Assembly (NCBI GenBank): GCA_019636845.1
Contig: JAHBWV010000001.1
Coordinates: 1,302,001-1,366,000 of the forward strand
DNA from: Phycisphaeraceae bacterium
GTDB lineage: Bacteria; Planctomycetota; Phycisphaerae; Phycisphaerales; UBA1924
Reading direction: 5' to 3'
Length of the DNA: 64,000 nt
Positions within the stretch are counted from its first letter, which is position 1; each line of letters opens with the position of its first letter. This document shows, piece after piece, positions 1 to 64,000 of the stretch. Below the pieces are notes generated by a model. It ran no database searches, had not been told where the DNA came from, and saw only the letters and a list, made by a program, of their open reading frames with translations. A program made the position numbers and the translations under genes.

Positions 1-687
1 GCCGCGTTCGATGCTCGCTTCGGCCCGGACCCGAACCTCACCTTCGCCCTCCCCAGCCACCTCAAACTCTACAACGAGGGCTACCGCGCCGGACTCGGAT
101 ACATCCGTGAAGACCCAGCCGCGTGGCTCTCGCTCGTCGGCCAAAAACTCCTCCGCTTCGAGGGTGGCATCACCGGCGGCCTCGGCATCACCAACGCGCC
201 GCTCGGCCGCGCCCTCGTCCGCCAACCCGTAGATGTAGCAGTGGTTCCCTGGCCCGACGCGCTCTATTGGCGAATCCCGATCCTCATCCTCATCACCGCC
301 GGCGCAATCCGCCTCCTCCTCGCCCGCCGCGGCGTAGAGTGGACCGTCATCCTCCTCGCAAAGCTGGTCGTCACGATCGCTTTCTACGGCTACGCCCGCC
401 AGAGCGCATCCATTCTCCCCGCCCTGTGCGTCCTCGCCGCTGCTGGGCTCCTCTGGCCCATCGATCGCGCACGCCCCGCAAGACTCGCGATGTGTGCAGC
501 CGCGTGTATCGCCGGCGCCATCGTCCTTGCATCCGACATCATCGAATACCGATCACCGCGCATCCCGACGATCGAGGCCGACCACGACAAGGTCCGCCCC
601 GCACGCGTGAACGCGCAGGACGGCGCATTCGAGTGCTACGCGCCGATGACAATAGAGTACCTCCCGCCCGAATCGTCAACCCCGTAA
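1..687 (+). CDS. C-terminal part of a polytopic membrane glycosyltransferase (GT39/ArnT-like), 5' end outside window
   Basis: The frame is open from base 1 to a TAA at 685-687 and gives 228 residues. The first ~85 residues are soluble and contain NEGYRAGLGYIREDP..WLSLVGQKLLRF. This amphipathic segment commonly precedes the last membrane helices of Dol-P-mannose-type glycosyltransferases, where it describes a residue travelling with its host lipid. Three or four hydrophobic helices follow (about residues 85-180), then a short polar tail. The catalytic N-terminus is missing, so donor and acceptor cannot be judged. Another multi-spanning transferase of this kind lies at 27355. An ATG at 241 could start a shorter frame, but coding character continues upstream to the window edge, so a truncated longer gene is preferred. 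Confidence 0.6.
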   Translation, partial: AAFDARFGPDPNLTFALPSHLKLYNEGYRAGLGYIREDPAAWLSLVGQKLLRFEGGITGGLGITNAPLGRALVRQPVDVAVVPWPDALYWRIPILILITAGAIRLLLARRGVEWTVILLAKLVVTIAFYGYARQSASILPALCVLAAAGLLWPIDRARPARLAMCAAACIAGAIVLASDIIEYRSPRIPTIEADHDKVRPARVNAQDGAFECYAPMTIEYLPPESSTP

Positions 688-739
688 TCTCACTCGGCAC
701 CGATCGCCGCAACCTCCGCCCCCAACGCCAGGAGCCCAC

Positions 740-3451
740 ATGCTGCCCAGGATCGTCCCACTTGCTGCGATGGTTACCCTCGCGACACTCCCCGTCGCCG
801 CACAATCGGTTCCATACGAGCGCTACCAGCTCGACAACGGCATGACCGTGATCCTCCACCAGGACCGCTCGCTCCCTCTCGCCGCACTCAACCTTTGGTA
901 TCGCGTCGGCTCAAAAGACGAACCCAAAGGGCGTTCCGGCTTTGCCCACCTCTTCGAGCATCTCATGTTCATGGGCACCGAGCGCGTCCCCGACAACCAG
1001 TTCGACCTCATCATGGAATCTGGAGGCGGCTCCAACAATGCGACCACCTCCTACGACCGCACAAACTACTTCCAGTCAGGCCCTTCCTCTCTCCTCCCCA
1101 CGCTCCTCTGGCTCGAAGCGGATCGACTCGAAGATATCGGCCGCATGATGACCCAGGAGAAACTCGACCTTCAGCGCGATGTCGTTCGCAACGAGCGACG
1201 CCAGTCATATGAGAACGCCCCCTACGGACGGTCCTATCTCATCGCCACCCAACTCATGTTCCCCGAGTCGCATCCGTACCACATCCCCACCATCGGCACA
1301 CACCAGGACCTCGAAGCCGCAACGGTCCACGATGTCCAGGACTTCTTCGCCTCCTTCTACGTCCCCTCAAACATCTCCATGAGCATCGTCGGCGACTTCG
1401 ATCCTGAAGAAATCAAGCCGATCATCGAGTCACTCTTCGCAGACCTCCCCGCCGGCGCGCCCACACCCGGAAAGATCGCCCCCCCAGCCCGTCTCGACCG
1501 TGTCGTCCGCTACACCACGCTCGACAAGGTCCAGCTGCCCCTCATCAGCATCTGGTACCACTCGCCCGCGATCTACACAGATGGCAACGCCGAGGTCGAT
1601 CTCCTCGCACAGATCCTCACCGACGGAAAGTCAAGCCGCCTCTACAAGCGTCTTGTCATGGACGAGGGAATCGCCGCCGAAGTCGAGGCCTACCAGGATT
1701 CCAACCTCCTCGGATCCGTCCTCGCGCTCAACGTCTACGCCATGCCCGATGCCGACCTCGGCCGACTCGAGACGCTGATCGACGAAGAGATCAGCACGCT
1801 CCTTGAGAGCGGCCCATCTCCCGACGAACTCGAACGCTTCAAGGCCTCCCGCGAGCTCGAGATGCTCGGCTCCATGCAGGATGTCCTCAGCCGCGCCGAC
1901 GCACTCAACGCATACCAGTTCTACTTCGGCGAACCGGATTCATTCAAACGCGATCTCGACCGCTACCGCAACGCAACGCCCGAATCCGTCCGACGCTGGG
2001 CCGCACAAGTCCTCACGCCCGATGCGCGGCTCATCGGGCGCATCCTCCCCGAAACGCCCGATCGACTCCCAAGCGCAAGAGACTCGCAACCCGACGAGCC
2101 CGCCGGCTCGCCCTGGATGCCGCCGAGTCCCGACTCATTCGCGCTCTCGAACGGCATCACGGTACTCCACTTCCACAAGCCCTCCATCCCCCTTGTCTCC
2201 ATCACCACCCTCTTCGCGCCCGGAGCCCCCATCGACGATCCGGCCCGCCCCGGACTCGCCACGCTCGCAGCAGACATGCTCGACGAGGGTGCCGCAGACC
2301 TCGACGCCATCGGCTTCGCAGACGCGGTCTCCTCGCTCGGAGCGACATTCGACGCCGCTGCAAGCGTCGAGACCGCGCACGCCTCCATGACGGTCATCAA
2401 ACGCAACGCCGACCGTGCGATCCCGCTGCTCGCCGACGCCCTCATCCGCCCCTCCCTCCAGCCCGAAGACTGGGCTCGCGTCCGCACGCTCCACATCGAG
2501 AATCTCCGCCAGCAGGACGACAACCCACAAATCGTCGCCGCCCGCGTTGCAAACCGCGCCCTCTTCGGCGACTCCAGCCCCTACGGACGCCCCCTCTCAG
2601 GAACACGCCAGAGCGTCGAGTCCATCTCCATCGAGAACGTCACATCCAAAGTCCATCAGATCTTCCGCCCCGAGCACGCCACCATCCTCATCGCGGGCGA
2701 TATCACCCGCGACGAAGCCAGACAGGCGCTCGAACGCGCCTTCGGCGTCTGGACCGTGCCCGCCGCAGAGCCCCTCCCCAAATCTCCCATCGCCGATGCG
2801 GACTCTCCCTCCGGACTCAAAGTCCTTCTCGTCGATCGTCCCGGAGCCGTCCAGACCGTCGTCCGGTTCGCCATGCCCGCGCCTCCCTACGACTCGCCCG
2901 CGCGGGCCGTCAACACCATGATCAACACGCTCTTCGGCGGCTCATTCACAAGCCGACTCAACCAGAACCTCCGCGAACGCAACGGATACACCTACGGCGC
3001 ACGCTCATCGATCTCCCCCTTCCGAACCCGCGGCATGCTCACCGCAGGAGCCGCCATCAGAGCCGATGCAACCGGACCCGCCGTCGCCGAGTTCCTCAAG
3101 GAATTCGACGCGCTCCGCAACGCAACCATCGACCAGTCCGAACTCGCAAAGAGCCGCGAGACCGTCAAGGCAGATCTTGTCGAGAGCTACCAGGGGCTCG
3201 CCGGCCTCCTCGCAAATGCCACGCGTCCCCTCGCCGTCGGCATGTCCTACGAAGCAATCGCGAAGGATCTGCTCGAACTCGACACCATCACCGTGGATGC
3301 CATCAACAAGGCCGCGGCCCTGGCCGTCGATCTCGATCGCGCGGTCCTTGTCCTCGTCGGCGACAAAACTCTCATCCTCAACCAACTCGAAGGGCTCAAA
3401 CTCCCGACGCCCATCGAGGTCGATGTCCATGGCGCACCGGCATCCCGATGA
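740..3451 (+). CDS. M16 family zinc metalloprotease, two-domain (pitrilysin/insulinase-like)
   Basis: 903 residues with an N-terminal signal peptide (MLPRIVPLAAMVTLATLPVAAQS), so the protein acts in the periplasm or outside. The inverted zinc motif HLFEH is at residues 70-74 (H70, E73, H74), and the third ligand is probably E152 in NERRQSYEN. The first M16 pair spans roughly residues 25-450 and a second, catalytically silent M16 pair about 480-880, containing the RxxxGxxYG-type segment NLRERNGYTYGARS. Length and architecture match bacterial two-half M16 proteases that degrade peptides in a clam-shell chamber. AGGAG lies about 8 bases before the ATG. No operon partner; a tRNA-Arg on the other strand follows. 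Confidence 0.93.
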   Translation: MLPRIVPLAAMVTLATLPVAAQSVPYERYQLDNGMTVILHQDRSLPLAALNLWYRVGSKDEPKGRSGFAHLFEHLMFMGTERVPDNQFDLIMESGGGSNNATTSYDRTNYFQSGPSSLLPTLLWLEADRLEDIGRMMTQEKLDLQRDVVRNERRQSYENAPYGRSYLIATQLMFPESHPYHIPTIGTHQDLEAATVHDVQDFFASFYVPSNISMSIVGDFDPEEIKPIIESLFADLPAGAPTPGKIAPPARLDRVVRYTTLDKVQLPLISIWYHSPAIYTDGNAEVDLLAQILTDGKSSRLYKRLVMDEGIAAEVEAYQDSNLLGSVLALNVYAMPDADLGRLETLIDEEISTLLESGPSPDELERFKASRELEMLGSMQDVLSRADALNAYQFYFGEPDSFKRDLDRYRNATPESVRRWAAQVLTPDARLIGRILPETPDRLPSARDSQPDEPAGSPWMPPSPDSFALSNGITVLHFHKPSIPLVSITTLFAPGAPIDDPARPGLATLAADMLDEGAADLDAIGFADAVSSLGATFDAAASVETAHASMTVIKRNADRAIPLLADALIRPSLQPEDWARVRTLHIENLRQQDDNPQIVAARVANRALFGDSSPYGRPLSGTRQSVESISIENVTSKVHQIFRPEHATILIAGDITRDEARQALERAFGVWTVPAAEPLPKSPIADADSPSGLKVLLVDRPGAVQTVVRFAMPAPPYDSPARAVNTMINTLFGGSFTSRLNQNLRERNGYTYGARSSISPFRTRGMLTAGAAIRADATGPAVAEFLKEFDALRNATIDQSELAKSRETVKADLVESYQGLAGLLANATRPLAVGMSYEAIAKDLLELDTITVDAINKAAALAVDLDRAVLVLVGDKTLILNQLEGLKLPTPIEVDVHGAPASR

Positions 3452-3544
3452 GCCATGAAGGCACGGCGAGACCGCTCGCATGCCATCCGAACAAAGTCCA
3501 ATCGATACGACCAGGCACTCGAATCTGATTGACCTCAAAAAGCC

Positions 3545-3576
3545 AACGACCCCGGGGCATCCGCTCCGGGGTCGTT
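3545..3576 (-). terminator. Rho-independent terminator behind tRNA-Arg
   Basis: A perfect 11-bp stem (AACGACCCCGG at 3545-3555 with CCGGGGTCGTT at 3566-3576) encloses a 10-base loop. On the minus strand it is followed by GGCTTTTTGAGG, which gives the T-run. It lies just downstream of the minus-strand tRNA-Arg. It could also stop readthrough from the plus-strand M16 protease gene, where only TTCTCT follows. Confidence 0.8.
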
Positions 3577-3583
3577 CTCTAAG

Positions 3584-3657
3584 CACAGGCGAAGGGACTC
3601 GAACCCCTAACCTCCTGATCCGTAGTCAGGTGCTCTATCCAATTGAGCTACGCCTGC
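3584..3657 (-). tRNA. tRNA-Arg (anticodon ACG)
   Basis: On the minus strand the cloverleaf reads acceptor GCAGGCG paired with CGCCTGT (first pair G-U), D-arm GCTC...GAGC, anticodon stem CCTGA/TCAGG with loop CTACGGA, so the anticodon is ACG, and T-arm AGGGG-TTCGAGT-CCCTT. The coordinates include the discriminator base G; no encoded CCA is seen. Anticodon ACG is normally deaminated to ICG and reads CGU/CGC/CGA, which suits a C-ending codon preference. Confidence 0.95.
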
Positions 3658-3811
3658 ATACTGCCCACCGAAGGGCAAGGACAAAGGTTAAGCGGCCATT
3701 CCACGTTCGGCAACTGCCGAAGCCCGAACTCTTGAACTCTGCCCGAGACCACCCAATACTTCTCTCCCGTCCGCAGAAGCCCTGCGGACTCGAAACGAGG
3801 TTGTCTCCCGC

Positions 3812-4075
3812 ATGGCTCATTCACTCTCCGCCCGCAAGCGTGTCCGTCAGAACTCCAAGCGCCGCGCCCTCAACCGCTGGCGCCTTCGCAGCATGCGATC
3901 CGCACTGAAAGTCTTCAACGACAAAATGCTCCACGGCTCAAAGGCCGAGGCGGGCGAGGCGTTCAAGGCCTGCATCAAGGCGATCGACCGCACCGCGCAG
4001 CGCGGCGTCATCCACCGCAACCAGGCCGCTCGCCGCAAGAGCCGCCTCAACGCCCGCCTCAAGGCCAAGGCCTGA
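3812..4075 (+). CDS. rpsT: 30S ribosomal protein S20
   Basis: 87 residues, very basic. It starts MAHSLSARKRVRQNSKRR, the typical S20 opening (hSxxKRirqnekrr), and ends in NAARRKSRL-type helices (HRNQAARRKSRLNARLKAKA). S20 binds 16S rRNA near the 5' domain and helix 44 and is a primary assembly protein of the small subunit. Length is normal for the family (85-90). It is monocistronic here, between tRNA-Arg and a CPBP protease, with a hairpin terminator about 65 bases downstream. Confidence 0.96.
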   Translation: MAHSLSARKRVRQNSKRRALNRWRLRSMRSALKVFNDKMLHGSKAEAGEAFKACIKAIDRTAQRGVIHRNQAARRKSRLNARLKAKA

Positions 4076-4141
4076 GCGGCGAGCGAGTCACACGCTCCGC
4101 GCACCCGCCGGAACGTCTATCCACACCCTGATTCCTCAGCA

Positions 4142-4176
4142 CGAACCCCGCGCACGCGGGGTTCGCGTATTCTTGT
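4142..4176 (+). terminator. Hairpin terminator after rpsT
   Basis: A perfect 10-bp stem (CGAACCCCGC at 4142-4151 with GCGGGGTTCG at 4156-4165) and a GCAC tetraloop are followed by CGTATTCTTG, a weak T-tract. It ends only a few bases before the CPBP protease start at 4183, so that gene must have its own promoter or depend on readthrough. Confidence 0.65.
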
Positions 4177-4182
4177 GACTCG

Positions 4183-5013
4183 ATGACGACAGCAAAGCGA
4201 CCAGCACGCAGAAAGCCGGCCGCAAAGCCGTCGCGATCCAATGACTCGGCCGCCGCCTACAGCGACCTCTCCACGCGCCCCCTCCACATCCTTGTCTTTC
4301 TCGCTCCCCTCCTCGTGCTCTACGAGATCGGGTCGATCCTCTATCTCTCAAATCCCTCGACAGGCGCAGTCGAAACAATCAGCGCACGACGCATGATCTC
4401 CGCCTTCTTTGAGATCTTCGGCGCGTTCGGTCTCTATCTCCCCGGACTCGTCCTGGCCACAGTCCTCCTCGTATGGCACACGCTGCGAAAGGACCGCTGG
4501 ACGGTCCAACTCCCCGTCATCCCCGTGATGGCGATGGAGTCGATCGTCTGGACAATACCCCTCGTCGTCGTCGCGACCATCATCCCATTCTTCGTCGCCG
4601 CCGCAGAACTCGCCCCACTCGCCGGGCAGACCGGCGCGAACGAGATCCACCGCCTCTCGACCCAAGCCCGCCTCACCATCGCCATCGGCGCGGGCCTCTA
4701 CGAAGAACTCGTCTTCAGAGTCGTCTGCATCGCCATCATCCACACCATCGTCGTGGATGTCCTTGGCGCAAAGAAGCAGGCCGGAGCCGTCACCGCAGTC
4801 CTCTTCTCCGCCATCGCCTTCACCCTCTACCACGACCTCCGCACCCCCACCGGACACATCAATCTCCCGCTCACCGCTTTCCTCTTCTTCGCCGGTGTCT
4901 ACTTCGGAATCCTCTACATCTGGCGCGGATTCGGCATCGTCGTCGGTGTCCATGCCCTCTACGACGTCGTCGCGCTCGTCCTCCTCCCCGCCAGCCGCTC
5001 GATCACCGACTGA
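4183..5013 (+). CDS. CPBP family intramembrane glutamic endopeptidase
   Basis: 276 residues with a basic N-terminus and about seven or eight hydrophobic helices. The CPBP (Abi/Rce1-like) signature is present: motif 1 EELVFR (in GAGLYEELVFRVV, around residue 172), a second block with FTLYHD, and a third H-containing block GVHALYDVV. In the Rce1 family the glutamates and histidines of these motifs form the catalytic site within the membrane. The substrate is unknown; bacterial members act in prenyl-protein processing-like, bacteriocin immunity or stress roles. Starts a few bases after the rpsT hairpin. Confidence 0.85.
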   Translation: MTTAKRPARRKPAAKPSRSNDSAAAYSDLSTRPLHILVFLAPLLVLYEIGSILYLSNPSTGAVETISARRMISAFFEIFGAFGLYLPGLVLATVLLVWHTLRKDRWTVQLPVIPVMAMESIVWTIPLVVVATIIPFFVAAAELAPLAGQTGANEIHRLSTQARLTIAIGAGLYEELVFRVVCIAIIHTIVVDVLGAKKQAGAVTAVLFSAIAFTLYHDLRTPTGHINLPLTAFLFFAGVYFGILYIWRGFGIVVGVHALYDVVALVLLPASRSITD

Positions 5014-5232
5014 GGAGCCCTTCCGTTAGGGAAACAATCGCGTACATACGCCCCATCCTCCCATTCTCCACACCGATTTTTCTGCTGGAATTCTCTCAAT
5101 CTTGTCGGGTACACTCCTTCATCAGGAAAGAGAGTCCCGGTGCGTCCTTCGTTCTCCGTCCCGGGTTGATGGCAGCGTGACTTCCGCCGCGCTCCACACG
5201 CGGCTCGCGCAATCCAGCGAAAGGGCCAGCAC

Positions 5233-5535
5233 ATGGGACTCGACTTTGCAATCGACGAGTTATACGCGACCGGCTGGAGCTCACTCGACTCGCAGGGGTG
5301 CTCCTTCCACACCGACGGACGGCCCTATCCCTCCTGCGCTCGCGTGAAGGAAGAATTCACCGCCGCAGGATGCGAACTCACGATACGCAGAATCCAGCTC
5401 TTCGACTGCCACCGTGCCGAGTGGGTCGATCGCTCCGGATCCGCAACCGGGGCCGTCGTCGGACACTCCGACGTCGAAGCCGCGGTCTACGCCCTCTCTC
5501 AGCTCCGTCGCTCGCTGGCCACAGCCGCCTGCTGA
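5233..5535 (+). CDS. Hypothetical protein, 100 aa
   Basis: A small acidic protein starting MGLDFAIDELYATGW with four cysteines (C22, C34, C46, C59 region) plus a C-terminal Cys. The ATG is preceded by AAAGGG about 9 bases upstream. Codon usage resembles the neighbours. No signal peptide or membrane helix. The last third (GAVVGHSDVEAAVYALSQLR) looks like a helix. I do not recognise the family. The gene stands alone between the CPBP protease and tRNA-Glu; the ~220 bases before it hold no recognisable RNA, only a possible -10 (TACACT near 5110). Confidence 0.6.
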   Translation: MGLDFAIDELYATGWSSLDSQGCSFHTDGRPYPSCARVKEEFTAAGCELTIRRIQLFDCHRAEWVDRSGSATGAVVGHSDVEAAVYALSQLRRSLATAAC

Positions 5536-5640
5536 CTGCTCCCCCTTGCCCTCCGCATCCTTCGCTCCTCTGTTCTTGGACCCAATCTCGGCTTCGGGCT
5601 TGACCCGATCCCGAGTCGAGTTATCGTCTCCCAGCACGAT

Positions 5641-5715
5641 GGCCCCATCGTCTAGCCTGGTCTAGGACGCCAGGTTCTCATCCTGGAAACCGGGGTTCGA
5701 ATCCCCGTGGGGTCA
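5641..5715 (+). tRNA. tRNA-Glu (anticodon CTC)
   Basis: Acceptor GGCCCCA pairs with TGGGGTC (one G-U), the anticodon stem is CCAGG/CCTGG with loop TTCTCAT giving anticodon CTC, and the T-arm is CGGGG-TTCGAAT-CCCCG. Discriminator A at 5715. CTC reads only GAG, so a separate UUC-anticodon tRNA-Glu should exist elsewhere. A strong terminator follows immediately. Confidence 0.95.
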
Positions 5716-5723
5716 TTCTCATC

Positions 5724-5757
5724 GGGCCGCCTGACTCAGGCGGCCCGCGCTGTTTTT
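5724..5757 (+). terminator. Rho-independent terminator of tRNA-Glu
   Basis: Stem GGGCCGCCT (5724-5732) with AGGCGGCCC (5738-5746), loop GACTC, followed by GCGCTGTTTTT. The hairpin lies 9 bases after the tRNA 3' end and is a textbook intrinsic terminator. Confidence 0.88.
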
Positions 5758-5868
5758 GCCGATTGGCCAACCCAGTCCATCCCCACACCGAGTGGATTCT
5801 CTCGTTTTCGTGGACCTCGTCAACTCGGGGTCTCCGCTCGCCGATCTCCGACCGGAATCGGAGGTCTC

Positions 5869-6213
5869 ATGGAGCCCCCAACTCGTCACATCAACCCGCT
5901 GCGAAGCGACCTCGCAGACGATCCGGACATGGTCGAGCTCTTGGACTTCTTCGTCGGCGAACTCGGAGAACGCATCGCGTCACTCCAGAGCCACCTCAAC
6001 GAGCAGCGACTCGGCGACCTCCGCACACTCGCACACCAACTCAAGGGCGCAGCCGGCGGATACGGCTACCCAGATCTCAGCCGCATCGCAGGAACCCTCG
6101 AAGCGTCAATCACCGAGGGCGGCCCTGAACCCGATCCCGCCACAGTCAAGCACGCTGTCGACGCCCTCGTCGATGTCTGCCGCCGCGCCATCGCAGGCCA
6201 TCATGCCGCATAA
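5869..6213 (+). CDS. HPt (histidine phosphotransfer) domain protein
   Basis: 114 residues, a single HPt domain. The phosphoaccepting histidine is H56 in LAHQLKGAAGGYG, the standard (A)HxLKG(A/S)A(G/A) motif, followed by a helix with LSRIAGTLE. Such proteins shuttle phosphate between receiver domains in multistep relays. The start at 5869 is chosen because GGAGGTCTC precedes it; the frame is open further upstream but would run into tRNA-Glu and its terminator. The next gene, 21 bases downstream, is a receiver-GGDEF protein, so phosphate flow between the two is likely. No kinase is nearby. Confidence 0.87.
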   Translation: MEPPTRHINPLRSDLADDPDMVELLDFFVGELGERIASLQSHLNEQRLGDLRTLAHQLKGAAGGYGYPDLSRIAGTLEASITEGGPEPDPATVKHAVDALVDVCRRAIAGHHAA

Positions 6214-6234
6214 CCACAGAAAGCCACGAATCAC

Positions 6235-7188
6235 GTGAGGATCGAAGCAGCCAACCTGGAAGCATCCCGCCCGCTCGTGCTGGCGGTTGATGACTCCATC
6301 GACGTGTTGCGTCTCCTCAAGGCCCGTCTCCGCCACGAGACCCTCGACTTCGAGACCGCAACCTCCGGCACCGAAGGCCTCGAAATGGCCAAACGCCTCA
6401 ACCCGGCCCTCATCCTCCTCGACATCGAACTCCCCGACATCGACGGCTTCGAGATCCTCAGACAACTCAAAGAACGCCCAGAGACCGTCCAGACCCCCGT
6501 CATCATGCTCTCGGGGCTCTCGAGCGCGCACGACAAGGTCACCGCCTTCGACCTCGGCGCGGTCGACTACGTCACAAAGCCCTTCGATATCGCGGAACTC
6601 CGCGTACGGATCCGTGCCGCAATCCGCACCCATCTCCTCCTCCAGATGCTCGCGCAGCGCGCACAAATCGACGGCCTCACCGGGCTCTGGAACCGCGCAT
6701 ACTTCGATCGTCGGCTCAGCGAAGAACTCGCACGCTGCGCCCGCCACGAACGTCCCGTCTCACTCGCCATCTTCGATATCGATCGATTCAAACTCATCAA
6801 CGACACCTACGGCCACCCAGCCGGCGACGCTGTCCTCACCGGATTCTCCAGTCTCCTCAGACGCGAGATCCGAGAGACCGACATCCCATGCCGATACGGC
6901 GGCGAAGAGTTCGCACTCATCATGCCCGACACCTGCCCCCAAGACGCACTCGCCGTCTGCGAACGAATCCGCACGACCCTCGAACAGGTCGCATGGCCCA
7001 GACACCCAGACCACGCCGTCACCGTCTCCATCGGCATCGCCGGATCAAACCGCTGCGGCTTCCACACCGAAGGTGCCTGGCTCGAAACCGCAGATCGAAA
7101 CCTCTACGCCGCGAAGTCCGGCGGCCGAAACAGAACCATCTGGTCGATCATGGACGCCGCCGGCCGCTCTCTCCCAAAAGCCGGCTGA
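6235..7188 (+). CDS. Response regulator with GGDEF output (diguanylate cyclase)
   Basis: 317 residues (GTG start). Receiver domain at about residues 12-130 with acidic pocket D19/D20, phosphoacceptor D63 in LILLDIELPD, S/T at 93 and K115. GGDEF domain at about 145-310 with the active-site motif GGEEF at 222-226 and an intact inhibitory I-site RxxD (R213-D216) five residues before it. It should make cyclic-di-GMP on phosphorylation and be product-inhibited. This WspR/PleD-like layout is joined to the HPt gene just upstream, suggesting input from a distant hybrid kinase. Start context is weak; GTG at 6235 gives the usual spacing before the receiver. Confidence 0.93.
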   Translation: MRIEAANLEASRPLVLAVDDSIDVLRLLKARLRHETLDFETATSGTEGLEMAKRLNPALILLDIELPDIDGFEILRQLKERPETVQTPVIMLSGLSSAHDKVTAFDLGAVDYVTKPFDIAELRVRIRAAIRTHLLLQMLAQRAQIDGLTGLWNRAYFDRRLSEELARCARHERPVSLAIFDIDRFKLINDTYGHPAGDAVLTGFSSLLRREIRETDIPCRYGGEEFALIMPDTCPQDALAVCERIRTTLEQVAWPRHPDHAVTVSIGIAGSNRCGFHTEGAWLETADRNLYAAKSGGRNRTIWSIMDAAGRSLPKAG

Positions 7189-7198
7189 TCCAGCTCTC

Positions 7199-7837
7199 TC
7201 AGAACGGGAAGATCAGCCCCCCGTACACCATCGGCGCGTCCCGGTCGGGATTCTCGTCGTCACCGAAGATCCGCGCGTTGGAGATGTGATGCCATCTCGC
7301 ACCAACCTGCAATCGCAGCCCGCGATCATTCAGACGACGCGTCACGCCCGCACCCGCCTGAGGCAGAAAGTTGAACCCCGTGCCCCCATCCGGCACATCA
7401 CCGCTCGCGCCGAGCAGGCCGATCCCCGCATCAAGATACACCGTCCACGGATCCTTCCGATAGAAGTGCCAACGGAAGATCGTCGAAAGACTCGCCCCGA
7501 TCTGGTCGTCCCCCTCCTGCGCGAAGTACCACCCCGCAAGCTCGAACGATAACTCAACCCCATCACCCAGGAAGTAACTGAACGCCCCGCGCAGCGGCAC
7601 ATCCGTCGAGCCGTCAAAGTCGTACGCCACGCCCGCACCAAGCGTCCACCACTTCGACTCCGCGGATGCATACTCCGGCACACTCCGCGCCACCCCCCCC
7701 TCAACGCCCTCGCTCGGCTGGAACGTCAGTCGCCCGCCCGAGAGCGCACCATCCTCAGCGTGTGCCACCCCGAAGCACGCAACCGGCAGCAGCAACGCCG
7801 CAACCCGCAACCCGAGCACCCGCCACCGAACAGGCAT
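7199..7837 (-). CDS. Outer-membrane lipid A 3-O-deacylase (PagL / acyloxyacyl hydrolase-like)
   Basis: About 212 residues with a signal peptide (MPVRW...LLLPVACFGVAHA) and alternating beta-strand patterns ending in YGGLIFPF, a terminal Phe typical of outer-membrane barrels. The PagL catalytic motif HxSN is seen as HISN (H184, S186) in ARWHHISNARIFG, with acidic residues E195/D198 close to the expected third member of the triad. PagL enzymes trim the R-3-hydroxyacyl chain from lipid A, so this implies lipid A in the outer membrane. Starts at 7843 or further upstream are also possible; 7837 has GAAG 8 bases ahead. Convergent with the GGDEF gene, divergent from the SlyX-like gene. Confidence 0.75.
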   Translation of the reverse strand: MPVRWRVLGLRVAALLLPVACFGVAHAEDGALSGGRLTFQPSEGVEGGVARSVPEYASAESKWWTLGAGVAYDFDGSTDVPLRGAFSYFLGDGVELSFELAGWYFAQEGDDQIGASLSTIFRWHFYRKDPWTVYLDAGIGLLGASGDVPDGGTGFNFLPQAGAGVTRRLNDRGLRLQVGARWHHISNARIFGDDENPDRDAPMVYGGLIFPF

Positions 7838-7920
7838 ATTCATGTCTTCATGCATGGGACGTAGAGTAGCGAGCGTCACCCCGACCACGCCACCCTCGGC
7901 CGGCACCAACGGAGCACGCC

Positions 7921-8166
7921 ATGTCCGATCACCCAGATCCGTCGCGGCTCACACGCCTCGAAGAATCGCTCGCCTACGCCGACCGGGCAGCCGAAGAGGC
8001 AGGGCGACAGATCCTCGACCTCTACCGTCGGCTCGACGCACTCTCCAGACGCCTCGAAGCGATCGAGAAACGCCTCGAAGAAGACACCCGACAACCAGAA
8101 CCAGGCACGCCCCGTCGAATCACCGACGAAGAACTCCGTGCAAACAAGCCCCCGCACTCCGCCTGA
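7921..8166 (+). CDS. SlyX-like coiled-coil protein
   Basis: 81 residues. The central part (RLTRLEESLAYADRAAEE then LYRRLDALSRRLEAIEKRL) is a heptad-rich helix with the LE..LA pattern of the SlyX family, followed by a Pro-rich tail and ITDEELRANKPP, close to the usual SlyX ending (kPPHY). Here it ends KPPHSA. SlyX is a small coiled-coil protein of unknown biochemical role. Divergent from the PagL-like gene with an 83-base spacer; no clear Shine-Dalgarno. Confidence 0.72.
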   Translation: MSDHPDPSRLTRLEESLAYADRAAEEAGRQILDLYRRLDALSRRLEAIEKRLEEDTRQPEPGTPRRITDEELRANKPPHSA

Positions 8167-8206
8167 CGATCCGGCCTCGTGCCGCTCGCCTCTGTCCCCG
8201 CCTCTC

Positions 8207-9874
8207 TCACGCCAGGAGCGATGCACCCGTCATCTCCACGGGTTTCTCAACCCCCATCATCGCCAGAGCGGTCGGCACAATATCCGCCAGGCGTCCCCGT
8301 CTCGCCCGCGCCGCCTTATCTCCCCAATTCTCCACCCGCTTGTCCCCGCGCAGCACCCTCCCTCTGAACGCCTCACCCACAATCACCAGCGGCACGTCAT
8401 ACGTCGTGTGCGCCGTGTGCGGTGCGTTCGAAGCCGGGTCCCACATCTGCTCGCAGTTCCCGTGGTCAGCCGTCACGATCGCCGACCCGCCCCGTGCCAG
8501 CGTCGCCTCCAGAATCCGCCCAACGCACGCGTCCACGGTCTCACACGCCTTGATCGCCGCATGCAGGTTCCCCGTGTGGCCAACCATGTCGCCGTTGGCG
8601 AAGTTCACGACGATCAACGACTCGCAATCCCGCGCCGCTAAACGCCCCAGCACCGCCTCGCAGATCTCGTTCGCCGCCATCTCCGGCTTCAGGTCGTACG
8701 TCGCCACCTTCGGGCTTTGCGGGTTCTCACGCCGCTCGCCCTCGAACGGCGGATCGCGATAGTCATTGAAGAAAAACGTCACGTGCGGGTACTTCTCCGT
8801 CTCCGCGCAACGGAACTGCGTCAGACCCAGCTTCGACACATACTCCCCGCCGATGTTCACCATCTTCGGCGGCTTCGGAAACGCAACCCGCACCAGCCCC
8901 GCAAGCTCCTCCCAGTACGCCGTCATCGTCACATAGTGCAGATCGAGCTTCTTCCCGCGCTCAAACCCTTGCCTGCCCGAATCCGGCGAAGGCTTCACCC
9001 TTACCCATCTGTCGTCAGGAAAGACGAATGCCGCCGAGATCTCTCGGGGGCGATCACCTCGGTAGTTGTAGAACATCACGCTGTCCCCGTCAGAGATCCG
9101 CGTCGCACGAGCATCCGCATCATCTCTCGCAATCACAGTGGGGGGGATGTACTCATCTCCCTTCAGGTTCTCACCCGCCGGCGCGTCGTAATACGCCTGA
9201 ATCGCCGCCGCCGCGCTCCCGGATCGTGCGCACTGTCCCCGCCCCGTCAGGCACTCATACGCCCGCTGCACCCGCTCCCACCGATGATCTCGGTCCATCG
9301 CGTAGTACCGCCCGATCACCGAGACCACACGCCCGATACCAATCTCCGCGCACGCCCGCTCAACCGCCGCGGCATACTCCAGCCCGCTGAACGGTCCCGT
9401 GTCACGCCCATCAGTGAAGAGGTGGATGAACACCCGGTCGCTCGCCATCCCGATCTGCTTGCACGCCCGAAGCCCCGCGTACAAGTGCTCCAGCAGACCG
9501 TGAACCCCGGCGTCCGAATTGATCCCCATGAAGTGGACCGAACTCCCCTTCCGCTTCGCCTCGGTCATCGCCTCCGCCACTACCGGGTTCTTCTCCAGCC
9601 CTGCGCGGCACGCCTTCGTGATCGCCACCGACTCCTGGTCAACAACCCGTCCCGCCCCGATATTCTGATGCCCGACCTCAGAGTTCCCCATCGTCCCCTC
9701 GGGCAACCCGACATCCTCGCCGCTCGTCTTGATAAGCGTCCACGGCCACTCCGCTCGCAACCGATCATCCACAGGCGTCTTCGCCAGTTTCACCGCGTTG
9801 AACGCGTCGTGATCCAGGTTCGGATTCTCACCCCAACCGTCACGGATGATCAACACCAGCGGCACGTTCTTCAT
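8207..9874 (-). CDS. gpmI: 2,3-bisphosphoglycerate-independent phosphoglycerate mutase
   Basis: 555 residues starting MKNVPLVLIIRDGWG. The alkaline-phosphatase fold metal and catalytic residues are visible: D12 in RDGWG, the phosphoserine S65 in GTMGNSEVGH, and late metal ligands NFANGDMVGHTG and VTADHGNCEQM. It interconverts 3- and 2-phosphoglycerate in glycolysis using Mn2+. Somewhat longer than the usual ~510 residues because of insertions in the middle. AGGGG precedes the chosen ATG at 9874; an upstream in-frame ATG at 9898 is less likely. A peroxiredoxin gene lies just upstream, separated by an 8-bp tandem repeat. Confidence 0.95.
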   Translation of the reverse strand: MKNVPLVLIIRDGWGENPNLDHDAFNAVKLAKTPVDDRLRAEWPWTLIKTSGEDVGLPEGTMGNSEVGHQNIGAGRVVDQESVAITKACRAGLEKNPVVAEAMTEAKRKGSSVHFMGINSDAGVHGLLEHLYAGLRACKQIGMASDRVFIHLFTDGRDTGPFSGLEYAAAVERACAEIGIGRVVSVIGRYYAMDRDHRWERVQRAYECLTGRGQCARSGSAAAAIQAYYDAPAGENLKGDEYIPPTVIARDDADARATRISDGDSVMFYNYRGDRPREISAAFVFPDDRWVRVKPSPDSGRQGFERGKKLDLHYVTMTAYWEELAGLVRVAFPKPPKMVNIGGEYVSKLGLTQFRCAETEKYPHVTFFFNDYRDPPFEGERRENPQSPKVATYDLKPEMAANEICEAVLGRLAARDCESLIVVNFANGDMVGHTGNLHAAIKACETVDACVGRILEATLARGGSAIVTADHGNCEQMWDPASNAPHTAHTTYDVPLVIVGEAFRGRVLRGDKRVENWGDKAARARRGRLADIVPTALAMMGVEKPVEMTGASLLA

Positions 9875-9930
9875 GCACTCAACCCCTCTCATCCTCATCG
9901 AACCGCGTGCGTCAGCGAGCGGAAGATTCC

Positions 9931-9970
9931 TCCATCACTCCATCACTCCATCACTCCATCACTCCATCAC
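9931..9970. repeat. Tandem 8-bp repeat, five perfect copies of TCCATCAC
   Basis: Five uninterrupted copies of TCCATCAC run from 9931 to 9970, then one degenerate copy (TTCTTCAC). They lie between the gpmI start and the peroxiredoxin stop, within the gpmI leader. No symmetry was seen. Copy number could vary by slippage and so alter the gpmI leader. Confidence 0.9.
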
Positions 9971-9974
9971 TTCT

Positions 9975-10463
9975 TCACGCAATCATCGCCAGAATCTCAC
10001 CAAAGTTCATCGCATCCTTCGGCTCGCGGCTCTGGCTGAACTTCACCTTGCCCATCCCATCCGCCGACTGACCGATCACCACCGTTCCCCGGTGTGTCGT
10101 GTTCATGTCCGCCCACGAGAGGCCATACGCCTTGCACACCTGCCGGTGCTGATCCGACAGCAGCGTGTGCTTGTACCCCTCGGCCGCCGCCCACGCCCCC
10201 AGAACGAACGTCGAGTCGCACGAAATCCCCACCACCTGCGCGCCCTTGGCCGTCCACGTCGCCAACTCCTTCGATACACAGTGCATCTCCGTCCCGCACA
10301 CGCCCGTGTAGGCAAACGGGAAGAAGCACAGCACCACATCCCCCTGCTTCACCGCGTCCGAAAGGCGCCACTCCGCCCGCGTCGGCGTCAGCAGCGTGAA
10401 ATCCGGGGCCGTCTCACCCACACCGATCAGGCCCGCGCGGGGCGTTAGATTCTCATTCGCCAT
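9975..10463 (-). CDS. Peroxiredoxin (AhpC/TSA, redoxin fold)
   Basis: 162 residues, thioredoxin fold. The peroxidatic cysteine is C56 in the active-site motif PxxxTxxC (P49, T53, C56: PFAYTGVC), followed by GTEM. It reduces peroxides with thiol electron donors in the cytoplasm (no signal peptide). The start at 10463 is chosen because GAGG is 8 bases upstream; the frame extends 15 codons further but without coding character. No adjacent thioredoxin or reductase. Divergent from the YggS-family gene. Confidence 0.9.
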   Translation of the reverse strand: MANENLTPRAGLIGVGETAPDFTLLTPTRAEWRLSDAVKQGDVVLCFFPFAYTGVCGTEMHCVSKELATWTAKGAQVVGISCDSTFVLGAWAAAEGYKHTLLSDQHRQVCKAYGLSWADMNTTHRGTVVIGQSADGMGKVKFSQSREPKDAMNFGEILAMIA

Positions 10464-10646
10464 GTCGTGTACCTCAGGGAGCAACCTCCCGCACTGGGCT
10501 CGCCGCATCGACAGATGCCAAGACCAGGCCGGGAGTGGGGGCTTATCCTAGTGCGTCGATCTCGGGTGGCCACGCCGGTGGAACCGGCTCGCCCGACAAG
10601 ACACAGGTGCTCACAGCGCAGCATCGAGCACGGAGGCCGAACACAC

Positions 10647-11516
10647 ATGATCGATCTCGACCTTGTTGCCCTCGACGAGCGATACGCCGCGGTCCGCGAG
10701 CGCGTCGCCGCCGCCGCCGCCCGCTCCGGACGCCGCGCCGACGACATCATCCTCGTGGCCGTGACCAAGTTCGCCGAGCCCGACCAGATCCGACGCCTCA
10801 TCGAACTCGGACATCGTGACTTCGGCGAGAACCGCGTCCAGAACCTCCTCCAACGCGCCGCCATGGTCGAAGAGCACCTCGCCCGCCTCCGCGTCCTGCC
10901 CCAGACCCTCGGCCGCGTCGGAAGCAACGCCGCCCGCTCACTTATCGAACTCGATAAGACCGCGCCCGCCATCGGTGCAGGAGGCAAAGAGCCCGTCCGC
11001 TGGCACATGATCGGCCACCTCCAGCGCAACAAGGCCCGCAAGGCCTGCGAGGTCTCCCGCCTGATCCACTCCGTCGATTCCCTCCGTCTCGCCGAGGAGC
11101 TCCAGACCATCGCACTCCGGCGCGACAAGCCGCTCGACATCCTCGTCGAGGTGAACTGCTCCGGCGAAGCCAGCAAGCACGGGTGCCCCGTCCCCGCCGC
11201 AGGACCCCTCGCCGAACAGATCGACACCATGATCAACGTCCGCGTCCGCGGCCTCATGACCATGGCCGCACCCGATGTCCCGGAAACTGAGATCCGCGCC
11301 ACCTTCGCCCGCTGCCGCGAACTCTTCGACGAGATACGCCGCTCCGGCATCAGCGAGGGATCATTCAACCTGCTCTCTATGGGCATGTCCGGCGACTACG
11401 AGATCGCCATCGAAGAGGGAGCCAACATCGTCCGCGTCGGCAGCGCAATCTTCGGCGAACACCCAGCAGATCCCGATGCCGACGAAGACGAAGCGCCCGC
11501 CGACGACCTTGATTGA
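10647..11516 (+). CDS. YggS/PROSC-family pyridoxal-phosphate homeostasis protein
   Basis: 289 residues. PLP-binding TIM-barrel motifs are present: VAVTKFAEP (Schiff-base lysine in VTK), FGENRVQ, WHMIGHLQRNK, LVEVNCSGEASKHG, and LSMGMSGDYEIAIEEGANIVRVGSAIFG near the C-terminus. The family controls PLP levels and amino-acid homeostasis. About 53 residues separate ENRVQ from WHMIGHLQ, roughly 30 more than in E. coli YggS, so there is an insertion here. The start is set by CGGAGG 11 bases before the ATG at 10647. The tail is acidic (DADEDEAPADD). Divergent from peroxiredoxin. Confidence 0.92.
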   Translation: MIDLDLVALDERYAAVRERVAAAAARSGRRADDIILVAVTKFAEPDQIRRLIELGHRDFGENRVQNLLQRAAMVEEHLARLRVLPQTLGRVGSNAARSLIELDKTAPAIGAGGKEPVRWHMIGHLQRNKARKACEVSRLIHSVDSLRLAEELQTIALRRDKPLDILVEVNCSGEASKHGCPVPAAGPLAEQIDTMINVRVRGLMTMAAPDVPETEIRATFARCRELFDEIRRSGISEGSFNLLSMGMSGDYEIAIEEGANIVRVGSAIFGEHPADPDADEDEAPADDLD

Positions 11517-11550
11517 TGTCCGGTCCGCGAGAGCCACCGGTCCGTGCCGC

Positions 11551-12261
11551 TCACGCCCTCGCCATGCGCCCGCTCATCGCCCGCGTCTGCGTCATATACG
11601 CCTGGAGCGAACGACCGGGGCAAGCCGTCGGACGAAGCTCCTGGTGCGTGTAGATGTTCCGGACCGAGAGCCGGTACTGACGCATCTGCATCGCCACGAA
11701 CTGGTCGAGCGAGTTCAACGCCGCCGGCGTCGGACGCTGACTGTCGAAGTTGCCCATCACCATGATCCCGAGATTCCCCGGGTTCTCATCCTTCACATGC
11801 GCCCCCTGGAGATTGATCGGCCGTCCCTGCCACACCCGTCCCGAAGGATCGATGATGTAGTGGTATCCGATGTCCGCCCAACCCCGCTGCACATGCGAGT
11901 TCCTGATCGATTCGAGCCGCCTCGCAGCATCCGCCTTGTTCACCGAATAGAACGGTGTCATCCCATCATGGTGGATCGTGATCCGCCCGATCCGTCCCAT
12001 CGGATCCGCCAGCGCGGCGATCGGCCCCGAACGCGTCCATTCCGTCCGTGCCTGAACGCCCTGGGGCAACCCCGTCGGCGCGGGCTGTGCCTGAGGCGGT
12101 GCGGGCCTCGGCTGACTCGCACGCCGCGATGACTCCGACGGCCAAGACGGTCCGGGCAGCCCGGTCGCCTTCTGGCCAGACCCCTCGCAACCCGCGAGCA
12201 GAATCGCCGCGCTCGTCGCAAGACCCACCTGCAGGAACTGACGTCTGGCTGCTTGATCCAT
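11551..12261 (-). CDS. Lipoprotein N-acetylmuramoyl-L-alanine amidase (Amidase_2/PGRP fold)
   Basis: 236 residues. The N-terminus carries a twin-arginine-like motif (RRQFLQ at 6-11) followed by a lipobox LAGC (C25), so it is probably exported folded and lipid-anchored. A Pro-rich linker (about 35-70) leads to an Amidase_2 domain with zinc-ligand-like ITIHHDG, YTHQE and TACPG, and GYHYIIDPSGRVWQGR. It is expected to cut the amide between MurNAc and the stem peptide. ATG at 12261 has AAGAAG upstream; a GTG two codons earlier is possible. Divergent from mscS, with ~215 bases between. Confidence 0.9.
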   Translation of the reverse strand: MDQAARRQFLQVGLATSAAILLAGCEGSGQKATGLPGPSWPSESSRRASQPRPAPPQAQPAPTGLPQGVQARTEWTRSGPIAALADPMGRIGRITIHHDGMTPFYSVNKADAARRLESIRNSHVQRGWADIGYHYIIDPSGRVWQGRPINLQGAHVKDENPGNLGIMVMGNFDSQRPTPAALNSLDQFVAMQMRQYRLSVRNIYTHQELRPTACPGRSLQAYMTQTRAMSGRMARA

Positions 12262-12475
12262 GGGCACTTCTTATCGTCCAACCGGACCCACACGCCCCAA
12301 CTCCGGAGATGGTCCGCGACCTCGAAGTCCACGCTCCGCATGGACAGCCCTCTCGCAGACCATATTAGCGGGCGTGTCAAGCCCCGACCTCACCCAGGAT
12401 CCATACACCCAACCACTGAACATCCACGCAGACCGTACTACGCTAGGGTTCTGTTGCATCCACAGGAACGCCACG

Positions 12476-13495
12476 ATGTTGCCAACCGTTCTTCTCAACG
12501 CCATGCTCGGGTTCTTCCAAGAGGCCGCTCCGGATCCATCCGCCCCTGCCTCGCCCGCGCCCGATACGCCCCAGCCCTCCGGCACCGCATCGCCCGATCT
12601 GGTGTCCGGTGAGGCCGAGTCGCTCGTCGAAACGCTCAAGGCCCTCAAGTGGCCCGAGACCGCCGAAGAGTGGGAGTCCGTCCTCCTGCTCGTCTCCTTC
12701 CGCGTGCTCCTCCCGTTGATCGGCGTGCTGCTCGTCTTCGTCCTGGGCCTCTTCGCCGCCAAGCAGATCCGGAAGGCAACCGAGCGAGCACTGACCAAGG
12801 CGAAGATCGAGATCACCCTTGCCCGCTTCCTCTCGAAGGTCGCCTCATGGACCTTCATCGGCCTTGTCCTGCTCACCATCCTCAGCACCGTCGGCGTGAA
12901 CGTGACCAGTCTGGCCGCGCTCCTCGGTGCCACCGGCCTCGCCGTCGGCCTCGCGCTCCAAGGCGCGCTCACAAACCTCTCCGCGGGCGTGATGCTCCTC
13001 ATCTTCCGACCCTACCGGCTCGGCGATGTCGTCCGCCTCGACGGCGAACTCGGCACCGTCGCCGACATCGAGCTCTTCACCACACGCATCGACACCTTCG
13101 ACAACCGCCGCATCATCCTCCCCAACAGCAAGATCTACGGCAACAAAATCGAGAACCTCACCCGCAACCCGCAGAGACGCGTCGAGATCCCCGTCGGCGT
13201 CTCCTACAAGGCCGACTTCGAGCAGACCCGCCGGGCCCTCGAATCCGCCGCCGCCGCAGTCCCCGGCATCCTCCCGACCCCGACACCCGTCGTCATCGCC
13301 ACGGCCTTCGGCGACTCCTCGGTCAACTGGGAAGTGAGGGTCTGGTGCGCGCCCGCCGACGTCGTCAAGGTCCGCAGCGATGCCATCGGCCGCATCAAGA
13401 AATCCCTCGCCGATCACGGCATCGAGATCCCCTTCCCCCAACGCGACCTCCACCTCGACGGCGCGGTCAGCGTCTCGATCCTCGACCATCACTGA
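12476..13495 (+). CDS. Small-conductance mechanosensitive channel, MscS family
   Basis: 339 residues. A low-complexity Pro/Ala-rich N-terminus (about 15-45) precedes three membrane helices. The pore-lining TM3 and adjoining beta domain are typical: GATGLAVGLALQGALTN, then FRPYRLGDVVRLDGELGTV and IILPNSKI. The cytoplasmic vestibule follows to the end. It opens when membrane tension rises and releases solutes after hypo-osmotic shock. The ATG at 12476 is preceded by AGGA; a further 72 codons upstream are open but lack coding character and overlap the divergent amidase start. Confidence 0.94.
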   Translation: MLPTVLLNAMLGFFQEAAPDPSAPASPAPDTPQPSGTASPDLVSGEAESLVETLKALKWPETAEEWESVLLLVSFRVLLPLIGVLLVFVLGLFAAKQIRKATERALTKAKIEITLARFLSKVASWTFIGLVLLTILSTVGVNVTSLAALLGATGLAVGLALQGALTNLSAGVMLLIFRPYRLGDVVRLDGELGTVADIELFTTRIDTFDNRRIILPNSKIYGNKIENLTRNPQRRVEIPVGVSYKADFEQTRRALESAAAAVPGILPTPTPVVIATAFGDSSVNWEVRVWCAPADVVKVRSDAIGRIKKSLADHGIEIPFPQRDLHLDGAVSVSILDHH

Positions 13496-13504
13496 CCCGG
13501 CGCC

Positions 13505-15466
13505 TTACCCGCGTCGCCACCGGTTCCACACCCCAAGCGACAGCAGCCCGAACAGCCGCTGCGCGTGATCCTGCGCGCCCGACTCGTGCTCGTCGATCAT
13601 CCGGCGCACGCACGCGCGATCGATCTCAACGCCGATCCCCTCGAACGCATCGCCAGCATCCAGCGTCGAACGCAGCAACTCTCTCAGTCCCGCCTCCTCC
13701 CTGAACCACCGCCCGATCGGGATCGAGAACCCCGACTTCGGCCCATCGACCACCTCCGCCGGCAGCACACCCCTCGCCGCTTCACGCAGCATCCCCTTCC
13801 GCTTCCCTCCGGGCAGTAGCGTGCCGAGCGGCGTCGCCATCGCGCGGTACACGAGATCCCGATCCAGCATCGGTGCCCTCACCTCCAACGCGACCCGCAT
13901 CGACGCCGTGTCCACCTTCCTCAAGAGGTCCCCGGGCAGGTAGGTCTCAAAGTCCCGCTTGTGGGGCTTGCTCGGCACCTCGAACAGCACCTCGCTCGCT
14001 CTGCCCGGGCACAACCGCCGCATCGCCGCGCTCGGGAAGATCGCCACCAGATCCGCGTACCCGGCACCCGCAGACGCATCGCACAGGCGTGCCATCCTCC
14101 CGCCGAACGATCGCGGATCCTTCCGTGGCCACGGCACCGCGCCCAGCATCCGCCCCACAGGACGGAAAGCACCCAGCCATCGTGCCGCGCGGTGCCGCTC
14201 GTATCCTGCGAACAGCTCGTCCCCTCCATCGCCCGAGAGCACGACCCGCACCCGCTCGCGCACAGCGCTGCTCAGCCAGTACGTCGGTAGGATCGAACTG
14301 TCGCCGAATGGCAGTCCCATCCACTCGATCAACGCCACCACATCCAGCGCGCCCTTCGGGTCCGCATCCAGTGTTGTGTGCTCCGTGCCCAGGTGAGCCG
14401 CGGTCGCAGCCGCCAGCGCAGATTCATCGCATGACGGGTCCGGCATCCGCATCGTGAACGTCCGCAGCCGTTCCCCCCGTTTCGACAGGGCCCGCTGCGC
14501 TGCCGCCGCCACCAGCCCGGAATCCACACCACCGGAGAGAAAGCACCCGAGCGACACATCGGCCTCAAGCCGCTCCTCAACCGAACGCTCGATCAGCGAC
14601 CACGCCGAGTTCGGGTCCAGCGGCAGCGAGCGGCTCGTTTCAAGGTCGAGACTGATCCTTCTTCGCCCGGATCTCCCTTGTGCATCGAACCACGCGATCT
14701 GGCCCGGCTTCAACTCACGAATCCCCACCCACGGCGTTCCCTCTGCCCAGCCAAACGCGATCCACCGACGCATCAGGTCGGGCTCGATCTCGATCACCCG
14801 CTCCGCCTCGCGCCGCATCCGCTCGCTCAGCCCCCGCTGATCCGCCTCCTTCAGCATCGTGCGGACAAGCCCGAAGAGAGCCGAAGCCGAACTGGCAAAC
14901 GCCACGATCGACTCGCGAGGCCCGTCGCCCTCGCCCTCCTCCGGGCGGACGCGAATCTCCGTGAAGTAGAGCGGCTTCTCACCCGCCACATCGCGCATGA
15001 GCACAAGCGACCGCTCCCGACCGTCCCAGATCCCGGCGGCGTACATCCCTTCCAGCTGCTCGTGCAGCCCTCGCCCCCATTCGCGGTGCCCGTGCAGCAC
15101 GGTCTCCGTATCGCTGTGATCGCTCCGGAACTCATGCCCGAGGTCCGACAGTCGTCGCCGCAGGTCCCTGTGGTTGTAGATGCACCCGTTGAAGGTGACG
15201 GCGACCTCGCCATCCTCTGCGTTCCGGGCCGGTGCCACCATCGGCTGGGCTCCGCCGCGGATGTCGATGATCGCCATCCGCCGGTGGACGAGCGCGACGT
15301 GTGCGATCAACCCGTTGTCCGTCGCCGAGCGTGTCCGCCACCGCCCGGACGCGTCCGGGCCGCGTGCCGAGATGGCATGGTCCATGGCGTCCAGCCACCG
15401 CTCGGGGATCGCCACCTCGGGCGACACCTCCGGAGCCAGTCTCAAGATACCTGCGATGCCGCACAT
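13505..15466 (-). CDS. asnB: Asparagine synthetase (glutamine-hydrolysing), class II
   Basis: 653 residues starting MCGIAGIL, so C2 becomes the N-terminal nucleophile of the glutaminase domain (residues 2 to about 230, with RGPDASG, HRRMAIID and TFNGCIYNH). The synthetase domain follows with the PP-loop LSGGVDSG and the block VVLSGDGGDELFAGY. It converts aspartate to asparagine with ATP and glutamine. The frame stays open for ~390 codons upstream but this is antisense to xylA; MCGI fixes the start. It could serve peptidoglycan or polysaccharide amidation rather than asparagine synthesis, which is a known alternative role in this family. Divergent from xylA. Confidence 0.93.
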   Translation of the reverse strand: MCGIAGILRLAPEVSPEVAIPERWLDAMDHAISARGPDASGRWRTRSATDNGLIAHVALVHRRMAIIDIRGGAQPMVAPARNAEDGEVAVTFNGCIYNHRDLRRRLSDLGHEFRSDHSDTETVLHGHREWGRGLHEQLEGMYAAGIWDGRERSLVLMRDVAGEKPLYFTEIRVRPEEGEGDGPRESIVAFASSASALFGLVRTMLKEADQRGLSERMRREAERVIEIEPDLMRRWIAFGWAEGTPWVGIRELKPGQIAWFDAQGRSGRRRISLDLETSRSLPLDPNSAWSLIERSVEERLEADVSLGCFLSGGVDSGLVAAAAQRALSKRGERLRTFTMRMPDPSCDESALAAATAAHLGTEHTTLDADPKGALDVVALIEWMGLPFGDSSILPTYWLSSAVRERVRVVLSGDGGDELFAGYERHRAARWLGAFRPVGRMLGAVPWPRKDPRSFGGRMARLCDASAGAGYADLVAIFPSAAMRRLCPGRASEVLFEVPSKPHKRDFETYLPGDLLRKVDTASMRVALEVRAPMLDRDLVYRAMATPLGTLLPGGKRKGMLREAARGVLPAEVVDGPKSGFSIPIGRWFREEAGLRELLRSTLDAGDAFEGIGVEIDRACVRRMIDEHESGAQDHAQRLFGLLSLGVWNRWRRG

Positions 15467-15577
15467 GGTGGGGCAGCGTACCGTGCCGCTTGCACGCTGT
15501 CTCGGCGCGTGCCAAACTAACCGGTGCTGTCGGACCGACGCGTCGCACGCCCGAGACAGAGGACCAGGAGCCGCCAG

Positions 15578-16747
15578 ATGCCCGATCGATACGTGCCTAC
15601 GCCTAAGGACAAGTTCACCTTCGGCCTCTGGACCGTCGGGAACACAGGCCGTGACCCCTTCGGGCTCCCCACGCGTCCGTCCCTCTCGCCGGCCCAGATC
15701 GTCGATCTGCTGGGCGAGGTGGGGGGGGTGTGCGCTGTCAACTTCCACGACAACGACCTCATCCCCATCGACGCGACCGAGGCGGAAGCGTCCCAGATCA
15801 AGTCCGACTTCACCAAGGCACTCAAGCGGACGAAGCTCCGCGTCGCGATGGCGACGACCAACCTTTTCTCGGATCCCGCCTTCCGAGACGGCGCGTTCAC
15901 CAGCAACGACGCCGAGGTTCGCGCCTACGCCCTTCAGAAGACGATGCGGGCGATGGATCTCGGGGCCGAGTTCGGCGCGCAGGTCTATGTCTTCTGGGGC
16001 GGTCGCGAGGGAATCGAGACCGACGGCGCGAAGGATCCTGTCGAGGCCGAGGGTAGGTTCAGGCAGGCGATCGACTTCCTCTGCGCGTACTCGATCGACC
16101 GCGGCTACGACTACAAGTTCGCGCTCGAGGCGAAGCCCAACGAGCCGCGGGCCCACATCTTCTTTCCCACCACGGGGCACTACCTCGCGTTCATCTCCAC
16201 GCTGAAGCACGGCGAGATGGTCGGGGTCAACCCGGAGGTTGCGCACGAGCACATGGCGGGGCTGAACTTCTCCCATGCGGTGGCGCAGGCGCTCGGCGCG
16301 GGCAAACTCTTTCATATCGATCTCAACGACCAGGAGTTCGGTCGATTCGACCAGGACTTTCGCTTCGGCTCGGCCAACCCGAAGGCCGCGTTCTTTCTCG
16401 TGAAGCTGCTGGAGGATGCGAAGTACCAGGGCTTCAAGCACTTCGACGCCCACGCTTACCGGACATCGGACCGGGCGGATGTCATCGAGTTCGCACGGGG
16501 GTGCATGCGCACCTATCTCATCCTGAAGGAGAAAGCCCGGAAGTGGAGCGAGGACGCGACGATCAAGGCCCTGCTCAAGCAGATCAACCGGGCCGGGAAG
16601 GATCTCGACGCCCTCTCCGCCAAGTACTCCCGAGCACACGCCGAGACGCTGCTCGCCATGCGGTTCGATCGCAATGCCCTTGCCGAACGCCCGCTCCCCT
16701 ACGAAAGACTCGACCAGCGGACCATGGAGATCCTGATGGGGGTCTGA
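15578..16747 (+). CDS. xylA: Xylose isomerase, class I (actinobacterial-type length)
   Basis: 389 residues. Hallmarks: FHDND with catalytic H57, VFWGGREG, the metal-ligand block [23 protein letters not shown], and HIDLNDQ. These match closely the short class I enzymes of Streptomyces/Actinoplanes rather than the longer E. coli type. It isomerises D-xylose/D-xylulose (and glucose/fructose) with two divalent metals. AGGAG is 7 bases ahead of the ATG. No xylulokinase or transporter nearby. The GC-skew switch of the window falls in and just after this gene. Confidence 0.95.
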
Positions 16748-17077
16748 GCCAGGACGAGTCCACGGGAGACGCTCGCGCGCGTGGCGGGATCGTGAAAAGA
16801 ACGCAGAGGTCGCGGAGGTAGCAGAGTTTTATCGAGGAAGAGAAGAGTTTGAACGCGAAGGGCACGAAGATCGCGAAGAAGAGAGAGACTGTGAACGTGG
16901 AGGAACGCGGAGGACGCGGAGGAACGCGGAGAAGAAGAGGACGCCGCGAGGGGCGAAGCGATCAGAATCTGGTGGCATGCCTGCTCGAAGAGCAGGCATG
17001 GTGAGGGTGGCGCGCGACAGCGGGCCCGGCGTCGCGGGCGGGTCGTTCGTGCGGGATGGTGCGCGTGGTGCTTGTGG
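16748..17077. repeat. Gene-free spacer with three families of degenerate purine-rich short repeats
   Basis: No convincing gene is seen in these ~330 bases. From about 16795 to 16950 they contain three runs of 8-10-base imperfect repeats, all strongly purine-rich on the plus strand: AACGCAGAGGTCGCGGAGG-type (near 16800), AACGCGAAGGGCACGAAG-type (near 16850), and GGAGGAACGCGGAGGACG-type (near 16900). A dispersed palindrome (16971-17000) follows, then G-rich sequence to the end of the next gene. The plus strand switches abruptly here from C-rich to G-rich (23 G versus 8 C at 16801-16860). Confidence 0.7.
16971..17000 (+). repeat. Dispersed palindromic repeat, copy 1
   Basis: GGTGG precedes an 11-bp perfect stem (CATGCCTGCTC at 16976-16986, GAGCAGGCATG at 16990-17000) with loop GAA. 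The same core in inverted orientation recurs at 17270-17300, differing mainly by compensated changes at the inner stem. It behaves like a REP/BIME-type extragenic palindrome. Confidence 0.75.
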
Positions 17078-17857
17078 TTACGCGGCGGGTCGGTCGCGGG
17101 CGCGGCGCGGGGTGTCGCGAAGGGTGCGCGTGGAGCCAGCGGCGGCGCGGAGGGTGGGTGCGCTGGGCGCGGGTGATGCGGGGGCTGGGGGTTCGTGTTG
17201 CGACTGATGCGTGGGCTCTTCGGATGGGATGGCGTCGTCCTCGCGGCCATGCGTTGTGACGCTGTTCTTGCATGCCTGGTCTTCGCCCAGGCATGCCACC
17301 CGGGAGCTCGCGTTGTCCTTTGACTGAGAGCCCGAGAGAGCCCCCGAGCTTGCTTGCTGGGTGGCGCTCGGGGCTCCCCTTTGCGCGCGTTGATCGGCGG
17401 TATTGTCGGGGACTGGCTTGGGGTTGGGGATGGGCTTTGGTGCGAGAGCGCGGGACTCGCGGGCGATGGTGGTCGCGGTACGGCGGATGAGTTCCGCGTG
17501 GCGGTGGAGTGTGCGCTGGTCGGCTTCGGGGTCGCGGCCGCTGGGCTGCGGGGCGGGGCTTTCGAGGATGTCGAGGAGTTTGCGGAGCGAGACGGGGCGC
17601 GCGGTCTGGCCGAGGAGGCGGGCGCGGAGGGTGAGGAGCTGGTCGTAGGCGTCGATCTCGGCCTGGACCTCGGGGGTGTTGATGTAGTCGATGAGTGTGA
17701 GGAAGGGGATGTTGAGGTGTGCGGCCAGCCGGTCGAGGGGGAGGTTGGCCTTGAGCATGTCAAGGACAAGGAGGTGTGCCCAGCGTTGGCGGTCGGTGGG
17801 CGCCGCAGGGGTGGTGTTATGGGCCGCTTCGTGTGTGAGGTCGGGTGAGGCGATCAT
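17078..17857 (-). CDS. Putative HTH-containing hypothetical protein with low-complexity tail
   Basis: 259 residues. The ordered part (about 22-140) is helical: a segment with LPLDRLAAHLNIPFLTLIDYI (38-59) resembles a helix-turn-helix, followed by a charged helix and a second helical region with TLHRHAELIRRTATTIARES. From about 140 onward the sequence is Pro/Ser/Thr-rich and probably disordered; residues 188-196 are encoded by the palindrome at 17270-17296. I do not recognise a named family. A possible promoter (17867-17892, minus strand) and a perfect 26-bp dyad (17908-17933) lie directly upstream, consistent with a regulator, but DNA binding is inference. The true C-terminus may be shorter if the tail decays. 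Confidence 0.6.
   Translation of the reverse strand: MIASPDLTHEAAHNTTPAAPTDRQRWAHLLVLDMLKANLPLDRLAAHLNIPFLTLIDYINTPEVQAEIDAYDQLLTLRARLLGQTARPVSLRKLLDILESPAPQPSGRDPEADQRTLHRHAELIRRTATTIARESRALAPKPIPNPKPVPDNTADQRAQRGAPSATQQASSGALSGSQSKDNASSRVACLGEDQACKNSVTTHGREDDAIPSEEPTHQSQHEPPAPASPAPSAPTLRAAAGSTRTLRDTPRRARDRPAA
17270..17300 (-). repeat. Dispersed palindromic repeat, copy 2, inside a coding frame
   Basis: A 10-bp stem (GCATGCCTGG at 17270-17279 with CCAGGCATGC at 17287-17296) and a 7-base loop, flanked by CACC. Read on the minus strand it has the same GGTGGCATGCCTG...CGAAGA...CAGGCATG order as copy 1. It lies within the tail of the gene at 17078-17857 without breaking the frame. Confidence 0.75.
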
Positions 17858-17864
17858 GGAGATG

Positions 17865-17892
17865 AATGTACGGCGCGGCGGGAGTGATGCAA
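17865..17892 (-). promoter_or_regulatory. Possible sigma70-type promoter for the putative HTH gene
   Basis: On the minus strand TTGCAT (17892-17887) and TACATT (17870-17865) are separated by 16 bases, and TACATT ends 7 bases before the ATG at 17857. Three of six and four of six consensus matches. The perfect dyad at 17908-17933 sits about 15 bases upstream of the -35. Confidence 0.35.
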
Positions 17893-17907
17893 GCGCGGGG
17901 TGGGTGT

Positions 17908-17933
17908 GTCACTGACAGACGTCTGTCAGTGAC
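17908..17933. promoter_or_regulatory. Perfect 26-bp inverted repeat, candidate operator
   Basis: The half-site GTCACTGACAGAC is followed directly by its exact reverse complement, with no spacer, giving a gapless 26-bp palindrome centred at 17920/17921. It lies 51 bases upstream of the putative HTH gene. A gapless dyad cannot fold into a normal hairpin loop efficiently and is not followed by a T-run, so a protein-binding operator is more likely than a terminator. Confidence 0.55.
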
Positions 17934-18085
17934 TGTTGGAACAGATAATGGAAGTCGTTGTGGGAGAGGGTGTTAGGGAATTTGAGAAAAACGCACGGAG
18001 GGGCGGAGGGGGCGGCAGGGTGGAAGGGTGGAAGCGAGGGGGGTATGACCGAGTTCGGTCATTGAGCCAACATCCAAGCATTGAG

Positions 18086-18691
18086 TCAGGGTGTGCCGGA
18101 CCCTACCGGGCGGTCGCGGTGCGCGTCTGTTTGATCGGCGGCTGCGGGGTTCGGCGTGTCATTGTCATGCGAGCCCACCGCGTCGGGCGCGATAGCAAAC
18201 TCATGGGGGTCGCTCTTGAATCTGCCTGTACGGAGTCCCCACATGGTGTGAACGACGCGGGTCACGACGATTGCGCTGACAAAGCCGAACACGAAGGCCC
18301 AGTTCGCCTTGATGCCCTGGTGCTGGAGCAGGTACATCAGGCCGCCAGCGACCATGTAGTACAGGGGCGAGAGGATTGCCCGCTCGAACTGGACAAGTGT
18401 TGCATCCTTGAAGAAGGCACGCTTGCTCTTTCGCACGCGAGGGCGGCGCGAGGCGGGCCGCCAGTGGTTGGCGAGCCAGTGCAGCCCGTAATAGATGACC
18501 ACATCGGCGACAACGTCGATTCCCGCCGCGGCGAGCGTGATGAGGAACTTTCGTTCCGGTCCGATCCATTCGCTGACAAGGAAGACCGGGTACTTGGATA
18601 TGGCAATCGCGAGCAGGCCTGCGGCAACCACGTTGAAATTGATATTGAAGAGCCGGCTTTGCTGGTAGAGTTTGAAGAGTCTGCCGGTCAT
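18086..18691 (-). CDS. Conserved-looking four-helix membrane protein, function unknown
   Basis: 201 residues with four predicted membrane helices (about 19-40, 48-74, 104-124, 128-150), a basic loop between helices 2 and 3 (RPASRRPRVRKSKRAFF) and a polar C-terminal tail of ~45 residues. The topology is similar to small GtrA-like membrane proteins, but I see no diagnostic motif. It lies 48 bases downstream of ugd on the same strand, so co-transcription with ugd and a role in envelope polysaccharide are possible (inference). Confidence 0.65.
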   Translation of the reverse strand: MTGRLFKLYQQSRLFNINFNVVAAGLLAIAISKYPVFLVSEWIGPERKFLITLAAAGIDVVADVVIYYGLHWLANHWRPASRRPRVRKSKRAFFKDATLVQFERAILSPLYYMVAGGLMYLLQHQGIKANWAFVFGFVSAIVVTRVVHTMWGLRTGRFKSDPHEFAIAPDAVGSHDNDTPNPAAADQTDAHRDRPVGSGTP

Positions 18692-18739
18692 GGCGGATCA
18701 TCCGGTTTCCATCGGGCACGTCGCATCGGACCCGGTTCG

Positions 18740-20092
18740 TCAAGATCCACTGACGCTCTTGCGTCCGACGGAGTGGTAGATAAATCCATTCTGAGCCATC
18801 ACGGATGGCCGGTACAGGTTGCGTCCGTCGAATATCACGCGAGAGTGCATGAGAGCTCGCAGGCGCTGGACATCTGGGCTTTTGAACTCGTCCCAGTCCG
18901 TGGAGACCACGAGGGCGTCCGCGCCCGTCGCGGCCTCGTACATGTCGTCAACGATCGACAGGGCATTTCCGTGCGTCGTGCCAAGATCGGCCCTGGCGTT
19001 GTCGTTCGCGACGGGATCGAACGCCCGCACGATCGCGCCCGCCGCGAGGGCCTTGCGAATGAGTGTGAGTGCGGGGGCCTCGCGGATGTCGTCGGTCTGT
19101 GGCTTGAAGGCGATTCCCCAGAACGCGATCGTCTTTCCTTTCAGGCCACCGTGCTCGAAGTGTCGTTCGATCTTCGAGAAGAAGCGGTCTCGCTGGCGCT
19201 GGTTCACTTCGTGGACGGCCTTTGAGAGCGGGGTTGGCACGCCCGACTTGTCGCCCATCATGATGCAGGCGAGCGTGTCTTTCGGGAAGCATGATCCGCC
19301 GTACCCGAGCCCCGGATAGAGGAAGGCCGAGCCGATGCGTTTGTCCGCGCACATGCCTTCTCGCACGCGTCCGATGTCCGCGCCGTATGCCTCGCAGAGG
19401 GCGGCCATCTCATTGATGAACGAGATCTTCGTCGCCAGGAAGTTGTTCGAGGCGTACTTGACCATCTCCGAAGAGAGGATGTCCATGATGTAGATTGGGT
19501 GGCCGTTGCGGACGAAGGGGTCGTAGATCGCACGGAAGAACTCGCCGGCCTCGGGGTCTTCCACGCCGCACACCACGCGATCGGGCTTTATGAAGTCGCT
19601 GATCGCTGCGCCTTCTTTGAGGAACTCTGGGTTGTTGGCGATGTGGAACCTGACGCCTGGCGCGCCGGCTGCGATCCTGTCGCGGACCGCGAGCGAGGTG
19701 CCGACGGGGACTGTGCTTTTGACGACGATCGTCTTGGCGGGTGTTGCTGCGGGGAGCGTTCTGAGGACTGCGGCGATGTCGTCCGCTGCGGCGTGGATGT
19801 AGCGGAGGTCCGTGTGTCCGTTGTCGTCGCTTGGTGTGCCGACACAGATGAAGATGGCATCGGCATCGCGGTAGGCCTCGGCCCGGTCGGTGGTGAAGCG
19901 GAGGCGGCCCGCGGCGATGTTTTTCTCCATGAGTTCGGTGAGCCCGGGCTCATAGATGGGGCACTCGCCGCGCCGGAGTTTTTCGATCTTTCGTTCGTCG
20001 ATGTCGAGGCATGTGACGGCGTTTCCCGTGTTGGAGAAACAGACTCCCGTGACGAGTCCGACATACCCTGTTCCGACCATCGTCAGACGCAT
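18740..20092 (-). CDS. ugd: UDP-glucose/GDP-mannose 6-dehydrogenase
   Basis: 450 residues. N-terminal Rossmann motif VGTGYVG (6-12), middle-domain signature NPEFLKEGAAISDF, and catalytic cysteine C268 in GYGGSCFPKD. The enzyme oxidises UDP-glucose to UDP-glucuronate with 2 NAD+, feeding capsule or O-antigen synthesis. A UDP-glucose substrate is the usual assignment for this type, but other sugar nucleotides are used by relatives. Start set at 20092 because GAGG lies 6 bases ahead; four codons earlier is an alternative ATG. Divergent from a methyltransferase, upstream of a small membrane protein. Confidence 0.94.
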   Translation of the reverse strand: MRLTMVGTGYVGLVTGVCFSNTGNAVTCLDIDERKIEKLRRGECPIYEPGLTELMEKNIAAGRLRFTTDRAEAYRDADAIFICVGTPSDDNGHTDLRYIHAAADDIAAVLRTLPAATPAKTIVVKSTVPVGTSLAVRDRIAAGAPGVRFHIANNPEFLKEGAAISDFIKPDRVVCGVEDPEAGEFFRAIYDPFVRNGHPIYIMDILSSEMVKYASNNFLATKISFINEMAALCEAYGADIGRVREGMCADKRIGSAFLYPGLGYGGSCFPKDTLACIMMGDKSGVPTPLSKAVHEVNQRQRDRFFSKIERHFEHGGLKGKTIAFWGIAFKPQTDDIREAPALTLIRKALAAGAIVRAFDPVANDNARADLGTTHGNALSIVDDMYEAATGADALVVSTDWDEFKSPDVQRLRALMHSRVIFDGRNLYRPSVMAQNGFIYHSVGRKSVSGS

Positions 20093-20190
20093 TGCGCACC
20101 TCATCCGTGACGTTGCCGCCGACGGTCTGGCCGACGGGTCTGACTATAGCCGCGCGACAAAGTGCCGCGTGCTCCGTACACTCCCCGCCC

Positions 20191-21027
20191 ATGCCAGGAC
20201 CCAAGAAGCCCGAGTCGAGCCGTTCCAGGAAGTCCCGTGCAGCCCGCGCGGATCGCCATGATCTGTACCAGAGGGCGGTGCAGGACGTTGTCTCCGAGGT
20301 CGACTTTGTTGAGGGTGAGTTCAAGCGGATCCGCGGGCGGCGCGCCGCGTTGATCCGCGAGGACTTCTGCGGGACGGCGAACACATCTTGCGAGTGGGTG
20401 CGCCGGGGGCCTTCGCACCGGGCGATCGGCGTCGATCTCGACCAGCCGACGCTCGACTGGGGCATCGAGCACAACCTGTCGAAGCTTCGGCCGGCGCAGC
20501 GTGAGCGGGTCACGCTGCTGAATCGCAATGTGTTGTCGCCGGGGCGCGAGGGGAGCGGGGTCGATGCGGTGCTGGCGATGAATTTTTCGTACTGGATCTT
20601 CAAGACCCGACCGCTGATGCGCAGGTACTTTGAGAGCGTTCGCACGTCGCTGGCGAGTGACGGGCTTTTCTTCATGGACTTTTACGGCGGTCCTGACAGC
20701 GTGAAGATCATGCGGGAGCGGAGGCCTTGCCGCGGGTTCACGTATGTCTGGGACCAGTCTCGGTACGACGCGTTGACGGGGGACTACACGTGCCACATCC
20801 ACTTTGCGTTCGCGGATGGGTCGCGGATGCGAAACGCGTTCACGTACGAGTGGCGGCTGTGGAGTCTGGTGGAGATCCGGGAGTTGCTGGCGGAGGCGGG
20901 GTTCGGGCGATCGACCGTCTATCTTGAGGGTGACGACGGGAAGGGTGGCGGGGATGGGAAGTTCGTGCCGGCATCGGTGGGCGAGAACTGCTTGGCGTGG
21001 CTGGCTTATATCGTGGCCGAGCCGTGA
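20191..21027 (+). CDS. Class I SAM-dependent methyltransferase
   Basis: 278 residues. After a basic N-terminus (PGPKKPESSRSRKSRAARADRHDLYQ) the protein shows a Rossmann-type methyltransferase core: REDFCGTANTSCEWVRRG as motif I, GVDLDQPTLDWG with the acidic D of motif II, and DAVLAMNFSYWI as motif IV. The layout resembles planctomycete/myxobacterial class I methyltransferases of unknown substrate. No Shine-Dalgarno is seen before ATG 20191; the frame is open upstream toward the divergent ugd start, so the N-terminus is uncertain. Confidence 0.8.
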   Translation: MPGPKKPESSRSRKSRAARADRHDLYQRAVQDVVSEVDFVEGEFKRIRGRRAALIREDFCGTANTSCEWVRRGPSHRAIGVDLDQPTLDWGIEHNLSKLRPAQRERVTLLNRNVLSPGREGSGVDAVLAMNFSYWIFKTRPLMRRYFESVRTSLASDGLFFMDFYGGPDSVKIMRERRPCRGFTYVWDQSRYDALTGDYTCHIHFAFADGSRMRNAFTYEWRLWSLVEIRELLAEAGFGRSTVYLEGDDGKGGGDGKFVPASVGENCLAWLAYIVAEP

Positions 21028-21130
21028 TCGGAAAGGTGTGTGGGTGGGAGGGGCGTGGTGGCGTTTGCTGCGCTATGATTTCAGGAAGTATTGAAACCGC
21101 CTGTCCCACCGATGGACCGGAAGACCGACT

Positions 21131-22165
21131 ATGCGAGGCGTTCTCGAACTGACACCGGAACTGGAAGGCGTGCAGACGGCTGTGGCTTCGGCGCTTGGGC
21201 GTGTCGAACGCCGCTTCGCGGAGCAGCTGCGTTCTGATCTGCCGGTGGTGAATGAGTTGTGCGGGCACGTCGAGCGGTATCGGGGGAAAATGCTGAGGCC
21301 GGTGCTGGTCTTGCTTGCTGGATTGGCGGCGCATCCCGAGGCATCATCGAGCGAGCCGGGCGAGATCCTGGGCGAGGAGCACGTCACGATGGCGGCTGTG
21401 TGCGAGATGGTTCACATGGCCACGCTCGTTCACGATGATGTGCTGGATGAGGCGGACGTGAGGCGTCGGGGGAGGACGCTGAACACGCTGAGGGGGAATG
21501 AGGCGGCGGTGATGCTCGGCGATTACCTGATCGCGTCGGCGTATCACCTTTGTTCGCAGATGCGGTCGCAGGATCATGCGCTGGCGATCGCGGGTGTGAG
21601 TCGGGTGCTGTGCGCGGGGGAGTTGCTGCAGATCGATCATCGCGAGGATTGGTCGCTGGATGAGGCGACGTACTTCGAGATTCTGGAGCGGAAGACGGCG
21701 TCGCTGATCGCGGTGGCCTGCGAGCGGGGGGCGTTGATCTCGGGCGCGGATACGAGAGTTGCGGGCGCGCTCGGGGCGTATGGCAGACAACTCGGCGTTG
21801 CGTTCCAGATACAGGACGACCTGCTCGACCTGACGGGCGAGGAGGGGTTGGTCGGGAAGTCGGTGGGGAAGGACATCGAGAAGGGGAAGCTGACGCTGCC
21901 GCTGATTCTGCATCTGGCGGATGCGGAGGCGTCGGAGCGTGCGGCGTGCATCAGACTGATCGAGGGTGCATCGCGAGCGGGCGGCGGTGAGGAGCGGGCG
22001 AACCTTGCGGATCGGCTGCTGGCGTCGGGCGCGCTGGCGCGTGCGCACCACATCGCGCTCGAGCGTGTTGCGGCGGCGAGGGCGTCTCTGGATGCGATTG
22101 CGCCGACTCCTGCGCGGAGCGTGCTGGAGCGGATGGCCGACGCCGCGGTGAGGCGGTCGCTCTGA
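21131..22165 (+). CDS. Polyprenyl (long-chain isoprenyl) diphosphate synthase
   Basis: 344 residues. The two aspartate-rich motifs are D102-D103-x-x-D106 (HDDVLDEAD) and D229-D230-x-x-D233 (QDDLLD), with GKMLRP near residue 52 binding IPP. The residue five before the first motif is small (A97), which in this family allows long chains, so a quinone side-chain role (with mqnD at 62.5 kb, menaquinone) or undecaprenyl-like product is likely. A possible -10 TATGAT is at 21074-21079. Confidence 0.92.
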   Translation: MRGVLELTPELEGVQTAVASALGRVERRFAEQLRSDLPVVNELCGHVERYRGKMLRPVLVLLAGLAAHPEASSSEPGEILGEEHVTMAAVCEMVHMATLVHDDVLDEADVRRRGRTLNTLRGNEAAVMLGDYLIASAYHLCSQMRSQDHALAIAGVSRVLCAGELLQIDHREDWSLDEATYFEILERKTASLIAVACERGALISGADTRVAGALGAYGRQLGVAFQIQDDLLDLTGEEGLVGKSVGKDIEKGKLTLPLILHLADAEASERAACIRLIEGASRAGGGEERANLADRLLASGALARAHHIALERVAAARASLDAIAPTPARSVLERMADAAVRRSL

Positions 22166-22191
22166 AGAGGCCATCTTCGAGCGTTCTGTGG

Positions 22192-23412
22192 TCAGTACAT
22201 GTCGCTCATCCAGGGCGTTGAGCGGGCGAAGATGCTGTCGGCGAGTGAGAGGGTGGTGTCGTCGCCGTCGGCGAGGCCGAGGAGGCGGGCCTGGTGAGCG
22301 GTGTTGAAGCCGCTGTACAGGGTTGCGATGGCGCGGGCGGAGAGTCGGAGCACACTGCTTGATTCGGCGGCGGAGTGGTCGCGCGCGGCGGAGGCGCGTC
22401 CGTCGGCGATGCGGATGAGCCAGCGTCCCGAGTTCTCCGGGATGGTGTCGTCGTTGAGTTCAAGGCGGAGTTCGGTGTTGATCGCGGGCGAGTAGGCGCG
22501 GGACTCGATGGCGCGTTTGAAGTCGATGACGCGGATGAGCCAGTCGTCCTTGAGTTCGACCTTGTGTCGTTGCTGGCGCAGGAGTTGGAGGGCGGGGTGG
22601 GTGGGCCCGCCGCAGAATGTGAGGTTCTCGCCCATCATGGAGAAGTCGTGGAGGAATTCCCAGAGTCGGCGTCCGGCGGCTTCGTCGGTGAAGACAAAGT
22701 CTGAGAGGGCGACGCTGAAGCGTCCGAGCGGGTTCGATCGCTGCTGGCTCATGAAGAGGTAGCCACGGAGTGAGCCGGCGGCATCGCGGACGCCGAAGCC
22801 GGTGTAGGTCTCCTCGCGTTGCTTGCGTATGCGTGACCAGATGTATGGGCCGCGGTCGAGCGTTCCTTCGTACATGCGCGCGAAGTTCTGGTAGCACGCG
22901 CGGATCTCGGGATCGTCTGATTCCTGAAGTGCGACGATGCGGAGTTCTCCTGGGAGCGTGGAAACGGCGCTGAGCGGCCCTCCGGCGTCGATGCGAACGA
23001 GAGGGACGGTGTATTGGAAGCGGTGTCCGGCGTGCTCGAAGCCGAACTTGCGATAGAGGCGATGGGTCGAGGCGTAGAGGCCGGCCAGAGCCCAGCCCTC
23101 TTCAAACGCTGAGCGGACGAGGTTGTGCATGAGGAACGCGGCGTGTCCGAGGCCTCGTTCCTCTGGAGCGACAGCGACGCCCGCAACGCCGAGGAGGGGC
23201 ACGCTGCGACCGCCGAAGTAGGCACCCATCGGGATGCGGAGGAGGGAGGCGACGGCACGGCCCTCGTCCTGCACGACTCTGAGGTTGTCGACGCCTGCGT
23301 TGGTGAGCCAATCGCGGGCGCCTTCCGGGGTGCCGCCGAAGGCGAGAGCGATCATGCGGGCGATGTTGTCGAGGTCGCGTGCGGCGTCGAGTGTGGTGTA
23401 GGTGCGGGGCAT
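22192..23412 (-). CDS. Eis-like GNAT N-acetyltransferase
   Basis: 406 residues. N-terminal GNAT domain with acetyl-CoA loop PEERGLGHAAFLM (around residue 88) and the helix GLYASTHRLYRKFGFEHAG, a second degenerate GNAT-like domain, and a C-terminal sterol-carrier-like domain containing RLELNDDTIPENSGRWLI. This three-domain order is that of the Eis (enhanced intracellular survival) family, whose members acetylate amines such as aminoglycosides or protein lysines. Start chosen at ATG 23412; the open frame further upstream overlaps the next gene antisense-free but lacks coding character. Convergent with the polyprenyl synthase. Confidence 0.88.
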   Translation of the reverse strand: MPRTYTTLDAARDLDNIARMIALAFGGTPEGARDWLTNAGVDNLRVVQDEGRAVASLLRIPMGAYFGGRSVPLLGVAGVAVAPEERGLGHAAFLMHNLVRSAFEEGWALAGLYASTHRLYRKFGFEHAGHRFQYTVPLVRIDAGGPLSAVSTLPGELRIVALQESDDPEIRACYQNFARMYEGTLDRGPYIWSRIRKQREETYTGFGVRDAAGSLRGYLFMSQQRSNPLGRFSVALSDFVFTDEAAGRRLWEFLHDFSMMGENLTFCGGPTHPALQLLRQQRHKVELKDDWLIRVIDFKRAIESRAYSPAINTELRLELNDDTIPENSGRWLIRIADGRASAARDHSAAESSSVLRLSARAIATLYSGFNTAHQARLLGLADGDDTTLSLADSIFARSTPWMSDMY

Positions 23413-23459
23413 GCTGGGCGGGCTCCGGGAGCGGTTCCGCGTTGATGGTGGGCCTGAAC

Positions 23460-23960
23460 TCAGACTCTGAGGAATCCGAGATGCAGGGAGGCGTGGTTCA
23501 GGTGCATACGCGTCCACTGGTCCTTGGTGAGCGGGCCGAAGATTGGATTGGGGCCTGGCTGCTCGATCTTGAAGCGAGCGATGGCGTTTCGGAGGCGTTT
23601 GGCGCCTTCTGGCACGGACATCTCGGTGACGCCGTATGTGCCTTCGGGGGCGCCTCGGATGCGGAAGCCGGGCTTCATGCGGGGCTGTTTCAGCATCGGT
23701 CCCTTCATCGTGCGTCCGATGATTCGCACGAACCACGGCGGGTTCATGGGGTAGCCATCGAAGGCATAGTCGATCCATGCCGCGATGTGGCCGAGGACCT
23801 TGCCAGCTGACCAGTTGCCGCAGGTCTGGAGCGTGCCTGCGCGATCTGCGGCTTCGACGGCGGCGATCTCTCGTTCGAGGTCGTCCAAGGTGCGGAGCGA
23901 CAACTCGCGACATGGCGCATGGTTCTTCGAGTCGGCATTCTCAGAGCCCGTTGATGTCAT
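23460..23960 (-). CDS. DUF1569-family (DinB-fold) protein
   Basis: 166 residues. The motif TLQTCGNWSAGKVLGHIAAWIDYAFDG and the C-terminal RMHLNHASLHLGFL match DUF1569 proteins, which have the DinB/YfiT four-helix fold with histidines positioned to bind a metal. Such proteins often act in thiol transfer or have unknown roles. Start at 23960 gives a typical N-terminus. It lies 47 bases upstream of the Eis-like gene on the same strand and may be co-transcribed. Confidence 0.82.
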   Translation of the reverse strand: MTSTGSENADSKNHAPCRELSLRTLDDLEREIAAVEAADRAGTLQTCGNWSAGKVLGHIAAWIDYAFDGYPMNPPWFVRIIGRTMKGPMLKQPRMKPGFRIRGAPEGTYGVTEMSVPEGAKRLRNAIARFKIEQPGPNPIFGPLTKDQWTRMHLNHASLHLGFLRV

Positions 23961-24020
23961 GCGAGAATCGTACCGCGCCGGGGTGGTTGAGGTGGCAGCA
24001 CATGCGGGGCGCATGGCACC

Positions 24021-24935
24021 TCAGAAGAGGAATCGCACGCCGACGGTCATGCCCCAGTCGGTCTCGGGGCGGTCGTTGACATCTTCGAGGATGGGGATGC
24101 GTGCGCCGATTTCGCCCGCCCAGGTGCGTGCCTCGTACAGAAGGCCTGGGGAGAGGAGGATCTCGTTGTCGCCGTTGGTTTCGTAGAGGCCGTTGAGTTC
24201 GAGCACGGCGTAGAGTGCCGCGCTGCTGGTTGCGGTCCATGCGCCGGGGGCGAGGCGGTAGAGGTAGGACGCGTTGTACCAGAGGGCATCGTGCGGGCCG
24301 TCTCCGCCGAGGTTGTGCTCATCGTCGCCGCCGGTGTTGAACTTGAAACGTGCGGCGGCGTTGAGCCCGTGTCTGCCTCTGATTGTGGTAGCGGCGATTC
24401 CGACGATCGGATCGACGGAGCCGGAGGTGAAGTTGCCGTCGCCGCTTGGGATCTCTGCGCCGGCGAGCAGGGCGACGCGGAGCGTATCGAGCGTTCCGGA
24501 GTCGGACTTGTAGATGCGATACTTGAAGAGTATCTCGGGATCGGCGAGGCCGAAGTCGGAGTCGGAATCGCCTGAGATGGTGTGTTCGGTTCGTTTCTCG
24601 ACTGGGATGGTCGCGAGAAGGGCGAGATCTCTGGTGAGCCCGGCGATGATGCTGGTTTCGAGGCGGAGTTGAGTGGTGCGATCGTTGTGATCCGTGTTGT
24701 TGTCGTGCGGCGAGCGTCCGTAGCGGGTGTAGCGTGCGCGTTCGTAGAGGTAGATGACACCAGGGGAGGGTTGTGTCGCGGAGTCCATGTTGAGGGCTTC
24801 CTGTGCGGGCGCGGCGGGTGCGAAGAGTGAGGAGAGTGCGGCGCAGAGCAGAATGAGCATCGGAGAGAGATGCAGAAGGCACGGAGGAGCATGCGGTGAG
24901 GCGATGGCGCGGCGTATCGGCGGTGTGGGTCTCAT
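24021..24935 (-). CDS. Outer-membrane beta-barrel protein (transporter-like)
   Basis: 304 residues with a long signal peptide (hydrophobic stretch MLILLCAALSSLFAPAAPAQ, about 26-45) and a pattern of alternating polar and hydrophobic strands ending in TVGVRFLF (terminal Phe). Repeated strand-turn units contain DSDFGLADPEILFKYRIY and AGAEIPSGDGNF, as in outer-membrane 'transporter' family proteins of about 250-300 residues. It lies 14 bases downstream of a heavy-metal-associated lipoprotein gene, so a role in metal export or sensing is possible (inference). Confidence 0.75.
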   Translation of the reverse strand: MRPTPPIRRAIASPHAPPCLLHLSPMLILLCAALSSLFAPAAPAQEALNMDSATQPSPGVIYLYERARYTRYGRSPHDNNTDHNDRTTQLRLETSIIAGLTRDLALLATIPVEKRTEHTISGDSDSDFGLADPEILFKYRIYKSDSGTLDTLRVALLAGAEIPSGDGNFTSGSVDPIVGIAATTIRGRHGLNAAARFKFNTGGDDEHNLGGDGPHDALWYNASYLYRLAPGAWTATSSAALYAVLELNGLYETNGDNEILLSPGLLYEARTWAGEIGARIPILEDVNDRPETDWGMTVGVRFLF

Positions 24936-24949
24936 GTGGTTGCCCCTTC

Positions 24950-25381
24950 TCAGTGTTGTGAGATCCTGACGAGCGTGAAGCCCGCCTGATCGATCGCGCG
25001 TGCGAGCGAGGATGGAGAGGGGCGTGGATCCTTGAGTTGGAGTTCGATCTCGCCCTTCTCGAAGTCGATGCGGATGTCCTGCACGCCTCGGAGCGAGCCG
25101 AGTTGCTTGTCCACGTTGGTTGCGCAGAGGGGGCAGGAGAGCCCGTTCACGGCGAGTGTGACCTTGTCGGCGGTGATCGGCGTCTTGCTTGCGAGGTGCT
25201 CGCGGTCCTTCTCTGAAGAGGTGTGGACCACGCTCTCGCCGGGTTCGCGTTCTGCGACGGGCGTCGGGTTCGGGGTATCGGTCGAGGCCGACTGCGTGGT
25301 CGCGCATCCGAGGAGGAGTGAGCCGATGGCTGCGATCATGATGGTTCCGACGATGAGACGCAGAGCGGGTGAGGGATTCAT
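24950..25381 (-). CDS. Heavy-metal-associated (HMA) domain lipoprotein
   Basis: 143 residues. A lipoprotein signal (SLLLGC, C26) anchors a flexible acidic linker and a C-terminal HMA domain (about 72-143) with the metal-binding GLSCPLC motif (C83, C86). This CxxC ferredoxin-like fold binds Cu(I) or other soft metals in chaperones and ATPases; here it would face the periplasm. GGAG lies 7 bases before the ATG at 25381. Co-directional and 14 bases from the outer-membrane protein gene, and downstream of the DUF2946-like gene, forming a probable metal-handling group. Confidence 0.87.
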   Translation of the reverse strand: MNPSPALRLIVGTIMIAAIGSLLLGCATTQSASTDTPNPTPVAEREPGESVVHTSSEKDREHLASKTPITADKVTLAVNGLSCPLCATNVDKQLGSLRGVQDIRIDFEKGEIELQLKDPRPSPSSLARAIDQAGFTLVRISQH

Positions 25382-25671
25382 GGGGGAGCTCCATCTGCGC
25401 ACGGCAACGAGATGCGTGATGCCGGCGCGTTGCGGGTTTGCTGAGGGGCCGATGCGCGGCGCGTGATGGCCTGCGATCGGCTTGTGCTTGTGTACGAGCG
25501 CGGTGATGAGCGAATCCGGCGCGAGCCGGCATCCTTATGGGGATGTCTGCGTGCGGACGTGATCGATCGCTCTGACGCGGATGGCGCGAGATTCGACCGT
25601 TCGCGGCGCGTGCGTGTGGGATTCGCCGGATGTGGGGCTTGGGCGCGCAGGGTGGGCCCGGAGGTCAGCGG

Positions 25672-26067
25672 CTACGTTCGCCAGATGCAGAGCGCGGCCT
25701 GTGCGTTCGAGCCGAGGGTTGCGTGCGCGGGCAGGTGCGAGAAGAACGTAGCGACCGGGCGGGCCGATGTGTCGAGCCAGCCGATGGTCATTTCGGTCGT
25801 GGGTTCGACCGCGATGACGACCGGGCGCGGGGTGTTGTGGGGTGGTGCCGCGGGATCTTGTGAAGGGGTTGGTGCTGCCGGGGCGGGCGCGATGCATGGG
25901 CACGCATCGGGCGGGCAGCAGATGCAGGCGTCCTCGGGTGAGCCGGATGGGCTACAGACTGCGGAGTTGGTGCCGAGGGGTGAGCCGACCTGGGCGTATG
26001 TCGAGAGTGGCATGCCGCCCGGCATGAGGGCTCGGAGGAAGAGGATTGCCGCGAGGGCCCAGTGCAT
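25672..26067 (-). CDS. DUF2946-like exported Cys-rich protein
   Basis: 131 residues. The N-terminal helix MHWALAAILFLRALMPGGMPL resembles the opening of DUF2946 proteins (hydrophobic helix followed by MPxGYMP). A Cys-rich segment with ACICCPPDACPC (about residues 47-60) follows, and then a Pro-rich and a second hydrophobic region. Such proteins are often near copper-handling genes; metal binding by the cysteines is plausible but unproven. AAGGAG lies 12 bases upstream. The ~290 bases between this gene and the HMA lipoprotein gene (25382-25671) show no convincing gene or RNA. Confidence 0.6.
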   Translation of the reverse strand: MHWALAAILFLRALMPGGMPLSTYAQVGSPLGTNSAVCSPSGSPEDACICCPPDACPCIAPAPAAPTPSQDPAAPPHNTPRPVVIAVEPTTEMTIGWLDTSARPVATFFSHLPAHATLGSNAQAALCIWRT

Positions 26068-26213
26068 GCTGAAAGGGGCTCCTTGTGCGTGGCCAATCGG
26101 TGGGCACGCGTGGATCGCTTCAGACGAGGATTGTACCGGAGTTCGAGGGTGTTCGCTGCGGAGTCTGAGGGAGCTGGACGATGTCGGTTTGTGTTGCGTT
26201 CGTGCGAGACGCA

Positions 26214-26435
26214 TCAACCTGCGAGTCGTTCGGAGAACCTTCGGAGCGGTGGGACGATGAGGAGTGCTGTCGGGAGTGCGACGAGGAATCCGATGGAGGC
26301 GCTTCGGAGCCAGGCGCGGAAGAACCCGGCGTCCAGACCCCGATTGAGCAGGGTCATGGCCAGAGACATGACCGAGCACATGGCCAGACACATGAGCACG
26401 ATGAAGATGGTGTTGGCGCGGTTTCGCTTGGGCAT
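26214..26435 (-). CDS. DUF2798 small membrane protein
   Basis: 73 residues and two membrane helices. The pattern of a first helix with MSLAMTLLNRG, then FFRAWLRSASIGFLVALPTALLIVPPLRR, fits the DUF2798 family. Function unknown. It lies 39 bases downstream of a PAP2 phosphatase gene on the same strand. Confidence 0.78.
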   Translation of the reverse strand: MPKRNRANTIFIVLMCLAMCSVMSLAMTLLNRGLDAGFFRAWLRSASIGFLVALPTALLIVPPLRRFSERLAG

Positions 26436-26474
26436 GGGTTTGTCGGGGGCTTGCGATGCAGATTTCTGTGGGGA

Positions 26475-27356
26475 TTATCGGCTGGTGCCCGCGGCTGAGC
26501 GGCAGCGTGGGGCGTCGGCGGGGCGGGATCGGCGGTGTTCGAATCGTGGGGCGGCGGGGGGCGCATCGGGATCGACGACCACCTGCCAGATCCAGTCGAG
26601 GAGGCGGATGCCCCAGAGTCGCGTGATGCAGGGCGTGGCGATGAGGTAGCCGAGTGCCGCGCCGACGATGACGTCGGTCGGGTAGTGCGCTCCGAAGAGG
26701 ACGCGTGCGACGGCGACGAGCGCGGCGAGGATCCATGCGAGCGTGCGAAGTGGTGGGTAGAGAGCGGCGAGCCAGACGCTCATGACGACGGCATAGACGA
26801 CATGGGAGGAGGGCATGGACCAGAGTGCGGCGTTGGTGTCCGCCCAGAACTCCCATGCGTGTCGGACGCCGACCTGTGGGGAGAAGGGGTGGGCTCCGAA
26901 GGGGCCGAGGAAGTCGAGGTGCGTGTAGGTTTCGAGCATGCTCTCACGGGGGCGAGGGCGGCCCGTGAGCATCTTGAGTGGGAGGGTGGCAGCGGCGGCG
27001 AGTATGAGTGCGAGCGCGTAGTCGAGGAGGCGTCTGGTGTTGTGTTTGTCGAGGAGGAAGACGAGGGCGACCGTGAGGATGATCATGCCACCCTGGCCGT
27101 ATTCACCGAACCAGCCGAGGACCCTGCGGGCATCGCCTCCGATTGCGGCGTCTCGGGAAGCGCGGGCGATGAGGCCGTCGAAGGGGAGGAGCAAGGATGT
27201 GGCGAGGGTGGCGATGATGAGGGGGCGAGCCCATGGGCGTGTGTGGGGAAGGCCCGACCAGATCCAGATGGGCGAGATGAGACGCGAGAGGGGCGCGAGC
27301 ATGCGGTGCGCGGCACGCACCGGGGGCGTGAGACCCCGGTTATAGTCGCGGAGCAT
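26475..27356 (-). CDS. PAP2-superfamily membrane phosphatase
   Basis: 293 residues, about six membrane helices. The three phosphatase signatures are complete: K128-x4-R133-P (KMLTGRPRP), PSSH at 182-185, and R218-x5-H224-YPTD (nucleophile H224, D228). Substrates are lipid phosphates such as undecaprenyl pyrophosphate or phosphatidylglycerophosphate. The C-terminal tail after about residue 262 is basic and disordered. The ATG at 27356 overlaps head-on with the ATG of the divergent glycosyltransferase gene (27355), so at least one of the two starts is probably internal. Confidence 0.88.
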   Translation of the reverse strand: MLRDYNRGLTPPVRAAHRMLAPLSRLISPIWIWSGLPHTRPWARPLIIATLATSLLLPFDGLIARASRDAAIGGDARRVLGWFGEYGQGGMIILTVALVFLLDKHNTRRLLDYALALILAAAATLPLKMLTGRPRPRESMLETYTHLDFLGPFGAHPFSPQVGVRHAWEFWADTNAALWSMPSSHVVYAVVMSVWLAALYPPLRTLAWILAALVAVARVLFGAHYPTDVIVGAALGYLIATPCITRLWGIRLLDWIWQVVVDPDAPPAAPRFEHRRSRPADAPRCRSAAGTSR

Positions 27357-29127
27357 GCGTGATCGATCGATCGGCATCGACGGTCGTTCCGGGCGGATTG
27401 CCTGGGCGTCGTCGCTGCGCGCCGGGCTCTCGCTGGTGCTGTTGTGCCTCGTATGTTATCTGCCCGGCGTGTTCGATATTCCGACGATCGATCGGGATGA
27501 GGCGCGGTTTGCGCAGGCGTCTCGCCAGATGGTTGAGTCGGTGCTGCTTCCGGAGGAGGAGCGGGATCCGACGTTGCACGCTGGGGGGATCGTGGTGCCG
27601 ATGGTGGGGGGGAAGCCACGGATCAACAAGCCGCCGCTGGTGTATTACCTGCAGGGGTTGAGCGTTGCGGTGTTCACGTGGGGTGAGCCGCGGCGTGATG
27701 CGATCTGGATGTATCGGATTCCCGGTGTTGTGTGCGCGACGCTGTCGGTGTTGTTGACGTGGCGTCTTGGGCTTCGGCTGTTTGATGCGCGGGCGGCGGT
27801 TCTCGGGGCGGCGTTGCTTGCGGTGTGTCCGCTGATGGTGGTGGATGCGCACATGGCGAGGGCGGATCAGTTGCTGCTTGTGACGGTGCTTGCGACGCAG
27901 GCGCTGCTGTGGAAGGCATGGGGGACGATCGGTGCGAGGGGTGTGCTGCCAGTGCGAGATGGGATTCTGCTTTGGGCGGCGATGGCGATCGGGATCATGG
28001 CCAAGGGGCCGATCACGCCGATGGTTGGTGTGCTGACGGCGGTGGCGTTGGCGTTTGCGACGGGGAGGTGGTCGCTGTTGTGGAGGTTGCGGCCGCTGAC
28101 GGGGATCGCGGTTGTGTGCGTGGTGTGCGGGCCGTGGGTGTATGCGGTGGGCTCGGCGGTGGGGTGGGGCGACTTTGTGGCGAGGATTGTGGACGAGACG
28201 CTGGGGCGGGCGGGTGAGGCGAAGGAGGGGCACTTCGGGCCTCCTGGGTATCACACGGTGCTGTCGGCGGTGTTGCTGTGGCCGGGTTCGTTGTTGACGC
28301 TTGCGGCGGTTGGGCGGGCGTGGCGGCGCGGGGGATTGTGGAGACGGGCATCGCGGCGCGGGCTGGGAGCGAGGCGGGCGGAGCGGTTTCTGCTGGCGTG
28401 GATCGTGCCGAGTTGGGTGGTGTTTGAGTTGGTGATGACGAAGCTGCCTCACTACACGATGCCGATGTATCCCGCGCTTGCGTTGCTGAGCGCGCGGGCG
28501 TTGCTGGTCGCGGGTTCATTGCCGGGGATTCGATCGATCGGGATGAGGTTCGGGGTTCGGCTGTGGGGCGTGATCGGGATGATTCTCGGGTTGGGCGCGG
28601 CGGCGGTGGTGGCGAGGGACCTGGCGGGGTTGCCGTGGTATTTCGGGATTGTGTATGTGCCGTGCGCGATGGCGGCGGCGACGCTGTTTCGTACGTTCGC
28701 GATGCGCAGGTTCGGGATGGATTGTCTCGGGCTGCTCGGGTCGGGGATGAGGGTGGCGGTTGTGCTGAGCGTTGTGGTGTTCCAGTTCTCGCTGCCCCAG
28801 GCGAGATCGTTGTGGAACACCGAGCGGATCATGGTCGAGGTCGGGAGGGTTGATCCTTCGGGCACGAGGCGGCTGGCGGCGGCGGGGTACCACGAGGACA
28901 GTCTGGCTTTCGCGACACGTGGGCGGATCGAGCGGATTGGTGTGGAGCAGGTGGAGGCGTGGCTGGACTCGAGGCCTGATGGGCTGGTGATCGTTCCGAC
29001 CGCGTCGATCAGGTCGATGCAGGGGGTTCGGGCGTTGACGGATGGATGGAGAGAGCCGGGGTACAACTACTCGAATGGTCGGCGGGTCGATCTCTCGATC
29101 GTTGAGCGTGTGAGGGGTGTGCCGTGA
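27355..29127 (+). CDS. ArnT-like glycosyltransferase (GT-C fold, GT39/GT83 type)
   Basis: 590 residues with about 11-13 membrane helices. The first extracytoplasmic loop contains TIDRDEARFAQASRQM, with the catalytic-type acidic residues, and NKPPLVYYLQGL, the hallmark KPP-L-Y segment of ArnT/PMT relatives. It should transfer a sugar from a polyprenyl phosphate donor to lipid A, a lipid or a protein outside the inner membrane. The C-terminus is a soluble domain. The 3' end overlaps truB by GTGA. ATG 27355 lies close behind a -10-like TATAGT (27341-27346), which suggests a leaderless transcript or an internal start. Confidence 0.85.
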   Translation: MRDRSIGIDGRSGRIAWASSLRAGLSLVLLCLVCYLPGVFDIPTIDRDEARFAQASRQMVESVLLPEEERDPTLHAGGIVVPMVGGKPRINKPPLVYYLQGLSVAVFTWGEPRRDAIWMYRIPGVVCATLSVLLTWRLGLRLFDARAAVLGAALLAVCPLMVVDAHMARADQLLLVTVLATQALLWKAWGTIGARGVLPVRDGILLWAAMAIGIMAKGPITPMVGVLTAVALAFATGRWSLLWRLRPLTGIAVVCVVCGPWVYAVGSAVGWGDFVARIVDETLGRAGEAKEGHFGPPGYHTVLSAVLLWPGSLLTLAAVGRAWRRGGLWRRASRRGLGARRAERFLLAWIVPSWVVFELVMTKLPHYTMPMYPALALLSARALLVAGSLPGIRSIGMRFGVRLWGVIGMILGLGAAAVVARDLAGLPWYFGIVYVPCAMAAATLFRTFAMRRFGMDCLGLLGSGMRVAVVLSVVVFQFSLPQARSLWNTERIMVEVGRVDPSGTRRLAAAGYHEDSLAFATRGRIERIGVEQVEAWLDSRPDGLVIVPTASIRSMQGVRALTDGWREPGYNYSNGRRVDLSIVERVRGVP

Positions 29128-29891
29128 ACGGGAGTGAAGAGACCTGTAGGCCTGCTGAGCTTCCGAGCGGGTTTGTGGTTGTGGACAAGCCGCGGGGGAT
29201 GCGGTCGACGCAGGTGGTGCGCTGGGTGCAGACGCGGGTGCGTGCGGGGCTTGATCCGAGGATTGATGTGAAGGCGTCGAAGCGGATGAAGGTCGGGCAT
29301 GGGGGTACGCTGGATCCGCTCGCGTCGGGTGTGATGGTGGTGATGGTGGGGAAGGCGACGAAGTTGTGCGAGCGTGTGATGGGTCAGCGGAAGGGGTATC
29401 TCGCGGAGGTGGATCTTTCGAGGTGGTCGGTCACGGACGATCACGAGAGCGGGGCGCGGGTCGTTGAGAACGCGCGTGTGCCGGGGATTGCGGAGGTTGA
29501 GGCGACGCTTGCGAGGTACGTGGGGGTGATCGAGCAATTGCCGCCGGCGCACTCGGCGATGCGTGTGGATGGTCAGCGTGCGTATGACATCGCGCGTCGG
29601 GGTGAGGATCCGGGGTTGAAGGCGCGTGCGGTGACGATCTATTCGATCGAGGTGGTGGCGTACGAGTTTCCGCTGCTGACGCTGGATATCGCGTGCGGTC
29701 GAGGGACGTACATTCGGTCGCTGGCGCGCGACATCGGTCGGGAGCTTTCGGGCGGAGGGATGCTGCACTCGTTGCGGCGGACGCGGGTGGGGGCGTTCAC
29801 GCTGGAGCTGGCGTTGACGGTGCCGGACGGGCCGTGTGTGATCGGGCCTGAGGCGTTGCTGCCGCTTGGGTTTGTAGATCAGCCGGATTGA
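29124..29891 (+). CDS. truB: tRNA pseudouridine(55) synthase
   Basis: 255 residues. The catalytic motif is GHGGTLDPLASG with D64 (usual form GHTGTLDPLATG), followed by KGYLAEVDL, the PPAHSAMRVDGQRAY loop and GTYIRSLARDIG. It makes pseudouridine 55 in the T-loop of tRNAs. The GTG start overlaps the stop of the upstream glycosyltransferase (GTGA), so translation is coupled. Slightly short in the C-terminal PUA-like region, as in many bacterial TruB proteins. Confidence 0.94.
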   Translation: MNGSEETCRPAELPSGFVVVDKPRGMRSTQVVRWVQTRVRAGLDPRIDVKASKRMKVGHGGTLDPLASGVMVVMVGKATKLCERVMGQRKGYLAEVDLSRWSVTDDHESGARVVENARVPGIAEVEATLARYVGVIEQLPPAHSAMRVDGQRAYDIARRGEDPGLKARAVTIYSIEVVAYEFPLLTLDIACGRGTYIRSLARDIGRELSGGGMLHSLRRTRVGAFTLELALTVPDGPCVIGPEALLPLGFVDQPD

Positions 29892-29892
29892 G

Positions 29893-30192
29893 TCAGCAGA
29901 GAGCACGCGTCAGCGACTCAGAGAGTGAGCTGTCTGTGGTTGACCAACGGATGGAGCCGGCGGAGAGGTGGAGTTCGAGCTGAGTGGGTGGCTGGACGCG
30001 AAGCGTGCACGGAATCAAGCGTTGGAGTTCGCCGGGGAGGTTGGTCTCGCGAGAGTGAAGGGTGCGGGGCGGGCTTCCCTTGGACTCGAGTGTCAGAAGC
30101 GGGATCGCGTGCTCAGCGAGCACGCCCGCGATCGCGCGGCAGCACTCGCCTACCTGAGCTGGATCAATCTCGATGGAGCAGCTGCCATTCAC
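29893..30192 (-). CDS. Small unknown protein, translationally coupled to the membrane protein upstream
   Basis: 99 residues from a GTG start that overlaps the TGA stop of the 396-residue membrane protein (GTGA, 30189-30192). The 4-base coupling and the absence of an intergenic gap are the main reasons to call it real. The sequence (VNGSCSIEIDPAQVGECCRAI...SESLTRALC) has four cysteines and no membrane helix. It converges with truB, whose stop is one base from its own stop. No family recognised. Confidence 0.5.
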   Translation of the reverse strand: MNGSCSIEIDPAQVGECCRAIAGVLAEHAIPLLTLESKGSPPRTLHSRETNLPGELQRLIPCTLRVQPPTQLELHLSAGSIRWSTTDSSLSESLTRALC

Positions 30193-31379
30193 ACGGGATT
30201 CTCGGATCTGGAATGGGATGTGATGGCCCGGGCCGAGGTGTCGCCGGAGCTTGCAGTGGAGAGCTCGTCGCGTCCGGCGTTGGCGTGCTCTGGGAACCAG
30301 AGTTCGCCCCAGTCCTGGCCGTCGCTGGCCTGACGCATGAGAAGGTAAAGGATTGTTGAGCCGGAGGCGTATGTGGCGAGCACGCACGCGGCGGCGATGA
30401 GCCAGACGCATGAGAGCCACGTGTTGATGATGGCCGAGGCGAATTTGCGTGTTGGGCCTTCGGGCGTTGCGTCGCTTGCGAGGATTTGTGAGGGGTTCGG
30501 GCCGAGCCAGGCGGAGGTCGCGGAGCGGGCGAGAGCATCGGTTGCGCCGGCGAGGGCGTAGGCGACGAGGGAGGTCGCCAGGAGGATGAGCCCGAGGATG
30601 AGCGTGTACACGAAGAGCCGCCCGGGTCGGGCGAGCACGTAGGCGTAGACGCGCTGCAGTGCGTCGATGGCGTCGCTGCCCTCGCAGGCGAAGGCGGGCA
30701 CGAGCATGGGGTGTCCGAGCAAGAGGCCCAGGGTGAGGATCGCGGCGAGGAGTGCGAGCGGGACGATGAGAAGGAAGGCGATGGATCCGACGATGTCGAG
30801 TCCCGGGATGTAGAAGAAGGCGGCACCGAAGATGGCGAGCAGGAGAGCGATGAGCCCGATGAGGAGCGGAGCACCGAGGGCGGCTCCGAGTGCGGAGGGC
30901 CACCGTTTGAGCGTGAAGGCGAGGCCCTCGGTCCATGACATGGTGACGCCCGCGCTGAACTCTGTGGCGGTCATGCGCGAGATGGTGCAGATGCCGATTG
31001 TGAGGATCGCGAGTATCGGGACGCCCTGGAAGATCAGGGCGAGGGGGTGGGTGTGGAGGAGGTTCGATGCCCGTGAGATGATGTCGGCGAGCGGGCCGGC
31101 GCGGCCTGTGGAGAGATCCTGGGACGGTGTGCCGAGCGTCGCTGCGACGGACATAAAGAAGTTTGGTGTGTCGCTCCACCATGTGTTGGCGATGCCGATG
31201 AGGCCGACGATCGCGAGCGTGAAGAGGGCGATTCCGACCTGCCCCGGCTGCAACGCCAGGGGTGAAGCGCGGAAGAGCTTGGGCCAGAGGAGGTCGTCGA
31301 GGAGGTCGGGAAGCGTGAGCCGGGATTCCTTGACGGTGATGACCCGAGTGGCAGTTTCCTTGGGCGATGGCTCGGACAT
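30189..31379 (-). CDS. Polytopic membrane protein of unknown function
   Basis: 396 residues with six clear membrane helices (roughly 48-72, 115-138, 162-186, 192-216, 246-270, 315-345) and a short polar tail. The N-terminus is cytoplasmic and basic/acidic mixed (MSEPSPKETATRV). GGAG sits 7 bases before ATG 31379. No catalytic motif is visible. It is divergent from lemA and coupled (GTGA) to a 99-residue gene downstream. Confidence 0.72.
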   Translation of the reverse strand: MSEPSPKETATRVITVKESRLTLPDLLDDLLWPKLFRASPLALQPGQVGIALFTLAIVGLIGIANTWWSDTPNFFMSVAATLGTPSQDLSTGRAGPLADIISRASNLLHTHPLALIFQGVPILAILTIGICTISRMTATEFSAGVTMSWTEGLAFTLKRWPSALGAALGAPLLIGLIALLLAIFGAAFFYIPGLDIVGSIAFLLIVPLALLAAILTLGLLLGHPMLVPAFACEGSDAIDALQRVYAYVLARPGRLFVYTLILGLILLATSLVAYALAGATDALARSATSAWLGPNPSQILASDATPEGPTRKFASAIINTWLSCVWLIAAACVLATYASGSTILYLLMRQASDGQDWGELWFPEHANAGRDELSTASSGDTSARAITSHSRSENPV

Positions 31380-31504
31380 TGGTATCTCCGGTTCCGGGCG
31401 CGCGGGTGGGGGCTCGCTGGGTGCAAGTCTACCGGCCATTCGCCGAATGAGTCGTTTCGGTATGATCGTGCACGGGGAATGCCCCGGCTTTGAAGGAGGT
31501 TGCC

Positions 31505-32083
31505 ATGTCGGGACTTGTCATCGGGATCGTGATCGCGGGGCTTTTCGTTGTCGTGCTGTTCTGGTTCATCGCGATGTACAACGTGCTGGTCCGGAAGAGG
31601 ATCGACTGTGACAACGGTTGGTCGCAGATCGATGTGCAGTTGAAGCGGCGGTACGACCTTATCCCGAATCTCGTGGAGACGGTGAAGGGGTATGCCTCGC
31701 ACGAGCGAGAGACGCTTGAGGCGGTGATCTCTGCCAGGAACCAGGCGGTTGCTGTTTCGAGCGATGCGGCGCACGCGATGGAGAAGGGGAAAGCGGAGGG
31801 CGCGCTGACCATGGCACTCGGGCGACTGCTGGCGGTTGCCGAGGCGTATCCGAACCTGAAAGCGGACGGCTCGTTCATGAAGCTGCAGGAAGAGTTGACG
31901 GGGACCGAGAACAAGATCGGTTTCGCTCGCCAGCATTTCAACGATGTGGTCGCGCGATACGAAGAGTCGCGGCAGACGTTCCCGACGACCATCGTGGCGG
32001 CACTGTTCGCGTTCCAGAAGCGTGACTACTTCACGGTTGAGAACGAGGCGGAGCGGGCGGCTCCGAAGGTGTCGTTCAAGTAA
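31505..32083 (+). CDS. LemA family protein
   Basis: 192 residues. An N-terminal membrane helix (about 4-26) is followed by YNVLVRKRIDCDNGWSQIDVQLKRRYDLIPNLVETVKGYA, the LemA family signature, and a helical bundle ending with RDYFTVENEAE. AGGAGGT lies 4 bases before the ATG. LemA proteins commonly pair with HtpX-like M48 proteases or TPM proteins at the membrane; here the HtpX-like gene is next, with a 70-base gap containing a degenerate repeat. Confidence 0.92.
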   Translation: MSGLVIGIVIAGLFVVVLFWFIAMYNVLVRKRIDCDNGWSQIDVQLKRRYDLIPNLVETVKGYASHERETLEAVISARNQAVAVSSDAAHAMEKGKAEGALTMALGRLLAVAEAYPNLKADGSFMKLQEELTGTENKIGFARQHFNDVVARYEESRQTFPTTIVAALFAFQKRDYFTVENEAERAAPKVSFK

Positions 32084-32087
32084 GGTG

Positions 32088-32128
32088 GGTCATCAAGTCG
32101 CGAGTTCATGAAGTCATGAAGGCATGAT
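32088..32128. repeat. Degenerate short repeat between lemA and the HtpX-like gene
   Basis: A run of imperfect units of the type TCATCAAGTCG / TTCATGAAG / TCATGAAGG / CATGATGA fills most of this gap. It resembles the decayed tandem repeats at 9931 and 16800 in being short-period and confined to intergenic sequence. No gene is visible in it. Confidence 0.5.
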
Positions 32129-32154
32129 GACGGGAAGGGGCATCGCTGGACACG

Positions 32155-33171
32155 ATGGAAAGGGCGTTGATGCAGGATGAGCAGTTGCGGGAGCGGATCA
32201 AGGCGTATCCGGGCACGCTCACGTACATCGACCTGATCCGGAAGAACAAGCGGGAGAGCGCGGTCCTGGTTGTGCTCATGATTCTGCTGGGCGGCGTGAT
32301 CGGATGTCTGATCGGCGGCGCGATCGCCATGGGCGCGACGAGGGAGGACATGGTGGTTTCCGCGGCGATCGGCTTTGGTGCCGCGCTGGTTGTGGCGTGC
32401 CTGGGCGCGTTGTGGTCTTGGTTCGGCGGGTCGAGCGCGATTCTGCGGATGTCCGGGGCGGTGGAGATCACGCGGGAATCGGACCTCGAGTTGTTCAACG
32501 TGGTTGATGAGATGCGGATTGCGGCGGGGCTTCCCATGCCTCGGGTCTACCTGATTCCTGAGACCGCGCTCAATGCGTTCGCGACTGGACGCGATCCGGA
32601 GCATGCCGCGGTGGCGATCACGACGGCTCTGCGACAGAAGCTGACGAGGGATGAGTTGCAGGGTGTGATCGCGCACGAGGTGGCGCACATCCGGCACTAC
32701 GACATTCGCTTCTCGATGCTGATGGCGACGATGGTGGGGCTGATTGTGTTCGCGTGCGATGCGTTTCTGCGTGGAGCGCGCCACGGGATGGTACGAGGGG
32801 CGCGGCGATCATCTGGAAAGAACGAGGGTGCGGCGATGGTCGTGTTGTTTGTGCTCGCGATGGTTCTGGCGCTGATCGCGCCGTTGCTCGCGCGGGTGAT
32901 CCAGATGGCTTACAGCAGGAAGCGCGAGTATCTGGCGGATGCCGGGGCGGTGGAGTTGACGCGGAACCCGCTGGGGATCGCGGGGGCGCTTCGCAAGCTG
33001 GCGGATGACACGGAGCCGCTGGTTGAGGCGGCGAATCGGGGGACGGCGCACATGTTCATCATGAATCCGCTGCGGAAGTGCCGCAGATCGCATGGTGAGA
33101 AGAGTTCGCTCTTCTCGTCGCATCCGCCGGTCAGCGAGCGGATCGCTCGGCTGATGGCGTTGACGAGGTGA
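32155..33171 (+). CDS. M48 family zinc metalloprotease (HtpX-like)
   Basis: 338 residues. Two N-terminal membrane helices (about 35-60, 65-92), then the zinc site HEVAH (H174, E175, H178) and the third ligand E258 in SRKREYLADAGA. Two further helices lie between these sites. It is a membrane quality-control protease of the HtpX/Oma1 type. Forms a conserved lemA-htpX pair. Start could be the ATG at 32155 or 32170; both keep all domains. Confidence 0.92.
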   Translation: MERALMQDEQLRERIKAYPGTLTYIDLIRKNKRESAVLVVLMILLGGVIGCLIGGAIAMGATREDMVVSAAIGFGAALVVACLGALWSWFGGSSAILRMSGAVEITRESDLELFNVVDEMRIAAGLPMPRVYLIPETALNAFATGRDPEHAAVAITTALRQKLTRDELQGVIAHEVAHIRHYDIRFSMLMATMVGLIVFACDAFLRGARHGMVRGARRSSGKNEGAAMVVLFVLAMVLALIAPLLARVIQMAYSRKREYLADAGAVELTRNPLGIAGALRKLADDTEPLVEAANRGTAHMFIMNPLRKCRRSHGEKSSLFSSHPPVSERIARLMALTR

Positions 33172-33184
33172 GGGAGGCGCAGCG

Positions 33185-33805
33185 TCAGTGGCGTGAGCGT
33201 GCGTAGCCCTTGCCGACGATGTATGTTTCTCGTGAGATATCTCGGCTGGCCTTGGGTTTGAAGATCCAGACAGATCCGAAGGCGGCGCGGCACTCTTTGA
33301 CGAAGTCTGGGAACTCTTCGCCCTCGAAGACCTTGAGGGTGGCGCAGCCGCCCGGGCGGAGGAGCGAGGGGAAGATCTCGAGTGCTCTTCGGCAGAGCCG
33401 GACGGAGAGGAAGTGGTCTCCGTGTCCGGTGGTGTTCGGGGCCATGTCGGAGATGACGACATCGAACTGGGGGGGCTGGCCTGTGAGTTCGGGGTAGGCC
33501 ATGGCGCGGAGCGTGATCGGATCCGTGGTGTAGATGTCGCCTTCCATGACGTTGACGTTGGTCATCTCAGGGACGCGGGTGCGGAGCAGGTCGATGCCGA
33601 CGACCCGTCCCTCGGGGCCGACGAGTTCGGTTGCGACCTGGAGCCACGAGCCGGGGGCGCAGCCGAGGTCGAGGACGCGATCTCCTCGCTTGATGAGGCG
33701 GTGGCGCTCCTGTATCTCTTTGAGCTTGTAGGCGGAGCGCGCGGCGTATCCCTCTGTCTTTGCCTGTTTGAAGTAGCGGTCATGGAGTTCGCGTTTGCGT
33801 GGCAT
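33185..33805 (-). CDS. rlmE: 23S rRNA (uridine 2'-O)-methyltransferase RlmE (FtsJ family)
   Basis: 206 residues. N-terminal RKRELHDRYFKQAKTEGYAARSAYKLKEI, then the SAM motif VLDLGCAPGSWLQ, VISDMAPNTTG, and the final K/E motif ETYIVGKGY. It 2'-O-methylates U2552 of 23S rRNA in the A-loop. Length is normal for the family. The start at 33805 (ATG) is chosen; the upstream open frame runs through a GGCAAATGGCAAA repeat and is not coding-like. Convergent with the HtpX-like gene. Confidence 0.93.
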   Translation of the reverse strand: MPRKRELHDRYFKQAKTEGYAARSAYKLKEIQERHRLIKRGDRVLDLGCAPGSWLQVATELVGPEGRVVGIDLLRTRVPEMTNVNVMEGDIYTTDPITLRAMAYPELTGQPPQFDVVISDMAPNTTGHGDHFLSVRLCRRALEIFPSLLRPGGCATLKVFEGEEFPDFVKECRAAFGSVWIFKPKASRDISRETYIVGKGYARSRH

Positions 33806-33812
33806 GGGGGAG

Positions 33813-33842
33813 ATGGCAAATGGCAAAGGGACACATGGCAAA
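33813..33842 (+). repeat. Solo copy of the GGCAAATGGCAAAGGG motif
   Basis: ATGGCAAATGGCAAAGGG (33813-33830) followed by a partial ATGGCAAA (33835-33842), located just upstream of the rlmE start. It matches the reverse complement of the right flank of the IVP cassette at 46606-46632 for 15 consecutive bases (GCAAATGGCAAAGGG). No IVP-like gene is adjacent. Possibly a solo end left by an excised or incomplete element. Confidence 0.55.
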
Positions 33843-33904
33843 CAGACAGTGGGGGCGTTCCGCACAGATGAGATTCAATCAGTGGAGCGGTGGATCGCGG
33901 CGTG

Positions 33905-34141
33905 TCAGTCGTCGTCGTCAGAGCGGAGGTCGTCGCGTTCTTCGGCCCAGTTGGCCTGGATGGTTTCGAGGATCTTCTCGTTCACGGGGTGCTTGGGGTC
34001 TGCTTCAAAGCCGGGGAGCGCCTCGACAAGGGCACGGAGTTCCGTGAAACGCAGCGTGTATGGATCGATCGAGGGGTGACGGTCGGCGAGTTCTTCGGCG
34101 ATCCGCTGGACGTCGAGCCACTGATAGTTGGAGTGTGCCAT
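33905..34141 (-). CDS. iscX: IscX-type Fe-S cluster assembly protein (Fe donor/regulator)
   Basis: 78 residues, acidic. The family pattern W-x-D-x2-RIAEEL ... PYTLRFTELRALVEALPGF ... NEKILETIQANWAEE fits IscX (YfhJ), a small winged-helix protein that binds IscS and iron and tunes Fe-S assembly. Its ATG overlaps the TGA of the preceding gene by one base (TGATG), so translation is coupled. It is the last gene of a four-gene operon with a 2Fe-2S ferredoxin at the head, but two unknown genes sit where hscA-fdx-iscX would be contiguous in E. coli. Confidence 0.9.
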   Translation of the reverse strand: MAHSNYQWLDVQRIAEELADRHPSIDPYTLRFTELRALVEALPGFEADPKHPVNEKILETIQANWAEERDDLRSDDDD

Positions 34142-34650
34142 CAGTTCACAAAGACCTCATCGAGTCGTGCGATCAGTTCGCGAAGCAATCTCAGGTATCG
34201 CTGCCCATCCGGTCCGCGCATTGTGGCGGCTATCGAGAACTGGTGGCAGGATGGAGCGATCCACGAGGCGGGTTTCATCGGATCATGCCAGGGATACTCC
34301 GGGTTCGGCCCGGCGGCAAAGCTGGGCGCTAGGCGTTCGATCTCGTAGGCAATCGGCAGGCATCGGTCGACGAGTTGCTGGAACTGCCTTGAATCCATGC
34401 CGAGCGTACGCGCGGCTCCTCGTTGATTGCGAAGCAGTCGGAGTGCCTTGACAATCGCGGCATGAGACAGGGCATCGGCACCAGACTGCTCGTCCGCGAG
34501 TCGTACCGCACGGCCGATCTTTTCTGACGTCATCTGCAGGTAGTGGAGCCAATGGCATGTGGCCATGCCGTCCTGCGAGACGAGCAGTTGGAACACGCTC
34601 AGGTCGCTCTCTGCCTGGCAGCGGAAGGCCTCGCTTCGATTCATCCTCAT
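34141..34650 (-). CDS. Unknown helical protein (HEPN-like?) inserted in the fdx-iscX operon
   Basis: 169 residues. The start at ATG 34650 is chosen because it overlaps the stop of the upstream gene (ATGA); an in-frame ATG at 34674 and one at 34644 also exist. The N-terminal half (SEAFRCQAESDLSVFQLL...CHWLHYLQMTSEKIGRAVRL) is a helical hairpin that resembles the helices of HEPN-type proteins, but I do not see the Rx4-6H catalytic motif, so RNase activity is not supported. The C-terminal part contains NPEYPWHDPMKPASWIAPSCHQFSI and ends in a helix with LLRELIARLDEVF. It is coupled to iscX downstream (TGATG). Confidence 0.7.
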   Translation of the reverse strand: MRMNRSEAFRCQAESDLSVFQLLVSQDGMATCHWLHYLQMTSEKIGRAVRLADEQSGADALSHAAIVKALRLLRNQRGAARTLGMDSRQFQQLVDRCLPIAYEIERLAPSFAAGPNPEYPWHDPMKPASWIAPSCHQFSIAATMRGPDGQRYLRLLRELIARLDEVFVN

Positions 34651-34943
34651 CCGACCTTTCGCGGCGTCGTCCATCCCGGTGGGAGACGCAGAGTTCCCGA
34701 CTGGTATCGCTTCCAGTCGTCGAAAGAGAGCAGAGCGATCTCGCTCGGATAGGGAAAGTCCGAAGATGCACCGAATCGAACGGCCGACATCACGCCGTTC
34801 TCAGGAGGAAGCGGCACCGCAGACACCTCGATCAGTCGGACAACCGTGCCGCTTGGATCCTCGGAAGCCCAGATCTCCGCGATGGTTTGGTCGGCCTGCT
34901 GGTGTGACTTTGCCAGTTCGGTCACTGCTTGCTGGTAGTTCAT
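34647..34943 (-). CDS. Unknown small protein inserted in the fdx-iscX operon
   Basis: 98 residues. A helical N-terminus (MNYQQAVTELAKSHQQADQTIAEIW) is followed by a beta-rich part with VRLIEVSAVPLPPENGV and the ending FDDWKRYQSGTLRLPPGW. CGGAG lies 7-8 bases before ATG 34943. The gene begins 20 bases after the ferredoxin stop and its stop overlaps the next start by ATGA, so it sits firmly inside the fdx-iscX operon. The VRLIEVS pattern and size suggest a small alpha/beta protein. No family recognised. Confidence 0.7.
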   Translation of the reverse strand: MNYQQAVTELAKSHQQADQTIAEIWASEDPSGTVVRLIEVSAVPLPPENGVMSAVRFGASSDFPYPSEIALLSFDDWKRYQSGTLRLPPGWTTPRKVG

Positions 34944-34963
34944 CGGCGTTCTCCGTCGTTCGT

Positions 34964-35362
34964 TCAGTGCGGCACTTCTTTGATGGCGTTGCGATTCCAT
35001 GCGGGGACGCGGACGACGATCGGTCCTTCGCGCTCGATCTCGCACTGGCAGGAGAGGCGGGAGTTTCGCTGGAGGCCCGGGGCCTCTTCGACTCGATCTT
35101 CTTCGGCCTCTGTGGGTTCGGAGAGGTTCTTTGCGCCTTCTTCGATGTAGATGTGGCAGGTGGAGCATGCGCAGACGCCGCCGCATGCATGCTCGATGTT
35201 GATGCCGTTGTCCATGGCGACTTCGAGCAGATGCTCGCCCTTGGCGGCCATGACCCTGTGCTCTTTCTGGTCGCCCCCTGTGAGTGCGTGCGGGTCTTCG
35301 AGGATGAATGTCACGGGGACCGTTTCCGGGCCGTGGTCGTGGTCGGAGCGTCGAAGATGCAT
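34964..35362 (-). CDS. fdx: ISC-type [2Fe-2S] ferredoxin
   Basis: 132 residues. The cluster ligands are C60, C66, C69 and C105 (C-x5-C-x2-C-x35-C, exactly the spacing of E. coli Fdx), with an extra C64 and C107 nearby (ACGGVCACSTCH). N-terminal extension HLRRSDHDHGPE is longer than usual. It supplies electrons for Fe-S cluster assembly. GAGG lies 9 bases upstream. First gene of the operon fdx - 98 aa - 169 aa - iscX. The ~290 bases to the divergent prfC start hold no obvious RNA. Confidence 0.9.
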   Translation of the reverse strand: MHLRRSDHDHGPETVPVTFILEDPHALTGGDQKEHRVMAAKGEHLLEVAMDNGINIEHACGGVCACSTCHIYIEEGAKNLSEPTEAEEDRVEEAPGLQRNSRLSCQCEIEREGPIVVRVPAWNRNAIKEVPH

Positions 35363-35650
35363 GGTGTGAACCTCGGTGTCGCGAGATGCCGGGAAGAGTG
35401 GTTGAGCCGGGCAGATCCTGCGGCTTGGAATCATTCTAGCCGCGGGTGAGCGGAAATCGGCGTGGTTCGGGCCTCGTTGGGATCTCTTGGGGCTTATGTA
35501 GCGGGATGTTCCTACGCTTGGCGTCTTTGTCGGGTTTGTGGAGCCGCGGCGGGATCGGTCTGGGGTGCGGATGTCGTCTCGAGCGGGTCTCTTTGTGGTG
35601 AGTGTTCACGATGCCGCGTGCGGCTCATTGCTCGGATTGGATCATTCTTG

Positions 35651-37303
35651 TTGACGCTTTCAGACGCCATTTCGACTCGCCGGACATTCGCGATCATCTC
35701 GCACCCTGACGCGGGCAAGACGACGCTGACGGAGAAGTTCCTGCTGTACGGCGGCCAGATTGAGCGAGCCGGTTCTGTGACCGCGCGGAAGAACCAGCGT
35801 GCGACGGCATCCGACTGGATGGAGCTCGAGAAGCAGCGTGGGATTTCGATCAGTTCGACGCTGCTGCAGTTTGAGTATGGCGGGTGTCGGGTGAATCTGC
35901 TTGACACGCCCGGGCACAAGGATTTTTCTGAGGACACGTATCGGGTGTTGACGGCGGTTGATGCCGCGGTGATGGTGATTGACGCGGGCAAGGGCGTGGA
36001 GCCGCAGACGCGGAAGCTGTTCGAGGTGTGCCGCCAGCGTGGGGTGCCGATCTTCACGTTTATGAACAAGTGCGATCGGCCGACGCGGAACCCGCTGGAG
36101 TTGGTGGATGAGTTGGAGCGTGTGCTGGGGATCCAGTCGTTTGCGATGAACTGGCCGATCGGGAGCGGTCCTGAGTTCAGGGGTGTGTACGACCGTCTGG
36201 AGCGTCAGATCCATCTGTTTGAGCGGACGGTCGGCGGGATGTTCGAGGCGCCTGTGAGTCTGGTGGGGCTGGACGATCCGGCGTTGCAGGAGAGGTTGTC
36301 GTCTGAGGCGCATCTGGAGTCTCTTGAGGAGATTCGGATGCTCGACGGGGCGGGCGGGGCGTTCGATGCCTCGCAGGTCCTGGCGGGGAAGACGACGCCG
36401 GTGTTTTTCGGGAGCGCGATGAACAACTTCGGTGTGCAGCTGCTGCTGGATAGTTTCCTGCGATACTCAAGCCCGCCGACGGCGCGGCGTGCGGGCGATC
36501 AGGTGATCGAGCCGACGGATCCGAGGTTCAGCGGGTTTGTGTTCAAGATCCAGGCGAACATGGACCCGAAGCATCGAGATCGCGTGGCGTTTGTGCGGAT
36601 CGTATCGGGGAGGTTTGAGCGCGACATGTTTGTCGTGCACACGCAGTCGGGGAAGCGTGTGCGCCTGGGGAACGCTCAGAAGTTGTTCGGGAACCAGCGC
36701 GAGACGGTGGATGATGCGGTGGCCGGAGACGTGGTTGGGCTTGTTGGGAACGATCTGTTCGGCGTCGGCGATACGCTGACCGACGATCGGACGATCGTGT
36801 TCAATGAGATTCCGGAGTTCACGCCGGAGTGTTTCGCGTATCTGCGGAACCCGCAGCCATCGAACTTCAAGAAGTTCCGGCTGGGGCTGGACCAGTTGAT
36901 GCGTGAGGGTGTGGCAAGGCGGTTTGAGAGCGTGGGGAGTGTGGGTTCGGCGCAAAGCCGCGTGCTGCTGGCGGCGGTGGGACCGCTGCAGTTCGAGGTG
37001 CTGAAGCATCGGCTTGAGGGTGAGTACGGCGCGGAGGCGTTGCTGGAGGGCGCGCCATGGACGCTGGTCCGTTGGTGGAATGTGAAGGGGAGAGCGCCGT
37101 TCACGACTGAGGATGAGGATGTTGAGTTGCCGGAGACGCTTGATGGTTCGCTGCTGGCGTTTGACGATCGCGGTCGAGCGGTGGTGCTGTTTGCCGATCA
37201 ATGGGCGGAGCGGGCTTTCATGACGCGGAACCCGTTGGTTGAGTTGTCCCCGCTTCCGATCGGGAGCAGGCCGCCGGCCGCGGCGACCACGGAGTCGGCG
37301 TGA
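35651..37303 (+). CDS. prfC: Peptide chain release factor 3
   Basis: About 550 residues. GTPase G1 motif SHPDAGKTTLTEK, G2/G3 region ISISSTLLQF and DTPGHKDF, G4 NKCDR, then the RF3-specific C-terminal domains with PEFTPECFAYLRNP and PLQFEVLKHRLEGEYG. RF3 recycles RF1/RF2 after termination. No ATG fits: family alignment places the start near the two TTG codons at 35648/35651 (LTLSDAISTRRTF), because RF3 starts just before xRRTFAIISHPDAGKTT. Upstream codons are open but not RF3-like. Divergent from fdx. Confidence 0.9.
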   Translation: MTLSDAISTRRTFAIISHPDAGKTTLTEKFLLYGGQIERAGSVTARKNQRATASDWMELEKQRGISISSTLLQFEYGGCRVNLLDTPGHKDFSEDTYRVLTAVDAAVMVIDAGKGVEPQTRKLFEVCRQRGVPIFTFMNKCDRPTRNPLELVDELERVLGIQSFAMNWPIGSGPEFRGVYDRLERQIHLFERTVGGMFEAPVSLVGLDDPALQERLSSEAHLESLEEIRMLDGAGGAFDASQVLAGKTTPVFFGSAMNNFGVQLLLDSFLRYSSPPTARRAGDQVIEPTDPRFSGFVFKIQANMDPKHRDRVAFVRIVSGRFERDMFVVHTQSGKRVRLGNAQKLFGNQRETVDDAVAGDVVGLVGNDLFGVGDTLTDDRTIVFNEIPEFTPECFAYLRNPQPSNFKKFRLGLDQLMREGVARRFESVGSVGSAQSRVLLAAVGPLQFEVLKHRLEGEYGAEALLEGAPWTLVRWWNVKGRAPFTTEDEDVELPETLDGSLLAFDDRGRAVVLFADQWAERAFMTRNPLVELSPLPIGSRPPAAATTESA

Positions 37304-37376
37304 ACGGGTATGGAGCGGTTTCGGAGCGAGGCAAGAATCTTCTTCTGGGCTGCGGTCTATTCGATGAGGTGAGCGT

Positions 37377-38189
37377 TTGAGCAGCGGCGTGAGCCAGGGC
37401 GAGATCGAGTTGTCGGTGGTTGCGCCGGCGCATAACGAGGAGGCAAACGTTGCGCCTCTGGTCGAGGAGATCGAGCGTGCGATCGGGCCGACGGGGATGC
37501 TGTATGAGATCGTGGTGATTGACGACGGATCGACGGACGGGACGAGGGAGCGTCTTCGGGAGTTGATGAAGAGTCGGCCGCACCTGCGGTGCGTGGCGAT
37601 GACGAGCACTCCACCGGGGAAGGGGAACGGGCAGTCCGCGGCGTTCCACGCGGGGTTTCGGGCGACGCGGGGGCGTGTGATCGCGGTGCTGGATGCGGAT
37701 CTTCAGAATGATCCTGCTGATATTCCGGCGATGCTGGAGCAGATGGAGCGCGAGGGTGCGGACATGGTGCAGGGGGATCGCTCTCACGCGCGGAAGGACA
37801 ATGTGGTGAGGCGGTGGGGGAGCGTGGTGGGGAGGAAGTTTCGGCTGTGGCTGCTGGGGGACACGATCAGGGATACGGGGTGCTCGCTGCGTGTGATGAA
37901 GCGTGAGGTTGCGCTGGGGCTGCCTCTTGAGTTCAAGGGGATGCACAGGTTCATTCCGGCGACGGCGCGGCATCTTGGGTTCACGGTGGTCGAGCGGCGC
38001 GTGAATCACAGGGCCCGGGTTGCGGGTGAGACGAAGTACGGGATGGGGATTACGAAGCGTGCGTTGCCTGGGCTGCACGATCTGTTTGCGGTGAGGTGGA
38101 TGCGGAGCAGGCGGAGGCCGGTGACTTCGGTTGAGGTTGTCGCTGACGAGGCGGGGAGCGGAGCGAGGAATTCCGGGGCTCAGGCATGA
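37377..38189 (+). CDS. GT2-family glycosyltransferase (DPM/DPG-synthase-like)
   Basis: 270 residues. N-terminal SVVAPAHNEEANVAPLVEEIE and VIDDGSTDGTRERL match the GT-A nucleotide site, DADLQNDP is the DxD-type metal motif, and MVQGDRSHARKDN plus TKYG complete the DPMS-like pattern. No membrane anchor. It likely transfers a sugar to polyprenyl phosphate to supply GT-C enzymes such as those at 1 and 27355. The start is TTG at 37377, preceded by GAGGTGA. Overlaps the LAB_N gene by ATGA (38186-38189). Confidence 0.9.
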   Translation: MSSGVSQGEIELSVVAPAHNEEANVAPLVEEIERAIGPTGMLYEIVVIDDGSTDGTRERLRELMKSRPHLRCVAMTSTPPGKGNGQSAAFHAGFRATRGRVIAVLDADLQNDPADIPAMLEQMEREGADMVQGDRSHARKDNVVRRWGSVVGRKFRLWLLGDTIRDTGCSLRVMKREVALGLPLEFKGMHRFIPATARHLGFTVVERRVNHRARVAGETKYGMGITKRALPGLHDLFAVRWMRSRRRPVTSVEVVADEAGSGARNSGAQA

Positions 38190-38854
38190 GCGATGGACCG
38201 GCCAAGAGAAAGCGGGTGAAGTGGGAGCCGGCGGCGGCGATGGTGGCGGTGCTGATTGTCGGCATCGCGCTGGTGCTCGCGCCCGGGGTCGGGAGCTTTG
38301 ATGAGGTCACTCGCCCCGGGGCGACTCTGCACGACTTTCAGGCGGTGCACACGCGCGGGCGGGTCGAGGTGCTGCTCGATCCTGCGAGCGGCGAGGCAAC
38401 GTTCCGGGTGTTGACGCGTGAGAGGGGATCGCGCGAGGTGCATGCCTCTGGCGTGATGGACGCGGCGGCGTTCAGGAGCGCGTTCGGGGAGAGGACGTAT
38501 TCTGACGCGATATCGACCGAGGCGAACTGGGCGTTTCGGTTGCTGAAGATCACATCCTGGGCTTCGCTCGCGTGGGTGGCGGTGGGGTTTGGGGGGCAGC
38601 TGGCGTTCTCGGGCCGGATGCTCGTTCAGTGGTTCGTCTCTGAGAAGCAGCGGCAGAGCACGGTTCCTGAGGCGTTCTGGTGGATGAGTCTGATCGGCGG
38701 GATGATGCTGTTCGCTTACTTTGCGTGGCGTCAGGAGCTGGTGGGGGTGATCGGGCAGACGTCTGGCCTCGTGATTTATGCGAGGAATATTCGGCTGATC
38801 TATAAGCAGCGCAGGCGGGAGCGTCGCAACGGCGCGATCGTTGAAGCGAGTTGA
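38186..38854 (+). CDS. Membrane protein with lipid-A-biosynthesis N-terminal (LAB_N) domain
   Basis: 222 residues. One N-terminal helix (about 15-33), an extracytoplasmic insert, then the LAB_N domain (about 115-210) with QLAFSGRMLVQWFVSEKQRQS and the QTSGLVIYARNIRLI ending. LAB_N is found beside polyprenyl-phosphate glycosyltransferases and helps flip or anchor lipid-linked sugars (inferred in the family). ATGA overlap with the GT2 gene shows translational coupling. The insert between TM1 and LAB_N is unusual. Confidence 0.87.
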   Translation: MSDGPAKRKRVKWEPAAAMVAVLIVGIALVLAPGVGSFDEVTRPGATLHDFQAVHTRGRVEVLLDPASGEATFRVLTRERGSREVHASGVMDAAAFRSAFGERTYSDAISTEANWAFRLLKITSWASLAWVAVGFGGQLAFSGRMLVQWFVSEKQRQSTVPEAFWWMSLIGGMMLFAYFAWRQELVGVIGQTSGLVIYARNIRLIYKQRRRERRNGAIVEAS

Positions 38855-38865
38855 TCGGAGGCGTG

Positions 38866-39483
38866 ATGAGACTCATGGTGGATGATGCGCAGGTTGCGTT
38901 GGAGCGTCCGACGCTCGCGGCGGCGATCGCGGCGGGGGCGGCTCATGCTGACTCTCTCGGGCGGATCGTGGTGGAGGTTCGCGCCGACGGCGTGACGCTC
39001 GCTGAGCGGGACATTGAGTCTGCGCCGGATGTGCCGGGCACGTTCGAGGAGGTCTCGCTTCTGACGGCCTCGAAGGGCGAGCTCGGCGCGAGCGTGCTGA
39101 TGGCGGCGTCGGGCGCGCTCTCCGATCTGGTCTCGGCGCAGCGGTTTGTCGCTGAGCAGATACTGGCGACGAAGCTGGAGCCCGCGATGAACGCGCTGCA
39201 GGAGGTTCTCAGCGTCTGGCAGGGTGTGCGTGAGGGGACGGACCAGGTCTGCACGCTGATGGCGTCTGACTTCGGCTCGCTCGCGGCTCGGGCGGGCAGG
39301 CCCGGCGTTGAGAGCGGGATCGCGGAGCGGACTGCTTCGGCCTTGACGGAGGTGAAGCGGTGCGTGCAGGGGCATGACTGGTCGACGCTGGCGGATGTGA
39401 TGCAGGATGAGCTTGAGTCGTTGGCTCTTGCCTGGCGGGATCTGCTCGCGGCGATCGCGGAGTCGCTGGCTGAGGGAGAGTGA
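38866..39483 (+). CDS. Hypothetical protein, first of a coupled pair
   Basis: 205 residues, acidic, no membrane helix or signal peptide. It starts MRLMVDDAQVALERPTLAAAIAAG after GGAGG. The central region (LLTASKGELGASVLMAASGALSDLV...LEPAMNALQEVLSVWQGV) is strongly helical. The stop overlaps the next start by GTGA, so the two products are likely to act together. It follows the LAB_N gene after 11 bases, so it may be part of the same operon. No family recognised. Confidence 0.7.
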   Translation: MRLMVDDAQVALERPTLAAAIAAGAAHADSLGRIVVEVRADGVTLAERDIESAPDVPGTFEEVSLLTASKGELGASVLMAASGALSDLVSAQRFVAEQILATKLEPAMNALQEVLSVWQGVREGTDQVCTLMASDFGSLAARAGRPGVESGIAERTASALTEVKRCVQGHDWSTLADVMQDELESLALAWRDLLAAIAESLAEGE

Positions 39484-40244
39484 GGCGGTTTGCTGTGGGC
39501 GAGTTGCACCTGAGTCAGATCGACGAGCTGATGGAACGCGCGTGCGAGGCGCTCGTGCGGATGCGGTACTTTGAGGCGGAGCGCTGCGCGCTGCGTGCGC
39601 TTGGGGCGGCGCATCGCGAGCTGGACTTCGAGCGAATGGCGCGGATTACACTTCCGCTGCAAGAGGCGCGGCGGCAGAAGATGCAGTTGGCCATGGACGC
39701 GGGTTGTGTCCGGGTGCTGGACGACGCGAGCGAGCGGTTGCGTCGGGGTGGGTTGTACCTGGTTCAGCCGCCCGCGATCGCGATCGAGACGAGGGCGCTG
39801 GTGCAGGATGCGGATCGGCGCGAGGTGCCGGTGCATGTGCTGACGCGGGAACCGATGACGAGCGCCGGGTTGTGGCCGATCGCGATGGTGAACGGTGAGG
39901 TTGCGATTCGGGCGAGGGTTGCTCCGCCGTGGACACTGGAAGTGGTGGCGGGTTCACCGACGCGCGATCGTGCGCCGGGGCCGCCTGACGAGGCGTGGTT
40001 CCTCGCGGCCTCGGAGGCGGTGGGTGATGCCGCGATACTGATGGCTGATCCGAAAGATCATCCGTACCACAGGGTCGAGGACCTGCTGGAGTTTCTGGAT
40101 TGCCATCCGCTGCATGAGAAGCTGCACCAGGTGCTGGCGGATGCGTGCCGCGCGTGTGTGGGTGCTGAAGCGCCGAAGCAGTCGCGTCGAGCGACGCGGC
40201 TGATGCAAGGGAAGTGGAATCGGATCGGGGATGATGGGTGGTGA
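39480..40244 (+). CDS. Hypothetical protein, second of a coupled pair
   Basis: 254 residues, GTG start coupled to the upstream stop (GTGA). The N-terminal part (IDELMERACEALVRMRYFEAERCALRALGAA) is a TPR-like helical hairpin; the centre (PVHVLTREPMT...VNGEVAIRARVAPPWTLE) is beta-rich; the C-terminal part (YHRVEDLLEFLDCHPLHEKLHQVLADACRACV) is helical. A role with the preceding gene is likely; function unknown. A hairpin follows at 40274. Confidence 0.7.
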   Translation: MRRFAVGELHLSQIDELMERACEALVRMRYFEAERCALRALGAAHRELDFERMARITLPLQEARRQKMQLAMDAGCVRVLDDASERLRRGGLYLVQPPAIAIETRALVQDADRREVPVHVLTREPMTSAGLWPIAMVNGEVAIRARVAPPWTLEVVAGSPTRDRAPGPPDEAWFLAASEAVGDAAILMADPKDHPYHRVEDLLEFLDCHPLHEKLHQVLADACRACVGAEAPKQSRRATRLMQGKWNRIGDDGW

Positions 40245-40273
40245 TGGGACGCGTGTGTGCGCATCGACAAACA

Positions 40274-40301
40274 CTCGGCGTGCTCCCTCCGGCACGCCGA
40301 G
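40274..40301. terminator. Hairpin between convergent genes
   Basis: A 10-bp perfect stem (CTCGGCGTGC at 40274-40283 with GCACGCCGAG at 40292-40301) and an 8-base loop, between the unknown gene (+) and the DUF4394 gene (-). There is no strong T-run on either side, so function as a bidirectional terminator is plausible but not certain. Confidence 0.5.
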
Positions 40302-40336
40302 CGTTGATCTGTGAATGAGCGTGTGTGTGTCTGTGA

Positions 40337-41191
40337 TCAGCGGCGGCGGCGTGCTCCGACGAGCCCTGCGAGGCCGCAGATCGCCAGCGATGATGGGGCG
40401 GGCAGGACGGCCATGGAGGTGATCATGATGCCGCCCCCGATCTGTCCGACGGCGGTTGCCTCTCCGGTCATGAGGTTGATGCGCCAGAACATGGAGATGG
40501 ACTGGCTGACGTCCTGGCTCGCGGCGTATGCGAAGTTGTTGGAGGAGATGTCGAAGCCGACGAGGTTTGTGATGTCGGCACCGAGCGAGCCGACGGTGGT
40601 GAGGGTGCCTGCGCTGTTGGCCTGCTTGACGAGGATGTCGAGGCCTGTGTCGATGCCGTAGAGCTGGCTGGTCATGGTGCCGACGAAGTTGTTGTCATAC
40701 GCGGAGCCGACGACGTTGGGATCGACACCGAAGTTCGGATCGCCCGGGGCGTAGAAGAGGGACGTGGCGAGTGTGGCGGTGCCGAGATCGGGGTGGAGGA
40801 CGAGATTCTGGTTGGCATCGCTGACGACGCGGATGCGGTCGATGGTGGGGTTGAAGTCGAATCCGAACGCGGATCCGTTGAGCGCGGGAGCGAAAGGCCC
40901 GGCGCCGACGGACGACACAGTTCCGTTCATGGTGTTGATGGTGTAGAGGTTGTTGAAGCTGCCGAGTGCGTAGAGCTGGCCGGTTGCGGGTCGGAAGTCG
41001 ATGCCTCGGATGGTCTCGCCGGAGGCGAGCCCGTTGATGGCGACGCCGGTGAGGATGGCGTTTGGCGCGGAGGAGTCCCACGTGACGAGTGTCTGATCCA
41101 GGGTGACGCCGAAGACGGTGTGTCCTGCGAGCGCGGGTGCCGAGACGGCGGTGAGTGCGAGGCAGGCGACGATCGCGGTGGTTCTCTTCAT
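40337..41191 (-). CDS. Secreted DUF4394 protein with PEP-CTERM-like sorting signal
   Basis: 284 residues. Signal peptide (MKRTTAIVACLALTAVSAPALA), then a DUF4394 beta-propeller-like domain: VFGVTLDQTLVTWD, RGIDFRPATGQLYALG, FDFNPTIDRIRVVSDANQN and similar repeats. The C-terminus LPAPSSLAICGLAGLVGARRRR is a planctomycete version of PEP-CTERM (PAPSS, hydrophobic helix, Arg cluster), which exosortase recognises. AGAGGG precedes the ATG. Divergent from an ECF sigma factor gene with 146 bases between, so it could be a target of that sigma factor. Confidence 0.88.
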   Translation of the reverse strand: MKRTTAIVACLALTAVSAPALAGHTVFGVTLDQTLVTWDSSAPNAILTGVAINGLASGETIRGIDFRPATGQLYALGSFNNLYTINTMNGTVSSVGAGPFAPALNGSAFGFDFNPTIDRIRVVSDANQNLVLHPDLGTATLATSLFYAPGDPNFGVDPNVVGSAYDNNFVGTMTSQLYGIDTGLDILVKQANSAGTLTTVGSLGADITNLVGFDISSNNFAYAASQDVSQSISMFWRINLMTGEATAVGQIGGGIMITSMAVLPAPSSLAICGLAGLVGARRRR

Positions 41192-41325
41192 GACAATCCC
41201 TCTTTCTGCTCTGGGGGTGACCAATGCACAACCTGAGGCGGCACGCGCCGCCCTTGTCTGTGTGCGTTGGTGGGTCGGAGGGATGAACGGGGCTGGGGTG
41301 TCTGCGGATTCAGAAGTGTGAGAAT

Positions 41326-41334
41326 TGCTATGAT
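41326..41334 (+). promoter_or_regulatory. Extended -10 promoter (TGNTATGAT) for the ECF sigma operon
   Basis: TGCTATGAT contains a consensus-like -10 (TATGAT, 41329-41334) with an extended TG. No -35 is obvious. Transcription would begin near 41341, so the ATG at 41338 would lie at or before the start point and the ATG at 41344 would be nearly leaderless. Confidence 0.45.
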
Positions 41335-41337
41335 GGG

Positions 41338-41916
41338 ATGCGGATGCCTGACTCTGAGCGCCCATCTCCGTTGCTGCCGCGGATTGCCGCGGGCGATCAA
41401 TCGGCTGTTTCGGAGTTGATGGACAGGTACGGCGATCTGTTGTGGTCGCTTGCCAGGTCCTTCACACGCTCGACCGCGGACGCGGAGGAGGCGGTTCAGG
41501 ACATCTTTGTATGCCTTTGGGAGCGTGCGGATCGTTACTCTGCGTCACTGGGCGAGGAGGTCACGTTCGTGTCCGTCGTCGCGCGTCGTCGACTGATTGA
41601 TAGGTGGCGGAAGGAGTCGAAGCAGCCGGGGACGATGCCGGATGTGGGGTCGGATTCGGCAGGAGATGCGGAGCGTCCGGTTTCGGGCGTGATCCGGAGC
41701 GAGGATGTTGAGGAGGCGATGCGGGCGATTTCGGAGCTCGGAGAGGACCAGCGTCTGGTGATCACGCTCTCGATCGCGCACGGGCTTACGCACGAGGGAA
41801 TAGCGGACCACACGGGAATTCCCTTAGGAACTGTGAAAACCCACATCCGTCGGGGCTTGGCGAGCGTTCGTGAGAGGTTGGCACGTGCGAAGGAGACCGG
41901 GAGGGCGACGCCATGA
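41338..41916 (+). CDS. ECF-family RNA polymerase sigma factor
   Basis: 192 residues. Region 2 with FTRSTADAEEAVQDIFVCLWERADRY and SVVARRRLIDRWRK, and region 4 with LSIAHGLTHEGIADHTGIPLGTVKTHIRRGLASVRERL (HTH). There is no region 3, as usual for ECF sigma factors. The gene overlaps its anti-sigma gene by ATGA. Divergent from the PEP-CTERM DUF4394 gene. ATG 41338 or 41344 may be the start; the extended -10 just ahead favours the second. Confidence 0.92.
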   Translation: MRMPDSERPSPLLPRIAAGDQSAVSELMDRYGDLLWSLARSFTRSTADAEEAVQDIFVCLWERADRYSASLGEEVTFVSVVARRRLIDRWRKESKQPGTMPDVGSDSAGDAERPVSGVIRSEDVEEAMRAISELGEDQRLVITLSIAHGLTHEGIADHTGIPLGTVKTHIRRGLASVRERLARAKETGRATP

Positions 41917-43058
41917 GCGAGCAACGTCCACCCAACTTCAGGAACGGCGAAGATTCGAGAGACCTGCGCTCAATCGAGGAAGCCCGTATCGATGCAGCGA
42001 CCGGACAGGTGGGGGGTGTTTCGGACGACTTCGCACCGCCGACTGAGGAGGAGCGTGCGGCGGCGGCGATCCACATTGCGCGGGCTCCGGCGGAGCGGAT
42101 GCCCGATACGGTCCGGCAGCGTCTTGAGGCGGTCATGGCGTCGCGGATGGCGCAGCGCGATGAGTCGGGGCAGATCCCTCGATTGGTTGAGAGCGCGGGC
42201 GGGGTTCCGGATGTTGAGGGCACGAATCGCAGGAGCAAGCCGATGATCTGGCGTGTGGTTCCGTGGGTTGCGGCTGCGGCAGGGATTGCGCTTGCGGTGT
42301 ACACCGGCTACACGGGGAACCAGGCACTTCAGCGGCGGAATGCGGAGTACGCGCTGCTTCAGAGCAAGTTTGAAGAAATGCAGGCGAGGGCGACCTCGAA
42401 CGAGACGGTGCTGGCGTCGGCACGGAGCCGCGCTGCGGAGCTCGAGCGTGAGTTGGGTGTCGCCCGCGAAGGGATGAGCGATCGCGATGTTCGCCTTGTG
42501 GAGGCGGCCAAGCGTGAGCTTGAGATCGCGGAGCGGCTCGCGTCGGTGACAGCGCAGTATGAATCGGCTGGTTCGCGTCTGGCTTCGGTCGAGCGGGAGT
42601 TGAACGAGTCTCGTCTCACGCTGGCGAGGTTGCAGGCGCCGATCGATCCGGCGGAACTTCGCCAGAATCGCACGAAGCTGTTGGACGTGCCGGATTCGGT
42701 CCAGATCGCGTGGGCTCCGTTCAATCTTCCGGACGCGCCGGCGGAGCAGCTGGGTGTTCAGGGAGATGTGGTGTGGAACGATCGGCTGCAGACCGGTTAC
42801 CTGCGATTCGTCGGGCTGAACCCGAACGACCCGAACATCGAGCAGTACCAGGTCTGGGTGATCGATGAGCGGGGGCTTGAGCAGAAGGTCTCCGGTGGCG
42901 TGTTCAACGCGAGCGCGGACGGTGAGATCGTGGTGCCGATCGAACCGGGGATCGCGGTGGGACGCGTGGCGTTGTTTGCGATCACGGTCGAGAATCCGGG
43001 CGGGACGTGGGTTCCCGACCTGAAGCGCCGGGTGGTGGTTGCTCCGCGGGGTGAGTGA
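41913..43058 (+). CDS. Membrane anti-sigma factor with RskA-type domain
   Basis: 381 residues. A cytoplasmic N-terminal part (about 1-105), one membrane helix (about 108-132, MIWRVVPWVAAAAGIALAVYTGY region), then a long coiled coil (about 135-240, ELERELGVAREGM...SVERELNESRLTLARLQA) and a C-terminal RskA-like beta domain with DVVWNDRLQTGYLRFVGL and NIEQYQVWVIDERG. It would hold the ECF sigma factor at the membrane until a signal outside releases it. The N-terminal zinc-finger-like motif of many anti-sigma factors is not obvious. Confidence 0.87.
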   Translation: MSEQRPPNFRNGEDSRDLRSIEEARIDAATGQVGGVSDDFAPPTEEERAAAAIHIARAPAERMPDTVRQRLEAVMASRMAQRDESGQIPRLVESAGGVPDVEGTNRRSKPMIWRVVPWVAAAAGIALAVYTGYTGNQALQRRNAEYALLQSKFEEMQARATSNETVLASARSRAAELERELGVAREGMSDRDVRLVEAAKRELEIAERLASVTAQYESAGSRLASVERELNESRLTLARLQAPIDPAELRQNRTKLLDVPDSVQIAWAPFNLPDAPAEQLGVQGDVVWNDRLQTGYLRFVGLNPNDPNIEQYQVWVIDERGLEQKVSGGVFNASADGEIVVPIEPGIAVGRVALFAITVENPGGTWVPDLKRRVVVAPRGE

Positions 43059-43102
43059 ATCGTCGGAAACCCGGCGGTGAGAGGCGACTTAGCATCTGAA
43101 CG

Positions 43103-44710
43103 ATGATGTGGACAATACTTGGCGGTGTGGGTCTGTTCTTGCTCGGCATGTCTCTCATGACTGAGGGGCTGAAGGCGGCGGCGGGCCGGACGCTGAGGAC
43201 GATCCTTGAACGGCGTGTTTCGAGCCCCGGACGCGGGGTGTTCTGGGGTGCGTTGCTGACGGGGCTGGTTCAGTCGTCTTCGGCCACGACGATGACGACG
43301 ATCGGATTTGTCAGCGCGGGACTGCTGACGTTTCCGCAAGCGGTCGGGGTGATCTTCGGCGCGAACCTCGGGACCACGAGCACGGGGTGGTTGGTCTCGT
43401 TGCTTGGGTTCAAGGTGTCGGTCGGGGCCTTTGCGCTTCCGCTGATCTTTGTCGGGGCGGTGATGCGGCTGTTCGGGCGGGGGAGGATGCTGCACTATGG
43501 TCTGGCGGTCGCGGGTTTCGGGCTTCTCTTCGTTGGCCTTGCGACGCTTCAGTCGGGCATGTCGGGGCTTTCTGAGCGGTTCAGCCCTTCGGATCTGCCT
43601 CAGCCGACGGTGGTGGGGCGGCTGATGCTGGTGGGGATCGGGCTGGCGATGACTGTGGTGATGCAGTCTTCGAGCGCGGCGGTCGCGACGACACTGACGG
43701 CGTTGCACGCGGGAGCGATCGAGCTGGATCAGGCGGCGGCGCTCGTGATCGGACAGAACATAGGTTCGGCCGTGACATCCGCGATCGCGGCGATCGGAGG
43801 GTCTACCGCGGCGAAGCGGACCGCGTTGTCGCACGTGCTGTTCAATGTTGTGGCCGCGGCGATCGCGGTGGGCGGGCTTTCCGTGCTGACGTGGGGTGCG
43901 GAGTGGGTGAGGGCGCATGCGGGCGAGAATGGTGATGCGATTGCGATCGCGATGTTTCACACGTTGTTCAATCTGTTCGGCGTGGTGATTCTGCTGCCGC
44001 TGGTCGGGCGGTTTTCGCGTCTGATCGAGCGGATGCTGCCGGAGCGGCGATCGTCGATGCTCGCGCACCTTGACCCGCGGATTCGCGAGACGCCTTCGGT
44101 CGCTCCGGAGGCGGCCCGGCGCACGCTGCTCGAAGCGACGGCGATCATCGCGAGGGAGTGTGCGGGGGTGGTCGGCGGACAGCGAGCGATTGCAGCTCGG
44201 GAGTTGGATGCGGCGGGGCACGCGGTGCGAGAGGCGGCGGGGTTTCTCGCGCAGACAGCGGGAGATGGCGGGGGAGCGCATGTGGCCTCACGGGTCGCTG
44301 TCATGCACGCGATTGACCATCTTGGGCGCTGGATCGAGACGCTTCGGGAGGTGCCGCGGTCGAGCGGGGAGGAGTTTGCGGGAGATGAGTTGAGATTGCT
44401 CAGAGCCGAGGCGTGTGTCAGGATCGGAGAGATCCAGCGATGGGGGATGGGAGAGCGCGGGATCGATCTTGAAGCGATCGAGAGGTTGAGCAAGGGGATC
44501 GCGAACACTCGGACGCGGACGCGAGATGCGATCCTTGAACGCACGGCGACGGGGCTGGCATCGCCTGAGCAGGCGGCCAGTTGGATCGAGGAACTGAAGT
44601 GGCTCGACCGGTTGATGTACCACGCGTGGCGTGCGGTGACGCACCTTCAGCCCGTTGAAGGGACGCAGAGCCATGAGAATGAGACGCACGCCGAGAGCGG
44701 CTCGGCGTGA
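43103..44710 (+). CDS. Na+/phosphate cotransporter family protein (NptA/YjbB-like)
   Basis: 535 residues. Two inverted repeats of the Na/Pi cotransporter II fold: LVQSSSATTMTTIGFVSAG (around residue 52) and VVMQSSSAAVATTLTALHAG (about 190), plus the GANLGTTSTGWL and GQNIGSAVTSAIAAIGG motifs. The C-terminal ~200 residues form a PhoU-like helical domain. It imports or exports phosphate with sodium in the inner membrane. Monocistronic; convergent with the E2 gene nine bases away. Confidence 0.9.
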   Translation: MMWTILGGVGLFLLGMSLMTEGLKAAAGRTLRTILERRVSSPGRGVFWGALLTGLVQSSSATTMTTIGFVSAGLLTFPQAVGVIFGANLGTTSTGWLVSLLGFKVSVGAFALPLIFVGAVMRLFGRGRMLHYGLAVAGFGLLFVGLATLQSGMSGLSERFSPSDLPQPTVVGRLMLVGIGLAMTVVMQSSSAAVATTLTALHAGAIELDQAAALVIGQNIGSAVTSAIAAIGGSTAAKRTALSHVLFNVVAAAIAVGGLSVLTWGAEWVRAHAGENGDAIAIAMFHTLFNLFGVVILLPLVGRFSRLIERMLPERRSSMLAHLDPRIRETPSVAPEAARRTLLEATAIIARECAGVVGGQRAIAARELDAAGHAVREAAGFLAQTAGDGGGAHVASRVAVMHAIDHLGRWIETLREVPRSSGEEFAGDELRLLRAEACVRIGEIQRWGMGERGIDLEAIERLSKGIANTRTRTRDAILERTATGLASPEQAASWIEELKWLDRLMYHAWRAVTHLQPVEGTQSHENETHAESGSA

Positions 44711-44719
44711 GCGTGGTCG

Positions 44720-46153
44720 TCAGCCGCGGGCTGGAGCGAGGAGAGCTTCGGGATCTTGGAGGAGTCGGACGATCTCTGCGAGGGCGAGGGCGGCGGTTGC
44801 GCCATCGACGACGCGGTGGTCGCAGGCGAGGGAGAGGGGCATGAGCTTGCCGACAAACATGCCGCCGTTGCGGACGACGACGCCCTCGCGTGTGCGACCG
44901 ACGGCGAGGATGCCGACCTCGGGGTAGTTGATGATGGGCGTGGCGAAGCGGCCGGCGTATGAGCCGACGTTGCTGATGGTGAAGGTTGAGCCCATGAGCT
45001 GATCGCGTGGAATGGAGCGATCGCGTGCGGAGGAGGCGATCTGGTTGACGTGGCGTCCGATCTCGAGGACGCCGAGGGCATCGCAGTCGCGGACGACGGG
45101 GACCATCAGGCCGTTGTCGGTGTCGGTGGCGATGCCCATGTGGATGGCGCGGTGCTGGATGATCTCCTCGTTGGCATCGTCGGTCGTGCTGTTGAGGACG
45201 CGGAACTGGTCCATCGAGAGCGTGCGGCAGACTGCGGAGCAGACGAAGGGAAGGAAGGAGACCTTCTCGCCGGATGCTGCTGCGAGTTTCTTGCGGAGGG
45301 TGTCGAGTGCGGAGACGTCGGCCTCGTCCATCACGTTGAAGTGGACGGCCTGATTCACGGACTCGCGGAGGCGATTGGCGATGGTGCGACGGACACCCCG
45401 GAAGGGGATGCGAGTCACGGATTCGCCGGGGGCGAAGGTCACGGCGGGGCGAGGAGCCGGGGCGGGCGTTGCGGCTCGGGCCGGAGCGGCGGGCGCGGGT
45501 GTGCGCGGCGCTGGTGCGGGGACGCGCGAGGAGGGCGTGGTGGCGGCGGCGGGGATCGATGGCTGGCCCATGCCGCACGAGGCGCCACCGGCTGCGGCGG
45601 CGCGGACGTCTTTCTCGGTGACGCGGCCGCCGATGCCGGAGCCGCTGACACGGTCGATGTCGATGTTGAGGTCGCGGGCAAGGCGACGGACGGCGGGGGT
45701 GGCGAGGGCTTTGCCGGGCGCGGCGGACATGCCGGCGAGTTCTCCGGACATTTTGCCGACGACGGTTCCCGCGTCTTCGCGATGCGCGGGCTCGGCCGGC
45801 TCGGCGTGCGCGCCGTTGGCGTGGCCGGAGGCGGCAGAAGCGGTCTTGGCGGGGGCGGGGGAGCCCTTGGCGGAGGGCTTGGAATCGGCCGCGGCGTCGC
45901 CGACGTAGGTCACGAGGGGATTGCCGACGTGCTGGATCTCTCCCTCGACGCCGTGCAGTTCCTTGATGGTGCCGGCGCGCGGGCTGGGGACTTCGACGAG
46001 GGCCTTATCGGTCTCCATCTCGGCGAGGATGTCGTGCTCGGCGACGGTCTGGCCGACCTGCACGCGCCACTTGATGAGTTCGGCCTCGTGCACACCCTCG
46101 CCGAGGTCGGGGAGGATGAAGACGTTGGGGTCGGCGGACTTCTGGTGAGCCAT
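44720..46153 (-). CDS. Dihydrolipoamide acyltransferase (E2) of a 2-oxoacid dehydrogenase complex
   Basis: 477 residues. Lipoyl domain (1-90) with lipoylated K50 in ETDKALVE, Ala/Pro-rich linker, peripheral-subunit-binding domain (about 150-185, ATPAVRRLARDLNIDIDRV), a second Ala/Pro linker (200-240), then the catalytic domain (about 245-477) with HRVVDG (H446, D450). Third gene of the E1alpha-E1beta-E2 set, but separated from E1beta by the IVP cassette. No E3 in the window. CGGAG lies ahead of ATG 46153. Could serve pyruvate or branched-chain 2-oxoacids. Confidence 0.93.
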   Translation of the reverse strand: MAHQKSADPNVFILPDLGEGVHEAELIKWRVQVGQTVAEHDILAEMETDKALVEVPSPRAGTIKELHGVEGEIQHVGNPLVTYVGDAAADSKPSAKGSPAPAKTASAASGHANGAHAEPAEPAHREDAGTVVGKMSGELAGMSAAPGKALATPAVRRLARDLNIDIDRVSGSGIGGRVTEKDVRAAAAGGASCGMGQPSIPAAATTPSSRVPAPAPRTPAPAAPARAATPAPAPRPAVTFAPGESVTRIPFRGVRRTIANRLRESVNQAVHFNVMDEADVSALDTLRKKLAAASGEKVSFLPFVCSAVCRTLSMDQFRVLNSTTDDANEEIIQHRAIHMGIATDTDNGLMVPVVRDCDALGVLEIGRHVNQIASSARDRSIPRDQLMGSTFTISNVGSYAGRFATPIINYPEVGILAVGRTREGVVVRNGGMFVGKLMPLSLACDHRVVDGATAALALAEIVRLLQDPEALLAPARG

Positions 46154-46171
46154 GGGGGGGACTCCGAGCAA

Positions 46172-46203
46172 AATAGCAAATGGCAAATAGCCAAATGGCA
46201 AAC
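46172..46203. repeat. Left inverted flank of the IVP cassette (CAAATGGCAAA units)
   Basis: The plus strand reads AAATAGCAAATGGCAAATAG followed by CCAAATGGCAAACTG, i.e. two CAAATGGCAAA units. The opposite flank (46606-46632) carries TTTGCCATTTGC, so the core GCAAATGGCAAA is inverted around the IVP gene. It lies directly between the E2 start and the IVP stop. Confidence 0.7.
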
Positions 46204-46208
46204 TGAGG

Positions 46209-46580
46209 TCAGGTGGCGGAAAGGTCGTTTCGACGGGTGCGGTGAATGATGGCTCCGATGATCTTTCGCAGTTCAGAGGACTCGGAAGCCAAGCCGGCGA
46301 TGCGTGATTCGTCGATCCACTTCCGATGAATGACAAAGCGAAACCAGTATCGAAGTTCGGCGAGTTCCTTGAGGACGATCGAGAGGCACTTGCAGAAATC
46401 CTTGCGGCTCATCGCTTCATCGGCTTCGGCGGCGTTGGCTCCTACTGAAGTGCCGGCGCCGTAGATCTGGTCCACGGCCCGGCGAGACTTTCCCAATGCC
46501 TCGACGGCATCGGCGAGATCAGCCGTGCGGTGGCTGAACGCTTCGATGCGATCAACGAGTTCGGGTGGAAGTCGTCCCAT
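46209..46580 (-). CDS. Four-helix-bundle protein, 23S rRNA-intervening-sequence (IVP/S23) family
   Basis: 123 residues, all alpha. The pattern RIEAFSHRTADLADAVEAL...KSRRAVDQIYGAGTSVGANAAEADEAMSRKDFCKCLSIVLKELAELRYW is the S23/IVP family signature (four-helix bundle protein; related in fold to the DGR accessory protein Avd). The family was first seen inside 23S rRNA intervening sequences but is also found at scattered chromosomal sites. Function unknown. Here it breaks the pyruvate-dehydrogenase-type operon and is bounded by inverted GCAAATGGCAAA motifs. Start ATG 46580; weak SD. The true start could lie upstream in the flank. Confidence 0.9.
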   Translation of the reverse strand: MGRLPPELVDRIEAFSHRTADLADAVEALGKSRRAVDQIYGAGTSVGANAAEADEAMSRKDFCKCLSIVLKELAELRYWFRFVIHRKWIDESRIAGLASESSELRKIIGAIIHRTRRNDLSAT

Positions 46581-46605
46581 TCGTGTCCGATCCGACGTTT
46601 GCGAT

Positions 46606-46632
46606 CTGGCCCTTTGCCATTTGCGATTTGTC
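46606..46632. repeat. Right inverted flank of the IVP cassette (TTTGCCATTTGC)
   Basis: The plus strand reads CTGGCCCTTTGCCATTTGCGATTTG, ending a few bases before the E1beta stop codon (46633-46635). Its reverse complement GCAAATGGCAAAGGG matches the motif on the other side of the IVP gene (core 12 bases) and the solo copy near rlmE (15 bases). Confidence 0.7.
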
Positions 46633-47631
46633 TTAGTACGAAAGCGTTTGAACGATCGCTTCGCCGATGCGTTCGGCGTTGGGGAGGTACTCGAGTTCGA
46701 GCTTGTAGTAGGGCATGACGGTGTCGAAGCCGGCGACGCGCTGCACGGGGGCTTTGAGGTGCAGGAAGCAGTGCTCCTGGATGATGGCGGAGAGTTCGGC
46801 ACCCATGCCGCAGGTCTTGGGGGCTTCGTGGACGATGACGCAGCGCCCGGTCTTCAGGACGGACTGGATGATGGTGTCCTGGTCGATGGGGTAGATGGTG
46901 CGGAGGTCGATGAGTTCGGCGGAGACATCTTCGGGAAGTTTGTCGAGCGCGGCGAGGCACTCGAAGACGGAGGCACCCCAGGAGACGACGGTGATGTCGG
47001 TGCCCTCGGAGACCACTTTGGCCTGGCCGATCGGGATGGTGTATTCCTCTTCGGGGATCTGCTCGCGATAGGAGCGGTAGACGCGCTTGGGCTCGAAGAA
47101 GACGATGGGGTCGGGGTCGCGGATGGCGGAGAGGAGGAGGCCCTTGGCGTCGTAGGGCGTGCAGGGCATGACGACCTTGAGGCCGGGCGTGTGGGCGTAG
47201 ATGGACTCGGGTGAGTCGGAGTGGAGTTCGGGGGCGTGGATGCCGCCGCCGACGGGGACGCGGACGGTCATGGGGACGGTGATCGCGCCTCGTGAGCGTG
47301 TGCGGTAGCGTGCGGCGTGGTTGGTGAGCTGGTCGTACGCGGGGCCGAGGAAGCCTTCGAACTGGATTTCGGGGATGGGGCGCATGCCGCCCATGGCCAG
47401 GCCGATGGCGGTGCCCATGATGCCGGACTCGGCGAGGGGCGTGTCGACGACGCGGTCGGCGCCGAAGCGTTTCTGGAGGCCATCGGTGACGCGGAAGACG
47501 CCGCCGTTGAGGCCCACGTCCTCGCCGAGACAGACGACGCGCTCATCGCGTTCCATTTCCTGGTAGAGGGCCTCGTTGATGGCGTCGACGAGGGTGAGGC
47601 CCTTCTCTTTCATCATGTCGGTGCGGGGCAT
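46633..47631 (-). CDS. 2-oxoacid dehydrogenase E1 component, beta subunit (pyruvate dehydrogenase type)
   Basis: 332 residues. Family landmarks: CLGEDVGLNGGVFRVTDGL, DTPLAESGIMGTAIGLAMGG, EIQFEGFL, HSDSPESIYAHTPGLKVVMP, and EGTDITVVSWGASV. It pairs with E1alpha to decarboxylate a 2-oxoacid with thiamine diphosphate. Located 52 bases after E1alpha on the same strand. Similarity pattern is that of Bacillus-type PdhB/BkdAB, so substrate (pyruvate or branched-chain oxoacid) cannot be settled from sequence alone. Confidence 0.93.
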   Translation of the reverse strand: MPRTDMMKEKGLTLVDAINEALYQEMERDERVVCLGEDVGLNGGVFRVTDGLQKRFGADRVVDTPLAESGIMGTAIGLAMGGMRPIPEIQFEGFLGPAYDQLTNHAARYRTRSRGAITVPMTVRVPVGGGIHAPELHSDSPESIYAHTPGLKVVMPCTPYDAKGLLLSAIRDPDPIVFFEPKRVYRSYREQIPEEEYTIPIGQAKVVSEGTDITVVSWGASVFECLAALDKLPEDVSAELIDLRTIYPIDQDTIIQSVLKTGRCVIVHEAPKTCGMGAELSAIIQEHCFLHLKAPVQRVAGFDTVMPYYKLELEYLPNAERIGEAIVQTLSY

Positions 47632-47683
47632 GGACGGCTCCGTGGGGCGAGGTCTGGTTGAGCGTGCGTGGCGCGGAGGCGGA

Positions 47684-48808
47684 TCAGTACGTGGAGGGCT
47701 CTGCGGCGAGTCCGGCCTGTGTCGGATCCTGGCCGAGCGAACTGGTGCGCATGGTGCGCTTCTGGCGCTCGAGTTCTTCGGGGATCTCGGCGTAGGTGTA
47801 GTCGAAGATGTCGCTGATGAGGGGCTTCTCGATGGTCTCTGCGGCCTTGACGACGTCGGCGACGAAGACCTTGGCCTTCTCCTCCGCGGCCTTCTGCTTC
47901 TCGTCGGACCAGAGGTTCTTGCGCTCGAGATATTTGCGGAGGCGGATCATGGGGTCCTTGCCGATCCAGGCGTCGACTTCCTTGGTGTCGCGGTAGCGGC
48001 GGGCATCGTCGGCGGTGGTGTGATCCGCAAGGCGATAGGTCACGGCTTCGATGAACGAGGGGCCGCCGCCCTGGCGGGCGCGCTCGATGGCGTCCTTGCT
48101 GGCCTTGTGGACGGCGAGGAGGTCGTTGCCATCGACCTGGATGGTGGGCATGTCATAGGCGAGGGCCTTCTGGGCGACGGTCGCGGAGTTCATCTGCTGG
48201 TCGCGTGGGACGCTGATGGCCCACTGGTTGTTCTGGCAGAAGAAGACGCAGGGGACCTGGAGGGTGGAGGCGAAGTTCATGGCCTCGTGGAAGTCGCCCT
48301 CGGAGGTGGCGCCGTCGCCGAAGTATGTGATGGCGACGCGGGGCTCCTTCTTGAGCTTGAAGGCCCAGGCGATGCCGGTGGCGTGGAGCATCTGGGTGCC
48401 GATGGGGATGGAGAGGGGCGTCATGTTCACGCCCTCGGGGATCTGGTTGCCGCGCTCGTCGCCCATCCAGTGCAGCAGGATGTAGTGCATGGGCAGGCCG
48501 TGGAGGAAGAGCGCGGCGTTCTCGCGGTAGCATGGGACGAGGAAGTCCACGCCTTTCTTTGCCGCGTATCCGGAGCCGATGGCTGCGGCCTCCTGCCCCT
48601 TGTTCTGCGGGTAGGTGCCCATGCGTCCCGAGCGTTGGAGCTTGAAGGCGATCTCGTCGAGCTGGCGGCAGTCGACCATGAACTGATAGAGCTTCAGGAT
48701 CTCCTCGTCGGAGAGGGTGTCCTTGGCGAGTTTGGCGTCAACGTGTCCCTCCTCGTCCATGATCTGGAGGTACTCAACAGACGCCGAATAGACGGTGCGG
48801 CTGGGCAT
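47684..48808 (-). CDS. 2-oxoacid dehydrogenase E1 component, alpha subunit (pyruvate dehydrogenase type)
   Basis: 374 residues. ThDP-binding motif GDGATSEGDFHEAMNFA...NNQWAIS, active-site YRENAALFLHG and the phosphorylation-loop-like TYRLADHTTADDARRYR. It matches Bacillus-type PdhA more than the proteobacterial single-chain AceE. First gene of the operon E1alpha-E1beta-(IVP)-E2. The 141 bases before it, toward the acyl-CoA dehydrogenase gene, show no clear promoter. Confidence 0.93.
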   Translation of the reverse strand: MPSRTVYSASVEYLQIMDEEGHVDAKLAKDTLSDEEILKLYQFMVDCRQLDEIAFKLQRSGRMGTYPQNKGQEAAAIGSGYAAKKGVDFLVPCYRENAALFLHGLPMHYILLHWMGDERGNQIPEGVNMTPLSIPIGTQMLHATGIAWAFKLKKEPRVAITYFGDGATSEGDFHEAMNFASTLQVPCVFFCQNNQWAISVPRDQQMNSATVAQKALAYDMPTIQVDGNDLLAVHKASKDAIERARQGGGPSFIEAVTYRLADHTTADDARRYRDTKEVDAWIGKDPMIRLRKYLERKNLWSDEKQKAAEEKAKVFVADVVKAAETIEKPLISDIFDYTYAEIPEELERQKRTMRTSSLGQDPTQAGLAAEPSTY

Positions 48809-48949
48809 GAGCCGGGCTCCTCTGGGTTCGGTTCTAGTTTACGCCAGAAAGGGGGCGATCGCGCCCCGCGTGTTGAGAAGAAACGGCACGCGACGAGTGG
48901 CGTGTGGTCAGGGATCGCTCACGCGGAGTGTCGCCAGCGGCGTTGCGGG

Positions 48950-50965
48950 CTACTGGTGGGACGCGGCGTGGGCACGGTGGTCGGCGGGGGCTTGCGCGAA
49001 CTGGCTCTGCCGATCGCCCGGGAACTGCTTGATGCCATCCTGTTTGGGCGTGCGGCCTGAGCCCTTGGCATTCGGCGAACGCTCGGAGATGATGAACTGG
49101 TTGTTCGGCATCGCTTCGGAGTGCTTGAGCGCGGCGTCCGCGGCTTTCAGCATGGTCTCGTCGGCGTTGTCGTAGAGCGCACGGATGCTGGCGTGGAACT
49201 CGCACTCGGCGAGGTCGAGGAAGTGGATGGCCGCGGCGCGGTCGCGCTCGAACTCAAGATCCGCACCGTTGCCCTTGCCCGCGTGCGACTTCAGATCGGA
49301 GTCGAGCTTGGCGAGGGTGCAGAGTGCTGCGTGGGCGAGGAGTGCACAGTCGGCGAGTCGTGCCTGAACGGCCTGGTGGACGAGCAGGCGTTCTTCGAAG
49401 CGTTTGCTCGTGATCTTGAACTGGTAGGTGTGCTCCTGGACCATGCGACAGATGCGTTCGGCGTAGGGGCGGAGCGAGGAGTCGATGGCGGTGATGGTGG
49501 GGACGCGTCGGCGGATTCCGAGGAAGACTTCGAGGCCGAGCGGGACTGCGGCTCGCATGATCTTGGGCTTCAAGAGATTGGGCGTGATGCGTGCAAGGTT
49601 CTTTCCGAACGACTCGTCCTTGTCCCAGTCCACCTTCTCTTTGACGGCGAGCATCTTCTCCGCGAGCTGCTTGCCCCCGTATCCGAAGATGTAGGCCTGC
49701 ATGACGTCGTTCGCGCCCTCGACGATGAGGTTGATGCGCGAATCGCGGAAGACGCGTTCGACCTCGTTCTCGGTCATGTAGGACTCGCCGCCCATGATCT
49801 GCACGGCGTCGTTGACGACTCGCCATCCGTACTCGGAGCAGAAGACCTTGCAGAGCGCGGTCTCGACCTGGATGTCCTCATCGTGGCGGTCGAGCATGCC
49901 GGTCGTCATGTAGAGGACTGCATCCATCGCGTAGTCGTACGCGGCCATTCGGGCGATGCGCTGGCGGACGAGTTCCTTGTCCGCGAGGGGGAGCCCGAAC
50001 TGGAATCGCGTCTGCGACCACTTCGTTGCCTGGTCGCGGCAGCGGCGCGCGCCGCCGAGCATGCCGGCGGAGAGGGTGCAGCGCCCGTAGTTGAGGCAGG
50101 AGAGGGCGATCTGGAGCCCGCGTCCTTCTTGTCCGAGGAGGTTGCTCTTGGGGACACGGACGTTGTTGAAGCGGATACGGGCCTGCCATGTGCCGCGGAT
50201 ACCGCACTTGGAGCGGTTCTTCTGGAAGATGTCAACGCCTTCGAGCCATGGGTGGCAGACGAGTGCGGAGATCTTTCCCTTTCCGTCGGGTCGGCTTTCA
50301 CGGGCCATGACGGTGAAGAGCCCGGAGATTGCTCCGGATGTCGCCCACTTCTTTTCGCCGTTGATGATGTAGTCGCCGTTCTCGTCTTTGGTGAACGTGG
50401 TCTCGCAGCCGCCAGCATCGCAGCCGACGTTTGGTTCTGAGAGACAGAACGCGCTGAGCCAGTCTTTGGCGAGGTGTGGGAGCCAGAGTTTTTTCTGTTC
50501 CTCGGAGCCGTAGAGCATGACGGCCTTGCAGCCGATGGACTGGTGTGCGGAGACGAGGACGGCGGTGGAGCCGCAGTACATGCCGATGCGTTCGAGCACG
50601 CGGTTGTACGAGGTGATGCCGAGCCCGAGGCCGCCGAATTCCTTGGGGATGGTCATTCCGAGCACGCCGACCTCGAAGAGTCGATCGATGACCCAGCGTG
50701 GGATTTCCTGATCCTGATCGATGGCGACGGCTGGATGCTCGTTGCGGAGGTACTCGTCGAGGCGGGCGAGCAGTTGGTCGCACTCGGCCTGTTCACGCGC
50801 GTCCTGCTGGGGGTAGGGGAAGTAGTAGGACTCTTTCACATTGCCCCAGAAGATGTTCTTGACGGGGCCCATGTTTGTGGGTTCTGCGCCGAGCCATTCT
50901 TCCGCCTGCTCGAGGAGCTTGCGGTCGGCTTCGGAGATGCCCTTCATCTGCTTGAGATCAGCCAT
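48950..50965 (-). CDS. Acyl-CoA dehydrogenase with C-terminal extension
   Basis: 671 residues, about 230 longer than standard acyl-CoA dehydrogenases. N-terminal ~110 residues, then the ACAD core: PKEFGGLGLG, FCLSEPNVGCDAG, EKKWATSGA, and the catalytic glutamate in INLIVEGANDVMQAYIFGYGG. A C-terminal extension of ~200 helical residues follows, as in VLCAD/ACAD9-like enzymes, which helps membrane association or dimerisation. FAD-dependent; substrate is a long or branched acyl-CoA. GGAG is 9 bases upstream. Probable head of the crotonase cluster downstream on the same strand? it lies upstream of the PDH genes with 141 bases between. Confidence 0.92.
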   Translation of the reverse strand: MADLKQMKGISEADRKLLEQAEEWLGAEPTNMGPVKNIFWGNVKESYYFPYPQQDAREQAECDQLLARLDEYLRNEHPAVAIDQDQEIPRWVIDRLFEVGVLGMTIPKEFGGLGLGITSYNRVLERIGMYCGSTAVLVSAHQSIGCKAVMLYGSEEQKKLWLPHLAKDWLSAFCLSEPNVGCDAGGCETTFTKDENGDYIINGEKKWATSGAISGLFTVMARESRPDGKGKISALVCHPWLEGVDIFQKNRSKCGIRGTWQARIRFNNVRVPKSNLLGQEGRGLQIALSCLNYGRCTLSAGMLGGARRCRDQATKWSQTRFQFGLPLADKELVRQRIARMAAYDYAMDAVLYMTTGMLDRHDEDIQVETALCKVFCSEYGWRVVNDAVQIMGGESYMTENEVERVFRDSRINLIVEGANDVMQAYIFGYGGKQLAEKMLAVKEKVDWDKDESFGKNLARITPNLLKPKIMRAAVPLGLEVFLGIRRRVPTITAIDSSLRPYAERICRMVQEHTYQFKITSKRFEERLLVHQAVQARLADCALLAHAALCTLAKLDSDLKSHAGKGNGADLEFERDRAAAIHFLDLAECEFHASIRALYDNADETMLKAADAALKHSEAMPNNQFIISERSPNAKGSGRTPKQDGIKQFPGDRQSQFAQAPADHRAHAASHQ

Positions 50966-51058
50966 TCGAGGTGCTCCGCACAACGGACGAGTCGTTCAAC
51001 AGCGTCGAGTGAGTGGATATGACGAGTTCGATCCGGATCGAACGGTATGAATTCAACC

Positions 51059-51985
51059 TTAGGCCTTCGGACCGGCGGACTTGGCGAAGAATCCGTCTAT
51101 TGCCTTGATCGCTTCGGGGGTGTGCCTCAGATGCACGAGCGATCGTTGTTCAGAGCTCAGGGCGGCTTGCCACCCACCTGAGAGGCCTGTATCGACGGCG
51201 GCGGCGACTGCTCTTGCCGACGGGGTGTCGGGCAGGTCGGGACGTATGGAGTCTAAAGCCGCAAGGACGGTGGCCCGTGTCGCGAGGCGTCCAGCCCAGC
51301 GGAGGGGTGGGCCATCGCGCGGGGGTGTTGATCCCCGATTGCGGGCGAGCCACTCCAGGCAGGTTTCCTCAAGATCGTGGCGATCGTCTGCGACCTCGGA
51401 GAAGAGGTTGTGATTGACGGCTTCGTCGAAGGTGAGGGGGGTTCCTGTGGCGGTGCGTCGGATGGCCTCGGCGGGGTCCATCAAGGCAGGGAGGAGACTG
51501 GCTCCGCCCCAGCCGGGACAGATCGAGAGTCCGGATTCGGGCAGGCCGACCGGGTATGGCTTGCCGGGTTGGCCGTCACGCATCGGGGGCTTGCAGGCGA
51601 TGAGCGCATCGCAGTGCATCGCGATCTCAAGGCCACCTCCGAGCGCGGCCCCGTTGATGGCTGCGACGGTCGGGAAGGGGCATGCGCTGAGCATGCCGAA
51701 GACCTTCGAGCCGTAGGCGAGGTAGCGTTCGAGTTGGTCGTCGGAGAGTTCGCGGATGGATCTCAGGTCTGCACCGGCGACGAAGACGCGCTCGCTGGCC
51801 GACTCCAGGATGAGCCCCGCCGCGTCGCGAGGAACCAGACGGAGCGTTGATTCGATTCGTTGGATGAGTTCGAGATCGAGCACGACGACCGGTTTACCGG
51901 GCTGTTCGAGCACGATGCTGATGGCACCCGGACAGGGGCCGTCCGCGTGCCGACGAATCGGGAGTGGCGGCATTCCGTGGGGCAT
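51059..51985 (-). CDS. Enoyl-CoA hydratase/isomerase-family protein (crotonase 1)
   Basis: 308 residues. Crotonase fold: oxyanion-hole segment VFVAGADLRSI, GAALGGGLEIAMHCD retaining the first catalytic-type glutamate, and LPESGLSICPGWGG retaining the second. It has both acid-base glutamates, so hydratase activity is plausible. Resembles the crotonase half of FadJ-type multifunctional enzymes but lacks the dehydrogenase half. Located 93 bases from the acyl-CoA dehydrogenase start on the same strand, so it is upstream in transcription. Confidence 0.88.
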   Translation of the reverse strand: MPHGMPPLPIRRHADGPCPGAISIVLEQPGKPVVVLDLELIQRIESTLRLVPRDAAGLILESASERVFVAGADLRSIRELSDDQLERYLAYGSKVFGMLSACPFPTVAAINGAALGGGLEIAMHCDALIACKPPMRDGQPGKPYPVGLPESGLSICPGWGGASLLPALMDPAEAIRRTATGTPLTFDEAVNHNLFSEVADDRHDLEETCLEWLARNRGSTPPRDGPPLRWAGRLATRATVLAALDSIRPDLPDTPSARAVAAAVDTGLSGGWQAALSSEQRSLVHLRHTPEAIKAIDGFFAKSAGPKA

Positions 51986-52057
51986 TCCCGAGTTTATGCC
52001 CTGAGGTGGTCGATTCCCACACGCTGAGGGGGATCGGGTGGATCGAGTCGCCGAGGA

Positions 52058-52813
52058 TCAGTTTGAGAGTTTCTGTCTCAGGCGTGTCTGTGCTTCGTCG
52101 GTCGCGAGCACGGAAGCGGAGAGATCCGCAGCTCGACGGATGAGTGCTTCGTCCAACGAGCCATCGAGTTCGTTGAGGAGGGACTTGGTGGCGGCGATCG
52201 CGTGCGGGCCTCCGGAAGCGATACGCGACGCGGTTTCGGCGACCGCTGCATCAAGGTCTTGGAGGGAGGGGAGGGCGCGGTTGGCGATGCCGAGCTGGGC
52301 GGCTTCGGCTCCGGACATGAGCCCTCCGAGGAGGAGCACGCGGCGTGCGGGGCCTGGGCCGATCTTGCGGACGAGCCAGGGAGCGACGACGGCCGGGCAG
52401 ACGCCGAGATCGACTTCGGGAAACCCCATTTTCGAGTCTGCGTGTGTGAGGGCGATATCACAGACGCAGGCGAGCCCGCAGCCGCCTCCTATTGCAGCGC
52501 CGTTGACGCGAGCAATGGTGACGAGGGGCAGCTTTCGGAGCCGCAGGGTGAGCAGGCCGAGGCGTGTGAGGAGTTCATGGGCGAGGGCGTTGTTGCCGAG
52601 GACGGCCTTGAGATCCATGCCCGCGCAGAACGAGCGGCCTGCGCCTGTGATGATCAGGGCGGAGAGGGAATCCTTGCTGGACTCGATCTCTGTGAGCGAG
52701 AGGTCGATGGCTTCGAGGAGATCGAGTGAGATCGCGTTTCGCGCGTCTGGTCGATTGAGGGTGAGCGTGGCGACGCGGGCTTCTATCGACAGGATCGAGA
52801 GCGGGGATGGCAT
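52058..52813 (-). CDS. Enoyl-CoA hydratase-family protein, 3-methylglutaconyl-CoA hydratase (LiuC)-like (crotonase 2)
   Basis: 251 residues. FCAGMDLKAV and AAIGGGCGLACVCDIALT: the first catalytic glutamate is replaced by Gly (CGL rather than CEL), while the second is kept (GFPEVDLGVCPAVVAPWL). The CGL/PAVVAPWLVRKIG pattern resembles LiuC-type methylglutaconyl-CoA hydratases of leucine breakdown, which fits the HMG-CoA lyase gene at 59220. Assignment of substrate is inference. Same strand as crotonase 1, 72 bases upstream of it. Confidence 0.86.
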   Translation of the reverse strand: MPSPLSILSIEARVATLTLNRPDARNAISLDLLEAIDLSLTEIESSKDSLSALIITGAGRSFCAGMDLKAVLGNNALAHELLTRLGLLTLRLRKLPLVTIARVNGAAIGGGCGLACVCDIALTHADSKMGFPEVDLGVCPAVVAPWLVRKIGPGPARRVLLLGGLMSGAEAAQLGIANRALPSLQDLDAAVAETASRIASGGPHAIAATKSLLNELDGSLDEALIRRAADLSASVLATDEAQTRLRQKLSN

Positions 52814-52840
52814 GCCTCGTTTATAGCAACGCGGGGAGCA

Positions 52841-52875
52841 GGAAACAAAGCGACCGAGCCGGGTGGCTCGGTCGC
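52841..52875 (-). terminator. Rho-independent terminator of the subtilase gene
   Basis: An 11-bp stem (GCGACCGAGCC at 52850-52860 with GGCTCGGTCGC at 52865-52875) and a 4-base loop. On the minus strand it is followed by TTTGTTTCC. It lies 45 bases after the subtilase stop (52920), and would insulate the crotonase genes from it. Confidence 0.82.
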
Positions 52876-52919
52876 GAGGGGTGGCGAGATGAGGCGTCGG
52901 TTTGCGACGCGTGTGGTGC

Positions 52920-55900
52920 TCAGACGACGGGCTGGCTGGTGCCGAGCGGCGTCCCGAGGGTGCCGAAGCCGCCGGGGAAGAACCTGTCGTAGCGGCCCAT
53001 GTAGGCGACGACGGGTGAGGCGGCTTTGACGGTGATGCCGTAGAACTGCTGCGAGTTGCGACGGTCTCCGAGGACGAAGTCGTGGATGTCGAACTCCGCG
53101 ACTCGACGCGGGGAGAGGACGCGTCTGAAGGTTTCGACGCCGCTCGCGCCGCCGAACTGGAGCGTGATCTCGACGACGACGTCTTCGGTTGTGGGATTGA
53201 AGAGTCGGAGGTACTCGGTGACGATGCCGTCGTTGCGTGGGCGGTATCCCTCGCCGAAGCCCCAATAGGTATATGCCTGTGAGCTGAAGCTCGTCGCGAG
53301 GCCGTCGTTGAAGGCCTGGGTCGGGAGACTCATGGAGACCGCGACGTTTGACTCATAGAGGACGGAGTACGGAGTACCAAGCGGGAAATTGGGGAGCGAA
53401 GAGACGTCGAGAACGGCGTGCTGACGAGCGGGCACGTTGAGGGAGGTGCGGTAGGCGGAGCCGTCCTGATACAGGAATGAGAAGACGATCGTGGCTGGGG
53501 TTGTTGTTGCGTTGAGAACGCCGACGACTTCGGCCACGCTGTTGAGTCCGAGCTGGCCCTCGGGGACCGCGCCGATGGCCGTGCCCGCTCCTGGGGTGCC
53601 GACCATGCCGTAGGCGTTGCCGTTGTCGAGGCCGTAGTGAGAGAGCGACGCGACGATGGGGACATCGGCGGTGACGGTGACGCCGTACGAGCCAGCGGGG
53701 ATCGAGGTGTTGTTGCGGATGTTGATGCCGCCTCTTCGGAAGGCCTCGATCTGCTGGACGACCTCGATGGGTGCGCCGCCACCTGTCGGGAAGAAGGTGC
53801 TTGTGACCTTGATCGTTTCGGCGGTGGTGTTGTAGTAGACGAGGGCTTCGGCGACGTTCGAGCCCTTCTCGATCTGTCCGAACGTCCAAATGGTGTCGGT
53901 GCGGTTGGTGAACGCTTCGCCGATGGCGGCACGCCGATCCTTCAGGATGAACTCGTCGTAGTGGCTGAACTGTGCGGCGACCGGCCGTTCTGAGCGGATC
54001 TCGATTGCGTATGGGGTGTTCTTGCGTACGAGGAGTGTGTCGTTCGCGAAGAGCGTGGGGGTGACGAGGGTTGCGCCGCCACGGCTGTTGCCGGCGATGA
54101 CGACGTCCTTGATGACCTGGTCACGCTCGCCGTTTGCGTAGCGTGCGATGATGACGACACGCGTCGGCTCATCGTTCGGGTTCATGATGGGGATGGCCGT
54201 GAAGGTCTTGCTGTTGGCGAAGCCCTCGGGGTAGTAGACGCGGTAGGGGAGCGTCGGCACGGGCGTGCCTTCGGAGAGGATCTCGGTCTGCGGCGTGGCG
54301 GAGTTCGGCGTGAGGTGGCCCGTGCCGGTGCCGTTGTTGAGCTGCGTGAGCATCCCGTCGACGTCAGCGGGCGTGTTGCCGAAGAAGACGAAGTAGCGGA
54401 CGGAAGCGGTCTGGCCGGGCGCGATGGTGCCGACGTTGAACGCCATGGTCATGACCTGATCGGCGGTGAGGCCGTTGGGGTCGTTGACGCCGAAGGAGAT
54501 CAACTGGAGTGGATCGCGAACGGTTGTGCCGAGATTGAGGAATGAGGCCATTGCACGCGAGTCGGCGGCGGGGGCCGCGAGGGCGATGGTGAGCCCTTCT
54601 TCGAAGGAGTTGGTTGTGAACCGGGCTGTGGCGACCTTGCCGGAGGGGTCAACATCGTTGATGGTGCGGGTGCTGGTGCCGCCGATGTTGATGCCCTGCG
54701 AGGGCTTCATGCCCTCCATCCACGCGACGTTGGCGACGCTTGCGGAGGTTGTGTTCCTGAAGAAGACATCGACCACGGCGAAGTTGTCGTTGTTGCTGAA
54801 GGCGATCGAGCGGTTGAGTTGGAGGCCTCGGAAAGACCCGGAGATGCTGACGCGGCGATTGCCGACTTCGCTCTCGTCGGTGAGGACGACGGGGAGACTC
54901 GAGGCGGCAACGGTGCCGTTGTTGAGGAAGTTGTAGCCGTTGGCCGTGCCGCCGTAGAAGTTGGTGACCCCGGGGTTGGTGGATGGGAAGAGGAACTCGA
55001 TGTCATTGAAAGAAAGACCGACCGCGTTGCCCTGTGAATCGCGGGCGAAGAGGGTGCCGTCGGAACCGACGCCCGCCGCGACGTTGTTGCCTCTGACAAC
55101 GACGGGCTGATCGCTGACGCCGGGGGCAACGGTCACGTTGAGCGTGTAGGTGCCGGTGGTGGCGGCGGCGACGCCTGAGGTGACGTCGAAGGGGTCGTAG
55201 TCGAGATTCGACGCTTCGGAGACGGCGATGTAGTAGACGCCTCCTTCGGAGAAGACAAAGTCGTCGATGACGGCGTTGAGTGTGCCGCCGAGACTTGCGA
55301 AGCGGAGTTCGCGTCCTTCGGCATCGAAGAGGCGGAGGGCGGTGTCGAGGTTTCCGCCGGAGGTGACGGTTGCGTTGAGTGTTGTGCCCTGGCTGGCGAC
55401 GAAGCGGAAGATGTCTCGGTCGAGGACGCCGAACCCGCCATCGCCGATGCTTGCGCTGCGGGTTGCGGCTCCGTTTCCGTTGATCTCCTGGAGCACGCGT
55501 GCGGTGACGAGCGTGTCGTTGGATTCGAGGGCACCGAAGACGTCGTTCCTGAGGGTGAAGTCGAGGGACCACGAGAGCAACTGGCCGTCGTTGAGCGAGG
55601 TTGTGTCGACGATTCGGAGGGTCCATGTGCCTGCGGCGGACTTGCCATCGAAGCGGTTGAGCGGTTGATCGGGGCGGAACGCGCCGGTGAATGGAGCGGT
55701 TCCTCCGGAGATGGGGCTCGCGGCCTCGTCGTCGAAGAAGGTGTTGGTGATGTTGATGCCGGATGAGCCCCGGCGGTTGAAGAGGACTGTCTCGGTGCCG
55801 TCCGGGGCGGTGAGGATGAGGCGGAGGTCTCCGACGAAGGTGTGCTCGATGTTGACGCGGACATTCAGGTCGAGGATCTGGCGTGTGTCGCGGACCACGA

Positions 55901-58259
55901 TCGAGTTCGTAGCAACGCCCTGAGTGCCGACGGCGGGGATGCGGAGGGGGGCGGTGAGTGAGTCTTCGACCGTCACGCGATCGTCGGTGATGAGTGTCGA
56001 GCCGATGAGCAGGTTGTAGACGCCTGTGGACTGTGATGCGCCGCTGCCTGCGAGCGTCGGGTTGTAGTTGGCGTTTCCGAAGCCGGAGACGCCGATGTAG
56101 TAGGTGCCGCCCGTGCTCACGAAGTAGTCGAGGTAGGCATCCTGCCCGAAGAACTGGTCGTTCGCGGCGATCTGCTGGCCGAAGGCGTCGAAGAGGCGGA
56201 TGTACGAGTCGAGTGTCGAGGCGACCGGGAGTCGCTTGGCGACGACTTCGGCGGTGATGAGGCCACCCTTGGGCATGTCGATGCGGAACAGATCGACGTC
56301 GAGGGTCGATTGGAGGCCGTCACCGATGCGTAGACCTGTGAAGGAAGCCTTGCCACTGACATCGAAGGAGACGGGAATGGCGTTGAGAAGAACGTCGTTG
56401 GGCTCATACGTGCCGCTGACAGGAACGACGCGGAAGTTGAGCGTGGTATCGAATCCGCCGGAGGTGTTTCCGTTGAGGTAGTTGCCGGCCGTGTCTCTGA
56501 AGAAGAAGTCGTCGATCGTGATGCGGTAGATGTCGAGGGGGAGTCGCTGGCTGGGGAACCCGCTTAGGTTGAGTGTGACGGTGACAACATTCGGGTTTGA
56601 TCCGCTGACGGCGACCGCGGAGACGGGGATGGTGATGTCGTCGCCGTTGCCGAAGATGTCGTCGAGACCTGCGCCGATGACGGAGACACCTGCGGTGCCG
56701 AGGAAGGCGGAATCGATGGGCTTGTTGAACGTCAGCGTGAGGGTGTCGACGGGCTGGCCGGTGGAGAAGAGCTGGCCGAAGACGGGGCCGGGCGCGAAAG
56801 AGGTGACGACTGGGCCGTCGCGGCTGATGAGTTGCACGGCGCGCCAGACGTTGAGGCGTCCGCCGGATTGCACGCGATTCTGGAGGGAGGGGACCGGGTC
56901 CGTCGAGTCCATGAGGGCGGTACGGAGTTCAACGGGCGATGCGCCGGGACGGGCGGACGCGATCATGGCGACAGCACCCGCGACGAAGGGTGAGGCCATG
57001 GAAGTGCCGCTGAAGTAGGCGTAGCCGCCACCGGGCACTGTCGAGAGGATCTGTACGCCGGGCGCGCCGAGATCGACTTCGCGAGCGCCGTAGTTCGAGA
57101 ATCCTGCGAGGCCGTCGGAGTTGTCGGTTGCTGCGACGGAGATGATTCCAGGGAGGTCGTATCCGGCGGGGAATGCGGTGCGGTCCTGCTCTTCGATGGC
57201 ATCGATGTCCGCGCCGTCGTTTCCTGCGGCGGCGACGAAGACGATGCCGGCGTCGATGGTTCGCTGGATGGCGTCCTTCTGATCCTGGAGGAACTGCTCG
57301 AAAACAAGGGGGGCGAACGCGCCGTAGCTGTTGTTGCTGGCGACGATGTTGTGCCCGGCTTCCTTGAGTGTGACGATGTAGTCGTACGCGCCGAGCGTTG
57401 CCGAGAAGGGGAACGTGCCCGACTCGTCCACTGCCTTGATGGGGAGGATGGAGACATTCCACGCGACACCGGCGACGCCGATGCCGTTGTTGCCGACCGC
57501 GCCGATGATGCCCGCGACGTGGGTGCCGTGTCCGTTTTCGTCTGAGGGATCGTTGTCGAGGTCGCCGAAGTCCCAGCCGAAGACGTCGTCAACGAAGCCG
57601 TTGCCGTCGTCGTCGATCCCGTTTCCGGGGATCTCACCTGGGTTTCGCCAGATATTGGCGGCGAGGTCCGGGTGGTTGATGTCAACGCCTGTGTCGATGA
57701 CGGCGATGATCACGGACTGCGAGCCGATGGTGATGTCCCAAGCGTTCGTGGAGTCGGCATCGGCATCGTTGATCCCGTTCCCTAGACCGGGGATGAACTG
57801 GCCGGTGTTGTCGTGTCCCCACTGGAATGTGAAGAACTCGTCGTTGGGGATACGGGATGACGTGGAGACGAAATCCGGGAGGATGGACTTCACACCATCG
57901 ACCATTCCGGCGGTTCGGGTTGCCGAGAGGTCGGTGATCCGGTTGGTGGTGGTGAAGGCGGCGTACCTGCCTCGGGCGATCGAGCGGACGTCGGCGACCT
58001 CGATCCGGAGTTTGGAGGCGACCTCCTGGACCCTTGCGTGGAGTTCGGCCTCGCCGAGCGGCTCGTCAAATGAGACGACCCACGCGCCTTGCTTGACGTC
58101 GAGGGGTGTGCCGTACCACGTCAGAGAGCCGAGACCGTCGGCACCTGAGAGGAGTGTGCGCTGCTCAAGCGAATCCATCATGCCTGTTGCCATGCCTGTT
58201 GCTGTGTGCTTTACAGACTGACCATCGCCGCGCCTCGCGTCGTTCCGAACAGTCGGCAT
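52920..58259 (-). CDS. Giant secreted subtilase (S8) with PPC, P-domain and C-terminal repeat modules
   Basis: 1779 residues from the ATG at 58259 (GGGAG ahead). N-terminal LEQRTLLSG (31-39) is the LEPR-type motif common in exported planctomycete proteins. Peptidase S8 core at about 175-460: D189 in VIDTGVD, H244 in NGHGTHVAG, N347, S420 in SGTSMASP. Then PPC-like domains (DVDLFRIDMPKGG...YYIGVSG and DIFRFVASQGTT...YYIAVSE) around a P/Homo B-like domain (TFVGDLRLILTAPDGTE...GTWTLRIVD). The C-terminal ~450 residues hold about four related ~90-residue beta modules, each with a YxVxVxAxxPVVAxLSHYD-like ending. Inserted among fatty-acid/leucine catabolism genes, with its own terminator. Confidence 0.92.
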   Translation of the reverse strand: MPTVRNDARRGDGQSVKHTATGMATGMMDSLEQRTLLSGADGLGSLTWYGTPLDVKQGAWVVSFDEPLGEAELHARVQEVASKLRIEVADVRSIARGRYAAFTTTNRITDLSATRTAGMVDGVKSILPDFVSTSSRIPNDEFFTFQWGHDNTGQFIPGLGNGINDADADSTNAWDITIGSQSVIIAVIDTGVDINHPDLAANIWRNPGEIPGNGIDDDGNGFVDDVFGWDFGDLDNDPSDENGHGTHVAGIIGAVGNNGIGVAGVAWNVSILPIKAVDESGTFPFSATLGAYDYIVTLKEAGHNIVASNNSYGAFAPLVFEQFLQDQKDAIQRTIDAGIVFVAAAGNDGADIDAIEEQDRTAFPAGYDLPGIISVAATDNSDGLAGFSNYGAREVDLGAPGVQILSTVPGGGYAYFSGTSMASPFVAGAVAMIASARPGASPVELRTALMDSTDPVPSLQNRVQSGGRLNVWRAVQLISRDGPVVTSFAPGPVFGQLFSTGQPVDTLTLTFNKPIDSAFLGTAGVSVIGAGLDDIFGNGDDITIPVSAVAVSGSNPNVVTVTLNLSGFPSQRLPLDIYRITIDDFFFRDTAGNYLNGNTSGGFDTTLNFRVVPVSGTYEPNDVLLNAIPVSFDVSGKASFTGLRIGDGLQSTLDVDLFRIDMPKGGLITAEVVAKRLPVASTLDSYIRLFDAFGQQIAANDQFFGQDAYLDYFVSTGGTYYIGVSGFGNANYNPTLAGSGASQSTGVYNLLIGSTLITDDRVTVEDSLTAPLRIPAVGTQGVATNSIVVRDTRQILDLNVRVNIEHTFVGDLRLILTAPDGTETVLFNRRGSSGINITNTFFDDEAASPISGGTAPFTGAFRPDQPLNRFDGKSAAGTWTLRIVDTTSLNDGQLLSWSLDFTLRNDVFGALESNDTLVTARVLQEINGNGAATRSASIGDGGFGVLDRDIFRFVASQGTTLNATVTSGGNLDTALRLFDAEGRELRFASLGGTLNAVIDDFVFSEGGVYYIAVSEASNLDYDPFDVTSGVAAATTGTYTLNVTVAPGVSDQPVVVRGNNVAAGVGSDGTLFARDSQGNAVGLSFNDIEFLFPSTNPGVTNFYGGTANGYNFLNNGTVAASSLPVVLTDESEVGNRRVSISGSFRGLQLNRSIAFSNNDNFAVVDVFFRNTTSASVANVAWMEGMKPSQGINIGGTSTRTINDVDPSGKVATARFTTNSFEEGLTIALAAPAADSRAMASFLNLGTTVRDPLQLISFGVNDPNGLTADQVMTMAFNVGTIAPGQTASVRYFVFFGNTPADVDGMLTQLNNGTGTGHLTPNSATPQTEILSEGTPVPTLPYRVYYPEGFANSKTFTAIPIMNPNDEPTRVVIIARYANGERDQVIKDVVIAGNSRGGATLVTPTLFANDTLLVRKNTPYAIEIRSERPVAAQFSHYDEFILKDRRAAIGEAFTNRTDTIWTFGQIEKGSNVAEALVYYNTTAETIKVTSTFFPTGGGAPIEVVQQIEAFRRGGINIRNNTSIPAGSYGVTVTADVPIVASLSHYGLDNGNAYGMVGTPGAGTAIGAVPEGQLGLNSVAEVVGVLNATTTPATIVFSFLYQDGSAYRTSLNVPARQHAVLDVSSLPNFPLGTPYSVLYESNVAVSMSLPTQAFNDGLATSFSSQAYTYWGFGEGYRPRNDGIVTEYLRLFNPTTEDVVVEITLQFGGASGVETFRRVLSPRRVAEFDIHDFVLGDRRNSQQFYGITVKAASPVVAYMGRYDRFFPGGFGTLGTPLGTSQPVV

Positions 58260-58476
58260 AATCAGTAACTCCCGCGTTCTTCGGGGTCCATCCGTCCGTG
58301 CCTGGCTGCGTGCTGCAGCCGGACGCCCAACTGGCGCTGAGCATCCTGGCCCTGCGACGCAGGCCGACGCCTCTTGCCGAGGCCGGCCCGCGTTTCCCTG
58401 CCCCATGATAGCGTGTTCGCGTTGTCAATGCACGCGGTTCCGGATACCCGAATCTTTCCCTTCGGGGGCTATGGGC

Positions 58477-59223
58477 TCAGGGTGCCCTTGGTTTCCATGC
58501 CCGAGGTAGCATTTCGAGCTGCTCGGGGCCGCCGATAAGCCCGAGCGAAGCCGCGAGTCCGAGCTGGGCGGTTTCAGCGGAGGATTGGGATAGAGACTGG
58601 GCGAGTCGGCGGGTGGAGAGAAGAGCTTCCCGGGGTTTGGCGCTGAGCATTCTCGCTATGGACATGCCACGCTCGATTGTGGCGGCATCTCCATCCACGA
58701 GTTCCGAGAGGAGCCCAGAGGTGTGGGCACTGGATGCCGGGATGAGTCCGGGGTCGAGTTGCATGGCCCGGATGGTCCCGGCGGGGAGTTGCGCGGCCAT
58801 GAACGGAGAACTGACGGCTGGAGAGATGCCAAGCCGGGTGACGGGGTAGCCGAGCTTCGTCTCGCGCTCGGCGACGACGATATCGGCTCCGCCGAGGAGG
58901 GCGCACCCGCCGGCGATGGCGGCTCCGTGTATCGCCATGACGACAGGGCTGGGCTGGTCGCGTAAGGACTGGATCGCCCGGGAGAGGCCGGTCAAGAGAG
59001 AGCGAAGCACGTCTGATGCTCCGTCGTCTCGGCAGAGATCCAGATCGAAGCCAGCGCAGAAGCAGGGGCCTTGACCGGTCACGAGCAATACTTGCGCGGT
59101 GTTGCCGAGCGAAAGAGCCAGATCGGCGAGTCGGTCGAGCATGTCCGGGGTGAGGGCGTTGCGTCGCTCGGGTCGTGCGAGCGAGATGATGGCGATTCCG
59201 TCGGATGTTGCCGACGTGATCAT
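58477..59223 (-). CDS. Divergent enoyl-CoA hydratase-family protein (crotonase 3) lacking catalytic glutamates
   Basis: 248 residues, crotonase fold with CFCAGFDLDLC and AAIAGGCALLGGADIVV. Compared gaplessly with crotonase 2, the first glutamate position is Ala (CAL) and the second is Val (YPVTRLG instead of FPEVDLG). Classic hydratase chemistry is therefore not expected; other crotonase activities or a binding role remain possible. ATG 59223 overlaps the stop of HMG-CoA lyase (ATGA), so the two are coupled. Confidence 0.83.
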   Translation of the reverse strand: MITSATSDGIAIISLARPERRNALTPDMLDRLADLALSLGNTAQVLLVTGQGPCFCAGFDLDLCRDDGASDVLRSLLTGLSRAIQSLRDQPSPVVMAIHGAAIAGGCALLGGADIVVAERETKLGYPVTRLGISPAVSSPFMAAQLPAGTIRAMQLDPGLIPASSAHTSGLLSELVDGDAATIERGMSIARMLSAKPREALLSTRRLAQSLSQSSAETAQLGLAASLGLIGGPEQLEMLPRAWKPRAP

Positions 59224-60179
59224 GCTTGTGGCCCCGGGTTTGGATCTGGGGAATCGAGCAATCGGCGTGCAAGGGTTGATGCGGCGGCGAGGCGATCTTT
59301 GTTGATGCGGGTCCGCAGGCCGTGGCGCTCGATGGCTTCGACGAGTGAGAGTGTGGAGATGTTGCCGGGGGCTCTTGTGTCGGGAGTCGAGGCGTACGGG
59401 CAGCCGCCGAGTCCTCCGGCGGACCCATCGAACCAGCGAACACCGAGGTCGAGGGCGACGGGGACGCATGACGCGGCGAGCCCGTTGGTGTCGTGCAAGT
59501 GGATGATCGTGTGGACCGGTGTGTACTGCCTCTGTTCACCGGTGATATCGAGGCGATCTCCGAGTCGATCGCGAACAGTCAGGAGGAGGTGCCGGAGGCG
59601 GTCTGGGGTGGCTGCTCCGATCGTGTCGCCGAGATCGAGTTCATCGATGCCGAGGTCGAGAAGGCGAGCAGAGACTTCCGCGACGCGTTCGGGAGGGATA
59701 GGTCCCTCGAAGGGGCATGCGATGATGCATGAGACATAGCCACGCACTCGGATGCCGGCTTGCTTCGCACGATCGATCACGGGCTTGAAGCGTTCGAGTG
59801 TCTCCGCGATTGTCGCGTTCGTGTTCTTTGCCGAGAAGGTCTCGGACGCGGCGGTGAAGATGGAGACCTTGTCGATGAGCCGTTCGCCCGCGTTCTGATT
59901 GACGGCGAGTGCGGCTTGGAGGCCTCTTTCGTTCGGCACCAGCGCGGAGAAAGAGATCCCATCTGGTTTCTGGTTGCGGAGGGAGGCGAAGACCTCGGAG
60001 GCGTCGGCGAGCTGCGGGACCCACTTCGGTGAGACGAAACTGGAGACCTCGATCTCGTCCACGCGGGCCCGGCAGAGCGAGCGGACGAGTTCGACCTTGA
60101 GAGAGGTGGGGACGATCCCGGGCTCGTTCTGGAGCCCATCGCGAGGCGACACGTCGGTGATTCGTACGAGCTCGTCCAT
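59220..60179 (-). CDS. Hydroxymethylglutaryl-CoA lyase
   Basis: 319 residues, TIM-barrel. ITDVSPRDGLQNE (metal ligand D), SFVSPKWVPQLAD, YVSCIIACPFEG, and the family signature GGLGGCPYA with the catalytic Cys near the end. It splits HMG-CoA to acetoacetate and acetyl-CoA, the last step of leucine breakdown. Translationally coupled (ATGA) to crotonase 3. Divergent from the B12/GTPase fusion. Confidence 0.94.
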   Translation of the reverse strand: MDELVRITDVSPRDGLQNEPGIVPTSLKVELVRSLCRARVDEIEVSSFVSPKWVPQLADASEVFASLRNQKPDGISFSALVPNERGLQAALAVNQNAGERLIDKVSIFTAASETFSAKNTNATIAETLERFKPVIDRAKQAGIRVRGYVSCIIACPFEGPIPPERVAEVSARLLDLGIDELDLGDTIGAATPDRLRHLLLTVRDRLGDRLDITGEQRQYTPVHTIIHLHDTNGLAASCVPVALDLGVRWFDGSAGGLGGCPYASTPDTRAPGNISTLSLVEAIERHGLRTRINKDRLAAASTLARRLLDSPDPNPGPQA

Positions 60180-60314
60180 TTCGGGTGATGCTAACCAGCC
60201 CGTTGGAATGGTGCCAATTCGTTGGACACGGCGCGTGGGCGGTCGCGGCGGATGCTCTGGCGGCTATGCTCTGTTCCGGGTCCGCCTGAGCGGCCGCCAC
60301 GCGGAGTATTGTCC

Positions 60315-61472
60315 ATGCCGAGCACGATCAATCATGCGACGAGCGAGTTTGAGAAGCGTGACCGCTGTGCGGAACTGGCGCATCGGCCGCGGGTGCTGCT
60401 CGGGAAGATGGGTCTGGACGGGCATGATCGCGGGGTGAAGGTGATCGCGAGGGCTCTGAGAGACTCTGGCGTTCACGTGATCTATTCCGGGCTGTGGCAA
60501 ACGCCTCGCTCGCTGGCGATATCCGCGCGTGACGAGGACTGCGACGTGATCGCTGCTTCGATGATGTCGAACTCTCACCTCGCGCTTGGTCCTCGGCTTG
60601 TGGAGTCGTTGCGGGATCTTGGGCGTGGGGACATCCCTGTGTATATGGGTGGGATTCTGCCCCAGGAAGACATCGCGCGTCTGTTGGAGCTGGGTGTGCG
60701 GAAGTGCTTCACGACGGGGACGGGGCTTGAACAGATCGTGGAGGCGGTCAAGGGCGCGGTGCGTCCGCTGGCTGCGAAGGTCGAGAGCGGTCACGGGACT
60801 GCGCAGCTCGCGAGGGATATCTCGCTCGTTCACTCGGGGCGTGGCGTCGGTGCGGAGCGTGTGAAGCGACGGCCTCGGCGGGTGGTGGGCGTGACGGGCT
60901 CGCCGGGTGCGGGGAAGTCGACGTTGGTTGCGCAGTTGGTCGGGGAGTACAGCCGGCGTGCAAAGCAGGATCCGACGCTCGGTCGCTGCGCTGTCGTGGC
61001 GTTCGACCCGATGAGCCCGATCACTTCGGGCGCGCTGCTCGGCGATCGGCTGCGGGTGGATTTCAACGCGGTCGATGAGACTGTCTATTACCGTTCGCTT
61101 GCGATCAGCGGTGAGGATTATCACGCGCTGGATGAGATCGTGGGCCTGATCGGTGGGGCTTATGAGGGCGAGCGGTCGTATGAGTTGCTCTTCGTCGAGA
61201 CGGTCGGGGCCGGTCAGAATGAGACGCGGATCCGCAAGCACGTGGATCGCACTGCGGTGGTGCTCACGCCGGGTATGGGGGACGCGGTGCAGATGGATAA
61301 GGCCGGGATTCTAGAGATCGCCGACGTGTTTGTGTGCAACAAGGCGGATCATCCCGGAGAGAACGAGTTGCTGAGGGACCTTCGGGATGTTGCGGGTCGG
61401 CGGCCGGTGATCGAGACCATCGCGACGCAGGGCAAGGGCGTGTCGGAGCTGCTCGATGCTCTGATGGCTTGA
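60315..61472 (+). CDS. Cobalamin-binding domain fused to a MeaB/ArgK-like G3E GTPase
   Basis: 385 residues. N-terminal B12 domain (about 22-155) with the base-off/His-on motif DGHDRG (D35-H37-G40) and later GILPQEDI as in methylmalonyl-CoA mutase small domains. A linker (155-185) leads to a GTPase: Walker A GSPGAGKS (195-202), the FDPMSPITSGALLGDR switch, E295 in VETVGAGQNET and NKAD (342-345). The order B12-GTPase is that of the N-terminal half of IcmF (isobutyryl-CoA mutase fusion), but the mutase domain is absent. GGAG is 9 bases ahead of ATG 60315. Probable chaperone or cofactor-binding partner for an acyl-CoA mutase encoded elsewhere. Confidence 0.88.
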   Translation: MPSTINHATSEFEKRDRCAELAHRPRVLLGKMGLDGHDRGVKVIARALRDSGVHVIYSGLWQTPRSLAISARDEDCDVIAASMMSNSHLALGPRLVESLRDLGRGDIPVYMGGILPQEDIARLLELGVRKCFTTGTGLEQIVEAVKGAVRPLAAKVESGHGTAQLARDISLVHSGRGVGAERVKRRPRRVVGVTGSPGAGKSTLVAQLVGEYSRRAKQDPTLGRCAVVAFDPMSPITSGALLGDRLRVDFNAVDETVYYRSLAISGEDYHALDEIVGLIGGAYEGERSYELLFVETVGAGQNETRIRKHVDRTAVVLTPGMGDAVQMDKAGILEIADVFVCNKADHPGENELLRDLRDVAGRRPVIETIATQGKGVSELLDALMA

Positions 61473-61527
61473 GGCCGCTTCGGATCCCGGGCGGTTTGCG
61501 GATTCCTGAGCATCTTTCTGGAGCGGG

Positions 61528-62478
61528 GTGCATCTGACTCCTTGGGATCTCAAGGAGTTGGTATCAGTGCGGAACCATGCTGAACGAATGCAATGCCTGG
61601 AGGTCTGGGGTGGGAACGAGCCCACCGATCGGACCGTTTCGATGGCCGGGCTGGATGCGGTCGTGCTCTCGATTCCTCATGGTCACAGCGTTGCGGGGGG
61701 TGATATCCATTACCTGTCGAGTTGCGCGACCGGTCGGATCGCGCGCGTGCTCCTTGCGGATGTCAGCGGGCATGGAGACTCTGTGTCCACGATCGCGCAG
61801 TCCCTGAGAGACCTGATGCGCCGGCACATCAACGTTGTGGATCCGATGCGGATGGTGCGGGGGCTCAACCGTGCGTTCACGGATTCGGACACAGGGGGTA
61901 CGTTCGCGACGGCGGTCGCTGCGACGTACTGGGCACCGAACCGTTCGCTCGTGATCTCGAACGCGGGGCATCCGAGGCCCTTGGTGTATAGGGCGGCGAC
62001 AAAGCAGTGGGACAGAATCAGCATCGACGATGGTGCCGCGGGACCGGATCCGGGCGGTGGTGATGACCTGCCGCTCGGCATCGATGCGGAGGGGTCGTAC
62101 TCGCAGGTGCGTGTGCGGCTGGAGGCGGGCGATGTGGTGCTGTTCTATACGGATGCTCTGATCGAGGCGTCGGCCCAGGATGGGCGGATGCTCGGAGAGT
62201 CGGGGTTGCTCGAACTGGTGCGGTCGGTCCACGCGACCGATGGGTCGGAGCTGGTGCGCCGTGTGGTTGATGGCGTTGCTGCGTATCGAGGCGGGCTGCC
62301 GGCGATGGACGACACGACGATCATGGCGATCTCGCCGAACGACATCGAGAGCCGCGCGAATCTTCGGATGTTCGCAAGCGGGGTGCTGAGCGCCGGGGCG
62401 GCGCGACTGCGTGCGGGCGTGCGTGCGATGCCTTCGTTCGGAAGGATGAAGGATGCAGGCAAGGCAATCGTGGATTGA
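61528..62478 (+). CDS. PP2C-type (SpoIIE/RsbU-like) serine phosphatase
   Basis: 316 residues, GTG start with GGAG 5 bases upstream. SpoIIE-like phosphatase domain with metal-binding VLLADVSGHGDS, GTFATAVAATYW, ISNAGHPRPLVY and VLFYTDALIEA. It likely dephosphorylates an anti-anti-sigma factor or similar regulator. The C-terminal ~50 residues are basic and without motif. Located 55 bases downstream of the B12/GTPase gene and overlapping, in a different frame, the region before mqnD. No anti-sigma partner nearby. Confidence 0.87.
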   Translation: MHLTPWDLKELVSVRNHAERMQCLEVWGGNEPTDRTVSMAGLDAVVLSIPHGHSVAGGDIHYLSSCATGRIARVLLADVSGHGDSVSTIAQSLRDLMRRHINVVDPMRMVRGLNRAFTDSDTGGTFATAVAATYWAPNRSLVISNAGHPRPLVYRAATKQWDRISIDDGAAGPDPGGGDDLPLGIDAEGSYSQVRVRLEAGDVVLFYTDALIEASAQDGRMLGESGLLELVRSVHATDGSELVRRVVDGVAAYRGGLPAMDDTTIMAISPNDIESRANLRMFASGVLSAGAARLRAGVRAMPSFGRMKDAGKAIVD

Positions 62479-62543
62479 GCGTTCGTTCGGCGGGTCGTTT
62501 ATCACTGGCGATGTCGGGTCGGGCGAAGCTATCCTCTGGCGCG

Positions 62544-63473
62544 ATGATCACGCTCTCGCTCGCACATTCTCCCGACGCAGACGATATGGCGATGTGGTGG
62601 CCCCTCACGGGGATGCGTGATCGCCAGGGTGGGCCGCTGCCGGGTGGTGTGTGCGAGCCGGCGATCGATACGCGGGGCTTTCGGTTTGAGACGCTTGCCG
62701 CGGATATTCAGGAGCTGAATCTGCGAGCGATCGAGCGGGGGGACCTGGATATCTCTGCGATTTCTGCCGGCGCGTACGCGGGCATATCGGGCGTGTACCG
62801 CATCACACGATGCGGCGCTTCGATCGGCGGGGGGTATGGCCCGAAGTTGGTGGTTTCGGCATCGTCGCGGATTCATTCTCTCGATGCGGCCCTTGGTGCG
62901 TGCGACTCGGGTGGCGGCGTGATCGCGATTCCCGGGCGTCACACGACGGCGTTTCTCGCGCTGCGTGTGCTGGCGGAGCGGGCGTTTGCGACGCGTGAGA
63001 TGCCGTTTCACGCGATCCCCGGTGCGGTGGTCAGAGGCGAGGTTGCGGCGGGCTTGCTGATTCACGAGGCACAGCTCGACCCTGAGGCGTTGGGGCTTCG
63101 CACGATTCTGGAACTCGGCCCGGCGTGGATGGCGTGGGCGGGTGGGCCGCTGCCGCTGGGCCTGAATGTGATGCGGAGGGATCTGGATGCTCGCTTCGGC
63201 GTGGGGACGAGCGTGACGGTCGCGCGTCTGCTTCGGGAGTCTGTTCGTTACGCGATCGATCACGGTGAACTCACTCGCGCGTTTCTGCTGGCGCGGAGCG
63301 ATGAGCGGCCTGAGTGGAAGGAACCGGGTCTGCTGGAGCGGTATCTCTCGATGTATGTGAATGAGCAGACCGTTGACATGGGAGAGGAGGGGGTGAGATC
63401 GCTGCGAACCCTCTTTGCCCGTGGCGCGGCGGCTGGTTTGTGCGTTGACCCGGGCGAGATCGATGCAATCTGA
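62544..63473 (+). CDS. mqnD: 1,4-dihydroxy-6-naphthoate synthase (menaquinone, futalosine pathway)
   Basis: 309 residues. Starts ITLSLAHSPDADDMAMWWPL, the MqnD opening, with AISAGAYAGISGVYRI and GGGYGPKLVVS, VIAIPGRHTTAFLALR and GLLIHEAQ. It belongs to the periplasmic-binding-like fold and converts cyclic de-hypoxanthine futalosine to 1,4-dihydroxy-6-naphthoate. Its presence implies menaquinone made by the futalosine route. ATG at 62544 is chosen; ATGs at 62475 and 62511 would add a non-conserved leader. Confidence 0.9.
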   Translation: MITLSLAHSPDADDMAMWWPLTGMRDRQGGPLPGGVCEPAIDTRGFRFETLAADIQELNLRAIERGDLDISAISAGAYAGISGVYRITRCGASIGGGYGPKLVVSASSRIHSLDAALGACDSGGGVIAIPGRHTTAFLALRVLAERAFATREMPFHAIPGAVVRGEVAAGLLIHEAQLDPEALGLRTILELGPAWMAWAGGPLPLGLNVMRRDLDARFGVGTSVTVARLLRESVRYAIDHGELTRAFLLARSDERPEWKEPGLLERYLSMYVNEQTVDMGEEGVRSLRTLFARGAAAGLCVDPGEIDAI

Positions 63474-63496
63474 GTTCGCTGGAATTGGAGTGAGCG

Positions 63497-64000
63497 ATGG
63501 AGACACAGGGCGTGCGTATTCCGATCGTCAGGATGTCCGATGGAGTCGCGTTTGAGGTTCCGGGGTCGGGACTTCTGCCTCTTCGGCACATCATCGGTAT
63601 CGGGCGGAACTACGCGGAGCACGCGAAGGAGCAGGCGGCGGTTGTGCCCGACCGGCCGATGGTGTTCACGAAGAACATCATGGCGGCGTGCCTGAACGGC
63701 GACGAGATCGTGGTGCCGAAGGTCTGCCAGGATCGGGATCAGGTTGATTGGGAGGCGGAGCTTGCGGTTGTGATCGGTCGAGCGGCGCGAGACGTGTCGG
63801 TCGAGCGGGCGATATCTCACGTGCTGGGGTATTGCTGCGCGAACGATGTCTCGGCGCGCTGGTGGCAGAAGGAGGGGTCGGGCGGGCAGTTCTGCCGCGG
63901 GAAGTCGTTTGACACTTTTTGCCCGATGGGTCCGTTCATTGTGCCTGCGGCGTCGGTGCCCGATCCGCAGGGTCTGGCGGTTCGCTGCCGCGTGAATGGG
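63497..64000 (+). CDS. Fumarylacetoacetate hydrolase-family protein, 3' end outside window
   Basis: At least 168 residues, open to the window edge. FAH-fold motifs: GIGRNYAEHAKEQA, VDWEAELAVVIGRAARD (metal-ligand glutamates), GYCCANDVSARWWQ and RGKSFDTFCPMGP. The family includes fumarylpyruvate and acylpyruvate hydrolases and 2-hydroxyhepta-diene isomerases of aromatic or sugar acid breakdown. GGAG lies 6 bases before ATG 63497. Follows mqnD by 23 bases, so co-transcription is possible. Confidence 0.92.
   Translation, partial: METQGVRIPIVRMSDGVAFEVPGSGLLPLRHIIGIGRNYAEHAKEQAAVVPDRPMVFTKNIMAACLNGDEIVVPKVCQDRDQVDWEAELAVVIGRAARDVSVERAISHVLGYCCANDVSARWWQKEGSGGQFCRGKSFDTFCPMGPFIVPAASVPDPQGLAVRCRVNG

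Follow-up and report, generated by a model that had tools for sequence, protein, structure and literature searches.

A perfect palindrome upstream of an HTH-like gene

The window analysed here, a 64 kb stretch of DNA from a Phycisphaerales bacterium (G000:C1:1302001–1366000), raises the question of which protein acts at a perfect, gapless 26-bp palindrome, GTCACTGACAGACGTCTGTCAGTGAC (coordinates 17908–17933), a proposed operator upstream of a gene for a 259-residue protein. The first-pass annotation likened it to the operators of dimeric regulators, with TetR-type repressors among the candidates and autoregulation by the downstream product as the simplest idea. Direct inspection of the sequence confirms the palindrome, the longest gapless one within the window (the next is 18 bp); in 60 Markov-1 simulated windows the longest was 22 bp.

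The 259-residue ORF (17078–17857, minus strand) is by profile match a member of an HTH-like family and is the proposed target of the regulator considered below. On that strand 50 bases separate the palindrome from the ATG at 17857, and a -35-like hexamer, TTGCAT (17887–17892, minus strand), starts 15 bases past the palindrome, such that the distances annotated previously (51 bases to the start codon and about 15 to the -35) are accurate to within one base. A -10-like hexamer, TACATT (17865–17870, minus strand), follows TTGCAT after a 16-bp spacer; here and throughout, -35 and -10 elements and start sites are predictions, with promoters called by a score devised for this analysis. The -10 ends only 7 nt before the ATG, and the mRNA of this gene and its close copies may therefore be leaderless. 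Short hairpin repeats (CATGCCTG...CAGGCATG) are present at 16976–17000 and 17270–17296, that is, 3′ of the gene and inside its 3′ part, and similar copies occur at loci L018 and L035.

Genome-wide distribution of the site

The genome scan for the half-site pair that the annotation had proposed returned 24 sites of the form TGACA-N6-TGTCA, against about 1.25 expected from the window composition and none for a reversed-pattern control. Twenty-three of these have the exact form CACTGACA-N6-TGTCAGTG, with variation within the 22 bases confined to the central six. Because the outer bases and the centre of the palindrome differ among copies, the functional unit is better described as this 22-bp form (17910–17931), with half-sites at 17910–17917 and 17924–17931 and a variable spacer at 17918–17923. 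Near-misses in the genome number none with one mismatch, two with two and five with three (six for the reversed-pattern control); 23 exact copies without near-misses is stricter than is usual for a regulator, and duplication of the HTH genes explains part of this. The exact 22-bp form is close to genus-specific, with 23, 28, 8 and 19 copies in four genus members and a single copy in each of two among 146 genomes searched outside the genus.

Sixteen of the 24 sites lie upstream of 15 members of the HTH-like family (one member, L031, has two) and another precedes L024, a family-related ORF without the HTH core. The remaining seven are found at genes for a WYL-domain regulator (L019), RecA (L034), the single-stranded DNA-binding protein Ssb (L020), a NERD-domain protein (L016) and a TauE permease (L033), at L023, where a small HTH gene and a DUF418 gene diverge, and at L030, an unknown gene whose site is weaker. 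The L031 sites form a tandem pair 53 bp apart (~5.0 helical turns), and tandem pairs 33–34 bp apart (~3.1–3.2 turns) are present in two other genomes, G032 (C2:105757/105790, C8:38480/38513 and C8:42605/42638) and G067 (C10:13295/13329, C13:110/144 and C18:24466/24500).

An amplified family of HTH-like genes

The family profile identifies 18 members in this genome, 15 of which have an exact site upstream; the other three (C1:918092, C1:67098 and C2:65923) have none nearby. The window locus has about 1 kb in common with L017, L018 and L021 at 84–99% identity. The 259-residue protein has no credible Pfam or NCBIfam match, and a search for TetR models at E values up to 10 gave none, with two chance-level matches to unrelated families. 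A Pfam scan of eight family members found a sub-cut-off HTH_Tnp_1 match in one, a PHROGs search yielded one weak unnamed family, and a PDB profile search gave chance-level matches only. A single-sequence AlphaFold model of the window protein predicts an HTH-like helical core at low confidence (mean pLDDT 52). The family, which is unnamed, has long low-complexity tails and has been amplified repeatedly, with 18 copies here and 17 in genome G018.

Genome G018 contains no WYL gene at E<=1e-20 and not one TGACA-N6-TGTCA sequence. Thirteen of its 15 copies that were read (L291–L305) have a different conserved promoter block, CCTATCAAANCCCTATTGACNNNCCGTYAAAANCCCGTAT, and a comparison of inverted repeats at four of these loci found nothing common to them. 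The family thus draws a control element from its host lineage, as fits a target of regulation rather than the binder.

A single WYL regulator is the candidate binder

The genome encodes a single WYL-domain protein (one match at E<=0.01), a 329-residue product of a gene at C1:2311328–2312314, about 1 Mb from the window, and a site is centred 67 bp upstream of this gene. The protein has the N-terminal winged HTH, WYL and WCX organization of WYL-domain transcription factors, with HTH_11, WYL and WCX matches above cut-off (PF08279, 1.3e-10; PF13280, 4.5e-10; PF25583, 2.6e-17) and an HTH_PafC match below it. Its nearest PDB chains by sequence are WYL regulators, including the PafBC entries 6sj9 and 7p5x; 9pfq (a WYL domain-containing protein) and 8tp8 (a DeoR-family regulator), both of which we take to be DriD, match over the full length (8–314 on 11–315). 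Activators of the DriD/PafBC type bind single-stranded DNA through arginines of the WYL domain; in the protein considered here, R191, R206 and R212 do not vary among 12 orthologues. The half-site TGTCAGTG is compatible with the PafBC consensus tTGTCRgtg (PMC5656591).

Named relatives from a WYL profile search are mostly from Phycisphaerales and other Planctomycetota; strain ZRK32 carries two orthologues on its chromosome. Among 79 WYL-orthologue loci TGACA-N6-TGTCA occurs within 300 bp upstream in 12, where the remainder of these loci would predict 1.19, with spacer controls of one for N5 and zero for N7; the other 67 have no exact site within that distance. The spaced motif precedes distant orthologues with different flanks and spacers, as at L071 (53% identity), L078 (50%) and L092 (40%), and genus member G001 has only a single half-site at its WYL gene. 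At two of 13 named WYL loci examined (L182 and L183) a PD-(D/E)XK nuclease gene (PDDEXK_1) diverges from the WYL gene across the site, the one at L183 being AddB-like yet below the AddB cut-off; this arrangement is reminiscent of the bidirectional driD promoter. The counterpart stretch in the window genome (L019:2162–4000) looks similar by eye, with no family match in the part examined.

Site counts track the WYL gene rather than the HTH family

WYL orthologues were recognized at E<=1e-20 in 47 of 121 genomes and the HTH family by its profile in 40 of 121, and all cross-genome tests below are on raw genome counts that ignore shared ancestry. Within the family but outside the genus, the 15 genomes with a WYL gene have a mean of 4.73 sites per genome versus 0.70 in the 54 that lack one (Mann-Whitney p=2.3e-6); in the other families of the order the association is weak (p=0.055). 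In this part of the family the mean is 0.89 sites where HTH members occur without a WYL gene (n=28) and 4.70 where a WYL gene occurs without a detected HTH member (n=10). In a two-way split, the WYL effect within HTH-negative genomes has p=6.7e-5 and the HTH effect within WYL-negative genomes p=0.13, which shows that site number is predicted by the WYL gene and not by the HTH family.

At recA, 11 of 44 genomes with a WYL gene have the motif upstream, versus none of 66 without (Fisher 1.8e-5, kinship ignored), and the N5 and N7 spacer controls are absent from all 110; the other 33 WYL-positive genomes have no exact site at recA. The 11 genomes represent seven genera, with four in the genus of the window and the others being G032, G048, G052, G067, G098, G127 and G131. 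When the region upstream of recA was scanned without bias for gapped 5-mer palindromes, TGACA with a gap of six ranked first in WYL-positive genomes of the family outside the genus (4/14) and tied for first in those of other families (3/26). Other genera also have sites upstream of ssb (G067) and rmuC (G052 and G067). Sites at DNA-repair genes, a feature of DriD/PafBC-type activators, are thus present in this genome (recA and ssb) and in other genera (recA, ssb and rmuC).

Sites are phased upstream of the recA and HTH promoters

At the clear promoters, those of recA and the HTH genes, 17–81 bp separate the site from the -35 that follows it, and most of these distances are spaced at intervals of about 10.5 bp. 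The distance from the 22-bp unit to the -35 is 17 bp at the window gene, at its close copies L017, L018 and L021 (which have TTGCAT at identical spacing) and at L031; 26–27 bp at recA, L022 and L025–L028; 59 bp at L032; 69 bp at L035, L029, L024, L036 and L037; and 70 bp for the distal L031 site. For the unique distances at these chosen recA and HTH promoters (17, 26, 27, 59, 69 and 70) R is 0.94 near 10.5 bp (p~0.004). In the relatives, all calls scoring >=10 give distances of 15–18, 26–27, 50, 60, 69, 79 and 81 (11 unique values, R=0.81, p=0.001); those at recA are 27 (G048, G052 and G067), 18 (G032) and 60 (G127 and G131), and the recA gene of G098 has a close second-best promoter call at 36.

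The less clear promoters of the window genome include two out of phase (the NERD gene, 86, and the TauE gene, 65) and one in phase (L030, 16), and its WYL and ssb sites have no good promoter by this scoring. Adding 16, 65 and 86, such that every own call with a score >=10 is included, the phasing is not significant (R=0.72, p=0.16), nor is it for own calls pooled with those of the relatives (p=0.13) or when no threshold is applied (p=0.66). We therefore claim phased upstream placement for the recA and HTH promoters and those of the relatives only; for the entire regulon it is not supported. DriD/PafBC-type regulators bind within the core promoter (at the -35 or at -26), whereas the recA and HTH sites here precede a recognisable -35, a position that fits an activator.

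Which protein binds the palindrome?

From the sequence comparisons, the palindrome is probably the site of the genome's only WYL regulator, a DriD/PafBC-like activator, with the HTH gene a target and not the binder. The proposal of the first-pass annotation that it serves a dimeric regulator is supported; its further suggestions, a TetR-type repressor and autoregulation by the HTH product, are rejected on the lack of a TetR domain, the genome counts and the gene context. It is very unlikely that the 259-residue protein and its paralogues bind the palindrome to repress or activate their own genes. The position of a site just upstream of 15 of the 18 family members and the predicted, low-confidence HTH-like core speak for such binding, but the half-sites are identical even though the window core domain is only 19–26% identical to those of six more divergent aligned paralogues, recA, ssb and the WYL gene have sites as well, and G018 has 17 copies and no site. 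Moreover, seven genomes (G048, G052, G067, G072, G098, G127 and G131) have sites and no HTH-profile match at E<=0.001, and the HTH family has no effect on site count once the WYL gene is considered.

A role as the lineage's LexA (SOS) box would account for recA and ssb among the targets, and the genome does contain a true lexA (TIGR00498). LexA usually autoregulates, but none of the 24 sites lies near lexA (L045, C1:359478), whose upstream 300 bp were read, and the LexA box was rejected for the lack of a site there. The sites instead track the WYL gene, with the motif missing at recA in every WYL-negative genome on a split by WYL presence alone, and their position upstream of the -35 suits an activator. 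Planctomycete LexA is said not to use the E. coli motif (PMC3108266), which leaves its box open and is a point in favour of LexA; on balance we consider this assignment unlikely. A REP-like or mobile repeat that spread along with the HTH genes and does not act in regulation is highly improbable. Seventeen of the 24 copies do adjoin duplicated HTH-family genes, and a segment of about 1 kb is common to the window, L017, L018 and L021, but the sites precede promoters and gene starts, the 6-bp spacing is strict, and the recA site recurs in seven genera with differing flanks and spacers; on position, spacing and the recA occurrences in other genera this explanation was rejected. The annotation had itself named a widespread repeat at gene ends unrelated to regulators as the case against an operator: widespread the sequence is, but most copies lie at gene starts, and its occurrence tracks the WYL regulator.

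A proposed WYL-dependent damage response

We build on the sites, their gene context, their link to the WYL gene and their spacing, all established by computation. By analogy with DriD and PafBC, the WYL protein would, as a homodimer, sense single-stranded DNA through its WYL domains, then bind TGACA-N6-TGTCA and activate, in class I geometry, promoters that have their -35 further downstream and on the helical face that the site occupies; activation rather than repression is what we infer from the site placement. The regulon would comprise its own gene, recA, ssb and about 16 HTH-like copies, including that in the window. Since sites precede recA, ssb and the regulator's own gene, this is probably a DNA-damage response, with damage as the presumed inducer suggested by recA, ssb and rmuC as targets. 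Activators of the DriD/PafBC type are induced by DNA damage independently of LexA/RecA.

Three known systems share features with this proposal. DriD of Caulobacter crescentus resembles it as a WYL-family homodimer (as proposed here), in the full-length PDB match and in a GAC...GTC pseudo-palindrome found close to repair genes as well as to the regulator's own gene, with a divergent gene at its own promoter (PMC12340889). It differs in that its site, ATACGAC-N7-GTCGTAT, overlaps the -35 (PMC12340889), whereas CACTGACA-N6-TGTCAGTG is upstream of it, and in that recA and ssb are among the targets here. Mycobacterial PafBC likewise is a WYL DNA-damage regulator controlling recA, and its consensus, tTGTCRgtg-8nt-TannnT, contains the half-site (PMC5656591), but it binds as a heterodimer to a non-palindromic site (PMC6789036) in the -26 region (PMC10693628), rather than being one WYL protein whose perfect palindrome lies outside the core promoter. 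The Mycobacterium smegmatis regulator SiwR is a WYL homodimer that acts from a palindrome as an activator under genotoxic stress; however, it controls adjacent genes from a site between the -35 and -10, at -26 (PMC10693628), in contrast to the genome-wide sites upstream of the -35 here.

More tentatively, it is possible that across Phycisphaerales a WYL-run damage response replaces or accompanies LexA control of recA, with class I activation from phased upstream palindromes, and that a multicopy, perhaps selfish, DNA-binding family may have spread by carrying a damage-inducible promoter. Each genotoxic stress would then switch on about 16 HTH paralogues at once, and WYL-type damage responses would extend to Planctomycetota with a class I phased geometry unlike that of the DriD, PafBC and SiwR promoters considered here. 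Such a geometry would be relevant to the way in which WYL proteins contact RNA polymerase. The open-licence PMC literature searched says little about DNA-damage control in Planctomycetota; no title or abstract there concerned a WYL, LexA or damage regulon of planctomycetes or Phycisphaerae, and one planctomycete BrxR homologue is mentioned in PMC9122601. An operator, a regulator and a testable list of targets including recA are now proposed, and an unnamed, repeatedly amplified HTH-like family is exposed and tied to the proposed damage response.

Sites are also present near a gene encoding an HTH and S24-peptidase protein (L164, G067), an MmeI-like restriction-modification gene (L167, G067) and an N6/N4 DNA methylase gene (L178, G052), hinting at further stress or defence genes in the regulon.

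Follow-up and report, generated by a model that had tools for sequence, protein, structure and literature searches.

A coupled gene pair of predicted HEPN and nucleotidyltransferase-like folds, lacking both catalytic motifs, between fdx and iscX of a Phycisphaeraceae bacterium

The fdx-iscX locus and its counterparts in relatives

The window analysed here is a 64,000-nucleotide stretch of the genome of a Phycisphaeraceae bacterium (G000:C1:1302001-1366000, G000 denoting the window's genome). On its minus strand, the ferredoxin gene fdx is followed by two genes, which we call A and B, then by iscX and by an rlmE/FtsJ-like gene (Table 1). The original prediction that fdx and iscX are split by genes of 98 and 169 residues is confirmed: A overlaps B in an ATGA (34650-34647), B overlaps iscX in a TGATG (34143-34139), and 20 nt separate the fdx stop from the start of A. 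The ATGA start of B is uncertain because its homologues align from the second ATG (34644, MNRSEAF); the true start may lie there, 2 nt past the A stop. The fdx product matches the NCBIfam fdx_isc model with an E-value of 1.4e-27 but scores under that model's curated cut-off. The gene prfC lies opposite fdx, and rlmE/FtsJ-like ORFs are also found 3' of iscX in relatives.

Table 1. Genes of the minus-strand unit, in the order of transcription
Gene	Position	Strand	Description	Evidence
fdx	34964..35362	-	[2Fe-2S] ferredoxin, ISC type; first gene of the unit	PF00111, 46.9 bits
A	34647..34943	-	98 aa; NTase (pol-beta/MNT)-like predicted fold without GSX10DXD; probable antitoxin-like partner	AF2, Foldseek, VIA-align
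B	34141..34650	-	169 aa; predicted HEPN fold without RX4-6H; probable toxin-like or RNA-binding partner	AF2, structure matches, PF05168
iscX	33905..34141	-	iscX	TIGR03412, 87.5 bits (above cut-off); PF04384, 82 bits
rlmE/FtsJ-like	33185..33865	-	methyltransferase gene after iscX	named by eye from sequence

The locus had been described as an isc operon. This holds insofar as fdx and iscX flank the pair, but the unit is not a whole operon of the proteobacterial type: fdx is its first gene, the rlmE/FtsJ-like gene comes next after iscX, and the sole IscU of the genome lies at G000:C1:2265711, ∼930 kb away. With IscU at this distance and no SufB/SufD-type protein found in the window's genome, fdx-iscX forms a separate small cluster; given the lack of a SufB/SufD hit, ISC is probably the main Fe-S route of this organism.

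The order fdx-A-B-iscX recurs in G357, a genome of another genus, so the arrangement is not due to chance. In three congeners fdx is 92-98% identical, iscX is adjacent to it at 28-64 nt, and A and B are absent; the site is empty. We surveyed this junction across the family at 62 loci with both fdx and iscX (59 once three doubly listed stretches were removed), and found that fdx and iscX are at most 169 nt apart at 49 of them and at least 326 nt apart at 10. Two of these wide junctions, in the window and in G357, hold A-B. That of G174 (L134:1392-1990) is filled by VapBC (antitoxin VapB plus a PIN protein), and those of G125 and G375 (L139:1216-1996; L156:2239-3022) by a small Rv0078B-like protein, above the Pfam cut-off in G125 only, together with a nucleotidyltransferase, which is AbiEii in G125 and matches NTP_transf_5 weakly in G375. 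Since A-B, VapBC and the Rv0078B-like/NTase pairs all occupy it in related genomes, the fdx-iscX junction is a recurrent landing place for dyads of the toxin-antitoxin (TA) type. Inserts of other kinds were seen on L147 and L159, where a 394-aa and a 224-aa open frame lie between fdx and iscX.

In the tree of B homologues the window's copy is sister to that of G357 (100/97). The simplest history for the two is therefore a single insertion that was then inherited, or else a transfer of the segment. Purifying selection seems to act on both genes, since divergence from the G357 copies at third codon positions (0.64 and 0.58 in the two genes) is about twice that at first and second positions (0.30-0.38). 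That the pair has stayed at fdx-iscX in both genera would fit some local use. The G357 copy of B (L003:1492-1998) carries an in-frame TAG, which may reflect decay or an assembly error.

Predicted folds and missing motifs

Searches of Pfam, NCBIfam and PADLOC gave no significant family for either protein of the window, and a PDB sequence search with profiles of A and B returned chance-level matches only. For B, the AF2 model (pLDDT 94.0) has HEPN proteins as its top three Foldseek matches (sacsin HEPN, AF_0298 and ST0689; probability 0.89-0.96). In VIA-align the first nine matches, mostly known HEPN proteins, score Z 7.4-10.6, values that are not decisive for helical bundles, and the next scores 6.5; the HepT toxins 7bxo (Z 9.2) and 7ae6 (Z 8.9) are among the matches. 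Sequence comparison backs the assignment. PF05168 (HEPN, CL0291) is matched by 14 of 55 B homologues (best E-value 4.5e-4), the B of the window itself being unmatched, and hhalign relates B to planctomycete PF05168 proteins at 84% (E 7.8e-6). As modelled, B has the HEPN fold.

The RX4-6H RNase motif, present in most though not all HEPN proteins, is missing: at most 8 of the 54 full-length B homologues have such a motif beginning at any one alignment column. The original prediction had seen a HEPN-like helical half and no catalytic motif in the larger product, a description that stands and now extends to the whole of B. Where class I HEPN toxins carry RX4HXY, B has the invariant segment NxEYPW. 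Aligned by eye, its EYP appears to correspond to the RYP of PF05168 members, so that the Arg would be replaced by the invariant Glu118 and the Tyr kept. The residues invariant in the 55-sequence alignment are Q12, Q39, E43, H63, P109, N116, E118, Y119, P120 and W121. Cys32 of B is near-invariant, and the alignment of A has no such Cys.

The AF2 model of A (pLDDT 97.2) points to a nucleotidyltransferase-like fold, an addition to what had been predicted for this locus. Its Foldseek neighbours are mostly nucleotidyltransferases (ANT(4'), 3c18, LinB), together with PIH domains, at E-values of 0.015 or worse, and the MNT antitoxin complex 7aer ranks 23 (E 0.29). All 50 of the matches listed by VIA-align belong to the pol-beta/Rel/GrpB/Tam41 NTase group, the best being the NTase domain of ANT(4') (Z 8.0 over 87 aligned residues). 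No Pfam NTase family, PF01909 included, matches A, and an hhalign comparison with 24 planctomycete MNTs gave a probability of 0.3, detecting no sequence relation. Because that comparison failed, we treat the kinship of A with MNT proteins as one of fold resemblance only, with middling Z-scores (at most 8.0).

At the position of the MNT GSX10DXD site, the loop and strand of A read like YYLPTNxxxREIRLIEV. Only 3 of 67 A homologues have G[GS] in the corresponding loop (GS is absent from 64 of 67) and 9 of 67 have an acidic pair on strand 2, even by a loose pattern; the single homologue with both lacks the X10 spacing. Arg occupies position 36 in 63 of the 67. With the GSX10DXD residues absent, nucleotide transfer by A through the known mechanism is very unlikely.

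Distribution and surroundings of the pair

Our search with B found 65 loci on genome contigs, and at every one of them an A homologue lies directly upstream (median spacing -4 nt; overlap in 39 of 64 pairs). Profiles of A and B, run separately on 343 genomes of the phylum, match the same 4, and within the order the pair occurs in ∼4 of 400 genomes. G331 and G313, the two weakest of six order-wide matches, were set aside as chance because both HMMs fail to detect A or B in them. About two thirds of the 65 loci are from Planctomycetota; the rest are from Armatimonadota, KSB1, Chloroflexota and Sumerlaeota and from one MAG each under the labels Thiotrichales, Acidobacteria, Lentisphaeria and unclassified bacterium, although MAG labels may be wrong. 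The nearest genome-contig relative of the window's B is on L022, a Phycisphaeraceae MAG. The carriers include a named strain, Roseimaritima sediminicola JC651 (L080). One KSB1 MAG, JAKEEU01, carries at least seven pairs (L023, L026, L027, L028, L032, L039); those on L032 adjoin Ser/Thr-kinase-like genes. Unlike many TA modules, A-B gave no match in the plasmid and phage collections searched by tblastn with the members tried, and viral contigs yielded a single relative of the pair. A-B is a strict, self-contained two-gene unit of sporadic occurrence across phyla and, being scattered, multi-copy and found in unrelated contexts, it has the features of a general type II-like TA module.

Association with isc genes is not conserved. 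Among the loci fetched with the pair, fdx and iscX adjoin it only in the window's genome and in G357. Elsewhere the neighbours are unrelated to one another and include a DNA topoisomerase, a class II tRNA synthetase, TsaE, a sulfatase, SAICAR synthetase, PRPP synthetase and carbamoyl-phosphate synthase, among others. These names come from a Pfam scan of the nearest ORFs, chosen by a simple longest-ORF rule, so that some picks are surely wrong; the scan replaced a clustering of neighbouring frames that had yielded mainly antisense shadows of A and B. At L041:888-12417 (JAJRPG010000096.1) the pair is embedded in a BREX-type operon. Two ORFs (262 and 186 aa) take the brxA/brxB positions there, followed by brxC (1537 bits), the pair and then pglX (1626 bits). 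In two Chloroflexi loci, L024 and L025, a HATPase gene is upstream of the pair, and at L024:5208-6005 A forms the C-terminal portion of a 265-aa frame that matches a receiver domain weakly (E 0.006). Frames of 265 aa in which A is fused to an N-terminal extension, with no family assigned to it, also occur at L030:5186-5983 and L048:1235-2032.

Interpretation and known systems

The account we favour, and consider reasonably probable, is that A-B is a self-contained HEPN/NTase-fold passenger module that entered the fdx-iscX junction in a lineage common to the window's genome and G357, whether by descent or by segment transfer. A module of two genes that rides along with the operon had been one option in the original prediction, and the heterogeneous neighbours of the pair and the empty site in three congeners support it. 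A-B is probably TA-like, and it is best read as related to HEPN-MNT (type VII) modules, or as mimicking them, in a catalytically degenerate form. We infer how the pair might act: B would be the toxin-like partner, perhaps a non-catalytic RNA binder or an inhibitor of translation, or else an enzyme with a different site made of the invariant Q39, E43, H63, E118 and Y119. A, translated just ahead of B, would neutralise it through tight binding rather than AMPylation, since A is without the residues that transfer AMP in MntA. Flanked on both sides by genes of a conserved operon, the pair would be co-translated with these and costly to delete.

The original prediction had also proposed a role in Fe-S biogenesis, which would make A-B an accessory factor of cluster assembly. 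The coupled order fdx-A-B-iscX in two genera and the apparent reliance of the organism on ISC speak for such a role, but nearly all homologues are located elsewhere, in unrelated contexts, the outcome that the original prediction had itself named as refuting its proposal. A-B is also missing from nearly all relatives that have fdx-iscX, and the proteins have no conserved Cys pattern that would fit cluster binding. We regard this role as very improbable; A and B are very probably passengers. A less improbable alternative, although still unlikely, is that the two form a domesticated regulatory or RNA-binding pair that tunes whichever operon hosts it, here fdx-iscX, and is not a TA module at all. 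Such a pair would resemble MtlR, a HEPN family of repressors, many of which are inactive. The absence of both catalytic motifs from essentially all homologues while other residues stay invariant speaks for this reading, A-B is often tightly packed in operons, and motif-less HEPN domains have been proposed to bind RNA (PMC3710099). However, a dedicated regulator is expected to follow its target, whereas A-B has unrelated neighbours, is carried in many copies by one MAG, and is absent from the same operon in close relatives.

The BREX copy raises a further alternative, namely that A-B serves as an effector pair in anti-phage defence (abortive infection) and that the fdx-iscX copy is one stray instance. 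HEPN effectors have been reported in BREX loci (PMC12839542), and the two Chloroflexi copies that follow a HATPase gene, one of them with A joined to a receiver-like part, point in the same direction. Nevertheless, defence-like contexts are seen at only a few of ∼67 loci and no PADLOC model matches A or B, and we consider this reading improbable, though less so than an Fe-S role. Returning to the passenger module, we put forward tentatively, and with rather more doubt than conviction, that A-B represents a third class of HEPN/NTase-fold dyads present in several phyla, in which both known active sites have been replaced, the HEPN protein acting through a new site (Q12, Q39, E43, H63, N116, E118, Y119) and the NTase-fold protein serving as a non-catalytic neutraliser.

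A dyad without either motif that is still strictly paired across phyla would show whether this pair of folds can work by binding alone, or would reveal an unrecognised HEPN active site. The locus also cautions against reading function from operon position, the fdx-iscX junction in this family having taken up three unrelated TA-type modules. VapBC and the Rv0078B-like/NTase modules share with A-B the two-gene form and the site, but belong to unrelated protein families.

The closest parallels to A-B are the HEPN/MNT dyads, in which the NTase gene comes first and the HEPN gene second (PMC3710099). In class I, the toxin is a HEPN RNase with RX4HXY, a tyrosine of which is adenylylated by the MNT protein; in class II, RX4H is missing, the Tyr is kept and the partner still carries the MNT motif, so that both classes have GSX10DXD in the MNT (PMC7641770). 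No biochemical study of class II modules had been made as of that report. Like HepT/MntA (type VII, class I), A-B is a tightly coupled, sporadic dyad whose NTase-fold gene, so assigned by predicted fold, lies upstream, and the model of B superposes on HepT structures. Unlike HepT/MntA, B lacks RX4HXY and A lacks GSX10DXD, and A, in contrast to MntA, is recognised neither by PF01909 nor by an MNT profile. Class II modules (PF05168 + PF01909) resemble A-B on the HEPN side: B is of the PF05168 type, lacks RX4H, keeps the conserved tyrosine and has the Q...EK...K helix motif, with EYP in place of the RYP of PF05168 members. The differences are that A lacks the GSX10DXD kept by class II MNTs and that, as aligned by eye, the Arg of RYP is the invariant Glu118 in B.

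HEPN is related to the substrate-binding domain of kanamycin nucleotidyltransferase/ANT(4')-type enzymes, and toxicity is reported, in work cited there, for HEPN proteins without the motif (PMC3710099). The modelled A is nearest the NTase domain of these enzymes and the modelled B is a HEPN protein; unlike ANT(4'), A-B is split into two proteins, the catalytic residues are gone and nothing points to drug modification. The Legionella RNase HEPN-Lpg, which needs Q44/E47 of helix 2 and Mg2+ but not RX4HXY (PMC11586414), offers a possible analogy for the invariant Q39 and E43 on helix 2 of B, although the spacing is Qx3E in B and Qx2E in HEPN-Lpg, and HEPN-Lpg retains RX4HXY and has an active MNT. 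As a HEPN/NTase-fold dyad, with the kinship of A predicted from its model, A-B is known in kind; what is new is that both catalytic motifs are missing.
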